In this document: positions 1 through 34,220 of the stretch, one piece after another
How positions within the stretch are numbered: position 1 is the stretch's first letter
Layout of the letters: the number at the start of each line of letters is the position of its first letter
DNA from: Firmicutes bacterium HGW-Firmicutes-15
Lineage (GTDB): Bacteria; Bacillota; Syntrophomonadia; Syntrophomonadales; Syntrophomonadaceae
Assembly: GCA_002840245.1 (NCBI GenBank)
Contig: PHAA01000031.1
Location: 1 to 34,220, forward strand
Direction: 5' to 3'
Length of the DNA stretch: 34,220 nt
Program-made: the position numbers and the translations under genes
The notes under the pieces: model-generated
Databases searched by the model: none
What the model saw: only the letters and a program-made list of their open reading frames with translations
Told to the model about the DNA's origin: nothing

Positions 1-63
1 ATCAGCACTTTCCGGATTTATTTTATCGGCATATTCTAATAGCACTCGCATTTCCTCAGCCAT
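1..63 (-). CDS. Start of a probable NuoF-like (NADH/FMN-binding) subunit gene, truncated by window edge
   Basis: Only the first 21 codons are visible, encoding MAEEMRVLLEYADKINPESAD. An excellent ribosome-binding site (AAAGGAGGGG) lies just upstream of the ATG. The gene begins 19 bp after the stop of the NuoE-like gene, so the two should be co-transcribed. Short NuoF-type subunits of NAD-dependent formate dehydrogenases and bifurcating hydrogenases often begin with a similar RVLL...INPE stretch and usually follow nuoE. The NuoF call rests on that order and a weak N-terminal resemblance. The 51-kDa subunit would bind NADH, FMN and an Fe-S cluster, but none of those motifs is inside the window. 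Confidence 0.5.
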   Translation of the reverse strand, partial: MAEEMRVLLEYADKINPESAD

Positions 64-82
64 CCAATCCCCTCCTTTCTCT

Positions 83-529
83 CTATTTATAGGCAGCTAG
101 AACCTGCGGTAAAATTTTCGCAGTTACGTTGAACACCGGTTCACTATTAACAGTTATAACTGGAGTTGCCTGGCATTGTCCCACGCACTCGGTTAGTTCC
201 AAAGTAAATTTACCATCCGGAGTCGTTTCACCGACCTTAATGCCCAGTTGGCTCTCTAATGCTTTTAATAATTCATCAGCTCCAGCCACATGACAGGGAG
301 CACTTTCACACATGCGTATAATGTATTTGCCTCGCTTTTCAACGGACAAATAGGAATAAAAGGTCGCCACTCCATAAGCCTGGGCTTCGGAAACGCCGAA
401 TACCCGCGCTGCTTCAACCAGTGCTTCTTTAGGAATATAATTGAATTCGTTCTGAAGGGCATGGAAGGCTTCAATTATTCCTCCCTTTTTGTCTTTGCAA
501 CCGACAATGATATCCTTGTAATTAGCCAT
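83..529 (-). CDS. NuoE-like thioredoxin-fold [2Fe-2S] subunit (formate dehydrogenase/hydrogenase type)
   Basis: A 148-residue protein of the 24-kDa NADH dehydrogenase subunit family. The [2Fe-2S] ligands are visible as Cys74 and Cys79 (CESAPC) and Cys115 and Cys119 (CVGQC), in the usual C-x4-C ... C-x3-C arrangement. The N-terminal helical part contains the family segment GVATFYSYLS. The protein would pass electrons between a NuoF-like NADH/FMN subunit and a catalytic subunit. The start has a strong site (GGAAGGAGGTGAC) before ATG. In Clostridia these subunits serve [FeFe] hydrogenases or NAD-linked formate dehydrogenases. The Moco-type riboswitch upstream favours formate dehydrogenase, but the catalytic subunit lies outside the window. 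Confidence 0.9.
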   Translation of the reverse strand: MANYKDIIVGCKDKKGGIIEAFHALQNEFNYIPKEALVEAARVFGVSEAQAYGVATFYSYLSVEKRGKYIIRMCESAPCHVAGADELLKALESQLGIKVGETTPDGKFTLELTECVGQCQATPVITVNSEPVFNVTAKILPQVLAAYK

Positions 530-636
530 ATTGTCACCTCCTTCCTATTAAATTTATATTTTGTAATTTCCAATACCTTATCCTTTGGGAAATGGTACCA
601 GAAATTATCTTGAGACCCAGTGTAGTATAAATAAAA

Positions 637-662
637 ATGCCTCCAGCTAAGGCCAGAGGCAT
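637..662 (-). terminator. Intrinsic terminator between Moco-type aptamer and nuoE-like gene
   Basis: Read on the minus strand, the sequence forms an 11-bp hairpin (AUGCCUCUGGC with GCUGGAGGCAU, two G-U pairs, loop CUUA) followed by TTTTTATTT. It lies about 80 bp downstream of the riboswitch aptamer and about 110 bp upstream of the nuoE start, the expected place for a transcription-terminating expression platform. The segment 530-636 between it and the gene holds only the leader and ribosome-binding site. Confidence 0.8.
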
Positions 663-741
663 AAAAATACCATTGCCAAAACTTTACCCAACAATGACCT
701 TCGCCCAGACTAATATATAATCCTGACCAAGATCTCTTTCA

Positions 742-834
742 GGCTCCTTTCCGCAATGGGAGGCTACCCCGTTTCCAGGTTAACCCAATGGCTTTCTTTC
801 CTAGCAAAAGCTGTAGACAGAAAGCTCGGAGCTA
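742..834 (-). promoter_or_regulatory. Moco/Tuco (molybdenum or tungsten cofactor) riboswitch aptamer
   Basis: On the minus strand a closing helix GCTCC...GGAGC encloses a multi-helix fold. One helix is GCTTTC/GAAAGC. A longer hairpin GGTTAACCTG/CGGGGTAGCC is capped by a GAAA tetraloop. The 3' conserved block GCCTCCC-N5-GGAAAGGAG closely matches the block recalled from the E. coli moaA Moco RNA (GCCUCCC-N6-GGAAAGG-G). Known Moco RNAs control cofactor biosynthesis or molybdo/tungsto-enzyme genes. Here the downstream genes are NuoE/NuoF-like and the terminator at 637-662 completes a switch. Identification is from memory of the motif, without a covariance search. The region from 835 to 993 shows no other feature; the promoter should lie there but no convincing hexamer pair was found. 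Confidence 0.82.
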
Positions 835-993
835 TTAAATTGTAAAATACAACTATCCACAAGTAATACTGCTTAAAATCTCACCTATTTAATTAATATT
901 CTATACAGATGACCCTACTTCCTTCCCCCAGAATAATACTATATCTAATTCTTATAATTTGTATAATGTATTCGCGCTCTATTATAAACAGTT

Positions 994-2280
994 TTACCTC
1001 AAAATTGCACCTATTCGTTTCGCTTGAGCTAGTACTTCCTTTTCATCTATGGTCTTAATAACCCGATCTTGCATGATTATCTTTCCATCAATAATCACCG
1101 TACTTACATCAGAGGCTTGCCCTGAATAAACTAGGTTAGCAACCAGATCATAACAGGGTATAAAATGAGCCTCGTCAATTTTGACCAGGATAATATCTGC
1201 CTTCATTCCCACCTTGATTTGGCCTATTTCCGCATTTAGCCTTAGCGCTTGGGCACCATTGGTCGTAGCCATTTGTAGGGCCTGGTAGGCTGGTATGACG
1301 GTTGGATCGAAGGTGTGAACTTTATGTAATAGAGCACAGGTACGCATTTCCTGGAGCATATCCAGGTTATTATTACTCGATGCACCGTCTGTACCCAGAG
1401 CCACAGGAATTCCAGCCTTCAACATCTCCGGCACCGGGGCAATCCCACTGGCTAACTTCATATTACTCTCAGGATTATGAGCCACGCCCACGTTGTATTT
1501 AGCCAGTATTTCTATATCCTGCTCTGAGAGATGTACGCAGTGAGCGGCTAAGACTTGATGTTGGAATAAACCCAAGCTTTCCAGATGGGCTACCGGGGTT
1601 TTGCCATACATAAGGTTCATGTCATTAAATTCGCCTGCAGTCTCAGCCAAATGTATATGAATGCCCACCTTAAGTTCCTCTGCTAGTTCCATTACTCTCT
1701 TCAGATAGTCGGGAGGACAAGTATATGGCGCATGGGGCCCAAGGATAAAGTTTATCCTACCATTAGCTTTTCCATTCCATTTGCCTACCAGTTCCCTGCT
1801 CTCGGTAATTGCTTGTTCATTTTCCGGTCCTACCCCTACCATTCCCCGGGCTAGAACTGCCCTAATGCCTGCCTGTTCAACAGCTCGAGCAACCTCGTCC
1901 ATAAAAAAATACATATCAGCAAAACATGTAGTTCCAGATTTTATCATCTCTACAATCGCCAGCATCGTCCCCCAGTAGATATCCTCAGCAGTAAGTTTGG
2001 CTTCCAGAGGCCATATTTTTTTCTCTAGCCATTCCATCAGGGGAAGATCGTCAGCATATCCGCGCAAAAGAGTCATGGCCGCATGCGTATGAGCATTTAT
2101 GAATCCAGGTAATGCCATTTGATTCCTGCCATCAAGCCTTTGATCATAATGGTCTGCCGGAGCTGTACCCACTCCTACTTCCTCAATTACATTGCCCGCT
2201 ATGACTATATATCCTTCTTCAATAGTATAATTATCTTCCGTCATTGGGATAATACTTACATTTTCTATGAGCAGCTTCAC
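994..2280 (-). CDS. mtaD: 5'-methylthioadenosine/S-adenosylhomocysteine deaminase (amidohydrolase)
   Basis: A 428-residue cytosolic metal-dependent amidohydrolase. It removes the 6-amino group of MTA, S-adenosylhomocysteine or 5'-deoxyadenosine, giving the inosine analogue. Metal ligands are visible: His64 and His66 in NAHTHAAMTLLRGYADDLPL, His210 in HIHLAE with catalytic Glu213, and Asp298 in GTDGASSNN. The length is normal for the family (about 430). It is the last gene of the mtnP-mtnA-aldolase-mtaD cluster and starts 40 bp after the aldolase stop. The context supports disposal of SAM-derived nucleosides. Relative activity on MTA, SAH and 5'-deoxyadenosine cannot be read from the sequence. 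Confidence 0.92.
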   Translation of the reverse strand: MKLLIENVSIIPMTEDNYTIEEGYIVIAGNVIEEVGVGTAPADHYDQRLDGRNQMALPGFINAHTHAAMTLLRGYADDLPLMEWLEKKIWPLEAKLTAEDIYWGTMLAIVEMIKSGTTCFADMYFFMDEVARAVEQAGIRAVLARGMVGVGPENEQAITESRELVGKWNGKANGRINFILGPHAPYTCPPDYLKRVMELAEELKVGIHIHLAETAGEFNDMNLMYGKTPVAHLESLGLFQHQVLAAHCVHLSEQDIEILAKYNVGVAHNPESNMKLASGIAPVPEMLKAGIPVALGTDGASSNNNLDMLQEMRTCALLHKVHTFDPTVIPAYQALQMATTNGAQALRLNAEIGQIKVGMKADIILVKIDEAHFIPCYDLVANLVYSGQASDVSTVIIDGKIIMQDRVIKTIDEKEVLAQAKRIGAILR

Positions 2281-2320
2281 CGGCTCTGCCCCCTATCATA
2301 TAATATTTTTCACGAGGCTT

Positions 2321-2971
2321 TTAATGCTTCTCCTGTCCATAATTACGAAAGTTAATGTTTAACAGCTTGGTCTCTTCATCCGAAAGCGAATTGACTTCAC
2401 CCAAGATGTGCGCTAGCATAGCCACCCGGGCCGTCTTCTCAGCAATATAACAAACTTTTAAAGCATCACTGGCACTCTTTCCCACCCCTATTAGACCGTG
2501 ATTAGCGAGAAGTACGGCCTTACCATCACCAAGTGTCGCAACAGCATGGGCTGCCAGCTCACTCGAACCACAACTGGCATAAGGGGCAGTCTGAATTTCA
2601 TGGCCAATAACCTGAGCAGTTTCTTCAAGTACGACTGGTATGCTCTTGCGGGCAACGGCAAAAACCGTAGAGTATGTACTGTGCACGTGAACAATCGCCG
2701 CTACATCCGGCCGATTACGATATATCTCAGCATGGAGAGGAGATTCTACTGAAGGTTTCCATATGCCTTCCACAACGTTACCCTTCTCATCCACCAGGAC
2801 AATGTCTTCTATAGACATAGTTCCGTAATTCATACCGGAAGGAGTAATTAACATTAGCGGTTGGTCATTAATTCTAATACTTACATTTCCCCAAGTACCT
2901 ATAACCATTTTGGCTGCGGATATCTCCCGAGCAGTGTTTAGTACCTCCCTGCGTTCCTTCAAGTAGTTCAT
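2321..2971 (-). CDS. Class II (zinc) aldolase, FucA/AraD family, probable sugar-1-phosphate aldolase of MTA/5'-deoxyadenosine salvage
   Basis: A 216-residue class II aldolase/adducin-fold enzyme. The zinc ligands are His95 and His97 (VHVHST) and His158 (NHG), with catalytic Glu76 (SVESPLH). The phosphate-binding segment TWGNVS is at 26-31. The start has a good site, AAAGGAG, before ATG. Relatives include L-fuculose-1-phosphate aldolase, MtnB dehydratase and the Ald2-type aldolase that cleaves 5-methylthioribulose-1-phosphate or 5-deoxyribulose-1-phosphate to DHAP plus an aldehyde. Its position directly after mtnA makes the ketose phosphate the likely substrate. No mtnC, mtnD, mtnW or mtnX is nearby, so the aldolase reaction is favoured over dehydration. 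That choice is inference. Confidence 0.82.
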   Translation of the reverse strand: MNYLKERREVLNTAREISAAKMVIGTWGNVSIRINDQPLMLITPSGMNYGTMSIEDIVLVDEKGNVVEGIWKPSVESPLHAEIYRNRPDVAAIVHVHSTYSTVFAVARKSIPVVLEETAQVIGHEIQTAPYASCGSSELAAHAVATLGDGKAVLLANHGLIGVGKSASDALKVCYIAEKTARVAMLAHILGEVNSLSDEETKLLNINFRNYGQEKH

Positions 2972-2987
2972 ATCAGTACAGCTCCTT

Positions 2988-4031
2988 TCATAGGGCTTGT
3001 CCCTGCCGTGTCAGCCCTTCCCCCAGAGGGGGGAGGATAACGCCTTTTTGCGTGATGATTCCACTTATCAGAACAGCAGGAGTTACGTCAAATGCAGGGT
3101 TGAAAACTTTGACCTCTGGAACAGTGATATATTTCCCCTCCACCCGACGCACTTCCTCCTGATTACGTTCTTCGATTGGTATTTCCTGTCCGGAAAGGAT
3201 ACTCATGTCAATCGTAGACCAAGGTGCCGCTACATAGAACGGCAGGTCATGATAACGGGCTAGAACTGCCAGGGAGTAAGTGCCTATCTTATTAGCAGTG
3301 TCCCCATTGGCAGCGATACGGTCAGCTCCTACCACCACAGCGCCGACTCGCCCTAGGCTCATTAGATGAGCTGCCATGCTATCCGTTATCAAGGTAACCG
3401 GTATTTTATCCTGCATAAGCTCCCAAACTGTAAGTCTGGCTCCCTGCAAAACTGGGCGCGTTTCACAGGCCCAAACCCGTTTAATCTTGCCCACTTTATG
3501 GGCTGAACGAATCACCCCTAACGCAGTTCCATATCCACAAGTAGCTAGGGATCCCGCATTACAGATAGTCAATACCTCAGTATTAGGTGCTAACAATACC
3601 TGTCCATGCTCTCCAATAGTATTATTAATGGCAACATCCTCATCGAACATATTCTCTGCCTCGTGCAACAACTCCTCAGCCAAGCTGCGTATATCCAGGT
3701 GCTGCATGGCATCAAAAACAATTCGCATTCTCTTAATCGCCCAGCAAAGGTTTACAGCCGTAGGGCGAGTAGAAGCCAGTAGTTGTTCAGCCTCTCTATA
3801 ATAGGCCTCTAGCTGGTCCCGCGAGCCAGTGTAATTTATTACGGCCAGAGCCAAAGCAAAAGCAGCAGTAACTCCAATAAGTGGAGCACCCCTCACCTTT
3901 AGAAGCTTGATGGCCTGGGCTAAATCCTGGTGACTGAACATTTTTTCATATTCCATCTGGGCTGGAAGTCGATTCTGATTAAGTATTATAACCGCACCAG
4001 CATCGGCATCAAAGTAAATGGTACGAATCAT
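2988..4031 (-). CDS. mtnA: S-methyl-5-thioribose-1-phosphate isomerase
   Basis: A 347-residue eIF2B-alpha/beta/delta-like isomerase, normal in length. It converts 5-methylthioribose-1-phosphate (or 5-deoxyribose-1-phosphate) to the 1-phospho-ketose. Family motifs are RGAPLIGVTAAFAL (47-60), CNAGSLATCGYGTALGV (157-173) and GADRIAANGDTANKIGTYSLA (235-255). Cys157 and Asp237 correspond to the catalytic Cys/Asp pair. Its ATG overlaps the mtnP stop (ATGA, 4 bp), indicating translational coupling. It is followed after 16 bp by the class II aldolase that should use its product. Confidence 0.94.
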   Translation of the reverse strand: MIRTIYFDADAGAVIILNQNRLPAQMEYEKMFSHQDLAQAIKLLKVRGAPLIGVTAAFALALAVINYTGSRDQLEAYYREAEQLLASTRPTAVNLCWAIKRMRIVFDAMQHLDIRSLAEELLHEAENMFDEDVAINNTIGEHGQVLLAPNTEVLTICNAGSLATCGYGTALGVIRSAHKVGKIKRVWACETRPVLQGARLTVWELMQDKIPVTLITDSMAAHLMSLGRVGAVVVGADRIAANGDTANKIGTYSLAVLARYHDLPFYVAAPWSTIDMSILSGQEIPIEERNQEEVRRVEGKYITVPEVKVFNPAFDVTPAVLISGIITQKGVILPPLGEGLTRQGQAL

Positions 4032-4822
4032 GCCTGGTTCATCTCGGTTTCCTTTAATATTTCCCTACAGTCACAATTTCTCGTGTCACTAATATATTTT
4101 ATACTTTCCATAATCAAGTGCCGGACATCATGAACGCTGTTCTTCATAACTTCTATTACTTCAGCATGGTTTAGGATATGCGGCGAAATACCTGCCGCAT
4201 GATTGGTTACAATGGATATATTGGCATAACAAATTCCTAATTCTCGAGCCAGGCATACTTCCGGAACACTGGTCATGCCAATCACATGTCCCCCCAGCAT
4301 TTTAAACATCTCAATTTCGGCTGCCGTTTCAAAACGCGGGCCTTCGGTGCATACATAAGTACCCCCGTTATAAACCTTCAGGCCTTTCTCATCACCGGCT
4401 TTTTTTATGGCCGCTCTAACTTCCGGACAGTAAGGAACAGTCATATCACAGTGAACTACCCCTTGCGACCCGCCTTCAAAAAAACTGTTCTGGCGCATCT
4501 TAGTAAAGTCAATAAACTGATCAGCTAAAACATATTGGCCTGGCTTGCGGTCAAAGTGCAATGAGCCTACGGCAGCAGTAGCAATAATAGTTTTTACCCC
4601 CAACTGCTTTAGTGCTAAAATATTGGCTCGGTAATTTATCAAATGCGGCGGGACGCTATGTTTGGCGCCATGCCGGGGAATAAATACGATTTCTTCTTGA
4701 TTGTATTTACCTAAAATTGCTTTCACTTCACCATACTGGGTCATTTCTACGATTTCTTTTACATCATTCAACAACTCGGGGTTATATACTCCTGTTCCTC
4801 CGATTACTGCTATTTTGGGCAT
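4028..4822 (-). CDS. mtnP: MTA/MTI phosphorylase (purine nucleoside phosphorylase family II)
   Basis: A 264-residue nucleoside phosphorylase that cleaves a 5'-modified nucleoside with phosphate to base plus (5-deoxy/methylthio)ribose-1-phosphate. Motifs: IGGTGVY near the N-terminus, PRHGAKHSVPPHLINYRANI (49-68) for phosphate and ribose, EGPRFET (160-166), and Met183 in GMTSVPE. The base-binding segment reads TNHAAG with Asn207. Human MTAP has Asp at this place for adenine, while 6-oxopurine phosphorylases have Asn. Together with mtaD in the same operon this suggests methylthioinosine or 5'-deoxyinosine may be a real substrate. The gene begins 9 bp after ftsY, and its ribosome-binding site lies inside the ftsY end. 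Confidence 0.88.
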   Translation of the reverse strand: MPKIAVIGGTGVYNPELLNDVKEIVEMTQYGEVKAILGKYNQEEIVFIPRHGAKHSVPPHLINYRANILALKQLGVKTIIATAAVGSLHFDRKPGQYVLADQFIDFTKMRQNSFFEGGSQGVVHCDMTVPYCPEVRAAIKKAGDEKGLKVYNGGTYVCTEGPRFETAAEIEMFKMLGGHVIGMTSVPEVCLARELGICYANISIVTNHAAGISPHILNHAEVIEVMKNSVHDVRHLIMESIKYISDTRNCDCREILKETEMNQA

Positions 4823-4831
4823 ATTAATTAC

Positions 4832-6001
4832 CTACCTTTCAACTATTAAGGGATTATCAAACAGTGCTTGGGCAAATATTTCGGGCGAGAAATCCCGCAG
4901 GTCTTCCAAACTCTCTCCTATACCCACTAGTTTAACCGGTATATCGAGTTCTTTGACCACCGCAATAACTATCCCACCCTTGGCGGTTCCATCTAACTTG
5001 GTCAATACTATTCCAGTTACTCCGGTGGCTTCCCCAAAGATTCTAGCCTGGCTGATGGCATTTTGTCCGGTAGTAGCATCAAGAACTAAAAGAACTTCGT
5101 GAGGAGCAGAAGGCATTTCCCTTTCAATAACCTTTCTTACCTTACCAATTTCCTTCATCAGGTTGGTTTTGTTCTGCAGCCTTCCAGCAGTATCTATAAT
5201 TAACACATCAGCTTGGCGAGCACGAGCGGCACTTACTGCGTCATATACAACCGCTCCGGGATCCGATCCTTCCTGATGTTTAATTAACTCCCCCCCCACC
5301 CGGTCAGCCCATATTTGAAGCTGATCTATGGCCGCTGCCCTGAAGGTATCCCCCGCTGCTAACACTACCTTAAGGTTTTCATTCTTATACCTATTGGCCA
5401 GCTTAGCGATCGTGGTAGTTTTTCCAGCGCCATTGACTCCTACCACCAGAATAATGGTTGGTTTTTCTGCCGAGATGATTAGAGGAGTAGGATTAGCTCC
5501 TAATAGAATCGCTATCTCCTCTTGAATGAGAGCAGTGACCTGAGCCGGATCATTGACCTTTTGTTTCTTGGCAGCAGTCTTAATATTTCTTACCAACTCT
5601 AAGGAAGTATTCATGCCTACATCGGCCTGAATCAGTATATCCTCCAGTTCCTCAAAAAACTCATCGTCTAGTTTCTTGGTACTTTTAACCAGAGAATCAA
5701 TTTTGTCGCCCAGGTTTTTACGAGTTTTGCTGAGTCCAGTTTTCAAACGCTCAAAAAGACTACCTTTGACTTTCTCTGCTGCAACTATCTCCATCTCGGA
5801 CAAAGCATTAGGCGGAGCAACACTAACAAGTTCAGGTATATCCAAAACTTCCTCTTGTTCAGCCAGATCCGGTATCTTTACCTCATCATCCTGACTATCT
5901 CCCCCATTGTTAAATTCCAGCTTCGAGTCAGAAAGATTATTTTCAGTATCACTAGATACTTTCTCCTTTTTCCCCCATTTAAACTTATCAAAAAGTGCCA
6001 T
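4832..6001 (-). CDS. ftsY: Signal recognition particle receptor FtsY
   Basis: A 389-residue SRP GTPase that receives ribosome-SRP complexes at the membrane and passes them to SecYEG. An acidic, low-complexity A region (about 1-75) precedes the NG domain. GTPase motifs are clear: GVNGAGKTTT (188-197), DTFRAAA (218-224), DTAGR (270-274) and TKLDGTAKGG (334-343). The protein ends with the family's FSPEIFAQALF. Length is typical for Firmicutes FtsY with an extended acidic N-terminus. It follows smc by 50 bp, the conserved smc-ftsY order in Firmicutes, and reads straight into mtnP. Confidence 0.97.
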   Translation of the reverse strand: MALFDKFKWGKKEKVSSDTENNLSDSKLEFNNGGDSQDDEVKIPDLAEQEEVLDIPELVSVAPPNALSEMEIVAAEKVKGSLFERLKTGLSKTRKNLGDKIDSLVKSTKKLDDEFFEELEDILIQADVGMNTSLELVRNIKTAAKKQKVNDPAQVTALIQEEIAILLGANPTPLIISAEKPTIILVVGVNGAGKTTTIAKLANRYKNENLKVVLAAGDTFRAAAIDQLQIWADRVGGELIKHQEGSDPGAVVYDAVSAARARQADVLIIDTAGRLQNKTNLMKEIGKVRKVIEREMPSAPHEVLLVLDATTGQNAISQARIFGEATGVTGIVLTKLDGTAKGGIVIAVVKELDIPVKLVGIGESLEDLRDFSPEIFAQALFDNPLIVER

Positions 6002-6051
6002 CCCCTGAACCTACTTTCTCTATATTTTGCAGGCGAGCAATATTTCAGCGC

Positions 6052-9000
6052 TCAGCCAGCCAAACTTTGTATTTCATCGCATTGAATGGACAGAACGGAT
6101 GAAATTCCCTCCTGGGGCATGGTGATACCATAAATATTTCCTCCCGCCTCAATGGTACCCTGGCGGTGAGTAATAACAATAAATTGAGTATCCCCTGACA
6201 TCCCTCTCAAAAAATCCGCAAACCTCATTAAGTTTGTCTCGTCCAATGCTGCATCAATTTCATCCAACAAACAAAAGGGAACCGATTTTAAACGCAATAG
6301 TGAGAAGATAAAAGCAATACAGGTTAAAGCCCTTTCGCCTCCGGAGAGTAAGTTCAAGGATTGACTGCGTTTACCAGGCATCTTGACCAATATCTCCACC
6401 CCTGCAGCTAGGTCGTGAGCTGATTCCATCATTAGACCAGCATCCCCACCATTAAAGATTTCCATAAACGTTCTGTTAAAACTTTCATTGGCTAACTCCA
6501 TAAACTGAGAGAAATTCTTTGTCATAATTTTTTCCGTCTCCTGGAGCAATTTTTCCAGGGATACTATGGCAATAGACAGATCCTGGGACTGCTGATGCAA
6601 GAATTCATACCTAAGACTTATTACATCGTATTCCTTTATGGCATCAATATCAACCGGGCCTAATGAATCTATCTGTTCCTTCAGGTCCTCTATGCGAGTT
6701 CGGTATTCCCGGGTCTGACGAGAGGACAAAATATCGTCATAATTTTCAGGGTTTTCATGGCTAAACTTTTCCCTGAACTGACCTTGGATCCCTTCTAACT
6801 CGGTTTCTATGCGCACCACCTTCATCTCCATAGCCCTTATCTGTTCCTGCACATTAATGATCTCCTGTTGAAGCGGTTGTGCCGCATTACGAATGACATC
6901 CAAATCTGTGCTCAATTCCTTCTCTTCATTGGAGATGGTAGCAATGCTCTCCACAATTATTTTAAGTTGCTCCCGTTTATCAACTACTTTTTCAGCAGTA
7001 CTCCCTACTCGAGAATGATTTAAATCCACCTCTTTCTGAAGTCGCTGCTGCAAAGCAAGAGCTTCCAATCCAGATTGGTGGTACGACTCCTTAACCTGTT
7101 CAAACTGGCCAATGTTTTTCTCTATGTTTTCTAATTCTTTTTGTTTCATTATAAGTTGTTCCTGATGAGATGAGAACCTTTCTTTTTTCACCTCATATTC
7201 TCGTCGGTTAATCTCTAAGTCCGCTTTTATCCTTTCTATTTCACTGGAAACCTGTTTGTTTTCTTCCCTGACGCTGCTATGGCTGTCCTGTAAACGCAAT
7301 ATCTCTTCTTCAGATTGCTTGATCATAATCTCCAATTGGGATATTTCGCTTAGATAGATTTTTGCATCAAGCGAGGAACTCTCTATGGTTACTTGGAGGC
7401 GCTGCTCTTCGTCTCGAATCATTTTCAATTGAAATTCCACTTCCACCAGCCCGTTTTTCGCTTGACTCAACTTGTCATTTACCTCTTGGATCTGCCCGGA
7501 TAATATACCCGCTTCTTCCCGGTTTTGAGATTCAGACTGGCGTAAGCTATCTAGCTGCTGCGATATATTTTTTTGCTCTCGCTTTCTCTGTAATGGGCTG
7601 GATTTAGCTTGGGCATGCATACCACCAGTCAAAGCTCCGCTGGCATTTATCAATTCTCCTTCCAGGCTGACAATCCGCAGAGGATATTGACTCCGCTTGA
7701 ATATCCGCAGTCCGCAATCCAGATCCTGAACCAATAGTACCCGCCCCAGAAGGTAAGCGATAGCCCTTTCATATTCAGGAGCATATTGCAAGAGTTCGGA
7801 GGCTAGGCCTAGAACTCCTTCCCCTGCCAGTATCTCTTCCCGTTGCCGGGCAGGAAGCTTTTGAACCCGCAAAACATCCAGAGGCAAAAATGTTGCTCTC
7901 CCCAAACGCTTTTGTTTTAAAAAATTAATTGCCATATGTGCTGAATAGGCAGTTTCCATTACTATATTTTCCATGCCTTTGCCAAGGGCAACATCAATGG
8001 CCAACTCCATTCCCGGTGGTGTCTCGATCAGATTAGCAACCAGGCCCTTCATACCCCGCAGGCTAGGCTCACCCCGGTCATAAAACTGCAAGATGGCCCT
8101 TACTCCCTCGGAAAAACCAGCATAGTTTTTCTGCAGATCCATTAGCGCCATAAGTCTATGTTCCAGCTTTATAATCTCTTGGCTCATATTCTTATAGTCT
8201 TTCTCAATACGAGCCTGGTAATCCAAGTATTGGGATTTTTGAGCCCCAACATCTGAGATAAGCCTCTCCCATTCCTCTTTATGGCTCAATTGCTGCTTTC
8301 TCAGTTCATTCAAATCTATGGCACTTTTTTCAGTAGCCCTTAGCTTCTTCTCATTCTCTTCAACCCTTATTAACAATCTCTCTCTTTTCTCTTGAGCCCG
8401 ATTAATATTATTATCCAAACTAATTATTTCGTTCTTTATTTCCGCTTCCTTATTAGCCCGTTCAAAAACCAAGTTCCGCTGCTGTTCGAAAAGTTTCTCC
8501 AGCTCGACTATGTACTGTTCCTGTTTGCTGATGTCCTGTCTAAGTTGTTCAACCTCGTATCTTCTCTCCTGGCATTGCTCTTTCTCCCGGTTAAAATCGG
8601 CAGTTTTTATCTGCAAATCTTTTTCTATATTTTCTAACATAAGGGCGTATTTTTCGCTATCAATATCTGCAGCCGTGATTCGTTCTCGGTAGTTTTTAAT
8701 TCGCTCCTGACTAAGCTTCATCTCCGACTGCATTTTATTTAATTCGGCCTCAATTTCATACTTACTTTCTTTTAATTGGTTTAAGTCGGTCCGTTTTTTT
8801 TCCAGGGAGTTCTCGACCTGCTCTTTACTAATATTTAGATTTTCCAGCCTGATATTAATCTCTCCTAGGTTATTATGCTTGAGGATCATTTCACCCTTTT
8901 TAACTTGAAGGTTATCAGCGGTTTCCCTTATTTGAGAGGCCATAACTTGCTTCTCTAAAATCTGGTACTCATCCCAAGCTGCCACATAGATAGCGGCCTT

Positions 9001-9630
9001 TTCTGCTTTGCTATGCAACTCCAACTTACGTATTTCCAGTTCGTTTAAAATATCTCCTACCCTCACTAAATCCTGGGTGCTAGAAAGAAGCCGCTGCTGT
9101 ACTTCATCCCTTTGCTGTCGATATTTTATGGTGCCAGCTGCTTCTTCCAGCATTAAGCGACGATCAAAGGCTTGCCCGTTCAAGACTCTTTCTAGCTCAC
9201 CCTGGCTTATAATAGAAAAGCCTCGTCTACCCAACCCAGTATCGGTATACAGATTCACAATATCCTTCATTCTTACCTTTGATTTATTAATATAGAATTC
9301 ACTCTCACCAGAACGAAAGATTTTACGACTAACAGTAACTTCACCATATTCCAGTGGCAGACTACCATCCGAATTATCAACTGTCATTGCGACCTGAGCC
9401 ATCCCCAGAGCCCTTTTTTTATCCGTACCGTTGAAAATTACATCCTCGTTCTTATGACCACGCAAATGGCGCACGTTAGCCTCACCCAGAACCCAACGAA
9501 TCGCATCCACAATATTGCTTTTACCACAACCATTGGGTCCTACAATAATGTTTATGCCCGGCTCAAGATTAATTTCAGTATTATCAGCAAAGGATTTAAA
9601 TCCCTTTATTTCCAAACTCTTTAAATACAC
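6052..9630 (-). CDS. smc: Chromosome segregation/condensation ATPase SMC
   Basis: A 1192-residue SMC protein, about the length of B. subtilis Smc. The N-terminal Walker A is GPNGCGKSNIVDAIRWVLGE (31-50). Long coiled coils flank a hinge near residues 510-640 containing GLVANLIE and SGALTGGMHAQ. The C-terminal half-ATPase has the signature LSGGERAL and Walker B CLLDEIDAALDE. With ScpAB it organises and separates sister origins. GTG is the best start: AGGAGG sits 8 bases upstream and the peptide begins MYLKSLEIKGFKSFAD, as in the family. The 1.05-kb region upstream separates it from the radical SAM gene, so smc probably has its own promoter near 9640-9720, though no clear -35/-10 pair stood out. 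Confidence 0.98.
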   Translation of the reverse strand: MYLKSLEIKGFKSFADNTEINLEPGINIIVGPNGCGKSNIVDAIRWVLGEANVRHLRGHKNEDVIFNGTDKKRALGMAQVAMTVDNSDGSLPLEYGEVTVSRKIFRSGESEFYINKSKVRMKDIVNLYTDTGLGRRGFSIISQGELERVLNGQAFDRRLMLEEAAGTIKYRQQRDEVQQRLLSSTQDLVRVGDILNELEIRKLELHSKAEKAAIYVAAWDEYQILEKQVMASQIRETADNLQVKKGEMILKHNNLGEINIRLENLNISKEQVENSLEKKRTDLNQLKESKYEIEAELNKMQSEMKLSQERIKNYRERITAADIDSEKYALMLENIEKDLQIKTADFNREKEQCQERRYEVEQLRQDISKQEQYIVELEKLFEQQRNLVFERANKEAEIKNEIISLDNNINRAQEKRERLLIRVEENEKKLRATEKSAIDLNELRKQQLSHKEEWERLISDVGAQKSQYLDYQARIEKDYKNMSQEIIKLEHRLMALMDLQKNYAGFSEGVRAILQFYDRGEPSLRGMKGLVANLIETPPGMELAIDVALGKGMENIVMETAYSAHMAINFLKQKRLGRATFLPLDVLRVQKLPARQREEILAGEGVLGLASELLQYAPEYERAIAYLLGRVLLVQDLDCGLRIFKRSQYPLRIVSLEGELINASGALTGGMHAQAKSSPLQRKREQKNISQQLDSLRQSESQNREEAGILSGQIQEVNDKLSQAKNGLVEVEFQLKMIRDEEQRLQVTIESSSLDAKIYLSEISQLEIMIKQSEEEILRLQDSHSSVREENKQVSSEIERIKADLEINRREYEVKKERFSSHQEQLIMKQKELENIEKNIGQFEQVKESYHQSGLEALALQQRLQKEVDLNHSRVGSTAEKVVDKREQLKIIVESIATISNEEKELSTDLDVIRNAAQPLQQEIINVQEQIRAMEMKVVRIETELEGIQGQFREKFSHENPENYDDILSSRQTREYRTRIEDLKEQIDSLGPVDIDAIKEYDVISLRYEFLHQQSQDLSIAIVSLEKLLQETEKIMTKNFSQFMELANESFNRTFMEIFNGGDAGLMMESAHDLAAGVEILVKMPGKRSQSLNLLSGGERALTCIAFIFSLLRLKSVPFCLLDEIDAALDETNLMRFADFLRGMSGDTQFIVITHRQGTIEAGGNIYGITMPQEGISSVLSIQCDEIQSLAG

Positions 9631-9817
9631 CAGTTTTCCTCCTGCTATTCCATGAGCACATAATAGCCTGTGCTAGCCAATCAAATTCAGCCCTCTTGGT
9701 CTTTTACATTAATATTTGACAAAGGATAAAGCAAAACCTTCTTTTTGGTAATATTTTACACATACATTTTGCTAACTCTATTACGAAGATGATTAATTCA
9801 TTTTTCGCAGTTGACTG

Positions 9818-10091
9818 ATTATGCGCAGCAAACTTTTGAATCACAGAGATATAAGGGGACCGGGTGTTAGATGTTGAATGTAATCTGGGGCTAACAGATT
9901 CAGTAATTCTGCTTGCTCCCATCTCCGGAGGCTCGTTCTACCATTTGCTTGCCGAGCGAGCTTCAGGGGCACCCTGTCAAATCTCCCATCCGTGGTCGAT
10001 GACAGGCTCGCGACGTCCTGTCGCTCGTCCCCTTACGCTCTCCCGTCTTCGCAGGGTAGAACGGCCTCCTCCGCTAGGTCGCCAGCATAAT
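9818..10091 (+). repeat. Structured repeat element, copy A (274 bp, inverted partner at 10315-10586)
   Basis: The element is bounded by ATTATGC (9818-9824) and GCATAAT (10085-10091). It aligns over its whole length, and about 25 bp beyond each end, with the reverse complement of copy B. Its core 9927-10069 (143 nt) is closed by GGAGGC..GTTCTACC pairing with GGTAGAAC..GCCTCC. Inside are GCTTGC/GCGAGC (about 9947-9961), CCTGTCA/TGACAGG (9973-10006) around a loop nearly invariant between copies, and GCGAC-GTCCT-GTCGC (10010-10024). A one-base indel in the shared loop breaks any common reading frame, so constraint is on DNA or RNA rather than protein. No tail of T residues follows it. It could be a MITE-like element or a structured RNA; I do not recognise the family. 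Confidence 0.85.
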
Positions 10092-10225
10092 TACTAAATC
10101 TGTCGCGCTATAAAATCTACAAATACTTACTGGAAAGGGACGGAGTTGCTGGTATGCCCACTTCCCCTGTTATATAATAGTACCTTAAATGAAAACTATT
10201 TTGGCCAAGGAAGTAAGCAGGGATT

Positions 10226-10255
10226 GGGGACGGTTCTTATGTCGTTCCTATCCCC
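10226..10255. other. Short hairpin-like motif GGGGACGGTTCTT...TATCCCC in the spacer between the element copies
   Basis: The spacer 10092-10314 between the two inverted elements contains no supportable gene. It holds GGGGACGGTTCTTATG followed by TCCTATCCCC, an imperfect hairpin. The same core TGGGGACGGTTCTTG recurs on the minus strand near 31004-31022 beside a truncated gene. Such short dispersed motifs recur in Clostridia genomes as far as I recall. Their mobility is unknown. Confidence 0.4.
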
Positions 10256-10314
10256 ATGGATTAAATCATAACGGTTATCGTCAAGAAGTTCAGATATACA
10301 GGACAAATTCAGGA

Positions 10315-10586
10315 ATTATGCAGGCGACGTTGCGCAGGAGGCCGTGCTGTCCTGCGAAGAAAGATGAGTGGAGGGGGACGAGGAACAGGATGTTCCGAGC
10401 CTGTCATCGACCACGGATGGGAGATTGACAGGGCAGCCCCTGGAACTCATCTGGCAAGCAGCTGACAGCTCGAGCCTCCGGAGTCCGGAGCAGGCAGAAT
10501 TGCTGAATTTGTCCACCCAGCTGCCGCTCAAGAGCAAACCCCGTTTCCCTTATATCTCAGTACTGTAGAAGGTTGCTGCGCATAAT
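10315..10586 (-). repeat. Structured repeat element, copy B (272 bp, inverted relative to copy A)
   Basis: Read on the minus strand this copy begins ATTATGC (10586-10580) and ends GCATAAT (10321-10315), like copy A. The 143-nt core is 10337-10479, exactly the same length as in copy A. Its outer helix keeps GGAGGC/GCCTCC but uses GCTGTC/GACAGC where copy A has CTACC/GGTAG, with three compensatory pair changes. The small hairpin at 10382-10396 is GGAAC-ATCCT-GTTCC on the minus strand, with two compensatory changes against copy A. The CCTGTCA/TGACAGG hairpin (10400-10432) and its loop ATCTCCCATCCGTGGTCGA are unchanged. The two copies differ at many other positions, so this is old divergence with retained structure. 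Confidence 0.85.
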
Positions 10587-10632
10587 CCATTAACTGCTAC
10601 ATTTGAATAATTAGTACTGTTTAAGAAAAAGC

Positions 10633-10664
10633 CCACGCAACAACAGAAAACCTGTTGCATGTGG
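10633..10664 (-). terminator. Intrinsic terminator after the radical SAM gene
   Basis: On the minus strand CCACATGCAACAG pairs with CTGTTGTTGCGTGG across a short loop and is followed by GCTTTTTC. It lies 17 bp past the stop of the radical SAM gene and ends the yceD/plsX-side operon before the repeat elements. Confidence 0.8.
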
Positions 10665-10680
10665 ACTATCAGGGTCACTT

Positions 10681-11784
10681 TTATTGCTTACGTATTTTGA
10701 TGAACTCCTCTCGCGAGAGCAGTAATTGAGCTTCCTCAACATCGGTAGCACTAACCCCTACCCAATTACGATCCAAAACCTGGTCTAATTTCAACTTTAT
10801 AGAGTCCAATGCCAATTCTCGCTTTAATTCCTGTAGATTCTTTTGCTTCTTGCCTGTCATTTTGGATATATCCCGCGAATTAACATGCAAGTTAATCTCA
10901 GCACGATGCCCAAAGCTCTCAAAGTATTGCACTATTGCAAATAACGCCTGTTGTTTGAATATCTCCTGATCCACCAGCTCACCAAAACTCGGATGAAAAG
11001 GCCCTGCTTGTATAACCCCATCTCGGCGCAGTTCCTCACCGGGATACAGGCCCATGCGGATGACTCTAATTTTTTCCTCTTGAAAAAGCAAAAGCATATC
11101 CGCGCAGGTGGAAACTGCCTCTTCCAAGCTCAAGGGCTCATATTCTCCCCTCTGCCACATTATATCCAAAACAGTACCAGCAATAACCAAGGTAGGGTAT
11201 ATTCTGACTGCCTGCGGTTGCAGGGCTATTGTCTGACGAGCTGTTTGCATATCCATTGCGTAGCTATCCTGCGGAAGTCCTATCATGAGCTGTATGCCCA
11301 AGTCAAATTGTCTTTCCCTAATTAGGTGAGAACTTTTGAAAACATCCTCCGGCCTATAATTCCGGGCTGATGCTTGCAAAACCCTATCACTCAGAGATTG
11401 CACTCCCAGTTCAATCATCTTCACCCCATAATTGGCCAGCATATCCAAAATAGGTCCATCAATGCAGTCTGGTCGGGTCGAAATTCTAATGCTCTGCACT
11501 CTTTCCTGCTGAAGGTACGGTTGAACCGCATCCAGATAGTCCTCCTGCAGTTTCCTGTCCACGGCTGTAAAATTACCCCCAAAAAATGCCACTTCTACAT
11601 GCGCTTCACAGGGAATAGTCTGCAGATATTCTTCAATAGTATAAATCATCTGCTTAATGTCGGGTGTTCCCTGTTGCGCAGTTATCTTTTTCTGATCACA
11701 GTATATACAATCATATGGACAGCCCAAGTGAGGAATAAAAATGGGGATATTATAATGCTTCATTTCCCCACTAAACCCACTCAA
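10681..11784 (-). CDS. Radical SAM protein, Elp3-like without acetyltransferase domain
   Basis: A 367-residue radical SAM enzyme. The [4Fe-4S] ligands are Cys22, Cys26 and Cys29 in GCPYDCIYCDQKK, followed by the SAM-binding segment FFGGNFT (63-69) and the TRPD strand near residue 103. It resembles the radical SAM half of Elp3 (COG1243-type) but ends without a GNAT domain. This short form commonly sits between rnc and smc in Clostridia; its substrate is unknown to me and may be tRNA. The predicted start is TTG overlapping the rnc stop (TTGA), with a weak GGAAAG site. An internal ATG at 11763 just before the conserved segment is an alternative start. Confidence 0.82.
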   Translation of the reverse strand: MSGFSGEMKHYNIPIFIPHLGCPYDCIYCDQKKITAQQGTPDIKQMIYTIEEYLQTIPCEAHVEVAFFGGNFTAVDRKLQEDYLDAVQPYLQQERVQSIRISTRPDCIDGPILDMLANYGVKMIELGVQSLSDRVLQASARNYRPEDVFKSSHLIRERQFDLGIQLMIGLPQDSYAMDMQTARQTIALQPQAVRIYPTLVIAGTVLDIMWQRGEYEPLSLEEAVSTCADMLLLFQEEKIRVIRMGLYPGEELRRDGVIQAGPFHPSFGELVDQEIFKQQALFAIVQYFESFGHRAEINLHVNSRDISKMTGKKQKNLQELKRELALDSIKLKLDQVLDRNWVGVSATDVEEAQLLLSREEFIKIRKQ

Positions 11785-12485
11785 GATAATCTTTCCATTA
11801 TTACCCCATTAGCGAGGGCTTTTTCAGCAGCATTTTGCTCTGCTTCCTTTTTGCTTTTTCCGTGACCGCTGGCTAACAATTCGCTCTTGAAGAATACCCC
11901 CGCCTCAAAACTTTTCGCATGAGCAGGACCATTTTCATTAAGGATTTCATAACTGACATTATCTTTGCTACGCGCCTGGACAATTTCCTGCAAACGAGAC
12001 TTATAATCCTGGTAATCACCCATGGCAGTCTGCATAATGACTGGCTGTAGGTGTTTGAGAATGAAATCTTGGGTACACTGCAGCCCCTGATCCAGGTATA
12101 TAGCCCCAATTACCGCTTCCACAGTATCCGCCAGAATTGATTTTCGCTTTCGTCCCCCCGACATATCCTCACCCCGGCCCAGTAAAAGGTATTTGCCAAT
12201 ATCAATGCGGTTACCCATCTCAACCAGAGCCTTTTCACATACCACCCGAGCTCTAATTTGAGTTAAATCACCCTCGGCCTTGTCGGCAAAGCTCCGATAG
12301 AGATACTCAGCTACCACGAAATCCAAGACCGCATCCCCCAAGAACTCCAAGCGCTGATTATTGCTAAGGGCACTCCGTTCCTGAGCATAGGATGGATGAA
12401 TCAAAGCCATGCTCATAAGTTCCTCGTCGTTAAATTGAAGCTGATTGTCTACCAAAAAAGCATGGGCAGAATGACGGCTGCTCAC
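11781..12485 (-). CDS. rnc: Ribonuclease III
   Basis: A 234-residue double-strand-specific endoribonuclease for rRNA and structured RNA processing. The signature NNQRLEFLGDAVLD is at 42-55. Catalytic acidic residues map to Glu47, Asp51, Asp120 and Glu123 (ILADTVEAVIGA). A C-terminal double-stranded RNA-binding domain covers about 158-230 and ends GHGKSKKEAEQNAAEKAL. The start is GTG overlapping the acpP stop by 4 bp (GTGA), so translation is likely coupled to acpP. The plsX-acpP-rnc order is conserved among Firmicutes. Confidence 0.97.
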   Translation of the reverse strand: MSSRHSAHAFLVDNQLQFNDEELMSMALIHPSYAQERSALSNNQRLEFLGDAVLDFVVAEYLYRSFADKAEGDLTQIRARVVCEKALVEMGNRIDIGKYLLLGRGEDMSGGRKRKSILADTVEAVIGAIYLDQGLQCTQDFILKHLQPVIMQTAMGDYQDYKSRLQEIVQARSKDNVSYEILNENGPAHAKSFEAGVFFKSELLASGHGKSKKEAEQNAAEKALANGVIMERLS

Positions 12486-12727
12486 TTTTTCACCTGTTGC
12501 ATGTATTCATAAAGAACATTAACCAAGGATTCCAGTGTAGGGTAATACTCCAAGTCATCCTCAGGGAACTCTACATCATAGATATCCTCGAGAGCCATAA
12601 TCATTTCTACCACATCAATGGAATCAGCTTCCAGGTCAGAAAAGGTCGTTTCCGCAGTTATCTGCTCCGCATTAATATTCAGTTGCTCGGCTAATATCTT
12701 CCTGGCTAGGACAAACATTTTCTGCAC
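12482..12727 (-). CDS. acpP: Acyl carrier protein
   Basis: An 81-residue acidic acyl carrier protein. The phosphopantetheine attachment site is Ser36 in EADSIDVVEM, where most family members have DSLD. It carries growing acyl chains as thioesters for fatty acid and phospholipid synthesis and is the natural partner of PlsX encoded just upstream. GTG at 12727 is preferred over the ATG three codons later because AGGAGG lies 7 bases before the GTG. The 71-bp gap to plsX contains no terminator. Confidence 0.95.
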   Translation of the reverse strand: MQKMFVLARKILAEQLNINAEQITAETTFSDLEADSIDVVEMIMALEDIYDVEFPEDDLEYYPTLESLVNVLYEYMQQVKK

Positions 12728-12798
12728 AATACCACCTCCTGGATTATTTTCTATGGTTATATTATAAAGTTTGGCTTATGGTACTTTCAAGAAATAAA

Positions 12799-13755
12799 CT
12801 AGTCACCCACAGCCCCTAATGCAAGTATCTGTCTTTGCACCAATCTCTGAGCTACGCATTGCTCGGCGATTCTAATCCCGTTAAAAACAGCCTCACTCTT
12901 AGAACTGCCATGACATACGATGCTTACTCCATCGACTCCGAGTAGTGGTGTCCCTCCAACCCGGCTGTAATCAAACTGCTGGTATATCTTGGGCAATTGG
13001 CCCAATTCTTCAAAACATGCTTTGCCAAGTAACATTGCAATGCCTTCCAGGCTTTTGAGCAGGATATTGCCGGTAAACCCATCACAGACCACTACTTCAC
13101 TTTTGCCAAAGAACAGATCTCTTCCTTCAATGTTGCCCACAAAATTCAAACCAGGATGTTCTTTCAATAGTATATGGGTATCCAAGCTAAGGCTATTTCC
13201 CTTATTTTCTTCTTCCCCAATATTGAGTAGGCCAACTCGCGGGTTTTCCACCCCAGTTAGAATTGAAGCATAGACTTTGCCCAAGAGGGCAAATTGCAGG
13301 AGCTGTTGCGGCTTACAATCTACGTTGGCGCCTACATCAAGCAGCAAGGTATTCGTGCCTCCAATGCCCGGAGTAAGTGCTGCAATGGGAGAACGATCAA
13401 TTTTGGCCAACCTCCCAAGTATAATAATCGCCGCCGCCATCTGTGCTCCTGTGCTTCCGCAGGAAACAACTGCATCAGCCTTTCCCTCCTTAACTAGACG
13501 GGTAGCCACTACGATGGAAGAATCCTTTTTGTTACGCAGAGCCGCTGCTGACTCATCCATTTCCATCACCTGAGAAGCATGAACAATACTAATTTTATTA
13601 TGGTCATAGGAACAATCCTGAAGCTCTCTCGCGATGCTATCCTCCCTGCCCACCAGCAATAGCGTCGTTTCAGAGGATTGAGACCACCTTAAGGCTCCGG
13701 CCACAATTTCCTTGGGCGCGTAGTCGCCGCCCATTACATCAAGCGCGATTCTCAT
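12799..13755 (-). CDS. plsX: Phosphate acyltransferase PlsX
   Basis: A 318-residue acyl-ACP:phosphate acyltransferase that makes acyl-phosphate for PlsY in phosphatidic acid synthesis. Family segments include ALDVMGGDYAPKEIVAGA (4-21), SCGSTGAQMAAA, LLDVGANVDCKP, NIGEEENKGN and DGFTGNILLKSLEG. The start has an ideal site, AAAGGAGGAACG, before ATG. Unlike many Firmicutes no fapR, fabD or fabG gene lies between plsX and acpP, and no FapR-type palindrome was seen upstream. A terminator at 13795-13837 separates plsX from rpmF. Confidence 0.96.
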   Translation of the reverse strand: MRIALDVMGGDYAPKEIVAGALRWSQSSETTLLLVGREDSIARELQDCSYDHNKISIVHASQVMEMDESAAALRNKKDSSIVVATRLVKEGKADAVVSCGSTGAQMAAAIIILGRLAKIDRSPIAALTPGIGGTNTLLLDVGANVDCKPQQLLQFALLGKVYASILTGVENPRVGLLNIGEEENKGNSLSLDTHILLKEHPGLNFVGNIEGRDLFFGKSEVVVCDGFTGNILLKSLEGIAMLLGKACFEELGQLPKIYQQFDYSRVGGTPLLGVDGVSIVCHGSSKSEAVFNGIRIAEQCVAQRLVQRQILALGAVGD

Positions 13756-13794
13756 AAACGTTCCTCCTTTATTTGGGACTAACCCACAAAAAAC

Positions 13795-13837
13795 AAAAAG
13801 TAAGTCTCTAGCCAGAAACGGCTATTGCTTACTTTTT
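13795..13837 (-). terminator. Intrinsic terminator between rpmF and plsX (both strands possible)
   Basis: AAAAAGTAAG at one end pairs with CTTACTTTTT at the other, and an inner TAGCC/GGCTA helix surrounds a small loop. On the minus strand the hairpin is followed by GTTTTTTG. It should end or attenuate the yceD-rpmF transcript 15 bp after the rpmF stop. Confidence 0.8.
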
Positions 13838-13852
13838 CGTCTCCCTTACTAT

Positions 13853-14029
13853 TTAAAGGCTAATTACACTCTTGCCCTTATAAAAACCGCAAGCTAAACA
13901 AGCCCGATGCGGCATCATCAGTTCCTTACACTGAGGGCACGCAACCAGCCCCGGCGAATCGATTTTCCTCCATTCAGAACGGCGCTTATTTTTACGAGCA
14001 TGCGATTGTCTTCTTTTGGGAACACCCAT
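13853..14029 (-). CDS. rpmF: 50S ribosomal protein L32
   Basis: A 58-residue ribosomal protein. It begins MGVPKRRQSHARKNKRRSEW and carries a zinc ribbon with Cys31, Cys34, Cys44 and Cys47 (CPQC ... CLAC). The open frame extends further upstream, but the ATG at 14029 has a strong site (GGAAGGAGG) and gives the family N-terminus. It follows the DUF177 gene by 17 bp, the conserved yceD-rpmF pair of bacteria. Confidence 0.97.
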   Translation of the reverse strand: MGVPKRRQSHARKNKRRSEWRKIDSPGLVACPQCKELMMPHRACLACGFYKGKSVISL

Positions 14030-14046
14030 GCATAAAACCTCCTTCC

Positions 14047-14550
14047 CTACTGTAAATTTTTTAATTTCTCCCACCTGGGGTCTATGGTTTCTTGCTGGCA
14101 GGAACAGCTTGTAGAATTCTTGTCTTGGCCACATACCAGGCATAAGCCACGGCAGTCCTCTCGACACAAGGAACATATCGGAATAGCCATAAAAATAGCT
14201 TCCTCCACAATTGACATTATGTCCGCCTCGTCGGCTTCAAAGAAGATTATACCATCATCAACGCTAACTTGGTCGCTGTTAACAGCTTCCGCCATTGTTA
14301 ACTCAAATTCAGTGTCTACTGGATATGTAAAATCTTTAAGACAACGAGAACAGGGCAACTGGAGCAAGGTTCTGACATTTCCTCGACCAACAAATCTATT
14401 GCCGGTATTTTCTACTACTATTTCCACCTTGATAGAGGTCAAGAACTTTCCCCCTATCTCTTCCAGAAAACAATCGTTCCCCATGGTTTCCAGGAAAAAC
14501 GCTTCTCTTTCCCGAGGACGAAGTATCAGCCTACTAAGGTTAATTCTCAT
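14047..14550 (-). CDS. DUF177/YceD-family protein, rpmF partner, with C-terminal zinc-binding cysteines
   Basis: A 167-residue YceD (DUF177) protein. The family core CSRCLKDF lies near residues 69-76. The C-terminus has a dense cysteine cluster (CSLCREDCRGLCLVCGQ, then CSC), probably zinc-binding. YceD proteins are linked to 23S rRNA/large-subunit metabolism and are nearly always co-transcribed with rpmF; the biochemical role is unsettled. The start at 14550 is chosen because GAGGTG precedes that ATG by a good distance. An in-frame ATG at 14565 lacks a site. A consensus promoter lies just upstream at 14581-14610. Confidence 0.9.
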   Translation of the reverse strand: MRINLSRLILRPREREAFFLETMGNDCFLEEIGGKFLTSIKVEIVVENTGNRFVGRGNVRTLLQLPCSRCLKDFTYPVDTEFELTMAEAVNSDQVSVDDGIIFFEADEADIMSIVEEAIFMAIPICSLCREDCRGLCLVCGQDKNSTSCSCQQETIDPRWEKLKNLQ

Positions 14551-14580
14551 ATTTACACACCTCATGAAAATACCAGATTA

Positions 14581-14610
14581 ATTATAGTCCGTACCTGTTA
14601 TTATTGTCAA
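14581..14610 (-). promoter_or_regulatory. Sigma-A promoter for yceD-rpmF
   Basis: On the minus strand TTGACA (14610-14605) and TATAAT (14586-14581), both exact consensus hexamers, are separated by 18 bp. The predicted transcript starts about 25 bp before the DUF177 start codon. Confidence 0.85.
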
Positions 14611-14636
14611 CAAAGGCATCTCTGCATTCATGGAAT

Positions 14637-15143
14637 TTATATTGATCTACTAGCTAAAGCAATTGCCAACCTCGCAATTATAAAATCGGCTAGATCCTCT
14701 AACTGCTCAAAAGAAAAACGGGGTATATCTCCAGGTAATGCAACATCACTGACCACCGCTGCCAGATCCCCACCTAGGTCAATTCGGTTAGATGAGTAAT
14801 CCTGTCGATAAATCTCAATCTTAGGTCCAGGTTCACCTTTGAACCCCTCGATTAAGACAATATCTACATCCTTAATTCTATCTAGAATATCCTGAAGCAA
14901 CTTCTTTTCCTGATGAAACTCATGCATAGTATAAGATCCTGGCCCCACAATAACCACCTTGTCAGCCCCAGCTTCAGCGTAATGCCAGGAATCCGTTCCA
15001 GGTGGATCCATGGTGTACCCATGGGCAGCATGTTTTACTGCCGCAACCTTATATCCCTTCCTTTTAAGAATTCTAATCAAACTTTCCATTACGGTAGTTT
15101 TGCCTGAATTCGAATAACCTACCAGCGAAATAACCGGCATCAC
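14637..15143 (-). CDS. mobB: Molybdopterin-guanine dinucleotide biosynthesis adaptor MobB (P-loop GTPase)
   Basis: A 168-residue P-loop protein. The Walker A motif GYSNSGKTT is at residues 9-17, and VLIEGFKGEPGPKIEIYR is the conserved GTPase segment of MobB. It assists MobA in making the guanine-dinucleotide form of the Mo/W cofactor used by formate dehydrogenases. It is 16 bp downstream of fdhD and probably in the same transcript. Two starts are possible: GTG at 15143, with the better spacing from GAGAGGG, or the next codon ATG at 15140. Together with the Moco riboswitch this indicates active pterin-metal enzyme assembly. Confidence 0.92.
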   Translation of the reverse strand: MMPVISLVGYSNSGKTTVMESLIRILKRKGYKVAAVKHAAHGYTMDPPGTDSWHYAEAGADKVVIVGPGSYTMHEFHQEKKLLQDILDRIKDVDIVLIEGFKGEPGPKIEIYRQDYSSNRIDLGGDLAAVVSDVALPGDIPRFSFEQLEDLADFIIARLAIALASRSI

Positions 15144-15159
15144 AGCTTTAACCCTCTCT

Positions 15160-15966
15160 CTAAATATTAATAGGTGTCGGCAATACTCTCTCCATATAGC
15201 TATACACGTTCAGCTGTTCCCCACGAGCAAATCCTACCACCGTAATACCTAGTTTATTAGCTAGTTCTACTGCTAAATAGGTCGGTGCTGAGCGTGATAA
15301 AACCAATGGTATCCTGCTACGAGCGGCTTTTAGAAGGATTTCAGAAGCGATACGCCCGCTTAAAACCAATATCTTATCATCCGGGTCTACCTGATTTAAT
15401 AATGCAAAACCCAACGATTTATCAACTGCATTATGGCGACCAACATCTTCATACCTGGCTAACAAACCATTGCTATCAGCCAAAGCTGCACTATGCACAC
15501 CGCCTGTTCTTCGAAAGGTAACAGATTTCTCTTCCAAAAGGCTTATTAAGTGCAATAACTGAGCAGCAGTACATGGACTAGTAGTACGCACCAATGGCAC
15601 TGGTTCAATTTCGTTGCAATTCGGCAGCCCAGCTTGCCCTTTACCATTGCAGGTATTGACATGGCGACTATTTCTAATCTCTCTACAGCCTTCTGGGTAA
15701 TTTGAACGCACCCATAACAACCCTTCTTCTTCGTTACAGCTAAGTTCCTTGATATCCGCAAAGCTATGCAGTAATCCTTCACTAATTAAAAATCCTACAC
15801 CCAATTCTTTAAGAGCCTCAGGTGAACAAACCAGCGTAGCAATCTCAGTATCATTGAAAAATATACTTAGCGGTTTCTCAACTACCAGCACATCGCTAAC
15901 CATTTGCATCTTGCCATCACGGTACATTCCCACCCTGCGTTCCTGACAAAGACCCGGCTTAATCAT
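15160..15966 (-). CDS. fdhD: Formate dehydrogenase sulfurtransferase FdhD
   Basis: A 268-residue FdhD protein, needed to sulfurate the Mo/W-bis-MGD cofactor of formate dehydrogenase. Family blocks are TGGVHSAAL (154-162), YEDVGRHNAVDK (172-183), SGRIASE (203-209) and SRSAPTYLAVELANKLGITVVGF (224-246). The cysteine loop reads HVNTCNGKG (102-110) with one cysteine, where E. coli has Cys-x-x-Cys. Cys106 is the likely counterpart of the reactive E. coli Cys121. The start at 15966 is chosen over 15993 because AAGGAG lies 10 bases upstream of this ATG and no site precedes the other. Confidence 0.94.
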   Translation of the reverse strand: MIKPGLCQERRVGMYRDGKMQMVSDVLVVEKPLSIFFNDTEIATLVCSPEALKELGVGFLISEGLLHSFADIKELSCNEEEGLLWVRSNYPEGCREIRNSRHVNTCNGKGQAGLPNCNEIEPVPLVRTTSPCTAAQLLHLISLLEEKSVTFRRTGGVHSAALADSNGLLARYEDVGRHNAVDKSLGFALLNQVDPDDKILVLSGRIASEILLKAARSRIPLVLSRSAPTYLAVELANKLGITVVGFARGEQLNVYSYMERVLPTPINI

Positions 15967-15984
15967 TGTAAAACTACTCCTTAA

Positions 15985-16015
15985 AATCACCATACTATCT
16001 ATTACCTTTGGTGAT
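15985..16015. promoter_or_regulatory. Inverted repeat in the fdhD leader (possible operator)
   Basis: ATCACCA (15986-15992) and TGGTGAT (16009-16015) form a perfect 7-bp inverted repeat with a 16-bp spacer, between the ackA terminator and the fdhD ribosome-binding site. It could be a regulator site or a leader hairpin. I do not recognise the regulator, and it does not match the ModE consensus. Confidence 0.35.
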
Positions 16016-16043
16016 CATTTCCATTAATATCAACAAAAAAAGT

Positions 16044-16067
16044 AAAGCGGGAGAAGACTCCCGCTTT
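16044..16067 (-). terminator. Intrinsic terminator after ackA
   Basis: AAAGCGGGAG pairs perfectly with CTCCCGCTTT (10 bp, 4-nt loop). On the minus strand it is followed by ACTTTTTTTG. It lies 15 bp beyond the ackA stop and separates pta-ackA from fdhD-mobB. Confidence 0.92.
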
Positions 16068-16081
16068 ATCTGTAATACAAT

Positions 16082-17275
16082 TTATTTGGCTAATGTATAG
16101 GTATCTCTAGCAATAACCAATTCCTCATTCGTAGGAATCAGGAATATTTTCACCTTGGAATCGGGGGTAGATACATCAACTTCTTTGCCTCTAACCTTGT
16201 TCTTAGCAGTATCCATTTTAATACCCAGGGCTTCCAGGTCTTTACAGATCTCTTCCCTAGTCCCTATTCCATTTTCTCCAACACCAGCAGTAAAGACGAT
16301 ACAGTCACAGCCATTAAGCTTAGCAATATAATTGCCGATGTAGCCCTTAATCTTGTTGTGATATACGTCTAGTGCCATTTGCGCTCTTTCATTACCTGCC
16401 TCGGCAGCTTCTATTACATCCCTAAGGTCGTTGGAGACTCCGGATAATCCTAACAAACCAGACTTCTTATTGAAGTAGTTGTTGGCTTCGTTGGCATCCA
16501 GGTTCAGTTTATCCATAAGGAAGAACACGATGGCCGGATCGATATCACCAGAACGGGTTCCCATTACCAAACCTTCCAGAGGGGTAAAGCCCATGGAGGT
16601 ATCAACCACTTTGCCGTTGCTGATTGCTGCCATACTAGCGCCATTGCCCAGATGTAGAGTAACAATCTTGCAATCTTCATAAGCTTTGCCCAGCATTTCA
16701 GCCGCACGGTGAGCTACATAGAAATGAGATGTCCCATGGAAGCCATATCTTCTAACCTTGTACTTCTCATATACATCATAAGGTAGTGCATACATGAAGT
16801 TAGCAGGAGTCATGGTCTGATGGAAAGCAGTATCAAAAACCGCAACATGTTTAACATTAGGCATCAGTTCTTCGCATGCCTCGATACCCATAAGGTTGGG
16901 CGGGTTATGAAGAGGTGCGACATCGAAACAATCCCTAATGACCTTCTTGACCTTATCATCTATTACTACTGATTCAGCAAAGTCTTCACCGCCATGAACG
17001 ACGCGATGTCCAACAGCACCAATTTCGTCCATACTCTTCAAACAACCGTATTCAGGGTTGATGAGAACTTCTAAGACTAGCTTCATACCAGCCGTATGGT
17101 CAGGCAAATCCTGCTTGATTAAAACATCGTCCTTGCCGGTCGGTTCGTGTTTGAGGGTTGTCCCAGGAATACCCACACGATCAACCAGACCTTTTGCCAG
17201 TACTGATTCATCCGTCATATCCATTACCTGATATTTAATAGATGAACTACCGGCGTTTACAACCAAAACCTTCAT
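16082..17275 (-). CDS. ackA: Acetate kinase
   Basis: A 397-residue ASKHA-fold kinase making ATP and acetate from acetyl phosphate. Motifs include VVNAGSSSIKYQV (4-16), HRVVHGG, FDTAFHQTM, YGFHGTSH, HLGNGASM and FTAGVGENG. Length is normal (about 400). It is preceded by a strong site (GAAGGAGGAATT) and lies 58 bp after pta. In syntrophic fatty-acid oxidisers this pair provides substrate-level phosphorylation from acetyl-CoA. A terminator at 16044-16067 ends the operon. Redox control by Rex is suggested by the operator before pta. Confidence 0.98.
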   Translation of the reverse strand: MKVLVVNAGSSSIKYQVMDMTDESVLAKGLVDRVGIPGTTLKHEPTGKDDVLIKQDLPDHTAGMKLVLEVLINPEYGCLKSMDEIGAVGHRVVHGGEDFAESVVIDDKVKKVIRDCFDVAPLHNPPNLMGIEACEELMPNVKHVAVFDTAFHQTMTPANFMYALPYDVYEKYKVRRYGFHGTSHFYVAHRAAEMLGKAYEDCKIVTLHLGNGASMAAISNGKVVDTSMGFTPLEGLVMGTRSGDIDPAIVFFLMDKLNLDANEANNYFNKKSGLLGLSGVSNDLRDVIEAAEAGNERAQMALDVYHNKIKGYIGNYIAKLNGCDCIVFTAGVGENGIGTREEICKDLEALGIKMDTAKNKVRGKEVDVSTPDSKVKIFLIPTNEELVIARDTYTLAK

Positions 17276-17333
17276 TACATAATTCCTCCTTCATAATTAT
17301 AAAAAATTGAATCAGAAAGCCTGGATTAAAAAC

Positions 17334-18326
17334 CTAGGCTCTAACTGCGGTCATAGCCACCACGTTCACTATGTCTTCCACGCTACAGCCTCTGGACAGG
17401 TCATTAACTGGTTTGGCAATGCCCTGAAGAATAGGACCAATTGCTTCTGCTTTGGCTAATCTCTGAACTAATTTGTAGCCAATGTTTCCGGCGTTGCAAT
17501 CTGGGAATATTAGAACATTACACTGGCCAGCAACTAGGCTGCCCGGAGCCTTGGAAGAACCCACGCTTGGTACCAGGGCTGCATCCAATTGGAATTCTCC
17601 GTCCACTTTCAGTTCTGGGAATCTCTCTTTAGCAATATTGGTTGCTTCAATTACCTTATCAACTATCGGATCGCTGGCACTGCCTTTAGTAGAGAACGAT
17701 AGCATACCAACCTTAGGATCCTTCATGCCACAAAGGCTCATTGCAGTCTCTGCAGATGCTTTAGCAAATTCAGCTAATTGCTGAGCAGTTGGACTAATGG
17801 TTACTGCGCAGTCGGCAAATACGAATAGCCCGTTATCACCAAATTCACAATTTGGAACAATCATGATAAACGCCCCGGAAACAGCAGAAATTCCAGGAGC
17901 AGTTTTAATGATCTGTAGTGCAGGCCTTAATACATTACCAGTAGTATTTTCAGCACCGGCAACTTCACCATCAGCTTTATCCATTTTTATCATCATAGAA
18001 GCGAAAAAGAGGGGATCAAGCATGGTTGCTTTGGCTTTGTCCAAATCTACACCTTTGCTCTTACGCATTTCATAAAATGCTTGTACAAAGTCATCTAATA
18101 ACACTGAATTGGCCGGATCAATAATCTCGGCACCCGAAATGTCCGCACCGGCATCTCTAGCGGCAGCCCTTATGGCACTCTCATTCCCCAGCAGGATGGG
18201 ATGGGCTAACTTGTTGGCAATAATGTCTTTTATGGCCAGCAGAGTTCTTTTTTCTGTACCTTCCGGGAGAACAATAGTTTTACCTTTTTGAGCAGCCTTG
18301 GCTTTAATTTGTTCTAATAAACTCAT
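17334..18326 (-). CDS. pta: Phosphate acetyltransferase
   Basis: A 330-residue short-form Pta (catalytic domain only), converting acetyl-CoA and phosphate to acetyl phosphate. Conserved segments are VLPEGTEKRTL (19-29), KADGEVAGAENTTGNVLRPALQIIKT (starting near 117), FADCAVTISPTAQQLAEFA, MLSFSTKGSA and GPILQGIAKPVNDLSRGCS. The start follows AAGGAGGTTGAAG closely. It is the first gene of pta-ackA. The region upstream, shared with the divergent ylbM, carries a Rex-like operator and a likely -10 (TGATAAAAT, 18385-18393 on the minus strand). Confidence 0.97.
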   Translation of the reverse strand: MSLLEQIKAKAAQKGKTIVLPEGTEKRTLLAIKDIIANKLAHPILLGNESAIRAAARDAGADISGAEIIDPANSVLLDDFVQAFYEMRKSKGVDLDKAKATMLDPLFFASMMIKMDKADGEVAGAENTTGNVLRPALQIIKTAPGISAVSGAFIMIVPNCEFGDNGLFVFADCAVTISPTAQQLAEFAKASAETAMSLCGMKDPKVGMLSFSTKGSASDPIVDKVIEATNIAKERFPELKVDGEFQLDAALVPSVGSSKAPGSLVAGQCNVLIFPDCNAGNIGYKLVQRLAKAEAIGPILQGIAKPVNDLSRGCSVEDIVNVVAMTAVRA

Positions 18327-18362
18327 TCTTCAACCTCCTTATTTTGTAACCTGTTAATCACT

Positions 18363-18380
18363 TTGTGAAGCGATTCACCA
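18363..18380. promoter_or_regulatory. Rex (NADH/NAD redox repressor) operator upstream of pta-ackA
   Basis: The sequence TTGTGAAGCGATTCACCA matches the Firmicutes Rex consensus TTGTGAA-N4-TTCACAA at 13 of 14 defined positions. It lies just downstream of a probable pta -10 element (TGATAAAAT, minus strand, about 18385-18393), near the predicted transcription start, which is a repressing position. It is also about 50 bp upstream of the ylbM start on the other strand. No rex gene is in the window. Confidence 0.72.
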
Positions 18381-18429
18381 GTTAAATTTTATCACAAATT
18401 AATGTAATAGCGATAAATATTATGATATT

Positions 18430-19743
18430 ATGGTGGATACTAAAAGCAAAGGGGAAATACTTACGTCTGTTCTTGGAATTATAGCTGAATTCAACCCATT
18501 TCATAATGGACATCTACACCTCATCCAAACCGCCCGGCAGACTCAAGACTTCTCAGCGATTGTATGTGTGATGAGCGGTAATTTTCTGCAGAGGGGAGAT
18601 GTTGCCTTGTGCAATAAATGGGTGCGCGCCCGTATGGCCTTACAAGCGGGAGCCGATCTGGTCATTGAGCTCCCTTTTTGCTTCGCAGTGCGCAGTGCTT
18701 ACTTTTTTGCCCGGGGTAGTATTGAATTGTTATACAGAACTACGGCGGTAAGCCACCTAGCGTTCGGGAGCGAAAGCGGCATGCTAGGAGAACTGCAATC
18801 CATCTCCACTATTATTGCCCATGAAAACCAGGAATATAAAACCCACCTTAAATATCACCTGGACCAAGGACTCAGTTTTCCTTCAGCTAGAGCCCTCGCC
18901 ATACGGGCTATCATTGGAAAGCAGGTTCCCGGCCTTGAGCAAATAATTATGCAACCGAATAATATACTAGCTCTGGAGTACTTACGCGTACTGGAACAGC
19001 AATCCATACCGCTGAAGCCTTTGACCATCGCCAGAAAAGGTTCCGGTTATAACAGCCTGGAACTTTCACCTTATGCTAGCGCCAGTGCTATTCGCCGTGT
19101 CCTGTTATCTCCCTCTGAAGATATCCGGATTGAAGACTCTATGCCCCTCGACAGCCTGGCATTACTTAATCAAGAAATCTGTGCAGGACGTGCTCCGGTT
19201 ACCATTGATGCATTAGAACAATCCATACTGGGCAAACTGCGAACTATTCCCCTGAAAAAGCTACGCCAAATATACGAAGTTACTGAAGGTCTGGAAAATC
19301 GTATTAAGCAAGCAGCCATTTCCAGTGGTACGCTGGAAGAACTTCGGCAATCTATAAAGTCCAAACGGTATAGCTTAACTCGGATTAACAGGATCCTCCT
19401 GTACTCATTGCTGGATGTAGAAGGAGAACAAATGCTAAGCTTCGACCAGCATGGCCCATTATATATGCACATCTTAGGTTTTTCTACAAAAGGGCAGAAA
19501 ATCCTGCAAACCATAAAAAATAAATCAAAATTGAGGGTTCTTAATCGTGGCAGCGAGGTAAAAAAAGCCTGCCAGGATACTAGTGATCCAACTCTACAGG
19601 CTATGCTCGGATTAGATGTACGTGCCACGGATATCTACTGCCTATTGTATCCCAATTCTTCCACCAGACATGGTTCCCAGGATTTTACCACCTCCCCCGT
19701 GATAGTCGGCGATGATGCTAACGCCCAAACGCTTCTATCTTGA
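18430..19743 (+). CDS. tmcAL: Nucleotidyltransferase YlbM / TmcAL (tRNA-Met cytidine acetate ligase)
   Basis: A 437-residue member of the YlbM family. The nucleotidyltransferase motif FNPFHNGHLHLI (25-36, HxGH) and the family blocks VMSGNFLQRGDVAL and WVRARMALQAGADLVIELPF follow in order. In B. subtilis TmcAL uses acetate and ATP to make N4-acetylcytidine at the wobble base of elongator tRNA-Met. The adjacent acetate pathway is notable, but a functional link is only inference. The conserved part begins at VLGIIAEF (residue 14), and ATG at 18430 lacks a clear ribosome-binding site, so the start is uncertain. Its 3' end overlaps the convergent patatin gene by 26 bp. Confidence 0.9.
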   Translation: MVDTKSKGEILTSVLGIIAEFNPFHNGHLHLIQTARQTQDFSAIVCVMSGNFLQRGDVALCNKWVRARMALQAGADLVIELPFCFAVRSAYFFARGSIELLYRTTAVSHLAFGSESGMLGELQSISTIIAHENQEYKTHLKYHLDQGLSFPSARALAIRAIIGKQVPGLEQIIMQPNNILALEYLRVLEQQSIPLKPLTIARKGSGYNSLELSPYASASAIRRVLLSPSEDIRIEDSMPLDSLALLNQEICAGRAPVTIDALEQSILGKLRTIPLKKLRQIYEVTEGLENRIKQAAISSGTLEELRQSIKSKRYSLTRINRILLYSLLDVEGEQMLSFDQHGPLYMHILGFSTKGQKILQTIKNKSKLRVLNRGSEVKKACQDTSDPTLQAMLGLDVRATDIYCLLYPNSSTRHGSQDFTTSPVIVGDDANAQTLLS

Positions 19744-20503
19744 GCTTTATTTCCTCAACTTTTTCCTGGGCAGCCTTTCTGCCCAAATCCACAACTTCAC
19801 GAGATTTATCAAACTCACGCGGATTGATGTGACCAACAGCTGGTTGGATAAGGACATCAGCGTGAGCAAAAATACTATCAAAGTGAATTTTCGACATAAT
19901 ATCCAGTGAGGTTAAAATGACATCCATGGTATTTTTTATCGCTGTCTTCTTACCCGACCCAAAGGTAACATCTATAGCAATTACCAGATCGGCTCCCATG
20001 TCCTGAGCTACCTTGATCGGTAACCGGTCACTAACCGCGCCATCTACCAGCACCATTTCGCCCTTAATTACCGGCGCAAATATACCTGGCAAGGAAATGC
20101 TGGCTCTTACCGCTTCCGCAACTAGACCCTCGTCTATAACCACACTTTTCCCGGTAATAAGGTCAGTGGCCACTACTGCCACTGGAAAATCTAATTCCCC
20201 AAAGCTTTTCTTTTTGGTCACTAAATCCAAAAAATCGCTTACCCTTTTTCCAGAAATAAAGCCCATACGGGGAACACCAATGTCAAAAAGCATTCTGGTA
20301 TTCATGTACTCCACCATCTTATCGAGCATATAAATATTGGCACCACAGGCATAAATCGTTCCTACCATCGCTCCCATGCTGCTGCCTACAATCAAATCAA
20401 AGGGAATCTGATTTTCCAAAAAAACCTGCAATATCCCAATATGGGCAAGGCCTCTGGCGCTTCCAGCTCCCAACACCAATGCCACTTTCGGTTTCTGGGC
20501 CAT
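19718..20503 (-). CDS. Patatin-like phospholipase (RssA/YlbK family)
   Basis: A 261-residue patatin-domain protein. It has the oxyanion-hole glycine segment LGAGSARGLAHIG (11-23), nucleophile Ser42 in GSSMG (40-44) and the catalytic aspartate Asp154 in DGA (154-156), so the Ser-Asp dyad is complete. A general acyl-ester hydrolase activity is expected; the substrate is unknown. B. subtilis ylbK is the equivalent neighbour of ylbJ and ylbM. The gene is transcribed divergently from ylbJ and ends inside the ylbM 3' end. Confidence 0.9.
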   Translation of the reverse strand: MAQKPKVALVLGAGSARGLAHIGILQVFLENQIPFDLIVGSSMGAMVGTIYACGANIYMLDKMVEYMNTRMLFDIGVPRMGFISGKRVSDFLDLVTKKKSFGELDFPVAVVATDLITGKSVVIDEGLVAEAVRASISLPGIFAPVIKGEMVLVDGAVSDRLPIKVAQDMGADLVIAIDVTFGSGKKTAIKNTMDVILTSLDIMSKIHFDSIFAHADVLIQPAVGHINPREFDKSREVVDLGRKAAQEKVEEIKLKIEAFGR

Positions 20504-20583
20504 ATCAAATCTTTCCCCCTCATTCTAAGAGTTCCATACCTTTGCATATATATAGTTTAAACAAAAGAACGGAGTGTCTTATT

Positions 20584-21771
20584 TTGAGCAAATATTCAAG
20601 TTATTTTTTTACTGCGCTTATTCTAATACTAACCGCTTTTATGTTAATAAATCCCCGAGAAACTGTAATCGCTGCTTCCCTCGGATTTCAATTATGGTAT
20701 TCAACCGTATTCCCCGCCCTGTTTCCCTTTTTTATCGTAGCCGAACTGCTGGTTGCCCTGCATTTTGTAAACTTATTAGGAATTTGGCTGGAACCAATTA
20801 TGCGCCCGGTTTTTCGACTACCAGGCTGTAGTTCTCTAGTTTTAGTTATGGGCTTTACCTCAGGCTTTCCGGTAGGTGCTATACTTACCCGAAAACTATA
20901 TGATAAAAAAATGCTAACTGCAGATGAAGCTGAGAGACTAGTCTCATTCACAAATAATTCCAGCCCTCTTTTTATCGTGGGAGCCATCGGCGTAGGAATG
21001 TTTGCCAACCCTGCTGCCGGTTACCTCCTGGCTATCTCCCATTACCTATCCAACCTGCTATTAGGCTTACTATGGAGGTTTAAAGCACAAAAGCCAAAAC
21101 TATCCGGTAGTTCTGCCCAGGGCCAGCTCCGGAAAGAAGATCCGGTTTTCGCAGATACAAACGAAAGCCATGAAAAAATAGCCAGCATGGGCAAAATCCT
21201 GGGAGATGCCATAAAAAGTGCTCTCAATAATATCTTTGCGGTAGGTGGCTTTATCATAATCTTTTCAGTATTAACCCGAATGCTTTCTTTTTGGGGATTT
21301 ATTGACATGATGGCAGATGGGCTGGTAAAACTATTCACTTTTATGCACATGTCGTATCCCCTAGCTTACGGCTTGAGCATGGGTCTCTTCGAAATCACCA
21401 TGGGAGCAAAAACCGCCATAGCCGCAAGTGACCCGGAAGCACTTCCTACATTACTGGTCGTTAGTTCTATTCTGGCCTTCAGCGGCCTATCAATCATTGC
21501 CCAAATCATGAGCATCGTAGCGGGAACTCCGGTACGCTTATCTTTTTATCTCTTGGCTCGTACACTTCAAGTCATGCTTTCTCTAGCTATAACTTGCGTT
21601 GTTTACAGATTTTTCTTCGCTGATAGTATAATCACCATGGGGTTCACGCCTCCACCCATTTACAAGGTCCTATACTCCTTCAATGCCTGGACCTTCTCCT
21701 TGTACAGCATGCTGGTTGGCCTGATTATTATACTGATTATGCTAGGGCTAGCATGGTGCAAGAAATATTAA
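20584..21771 (+). CDS. ylbJ: Sporulation integral membrane protein YlbJ
   Basis: A 395-residue polytopic membrane protein with many hydrophobic helices and nucleoside-recognition (Gate) type segments such as TSGFPVGAILTRKLYD and FTNNSSPLFIVGAIGVGMF. In B. subtilis YlbJ is a sigma-E-dependent sporulation protein needed for heat-resistant spores. The open frame runs upstream into the divergent gene, but TTG at 20584 is preferred because GGAG lies 9 bases before it and the protein then begins MSKYSSYFFTALILILTAF, a membrane segment. CATATATATAG at 20544-20554 resembles a sigma-E -10, but a matching -35 was not convincing. Its stop overlaps the convergent NtpH-like gene by 4 bp. Confidence 0.92.
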   Translation: MSKYSSYFFTALILILTAFMLINPRETVIAASLGFQLWYSTVFPALFPFFIVAELLVALHFVNLLGIWLEPIMRPVFRLPGCSSLVLVMGFTSGFPVGAILTRKLYDKKMLTADEAERLVSFTNNSSPLFIVGAIGVGMFANPAAGYLLAISHYLSNLLLGLLWRFKAQKPKLSGSSAQGQLRKEDPVFADTNESHEKIASMGKILGDAIKSALNNIFAVGGFIIIFSVLTRMLSFWGFIDMMADGLVKLFTFMHMSYPLAYGLSMGLFEITMGAKTAIAASDPEALPTLLVVSSILAFSGLSIIAQIMSIVAGTPVRLSFYLLARTLQVMLSLAITCVVYRFFFADSIITMGFTPPPIYKVLYSFNAWTFSLYSMLVGLIIILIMLGLAWCKKY

Positions 21772-22235
21772 TATTCGTCGTTGGTCAAATCTTGCCTGAT
21801 TTGATCCCTACCCTGAATTACCGTATCCAGACCTTTGCGCAACACAAACTCAATATGGCTGAGAAGCCCATCGGCATATTCCTCGGCATCCCGGCGTATT
21901 TGCTGTCCAACCTCCTCGCCTTTAGCCACAATATCTTCAGCCACGCTCATAGCATTCCTCGTAATTGCGTTATCGTCCACCATGCGAGCTGCTTCATGTT
22001 TGGATTGCTCCATATAGTTTTCCGCCTCGGTGCAGGCTTCATGTACAATCCTTTCTCTTTCTGCCAAAAGCAGTTTTGCCGTTTGCAGTTCTTCTGGCAA
22101 TATAGCCCGCATCCGGTCTACCCGATCCAGAAAACGATTGGTTTCCACCAGGGATTTTCCACCTGTTAATGGAACTTTTCGGGTTCCTTTAAGCAAAAGC
22201 TCCATCTCATCTAATATGCGAAAAATCTCCATCAT
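21768..22235 (-). CDS. Coiled-coil protein resembling V-type ATPase subunit H / ATP synthase b (hypothetical)
   Basis: A 155-residue, highly charged, mostly helical protein without a membrane segment. It starts MMEIFRILDEMELLLKG and has a long coiled coil rich in Glu, Arg and Ala (about 45-120). Such genes are often annotated as NtpH-like or ATPase and recur beside rsmD/coaD/ylbJ in Clostridia; the function is unknown. The ATG at 22235 is preferred because GAGGAGG lies 8-10 bases before it; an ATG at 22253 lies upstream of that site. Its 5' end overlaps the rsmD 3' end by 29 bp, so the two are one transcript. Confidence 0.72.
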   Translation of the reverse strand: MMEIFRILDEMELLLKGTRKVPLTGGKSLVETNRFLDRVDRMRAILPEELQTAKLLLAERERIVHEACTEAENYMEQSKHEAARMVDDNAITRNAMSVAEDIVAKGEEVGQQIRRDAEEYADGLLSHIEFVLRKGLDTVIQGRDQIRQDLTNDEY

Positions 22236-22803
22236 GCTTCGTATCCTCCTCATGTATACTATAATAATTCAAATTTGACTCTCCATAGTTACTTACACGA
22301 TCCCTTTGTAACTGATTGAATGTGGGCAGAATATCCTTTTTACGGGGCGTCCGTATCACCACAATTCCATCCGATTCCAGAATGTCCACATTTCCCAAGG
22401 CACCCATTACCTCATTAAAAATTCTCTCATTGGTAAAAGGTGGATCTATATATATCAGTTCAAACCGACTTACCTGCCGGTGTAAAAGCCCCAACGCTTT
22501 GAAAACATCACTGCGGTATACCTCATAATCACTTTCCAAGCCGCAATTAGCGAGATTTTCTTTTATAACTTTGATGGCTTCGCCAGAGCTATCCACAAAA
22601 ACAACTTTTTTAGCGCCCCGACTGAGAGCTTCAATACCAACACTGCCACTACCAGCAAACAAATCCAAAAACTTCGATTCCATAACCCTATTTCCCAAGA
22701 CATTAAAAAGGGCTTCCTTGATCATATCGGTTATCGGGCGAGTATTAAGCCCCGCCGGAGCTTTCAGCCTCTTGCCCTTGGCCAAACCCGAAATAATTCG
22801 CAA
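22207..22803 (-). CDS. rsmD: 16S rRNA (guanine(966)-N2)-methyltransferase RsmD
   Basis: A 198-residue SAM-dependent methyltransferase. The N-terminus MRIISGLAKGKRLKAP is the family hallmark. Motif I LDLFAGSGSVGIEALSRGA lies at about 45-63, and catalytic motif IV IDPPF near 119. It modifies G966 of 16S rRNA in 30S assembly intermediates. The start is TTG at 22803 with AAGGAGAG 7 bases upstream. In many Firmicutes coaD follows rsmD; here an NtpH-like gene takes that place and no coaD was found in the window. Confidence 0.95.
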   Translation of the reverse strand: MRIISGLAKGKRLKAPAGLNTRPITDMIKEALFNVLGNRVMESKFLDLFAGSGSVGIEALSRGAKKVVFVDSSGEAIKVIKENLANCGLESDYEVYRSDVFKALGLLHRQVSRFELIYIDPPFTNERIFNEVMGALGNVDILESDGIVVIRTPRKKDILPTFNQLQRDRVSNYGESNLNYYSIHEEDTKHDGDFSHIR

Positions 22804-22911
22804 TATTTTTCTCTCCTTAATAAATTTCGATTAAAGGAATGAATTACCTCTTTTTGTTTATACTTTTTTGATTGTAACAGAAAAAATATTTATAAAAAAT
22901 GTCATTTCCAT

Positions 22912-22940
22912 GTATATTATTATAAATATCGGTAATGATA
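22912..22940 (+). promoter_or_regulatory. Sigma-G-like (forespore) promoter for the sRNA upstream of gpr
   Basis: GTATA (22912-22916) and AATGATA (22934-22940) are separated by 17 bp. They match sigma-G consensus GHATR and CATNHTA with one mismatch (A for the first C). A second, vegetative-type pair overlaps it upstream: TTGATT (22868-22873), 17 bp, TATAAA (22891-22896). Either could start a transcript ending at the terminator 23008-23033. Confidence 0.5.
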
Positions 22941-22945
22941 CTAGT

Positions 22946-23036
22946 ACTGGGTTGAAAACCTAGTAAACAAACCCTCCCCAACAACTTTACAAAATTCTCC
23001 TCTCCCCAAAATGGCGACTTCGGTCGCCATTTTAAT
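22946..23036 (+). ncRNA. csfG: Probable CsfG-type sporulation sRNA
   Basis: A roughly 90-nt transcript is predicted between the sigma-G-like promoter and a perfect UUCG-capped terminator. It would have a small 5' hairpin (CTGGGTT/AACCTAG), then an unstructured C-rich middle containing CTCCCCA twice (22974-22980 and 23002-23008), then the terminator. The repeats can pair with GGAG-type ribosome-binding sites. In B. subtilis the sporulation sRNA csfG lies, as I recall, in the ylbG-ylbH intergenic region, and ylbH is rsmD. This locus is likewise immediately upstream of rsmD, although divergent. Identification combines synteny and architecture, without an alignment. It could alternatively be an attenuating leader of gpr. 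Confidence 0.6.
23008..23033 (+). terminator. Intrinsic terminator with UUCG tetraloop
   Basis: AAAATGGCGAC pairs perfectly with GTCGCCATTTT (11 bp) around TTCG and is followed by AATTT. It lies between divergent rsmD and gpr, 59 bp upstream of the gpr start, so it must end a short independent transcript or act as a gpr leader terminator. Confidence 0.93.
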
Positions 23037-23092
23037 TTGGTGGATAAAATTCGGACAATTTAGCAATAATTATCTTAAAGGAGGTAGTGAAA

Positions 23093-24052
23093 ATGAATCA
23101 TTTGTTAAATCAATTCAGTCTCAACGTTGACTTGGCGGTTGAGGCCAGAGATCTAGTCAGAGGGACTGCCAACCGTGAAATTCAGGGCGTCGAAGAGAAA
23201 GTCGAAAAGATGGAACAAATTAAAATAACCACTATTACAATCAAGGATGACCAAGGTGCCCAAAGTATGGGACGTCCTATCGGCACCTATGTAACCATCG
23301 AATCCCCGCCCTTAAAAATAAACGACCCTTATGTGAAAGAAGAAATCATTCAAGCTATGAGTAAAAGTATGCCCGCCTTACTTAATAACGCCCTTCAGCC
23401 CAAAGATCTGGTACTTCTGGTTGGTTTAGGGAACTGGCGAGCTACTGCTGACTCACTGGGACCAAAGTTCATTGAATACAGCCCCATCACCCGCCATTAT
23501 CATCAATATGCACCCGAAGCCCTGGTAGAGGGCATGCGGCCCACCTGCGGCATTGCTCCGGGAGTCCTTGGAATTACAGGCCTAGAAACCTTCGAAGTTA
23601 TCAAAGGACTAGTGGAAAAGATTAAACCTGCGATTCTTGTGGTAGTGGACGCTCTGGCAGCCCAGAACGTAGATCGTATTGGTACAACCATTCAAATGGG
23701 CAATACTGGCATTCAGCCCGGCGGTGGAATTGGCAATGCGCGTCATGCTTTAACTCAGCAGGAATTAGGGGTACCGGTCATAGCTATTGGCTGCCCGACC
23801 ATCGTAAATGCAGCGGTAATCGCCAACCAGGCCATCCAAAAATTCTGTTCCAGCACTGGTTCCACCTTTAACGATGTCACGGCTACTAATTCAATTAAAG
23901 AGACTCTCTCCTTTTTTGGCGGTAGTCTTACAGTTACACCCAAGGAAATCGACGACATCATTGAAAACTCATCCCGTATCATCGCCCTGGGAGTAGCCAG
24001 CTCACTTTTCCCCGGCATCTCTCAAGAGCAACTGGTCCTGTACGCTAATTAA
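23093..24052 (+). CDS. gpr: Germination protease GPR (spore SASP endopeptidase)
   Basis: A 319-residue A25-family aspartic-like endopeptidase, synthesised as a zymogen in the forespore. It degrades small acid-soluble DNA-binding proteins on germination. Near the N-terminus NVDLAVEA resembles the propeptide processing region of Bacillus GPR. Conserved blocks include GNWRATADSLGPK, GIAPGVLGITGLETFE, VVVDALAAQNVDRIGTTIQ and NTGIQPGGGIGN. ATG at 23093 is chosen because AAAGGAGG ends 8 bases before it; a GTG two codons earlier is too close to that site. A possible sigma-G promoter, TGGATA-17-CAATAAT (23041-23070), is weak and leaves a very short leader. Confidence 0.96.
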   Translation: MNHLLNQFSLNVDLAVEARDLVRGTANREIQGVEEKVEKMEQIKITTITIKDDQGAQSMGRPIGTYVTIESPPLKINDPYVKEEIIQAMSKSMPALLNNALQPKDLVLLVGLGNWRATADSLGPKFIEYSPITRHYHQYAPEALVEGMRPTCGIAPGVLGITGLETFEVIKGLVEKIKPAILVVVDALAAQNVDRIGTTIQMGNTGIQPGGGIGNARHALTQQELGVPVIAIGCPTIVNAAVIANQAIQKFCSSTGSTFNDVTATNSIKETLSFFGGSLTVTPKEIDDIIENSSRIIALGVASSLFPGISQEQLVLYAN

Positions 24053-24114
24053 ACAAGCCAGGCTAATAACAGGATTTAAGATCAATAAATGAAAAAAGCC
24101 CTTGATGCTAATGT

Positions 24115-24154
24115 ATGAGGATGGACCTTCTGCTTCGCAGTAAGGTCACCTCAC
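24115..24154. terminator. Long imperfect hairpin between convergent gpr and SLH-FecR gene 1
   Basis: TGAGG, GACCTT and CTGC pair in turn with GCAG, AAGGTC and CCTCA around a TTC loop, with small bulges. It lies between the 3' ends of two convergent genes and could slow or stop transcription from both sides. No T-run follows immediately on either strand, so this is tentative. The rest of 24053-24257 shows nothing recognisable. Confidence 0.4.
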
Positions 24155-24257
24155 CATATCTAATTGAACTGACTTATTGAAATAACGCTGGAATATGGTT
24201 TTGTCAAATTGCCTTGGAGCAAGGGGTAACCCTCTGGTAAAATATCTATCTTGATTA

Positions 24258-27020
24258 TTAGTCCTCTCTCTCCATATGGTGCTCTCGCCAATGGCTCGCC
24301 AAATAATCCTCAGTAGCCTTATAACGAACCCTTACCTCAGTATGATGGGTGAATGACTCCCCAGGTAGATTTATTGTTGCCGTCGTACCTGAAACCGTAA
24401 GATTAGCCCAGCTACTACTCAAGAAATGATGTCCTGGCATATCCACGCAATATTCCAGACTATCACCATCGTATTCCGGATTATCAGAGTCTGGCAGCAC
24501 AGTCAGGGTTGCTTCTGAGGGATCTTCGCTGGAGAATTTGGCCTCACTGAAATGTGGGGCATTACGATGATACAGATGTATTAATTCGTGCATATTTTGG
24601 GGATTGTCTATCTCACGCAGCATTACTATTCCTGGGGAGAAAGTAAGTCCCAAGGTATTGGGGGAACCGGCTGTTGCCCACTCTCCCCCGCCGGGCAAAT
24701 GGTATTGCATCTGTTCGGTGGTTCCGGTTAGCTTGCCATCGGCCACATTTATACTTACCCCTGACCAGTTCACCACTGCCTCTTCATCTCCACACAGATT
24801 GTCTGTGGCTAGCGAAGGCAATGCGGCAGAGGTAGCCTTCACACGGACGATTATAAATTCAGCCCCGGTGGTGTCAACAGTAGTACTAATAATAGGTGTC
24901 CAGGTCCCCCCCGTAATACGCTGGTATTCCAGTGTACCATCAGTGGCAATATCAGCTCCAGCAAAAGTGGACTCGCTCAGACTTATGTTCGGTGGATTGG
25001 CGGCTGGAGATATAGATCCTATCTGTTCAGGTTCGCTGGGTAAGGTAGTGGCTGTTGCTTTAGCCCGCACTTCCACCGGTCCGGCTACAAAGCTAACTAC
25101 CGGAGCACTTGTGTAATCCCCTCCGCTTAGACTGTATTCATAGGTGTCTCCTAAACCATATATTTCTCCAGCCGCAACATCAAAAGTTACTTCGCTGTTC
25201 GGTACAGCCGGTTGATTAATTTGGTCCAAATATTGATTGTTAGAATTATTACCCGCTTCTCTCACCCATAATACATCCCCGGGCGCAAAGCTGACAGAAG
25301 TATTTGTATCAGTGCAAATATCCCAATTCCCATCTGTTCCATTAGTAGAATCCAGGCTGTATTCCATTGCGGTTGTGGTGTTGGTAATTAGTTCACTAGC
25401 CACATTAATACTCACGCTGGCAAGATCGAGATCCGTTGATGTGGTAGCATCACTATCTCCACTACCTGCACCACCACTTCCACTTGAGGTAACTGGTGAA
25501 ACCGGAGGCGTTATAGTTCCGGTGTTCAGCAAGGCTTGATTTATAACATCCAGGGTTGACTGCACTGCCCCCGGAGCCTGCGTCAGCAAGACCTCCTGGT
25601 TTAAATCCATCTGTTGGGCTGTAGTTTGAAGCCAGCTATTGGCCTGTTGGAACAGGGCCGCCAATTCCCGGCCTAATACCGTGGTGGATGGAGGCGGAGT
25701 ATTAGCACCGCTTATACCTGTTTGTTGGTTCCCATTCAGCGGAACGGTTACTCCTCCATTGGTTACTTCAGCATCTCCTGTTAAGCAACCTACCGTTGAT
25801 TGGCCGCTGGGACTTACGGTTATCCCGACAAATGTTCCTCTTATGGACGCAACCCCCCAGGGCATGTCTACTTTGATCTTAACTTTCTTTTGTTGGGATG
25901 CTACATACCAGGGAAGCTCTTGGCCTTCTGCTGCTAAGAGCTTCCAACCGTCCAGGCTGGCTATCAATTGACTGCCTATTTGGTATACCTGTCCGGTGGT
26001 CTTATTCTTTTCCGACCCGCTGCTTTGTTTGGTGGCTAAGCCGCCTAACATGGTTCCTTGTTTAAGCTTAATATCTAACCATTCTACAGCGGTTCCTTCA
26101 CTGCCATCGGTCTTGATGTATTTTCTACCTTTAGATTCAGCTACTGTTATCTGGGTGTTTTCCTCCAAGAGCATACTGCTGCCATCAGGATAGTTTAGTT
26201 CTGCGCTGCTATTAACTCCGGTTTTGATTATGTCGCCTGTTTTTACTATGGTTTCAGTCTTTACTTCCATAACACTCAGGCTCCCGGCAGACTGTATAGT
26301 TACGCTCCCTTTTCGAGTTATCAGTATACCTTCCAGTGGGGTTGCATATAGTCCAGGATCCTGGGTAAGTAGTACACCTAAAGCATGGGCTAAGCTAATT
26401 CTGTTGAAAGGGGAATCGGGTAGATATTGTTTACTGTCTGCACTTAGTCCTACCATACCGGAAGCTAATCCTACGGCTACAGAGGGGGCAGCCCAGTGGT
26501 TAGAATCAATATCAGTCAGAGCTGGCAGCTTAGTTCCCGTAAGGGTTTGTTGAGAAAGACGCAGAATGAGGCTTATAGCCTGAGCGCGGGTAAGTTGTTC
26601 ATCAGGGTGGTAACTGCCATCGGGCATACCGCTGATGTATTTGGCTTGGGCGGCCTTTGTTATGTAAGCTTTGGCCCAGTGATTATCACTCACATCACTG
26701 AAGGGATTTGTTAAAGTTGGGTCTACGGATAGCCCGGCGGCTTTGACGATTACGGTGGCTGCTTGAGCTCGGGTTAATCCTTCTTCCGGATGATATCCTC
26801 CATCGGGATAGCCTGTGATAATTCCGCGTCCAACCAGGTAGTTTATATATATGGCATTGACATCGGTGGAGGCTACATCGGAAAAATTGGATTTCACAGC
26901 TTTCGGGGCTGCCGTCTCCGCTGTCTGTGCAGGGTTGACTAAAGTCAAAAGAGCACCACATAAAATTATGGTAAGAATAAGTCCATACCAGGATACTCTG
27001 CTTGTTCGCAAGAGATTCAT
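24258..27020 (-). CDS. S-layer homology (SLH) protein with FecR domain, paralogue 1
   Basis: A 920-residue exported protein. A hydrophobic signal segment (about 12-30) is followed by three SLH repeats (about 45-95, 107-155, 168-218, with YPDGGYHPEEGLTRAQAA and MPDGSYHPDEQLTRAQA). SLH domains bind pyruvylated secondary cell-wall polymer. A FecR-like domain (about 255-435, GDIIKTGVNSSAELNYPDGS ... WGVASIRGTFVGIT) and a Ser/Gly-rich linker come next. The C-terminal half has Ig-like repeats of the SINVA..L..TT..MEYSLD type and ends in a charged tail. The N-terminal half is closely similar to the protein at 31394-34220; the C-terminal half is not. Start: AAAGGCGGGATAAA before ATG. Confidence 0.9.
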   Translation of the reverse strand: MNLLRTSRVSWYGLILTIILCGALLTLVNPAQTAETAAPKAVKSNFSDVASTDVNAIYINYLVGRGIITGYPDGGYHPEEGLTRAQAATVIVKAAGLSVDPTLTNPFSDVSDNHWAKAYITKAAQAKYISGMPDGSYHPDEQLTRAQAISLILRLSQQTLTGTKLPALTDIDSNHWAAPSVAVGLASGMVGLSADSKQYLPDSPFNRISLAHALGVLLTQDPGLYATPLEGILITRKGSVTIQSAGSLSVMEVKTETIVKTGDIIKTGVNSSAELNYPDGSSMLLEENTQITVAESKGRKYIKTDGSEGTAVEWLDIKLKQGTMLGGLATKQSSGSEKNKTTGQVYQIGSQLIASLDGWKLLAAEGQELPWYVASQQKKVKIKVDMPWGVASIRGTFVGITVSPSGQSTVGCLTGDAEVTNGGVTVPLNGNQQTGISGANTPPPSTTVLGRELAALFQQANSWLQTTAQQMDLNQEVLLTQAPGAVQSTLDVINQALLNTGTITPPVSPVTSSGSGGAGSGDSDATTSTDLDLASVSINVASELITNTTTAMEYSLDSTNGTDGNWDICTDTNTSVSFAPGDVLWVREAGNNSNNQYLDQINQPAVPNSEVTFDVAAGEIYGLGDTYEYSLSGGDYTSAPVVSFVAGPVEVRAKATATTLPSEPEQIGSISPAANPPNISLSESTFAGADIATDGTLEYQRITGGTWTPIISTTVDTTGAEFIIVRVKATSAALPSLATDNLCGDEEAVVNWSGVSINVADGKLTGTTEQMQYHLPGGGEWATAGSPNTLGLTFSPGIVMLREIDNPQNMHELIHLYHRNAPHFSEAKFSSEDPSEATLTVLPDSDNPEYDGDSLEYCVDMPGHHFLSSSWANLTVSGTTATINLPGESFTHHTEVRVRYKATEDYLASHWREHHMERED

Positions 27021-27141
27021 TTTATCCCGCCTTTCTTAGTCTCTACAACCATTAAACTCCACTTATCATTAAGAATCGTAGAATATCAACTTCTTTACGG
27101 AGTTTGGTCGCATATTGTCATAATAGGTATTATTTACAATA

Positions 27142-27169
27142 ATTATATCATTAATATAACAAAAGCGAA
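27142..27169 (-). promoter_or_regulatory. Possible sigma-A promoter for SLH-FecR gene 1
   Basis: On the minus strand an exact TATAAT (27147-27142) lies 16 bp after TTCGCT (27169-27164), a weak -35. The leader to the start codon would be about 115 nt. The flanking 27021-27289 holds no gene. Confidence 0.4.
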
Positions 27170-27289
27170 TAGCGGTCATTTCTCTTACAAATTATGCCTA
27201 CTTAAGTAACTGCTTAGAATAGGTCTATTAGGTAGTATTGGTTCTAGGACTTAGTCAAACTTTTTTCATAGAATCTCTCCAAAAATGTG

Positions 27290-27316
27290 ACAGGCGGATA
27301 ATATTAATCCGCCTGT
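27290..27316 (-). terminator. Intrinsic terminator downstream of the sugar transferase/GT-remnant transcript
   Basis: ACAGGCGGAT pairs perfectly with ATCCGCCTGT (10 bp, 7-nt loop). On the minus strand CACATTTTTGG follows. It separates the exopolysaccharide genes from SLH-FecR gene 1. The stretch 27317-27475 upstream of it shows nothing recognisable. Confidence 0.75.
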
Positions 27317-27475
27317 TCATGTTAGATTGTTTAGTGAATATTTAAGATATTATTTCATTCCTGAATGCAAATATTAATTTAAGAAGCCTTTGATATTGCT
27401 GAATAAGTTCTGCATTCATACCTTGACTAAAAATGTCTTTTATAAATCTTATGACCCTCCAGCCCACAGCTACAT

Positions 27476-27644
27476 TTAAGTAATTTCCGCATATACATAC
27501 AGAGTCTGTCGAGCAGTCTTCTCCCAGGAAAAAAGCTCGGCTTGTTGCAATCCCTTGGTTTTTAATTCATCCCTTAACGCTCTATCCGCAATAACTTGGC
27601 GCAAGCTGTTAGTTTTGCCGACCAATTGGCCTGCATTACATATC
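27476..27644 (-). pseudogene. 3' remnant of a glycosyltransferase (GT-B, family 1/4 C-terminus)
   Basis: Directly after the sugar transferase stop codon, in another frame and without a start codon, about 55 codons read into a C-terminus typical of GT1/GT4 glycosyltransferases. The readable part includes SLRQVIADRALRDELKTKG, then QQAELFSWEKTARQTLYVY, ending in TAA at 27476. Many such enzymes end with a RFSWE-x-TA-x-x-x-LxxY pattern. Everything upstream of this piece has been lost, so it is a deletion remnant showing that the polysaccharide cluster was once longer. Confidence 0.8.
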
Positions 27645-28361
27645 CTAATAGGCTCCTTTTCTATTCAAAACTACTGGGATAGTTCTGCAAAATATCAAGA
27701 TATCTATTTTTAGTGAACGATTCACCACATACCATGATTCCAGTTGTATACGTCCATCAAAGTTTATATCATTACGACCACTGACCTGCCATAAACCGGT
27801 CACACCCGGAAGGACTGAAAGTATAAGACCACTCCCTGCTCCCATCTTACTTTTTTCATTAGGCAGATAGGGGCGTGGCCCTACCAGGCTCATCTCTCCC
27901 TTTAATACATTCATTAATTGCGGTAATTCATCCAGGCTCCAAAGGCGTAACCACTTTCCTGAACGTGTTACCCGAGGGTCATTTCCCCTAAGTTTGGCAA
28001 ATTTCACCCAGGTTTCCTTGTTGGCCGGACTATCCGCAAAGTGTTGTTTCAGGATCGCAGTGTTGTTTTCGTACATAGTACGAAACTTATAACAATTAAA
28101 CTCCTGACCGTGGCGCCCCAACCTTTTATGAGAGAAAATGGCAGGTCCTGGCGAATCTAATTTAACCACTAACATTAGTACTATGAACAGTGGACTAAAA
28201 AGAACTATAAGAATGCTTCCCAGTAAAAAATCAAAGAGACGCTTTCCAGCTATGCCAAGGCTACTGTCAGTAAAACAGGGCTGAGCAGCCTGACTGGATA
28301 GGTTCTCTGTGCCATTACTCATTATAATTTTGTCAGCCAATTCGGAAATATTAATAGCCAT
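27645..28361 (-). CDS. Undecaprenyl-phosphate sugar-1-phosphate transferase (bacterial sugar transferase family)
   Basis: A 238-residue initiating sugar transferase of the PF02397 type. It has one hydrophobic membrane segment (about 44-66, KRLFDFLLGSILIVLFSPLF). The catalytic region contains KFRTM, DELPQLMNVLKGEMSLVGPRP and PGVTGLWQVSGR, and the typical C-terminus ends TIPVVLNRKGAY. It transfers hexose-1-phosphate from a UDP-sugar to undecaprenyl phosphate at the inner face of the membrane, starting a polysaccharide or glycoprotein glycan. It follows the Wzy-like gene by 15 bp with the site AGGGAG, so they form an operon. The sugar cannot be told from sequence. The N-terminal 40 residues are poorly conserved. 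Confidence 0.92.
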   Translation of the reverse strand: MAINISELADKIIMSNGTENLSSQAAQPCFTDSSLGIAGKRLFDFLLGSILIVLFSPLFIVLMLVVKLDSPGPAIFSHKRLGRHGQEFNCYKFRTMYENNTAILKQHFADSPANKETWVKFAKLRGNDPRVTRSGKWLRLWSLDELPQLMNVLKGEMSLVGPRPYLPNEKSKMGAGSGLILSVLPGVTGLWQVSGRNDINFDGRIQLESWYVVNRSLKIDILIFCRTIPVVLNRKGAY

Positions 28362-28376
28362 CGCAAAATCTCCCTG

Positions 28377-30713
28377 TTAATTTTTGGACTGTTTTAGAAA
28401 GGCCAGCAAGGCATTCAAATCTACTTCAGGCTTGGTTGTCCCTGCCCTGGTTGTCTTTCTTTGGTTCTGCACGTAATCAACCCCTGCCAACCAGAGCCGA
28501 GCGGTTTTATTAATACTTTCATCCCCCAGGACAGCCTGGTTAAGATAGTTCCTAGCCAGTTCTGTTTCGCCCAGCAAAAGGGCGGATTGACCTGCTGCCA
28601 AATTTAATCCCGGCGTAGAATTAGTCAAATCGCCCGGTACCTTCTCCCTGGTACTAAGTAACAACCTAAAATAAGAAAAAGCTTCTTCACGTTGGCCCCT
28701 ATCCAGACAGCTCCAAGCAGCCTTAATCGCAGTTTTGGCTAGTAGCTCATAGGATTCAGGCAGGAAAGGATTACTTCGAATCACTGCTTCAGTTTCTGAT
28801 AACTGCAGGTCAGTTCTTCCCAGCGTACCATAGATAGAAATAAGGGCATTATGTAATGAAGAGTTATAAGGTTCAAGTTCTGAAGCTCTATGGGCATAAT
28901 CAATCGCTTCTGCGGCAGATTGGTTATCCTTATATTTGGTTGCCTTGAGAGCGGCTATTTGGGCTAGGTTAACTTGATATTTTCCATTATAAGGATCAAG
29001 ACTGCTGGCTTGGCGGTATAGGATTTTAGCCTGATCCAATCGCCCGGTTTCCAATGCTTGAGCCCCCTTGTCACCTTGCAGGGAAGCAATATAAAAACTG
29101 GATGCAGTTATACCTGTGGTTAGGGCTAAAAGTCCTCCGAGTATGCCCGTAATCAACAGAGAGTTATGTTTGACTAAGCGCTGTAGATCTCTACTTCTAA
29201 TCTCGCCTTCAAGTGACTTCCTTTTATCCAACTTAAATTTTATCGTCCTTCCCCTTATGAGACCAATCAGTCCAAAAAAGAGAAATCCCACCGCTGCCAT
29301 GGAAAGCTCAAAATCAAAACTGCTATGTACCGCAATTATAATAACTGCAACTGCTGCAGCCCACAACAGTACATCATCAGGATTATCCAGACTTGAAGCT
29401 CGAGCCCTGAGAAGTAAGCGCAGAAAGAAAAATGCCACAGCCAAAAGAGCGATTAAACCTAGAACTCCTGCTTCTACCGTGGTCTGAAGATAAAAATTAT
29501 GAACCTCGTTAATCCAGTAAAGGCGTGAAGCGTAACTATGATACAAGGCTTTCCACCCGCCACCGCCGGTACCGGTTAATGGATAGTCCTTAATAATTCT
29601 AAGCGCGTCCTTATCTGTTGTAAGACGATCCTGAAAACTACCATCTTGAACGGATGTCTTCTGAGCTCTGGCTATAGCTGCATCGGGTACTATATATCGC
29701 ATGACACCGGATAAGGAGGAAGGATTTGATATAAAAAAGATGGCCAGCAATACCATGCCTATAGAAACAGCAGCGAGTAAATATTTGAGGTTTATCCCTT
29801 TCTCTGCTAGTCGATCCATAAAAGCCAGCTGTGAAACCTTAATCATAGATGCAGCTATAGACAGCATTAAGCCTAGGATCAAGAAAGTTACTGCGATAAG
29901 TTCATTAGAACTATTAAGGTTATTAAAAAAGAGACGCCCAGCCAAAAGGCCTGTACTGATAAATATCAGTAACTGGTATACTGCTTTTCGTCGGTAAGAG
30001 ACAGAGATAAGAAAAACGAAAGTGCCCATTGCCAATGGATAAAGAAGCCAGGTACCCCGTGAGAGGCTACCTAAAATGACCACCAATAGCAGGTAATTGC
30101 CGCCTGTATATGCCAGCCGGGATAGAGAGCGTTCAGTTCGCAAACAGAGAGCTAAACCTACTATATTCATGGCCGCCAGATAAATACCCAGAGCATTGTG
30201 GTACTGCAGGGTGGAGCGAATATGCCCCTGTTCATAAGCCCCTTCGAAATGCACCCACCCCAAAGCAGCACCCAGACCAATAATAGCCATAACCACGGCA
30301 GCCAGGTAAGCCATTAGTAGCAATCGCTTAAAATCTCGTTCATTCTTTCCGGCTCGAAATGCCATCCAATAAACCATGACAAAAGTGCAGATTTTAAGTA
30401 GTTCAACAATAGCGTCATGCCTGTGTACAGCTGCTATAAGTGACAAGATATAAGCTAACAACATTGCTAACATGGCAATATCCAAAGGATCGGGGAAAAA
30501 GTCGCTATCCCTGGCTAATAACTGGTCAGCAAGGCATATGCTAAAGGCTATGGCCGCCACGACAATCGCCGGCAGCAAGTCTTTCTCAAAATATAACCCC
30601 CTCCAGAAAGGAGACAGGAATGTGAGCATATACACGCCCAGCAAGAAGAAAGGCCGCAGATGGCTAGAGGGGGGCTCCACCTTGCTATTTAAATGAAAGC
30701 TCATTTTTTGCAT
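28377..30713 (-). CDS. O-antigen ligase/polymerase-like membrane protein (Wzy_C type) with C-terminal TPR region
   Basis: A 778-residue protein with about ten or more membrane helices in residues 20-500 and a large extracellular loop containing TGTGGGGWKALYHSYASRLY and the WINEVHNFYLQTTVEAGVLG segment of the O-antigen ligase family. After the last helix, residues about 545-760 form tetratricopeptide-like helical repeats (ALETGRLDQAKILYRQASSLDP and following). Such proteins polymerise lipid-linked glycans or transfer them to an acceptor, possibly S-layer glycoprotein here. ATG at 30713 is preferred; a TTG one codon earlier is possible. The 5' end and leader are duplicated in damaged form at 31027-31345. 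Confidence 0.87.
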   Translation of the reverse strand: MQKMSFHLNSKVEPPSSHLRPFFLLGVYMLTFLSPFWRGLYFEKDLLPAIVVAAIAFSICLADQLLARDSDFFPDPLDIAMLAMLLAYILSLIAAVHRHDAIVELLKICTFVMVYWMAFRAGKNERDFKRLLLMAYLAAVVMAIIGLGAALGWVHFEGAYEQGHIRSTLQYHNALGIYLAAMNIVGLALCLRTERSLSRLAYTGGNYLLLVVILGSLSRGTWLLYPLAMGTFVFLISVSYRRKAVYQLLIFISTGLLAGRLFFNNLNSSNELIAVTFLILGLMLSIAASMIKVSQLAFMDRLAEKGINLKYLLAAVSIGMVLLAIFFISNPSSLSGVMRYIVPDAAIARAQKTSVQDGSFQDRLTTDKDALRIIKDYPLTGTGGGGWKALYHSYASRLYWINEVHNFYLQTTVEAGVLGLIALLAVAFFFLRLLLRARASSLDNPDDVLLWAAAVAVIIIAVHSSFDFELSMAAVGFLFFGLIGLIRGRTIKFKLDKRKSLEGEIRSRDLQRLVKHNSLLITGILGGLLALTTGITASSFYIASLQGDKGAQALETGRLDQAKILYRQASSLDPYNGKYQVNLAQIAALKATKYKDNQSAAEAIDYAHRASELEPYNSSLHNALISIYGTLGRTDLQLSETEAVIRSNPFLPESYELLAKTAIKAAWSCLDRGQREEAFSYFRLLLSTREKVPGDLTNSTPGLNLAAGQSALLLGETELARNYLNQAVLGDESINKTARLWLAGVDYVQNQRKTTRAGTTKPEVDLNALLAFLKQSKN

Positions 30714-30839
30714 CAATTTTTATACCTGCTTTCAAGCAAAGTATCATAAATAACCAATGGTGATATTTACAATTTCGCCATAATGCCAGAAATTCCTTGT
30801 TTATGCAACTAAGTTAATAATAATTATCTCATGAAACAG

Positions 30840-30870
30840 CAGGAACTCCGGTGATTATCCGGAGTTCCTG
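30840..30870 (-). other. Perfect 12-bp hairpin in the wzy-like leader
   Basis: CAGGAACTCCGG and CCGGAGTTCCTG pair perfectly with a 7-nt loop, about 125 bp upstream of the Wzy-like start. No T-run follows on either strand. A related, less perfect hairpin occupies the same relative place in the duplicated copy (31273-31303), where it has a T-run and looks like a terminator. The segment 30871-30991 has no recognisable gene. Confidence 0.6.
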
Positions 30871-30991
30871 GAATATAATGTTTATGAAAAATATAAATTG
30901 ATGCCTTTCTTTAAGTTATGATCTTTTTTATTTCTGCCAATTCATTTTAGCACCGCATACTCGTCTTTCCTTTAGCAGATGAGCAGCTTAC

Positions 30992-31141
30992 TTATATTAA
31001 GCAAGGCAAGAACCGTCCCCACTTGCCCCAAAAAGGAGATAGGAATATCAGCATGTACAGCCCCAGCAGAAATAAAGACCGTAGATGGCGGGAGGGTTCA
31101 TCAATGTTCATATTTAGGTAATAATTCGTTTTATGTTTCAT
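30992..31141 (-). pseudogene. Truncated 5' copy of the Wzy/ligase-like gene (49 codons)
   Basis: The reading frame starts MKHKTNYYLNMNIDEPSRHL and continues with RSLFLLGLYMLIFLSPFWGK before running into TAA at 30992. The intact gene starts MSFHLNSKVEPPSSHL with RPFFLLGVYMLTFLSPFWRG, so the two are clearly paralogous. Similarity stops right after FLSPFW, where a GGGGACGGTTCTT motif begins. The remaining roughly 730 codons are absent. The upstream leader and hairpin are also duplicated, so this is a decayed duplicate and not a small gene. Confidence 0.87.
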
Positions 31142-31345
31142 TCATCGAGATCGCTTTCAAATTAATTACTAATTAAATCTATTTCGATATTCTTGTTACA
31201 ATTTCTCCAAATTTCCAGAAAACCCTTGTTTAAGACAAGTTTATTTATAATTATGTATTATCCCCAAAAAGACAGGAGCTCCAGTTTAACACCGGAACTC
31301 CTGCCTTTGATATTATAACCTTACATATAAGTTGATATGTGGGGT
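31027..31345 (-). repeat. Degenerate direct duplicate of 30603-30908 (wzy 5' end plus leader)
   Basis: The segment matches 30603-30908 in the same orientation through the first coding codons, the leader (for example TTACAATTTC and CTTGTTTA stretches), the hairpin and about 40 bp beyond it. Small indels are scattered through the alignment. It marks an old tandem duplication between SLH-FecR gene 2 and the intact Wzy-like gene. Confidence 0.8.
31273..31303 (-). terminator. Intrinsic terminator downstream of SLH-FecR gene 2
   Basis: On the minus strand CAGGAGTTCCGGT pairs with ACTGGAGCTCCTG (13 bp with G-U pairs) and TCTTTTTGGGG follows. It lies about 90 bp after the SLH-FecR gene 2 stop and is the likely end of that transcript. 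Confidence 0.75.
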
Positions 31346-31356
31346 GCCTGATAAGT

Positions 31357-31373
31357 GGGGTGCCTGGCACCCC
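31357..31373. repeat. GGGGTGCC palindrome with adjacent half copy
   Basis: GGGGTGCCTGGCACCCC is a perfect 8-bp inverted repeat around one T. A direct partial copy, GTGGGGTGCCTG, lies 16 bp before it (31340-31350). It sits 20 bp past the SLH-FecR gene 2 stop. It could be a dispersed REP-like palindrome or part of a terminator; no T-run follows. Confidence 0.6.
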
Positions 31374-31393
31374 TCTCACTACTTCTCTATTCT

Positions 31394-34220
31394 CTAACTA
31401 TAGATATTAATACTATAAAAAAACTTGGTAACTCCGTCCTCGGCTGTAACTTCCAGTTTATCGTTGTAACCAATAAGGTCGTTATCAGACAATCTAGGAT
31501 TATCAGAGCTATCCAGTATCTGATAGCTCTGCATGGAGCCATCGATAGAATTAATATGGCTTATCAGATCGCCAACTGTTGTACCAGGGTAAACATACAA
31601 ATAGTTGCCTTCCAAATCCATTTCAAAATCGGGGTCGTATATAATTTCAATATCTGTTCTGAAACTAATGCCTCTTAACTGCATAACCGTCATTTTTCCG
31701 CCCTGACTGCCGTCCCGGAAGGCTAAATAGATAGTGCCAGTTTCCTTATCTATAGCAAGCGAAGGGCAACTGTCACCAGTAGTAGTAGCGTGTACCGGGC
31801 CTCCCAGCCATTTATACCCCTGACCGGCTATATAAACGAGCTTCATAACTGAAGCCCGGCCTGAGGCGTCATCAATATAGGCAAGGATGGGACCATCTTC
31901 TCCAACGCACAAGGAGTTATAAGTGCCAGCAGGCAAACCGCTGCCAACCTCCGCCCAGCTGCTGCCATTAAATTTCTGGACATGTATCTGGTTGCTGCTG
32001 GTTTCCGTGTAAGCCAGATAGGGCTTTTGATATTCATTACTATTCATGGAAAGGTAATCGGCTGGGCCGCTGGAGATACTGGCAGCGCCTACGGCTGACC
32101 AAACATCATTATAAACATACTCCATCACTGTAGCTCTACCAGAATAATTGCTATCACTAAAGGCTATATATGGAGCTGTCCCATCCAAATTATCCAGGTA
32201 GAAAGAAAGGTCATTCTGACCAATGGAAATACCCGGAACGCCAAGACCTACCCATTCATCGTCACAAAAAGAATATACCTTTACGTCATTAATACTATTG
32301 CGATAAGCAATATAAGGATAACCAGAACAGTCTAGGGCAAGGTGAGTATCTGCAACCACATCATTCGAAAATTCAGTAAATTCTAATGATTGCCAATTAT
32401 CTGGATATACATATTGCATAACCGTTGCTTTGTCCTCATTACTGCCGTCTTTGAATGCCAGGTAGGTCTCTGAGTCTATTGCCAGACTGGGTGTGTAGGC
32501 TGAATCGGTTTCTGGCAAAGCACTCCCCAAAGTTTGCCAATCTCCATTGAAATATGCCCTCACCACAGCCTTTCCGCTATCACTATCCTTATAGGCAACA
32601 TAAGGGTTACCATCATGTATCACCAGGGAAGTACTATCCACTGGATTGCTGGTAAAACCTGCATTGCCAACCGGTACCCAGCCAGATACTTGAACCGTGA
32701 CGGGGTTGGTGACACCATCTATGGATATTACGAGTTCAAAGATTCCGGGGAAATTAGCCGGGATGTAAATATCAGCACTCCCATTTACAAAGGTAAATGG
32801 AAGATAGAGGATTTGAATCCCAAGTGTCGAAACGGTAACGTATTTCTGACCAGATAGAAGGATACCATTAATATCTTTAGCATTGTTTACCACCAAATAA
32901 TCGCTGGGACCAGAACCACCACCTATGGTAAACCCGGATAGGTCTGTCGTAGAGGGACCATCGGAATCAGTATTATTGTTGTTATTAGAATTATTTGAGC
33001 TAGATTCTGCCACTGTGCCTAACGCACCAGTTATTGCCCCTAAAGTTGAACCAGCAGGTGGTGCAGGAGGTGCCGACGGGGGTGTTTGCCCAGGTACTGG
33101 ACCTGGGGGCGGCGGCGTTGCTGCCGGCTGATTTTGATCCATTAATTGCGCTGTTGCCTGGAGCCAGCTATTGGCCTGGAGGAACAGTGCTGCCGATTCC
33201 TGGCCTAATACAGCACTGGGTGGAGGCGGATTATTGGCACCATTTATACCTGTTTGCTGGTTGCCACTCAGCGGAACGGTTACTCCACCATTGGTTACTT
33301 CGGCGTCGCCCATTAAGCAGCCAACTGTTGATTGGCCGTTGGGGCTTACGGTTATCACAACAAAGGTTCCACGTACGGCAGCAACACCCCAGGGCATATC
33401 TACCTGCATCTTGACTTTCTTTTGTTGGGATGCTACATACCAAGGTGGCTGCTCGCCTTCTGCTGCTAACAGTTCCCATCCGTCCAAGCTGGCAATTAAC
33501 TGACTGCCCACCTGGTATACCTGTCCGGTAGTTTTGTTGGTTACTGGGTTTTCGGTCTGGGTTGTTTCATGTTTGGTGGCTAAGCCACCTAACATGGTGC
33601 CTTGTTTGAGTTTTATATCTAGCCAGTCTAGAGCAGTTCCTTCACTGCCATCTATTTTGATATATTTTCGACCTTGGGATTCGACTACGGTTATCTGGGT
33701 GTTTTCTTTTAAGAGCATGCTGCTGCCATCGGGATAGTTTAGTTCAGCGCTGCTCTTGGCTCCGGTTTTGATTATGTCGCCTGCTTTAACTGTGGTTGCA
33801 GTCTTTGCTTCTACAGCTTTCTTACTTCCGGCAGACTGTATAGTTACGCTTCCTTCCAGAGTTATTAGTATACCTTCCAAAGAGGTAGCATAAAGTCCGG
33901 GGTCCTGTGTGAGTAGAATACCCAAAGCATGGGCTAAACTGATTCGGGTAAAGGGGGTATCTGGTAGATATTGTTTGCCGTCTGTACTGAGTCCAACCAT
34001 GCCGGATGCTATTCCTACGGCAACCGATGGAGCAGCCCAGTGGGTAGAATCGATATCGGTCAAGGTTGTGGGCAGCTTAGCACCGCCAAGGGGCTGTTTA
34101 GAAAGGCGCAAGATAAGGCTTATGGCCTGAGCGCGGGTAAGTTTTTCATCGGGGCGGTAGCTGCCATCTGGCATGCCAGATAGATATCCTGATTTAGAAG
34201 CGGTTGCTATGTAAGCTTTC
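31394..34220 (-). CDS. SLH-FecR surface protein, paralogue 2, with C-terminal seven-repeat beta-propeller-like domain (5' end cut by window edge)
   Basis: At least 942 codons are open to the window edge; the start lies beyond 34220, where KAYIATASKSGYLSGMPDGSY matches the second SLH repeat of paralogue 1. Two SLH repeats remain, then a FecR-like domain nearly the same as in paralogue 1, a Pro-rich and an Asn/Ser-rich linker, and an Ig-like stretch. About seven repeats of roughly 45 residues follow, each with a pattern such as PYVAYKDSDSGKAVVRAYF then W..LGS, suggesting a seven-bladed propeller. The end is a small domain finishing EVTAEDGVTKFFYSINIYS. The protein should be wall-anchored and exposed; its ligand is unknown. 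Confidence 0.9.
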   Translation of the reverse strand, partial: KAYIATASKSGYLSGMPDGSYRPDEKLTRAQAISLILRLSKQPLGGAKLPTTLTDIDSTHWAAPSVAVGIASGMVGLSTDGKQYLPDTPFTRISLAHALGILLTQDPGLYATSLEGILITLEGSVTIQSAGSKKAVEAKTATTVKAGDIIKTGAKSSAELNYPDGSSMLLKENTQITVVESQGRKYIKIDGSEGTALDWLDIKLKQGTMLGGLATKHETTQTENPVTNKTTGQVYQVGSQLIASLDGWELLAAEGEQPPWYVASQQKKVKMQVDMPWGVAAVRGTFVVITVSPNGQSTVGCLMGDAEVTNGGVTVPLSGNQQTGINGANNPPPPSAVLGQESAALFLQANSWLQATAQLMDQNQPAATPPPPGPVPGQTPPSAPPAPPAGSTLGAITGALGTVAESSSNNSNNNNNTDSDGPSTTDLSGFTIGGGSGPSDYLVVNNAKDINGILLSGQKYVTVSTLGIQILYLPFTFVNGSADIYIPANFPGIFELVISIDGVTNPVTVQVSGWVPVGNAGFTSNPVDSTSLVIHDGNPYVAYKDSDSGKAVVRAYFNGDWQTLGSALPETDSAYTPSLAIDSETYLAFKDGSNEDKATVMQYVYPDNWQSLEFTEFSNDVVADTHLALDCSGYPYIAYRNSINDVKVYSFCDDEWVGLGVPGISIGQNDLSFYLDNLDGTAPYIAFSDSNYSGRATVMEYVYNDVWSAVGAASISSGPADYLSMNSNEYQKPYLAYTETSSNQIHVQKFNGSSWAEVGSGLPAGTYNSLCVGEDGPILAYIDDASGRASVMKLVYIAGQGYKWLGGPVHATTTGDSCPSLAIDKETGTIYLAFRDGSQGGKMTVMQLRGISFRTDIEIIYDPDFEMDLEGNYLYVYPGTTVGDLISHINSIDGSMQSYQILDSSDNPRLSDNDLIGYNDKLEVTAEDGVTKFFYSINIYS

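Follow-up and report, generated by a model that had tools for sequence, protein, structure and literature searches.

The gap between smc and a radical SAM gene in the window (the whole 34,220-nt stretch analysed here) raises the question of what fills it, and whether that sequence matters as DNA or as RNA. A sequence-only reading had placed an inverted, diverged pair of elements in this gap, and the pair is indeed there, as a long imperfect inverted repeat in two layers (Table 1). The inner arms (9894-10104 and 10302-10512) are 78% complementary and the arms of the outer layer 77%. The proposed elements of 274 and 272 bp stand as two inverted elements but not in their extent, the true units being two elements of about 212 bp within a unit of about 0.81 kb. 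Similarly, the motifs ATTATGC and GCATAAT proposed as their bounds are present, at 9818/10091 and 10315/10586, but mix two different repeats: ATTATGC at 9818 lies in the unit's outer terminal repeat (TTCGCAGTTGACTGATTATGCGCAGCA), and the motif pair joins this outer repeat to the inner end of an element. The GGA-bearing strand, described below, is the minus strand for element A and the plus strand for element B, so the elements face outward.

Table 1. Features of the smc-radical SAM gap, in window coordinates. R1, covariance model of the core; R2, the same with loops masked.
Feature	Position	Strand	Details
smc	6052-9630	-	left border of gap
radical SAM gene	10681-11784	-	right border of gap; Pfam PF04055/PF16199
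whole inverted-repeat unit (~0.81 kb)	about 9796..10608	.	outer repeat, A, spacer, B, outer repeat; ends +/- some bases
left outer terminal inverted repeat	9796..9864	+	contains TTCGCAGTTGACTGATTATGCGCAGCA at 9804-9830
element A (~212 bp)	9893..10104	-	own inverted ends 10085-10104 and 9893-9912, GACAGATTTAGTAATTATGC / GCAGAATTACTGAATCTGTT
conserved core of A	9926..10071	-	R2 match 97.5 bits; R1 match too
hairpin P6 of A	9983..9997	-	GACCACGGATGGGAG, loop CACGGATG
hairpin P5 of A	10010..10024	-	GCGACAGGACGTCGC, loop AGGAC
spacer between A and B	10105..10300	.	–
element B (~212 bp)	10301..10514	+	own inverted ends 10301-10321 and 10494-10514, GGACAAATTCAGGAATTATGC / GCAGAATTGCTGAATTTGTCC
conserved core of B	10335..10480	+	R2 match 94.5 bits; R1 match too
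hairpin P5 of B	10382..10396	+	GGAACAGGATGTTCC, loop GGA/AGGAT
hairpin P6 of B	10409..10423	+	GACCACGGATGGGAG, loop CACGGATG
right outer terminal inverted repeat	10540..10608	-	contains AGCAGTTAATGGATTATGCGCAGCA at 10574-10598

Elsewhere in the window, a molybdenum/tungsten cofactor (Moco) riboswitch (RF01055, 728-843, minus strand, 60.6 bits) lies upstream of an NADH dehydrogenase/hydrogenase-type 24-kDa-like gene (83-529). Two large minus-strand ORFs (24258-27020 and 31394-34174) have, judging by their translations, a long similar N-terminal part in common, in which a FecR-like part comes after S-layer-like repeats; between the two ORFs lie genes resembling those for sugar transferases and O-antigen ligases.

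The elements belong to a large dispersed family. There are 9 matches in the window's genome and 10 in the sister genome G006, and the same outward-facing pair recurs on contigs C49 and C31 of G000 and C91, C114 and C124 of G006. Covariance model R1 detected the core (a long stem, a three-way junction and two small hairpins) in 34 of 63 genomes within the order. At the level of the phylum it did so in 74 of 398 sampled genomes, representing 53 of 271 genera; such family counts are lower bounds, since the loop-masked model R2 misses a branch with a GC-rich stem in two genomes (G326 and G251). This branch, seen at nine loci, retains two GGA loops although its outer stem is longer and rich in GC and its helices differ considerably. 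The radical SAM-smc gap itself is just 75-179 bp in six relatives, and in the closest relative, G001, it measures 494 bp and holds no element copy. At eleven loci from other genera of the family the gap is about 1.1-1.4 kb, where another gene or insertion is probably present.

The family also bears the marks of transposition. In a Syntrophomonas wolfei genome (G026, which we take to be the Goettingen strain) and in a second genus (G023), the core lies inside a MITE of about 270 bp ending in GATTCCACTGCAAAAA; S. wolfei has about 27 copies in all. Target duplications of 5-7 bp flank 12 of 20 of these copies, against 5 of 380 mismatched flanks. With its terminal shell and target duplications, the core there is the cargo of transposing DNA, so that "transposon-like repeat" and "structured RNA" are both apt descriptions. 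At least two types of shell carry it. Like a MITE, the element has terminal inverted repeats and many copies and lacks an ORF; in the open reading frame list, no ORF of at least 80 aa starts inside the window unit. Some copies have been invaded or extended in turn: two in G000 (on C31 and C49) hold a further inserted repeat (GGGGACATTCCTCC..GGAGGTGTGTCCCC), and several S. wolfei-type copies have an insertion of about 50 nt between hairpins P5 and P6.

The fold is conserved as a lineage-specific outer stem, helices P2-P4 and the three-way junction with P5 and P6. The compensatory changes first noted between A and B were rightly called; the small hairpin GCGAC/GTCGC (10010-10024, minus strand) becomes GGAAC/GTTCC (10382-10396, plus strand) with its pairs retained. 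Structure exceeds chance in single folds (z-scores -3.2 to -4.3), and RNAalifold on 28 copies gave 39 pairs, 27 of them with two-sided changes. Covariation among homologues, which the sequence-only reading had put forward as the check on selection for a folded hairpin, strongly supports such selection. Because R1 rewards loop letters, R2 was built with both loops set to N, and it matched 24 of 26 chosen genomes. An alignment of 60 R2 matches has 462 two-sided pair changes, against 146 +/- 9 when shuffled, and 91.5% pairing, against 42-46% when the alignment is slid, although both values are biased in favour of the structure, to which this alignment was fitted. In all 58 copies compared, folding is better for the GGA strand than for its complement, and by shuffled z-score this holds in 21 of 29. 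Wobble asymmetry gives no clear separation of RNA from DNA, with 19 G-U against 13 A-C mismatches at strand-neutral pairs, or 30 against 19 when collapsed by genome.

What stays fixed while the stems change are the two hairpin loops. P5 stems include GCGAC, GGAAC, GCGGC, GCCCC, GGGAC, GTCAC, GAAAC, GCAGC and others, yet both loops read A(N)GGAN, closed by C-G or U-G, with P6 mostly CANGGANG or CAGGANG. Among the 60 fetched R2 matches, P5 has a loop in 59, of which 56 contain GGA by row count, and P6 has GGA in 57 of 60 (58 and 58 by a coarser script count), where about 5-6% would be expected in random loops of equal size. The masked loop columns are among the most conserved of the R2 alignment. 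The distance from GGA to GGA is 23-26 nt in all 55 copies measured, and 24 nt in 38 of them.

These are features of CsrA targets. For CsrA, SELEX yielded the consensus RUACARGGAUGU, whose GGA sits in a hairpin loop, and the dimer bridges sites 10-63 nt apart (PMC7652899), a span that includes the spacing found here. ANGGAN in hairpin loops is recognised by RsmN and its relatives (PMC3791407), and the Campylobacter flaA mRNA titrates CsrA through two adjacent GGA hexaloops 21 nt apart (PMC4894983). Copies of the family show what a putative CsrA site calls for, namely GGA in short loops, a preceding A, a C-G closing pair and two sites at bridging distance. At the level of sequence, the element reproduces the two-GGA-loop geometry of CsrA targets. 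Repeats at three loci in Gammaproteobacteria MAGs carry one or more tandem GCGACAGGANGTCGC hairpins without the two-hairpin junction and are possibly a separate family of CsrA-site repeats.

The element had been called unrecognised. This holds for the window copies, as an Rfam search of the window returned no family for A or B, only the Moco riboswitch and a chance miRNA match, and the copies did not match RF01731 (TwoAYGGAY) up to E = 10; it does not hold for the family, whose members are distant relatives of that RNA. An S. wolfei copy scores 33.0 bits and a G023 copy 29.5 bits, below the RF01731 gathering score of 43 bits. The alignment of the S. wolfei copy spans the entire model, and its two loops fall in register. 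Pseudomonas sp. 8Z turned up as well when genome contigs were scanned for an exact 21-base pattern. R1 matches occur in 8 of 146 Pseudomonadales genomes, some with about 20 copies, and five copies from four of these genomes pass the RF01731 threshold at 43-54 bits. The hallmark of TwoAYGGAY, two GGA-loop hairpins on one junction, is present, and since the loops are ANGGAN or AGGAN the strict AYGGAY letters hold in part only. RF01731 and CsrB share one Rfam clan, CL00106. A CsrB/RsmZ-type sRNA was considered and set aside, there being two loops per element and no promoter-like site in a promoter/terminator scan, which found a single terminator-like site, outside the window unit.

Weinberg et al. 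(2010, PMC2864571) recorded TwoAYGGAY from Gammaproteobacteria, Clostridiales and the human gut, and Gardner and Eldai (2015, PMC4333381) suggested that it serves Clostridia as an sRNA that binds CsrA, so the CsrA idea is not new. The present analysis adds a divergent and much wider family, its mobility, with target duplications, a test with masked loops, the spacing of the sites and the co-occurrence with csrA. We found no description of CsrA-binding repeats as mobile in the open PMC literature, an absence that counts for little. The window elements are probably a divergent mobile branch of TwoAYGGAY-like RNA that, by its loops, would bind CsrA.

The distribution of csrA is consistent with this. 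With kinship ignored, csrA is encoded by 69 of 74 element-bearing genomes and 222 of 324 other genomes of the phylum (Fisher p = 2e-6); when the order is taken by itself, the association is weak (19, 2, 9, 5; p = 0.07). In one genus (g22), three genomes (G068, G069, G027) have both element and csrA and two (G066, G067) have neither. The element is also present without detected csrA in G023, with 19 copies, in G041 and in five genomes of the phylum sample. The window's genome encodes an intact, ordinary CsrA.

We propose, with a probability of roughly 0.58, that both elements are divergent versions of a TwoAYGGAY-like RNA, carried as MITE-like cargo, whose GGA loops when transcribed would bind the CsrA dimer and tether or titrate it. 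Each element would fold as a long stem leading to a three-way junction and two short hairpins with A(N)GGAN loops. We infer that the GGA strand is transcribed, probably by read-through, and that the two loops, about 24 nt apart, could each engage a separate face of the CsrA dimer. In the window unit, where A and B face outward, transcription of either strand would yield one sense copy. If a single transcript spans the whole unit, however, A and B are predicted to pair with each other and bury all GGA sites. Complementarity between A and B is broken by the compensations within each of them, an argument for separate folding of each element at least some of the time. Genes around the copies show a weak orientation bias (34 against 20 in tandem contexts), too weak to serve as proof of transcription.

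The main competitor, appreciably less probable, is that the repeat acts at the DNA level only, its hairpins maintained by template switching during palindrome repair or by the machinery of transposition, with the GGA loops read as single-stranded DNA or merely inherited and no function as RNA. Terminal repeats and target duplications are what such an element would have, and the weak orientation bias, the similar numbers of G-U and A-C mismatches and the copies in genomes without csrA all sit comfortably with it. Palindrome repair, however, does not explain why, in many families and two phyla, the two loops and the distance between them hold constant as the stems are replaced. Transposases that read hairpins in single-stranded DNA (HUH/Y1) fit poorly with target duplications and paired terminal repeats, and the better folding of the GGA strand and the csrA association also speak against a DNA-only role.

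Alternatively, the fold may act as RNA without CsrA, for instance as a stabiliser of mRNA 3' ends, an RNase III substrate or an anti-Shine-Dalgarno lure. Copies are mostly intergenic and often between co-directional genes, the fold is very stable, a whole-unit transcript would form a long duplex, and P5 loops such as AGGAG resemble a Shine-Dalgarno sequence. We consider this unlikely, as A(N)GGAN with a free N fits CsrA/RsmE better than Shine-Dalgarno, the fixed AGGAGG is not needed, and the two loops keep a fixed distance. Far less probable still is that the element derives, as a remnant, from a protein-coding transposon or from a ribozyme, intron or guide RNA of a known kind. The element does sit within terminal-repeat units, but no ORF of at least 80 aa starts in the window unit, its changes preserve pairs instead of giving a codon signal, and neither the window nor its relatives gave an Rfam match to HEARO, introns or other families. 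A protein-coding origin and a HEARO/omega RNA or intron were rejected on these grounds, and no larger autonomous copy with a coding part including the core was seen.

Beyond this locus, CsrA capture by the family would have wider consequences. It is tempting to speculate that these selfish repeats, in many Bacillota families and in Pseudomonadales, are two-site CsrA decoys whose copy number tunes Csr/Rsm, and that they are the missing CsrA-sequestering RNAs of Clostridia, an extension we hold only tentatively and think rather doubtful. If it is true, every transposition would raise the decoy dose, and the Csr/Rsm network would be tuned by copy number. CsrB-type RNA antagonists have previously been identified in Gammaproteobacteria only (PMC4333381; see also PMC4894983). 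CsrA is widespread in Bacillota, and a high-copy, mobile, covarying two-loop family makes this antagonist gap testable in cultured species such as S. wolfei. Our searches also indicate that, in Bacillota, most members of the family escape the present Rfam model.

The element combines traits of several known systems. Structured MITEs and intergenic repeats such as bcr1, BOX, ERIC and Correia are likewise short, non-coding and intergenic, with terminal inverted repeats and the ability to fold as RNA; here, in contrast, an internal covarying core with loops like protein-binding sites is common to repeats of differing termini. With TwoAYGGAY it shares the junction of stems, the two GGA-loop hairpins and an occurrence in Clostridia and Gammaproteobacteria, whereas the window copies escape that model, the loops are broader, and the family is much larger and travels as cargo of mobile repeats with target duplications. 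CsrB/CsrC and RsmX/Y/Z resemble it in the GGA hairpin loops that would capture CsrA and in their clan, but they gather many sites, where each copy here has two and is dispersed among many others in the genome, with no promoter of its own seen and no known Gac/BarA link. The flaA and hag mRNA leaders (PMC4894983, PMC7652899) offer a similar geometry, with a pair of neighbouring GGA loops spaced for bridging, 21 nt apart in flaA and 23-26 nt here; unlike these gene leaders, however, the element is mobile intergenic DNA.
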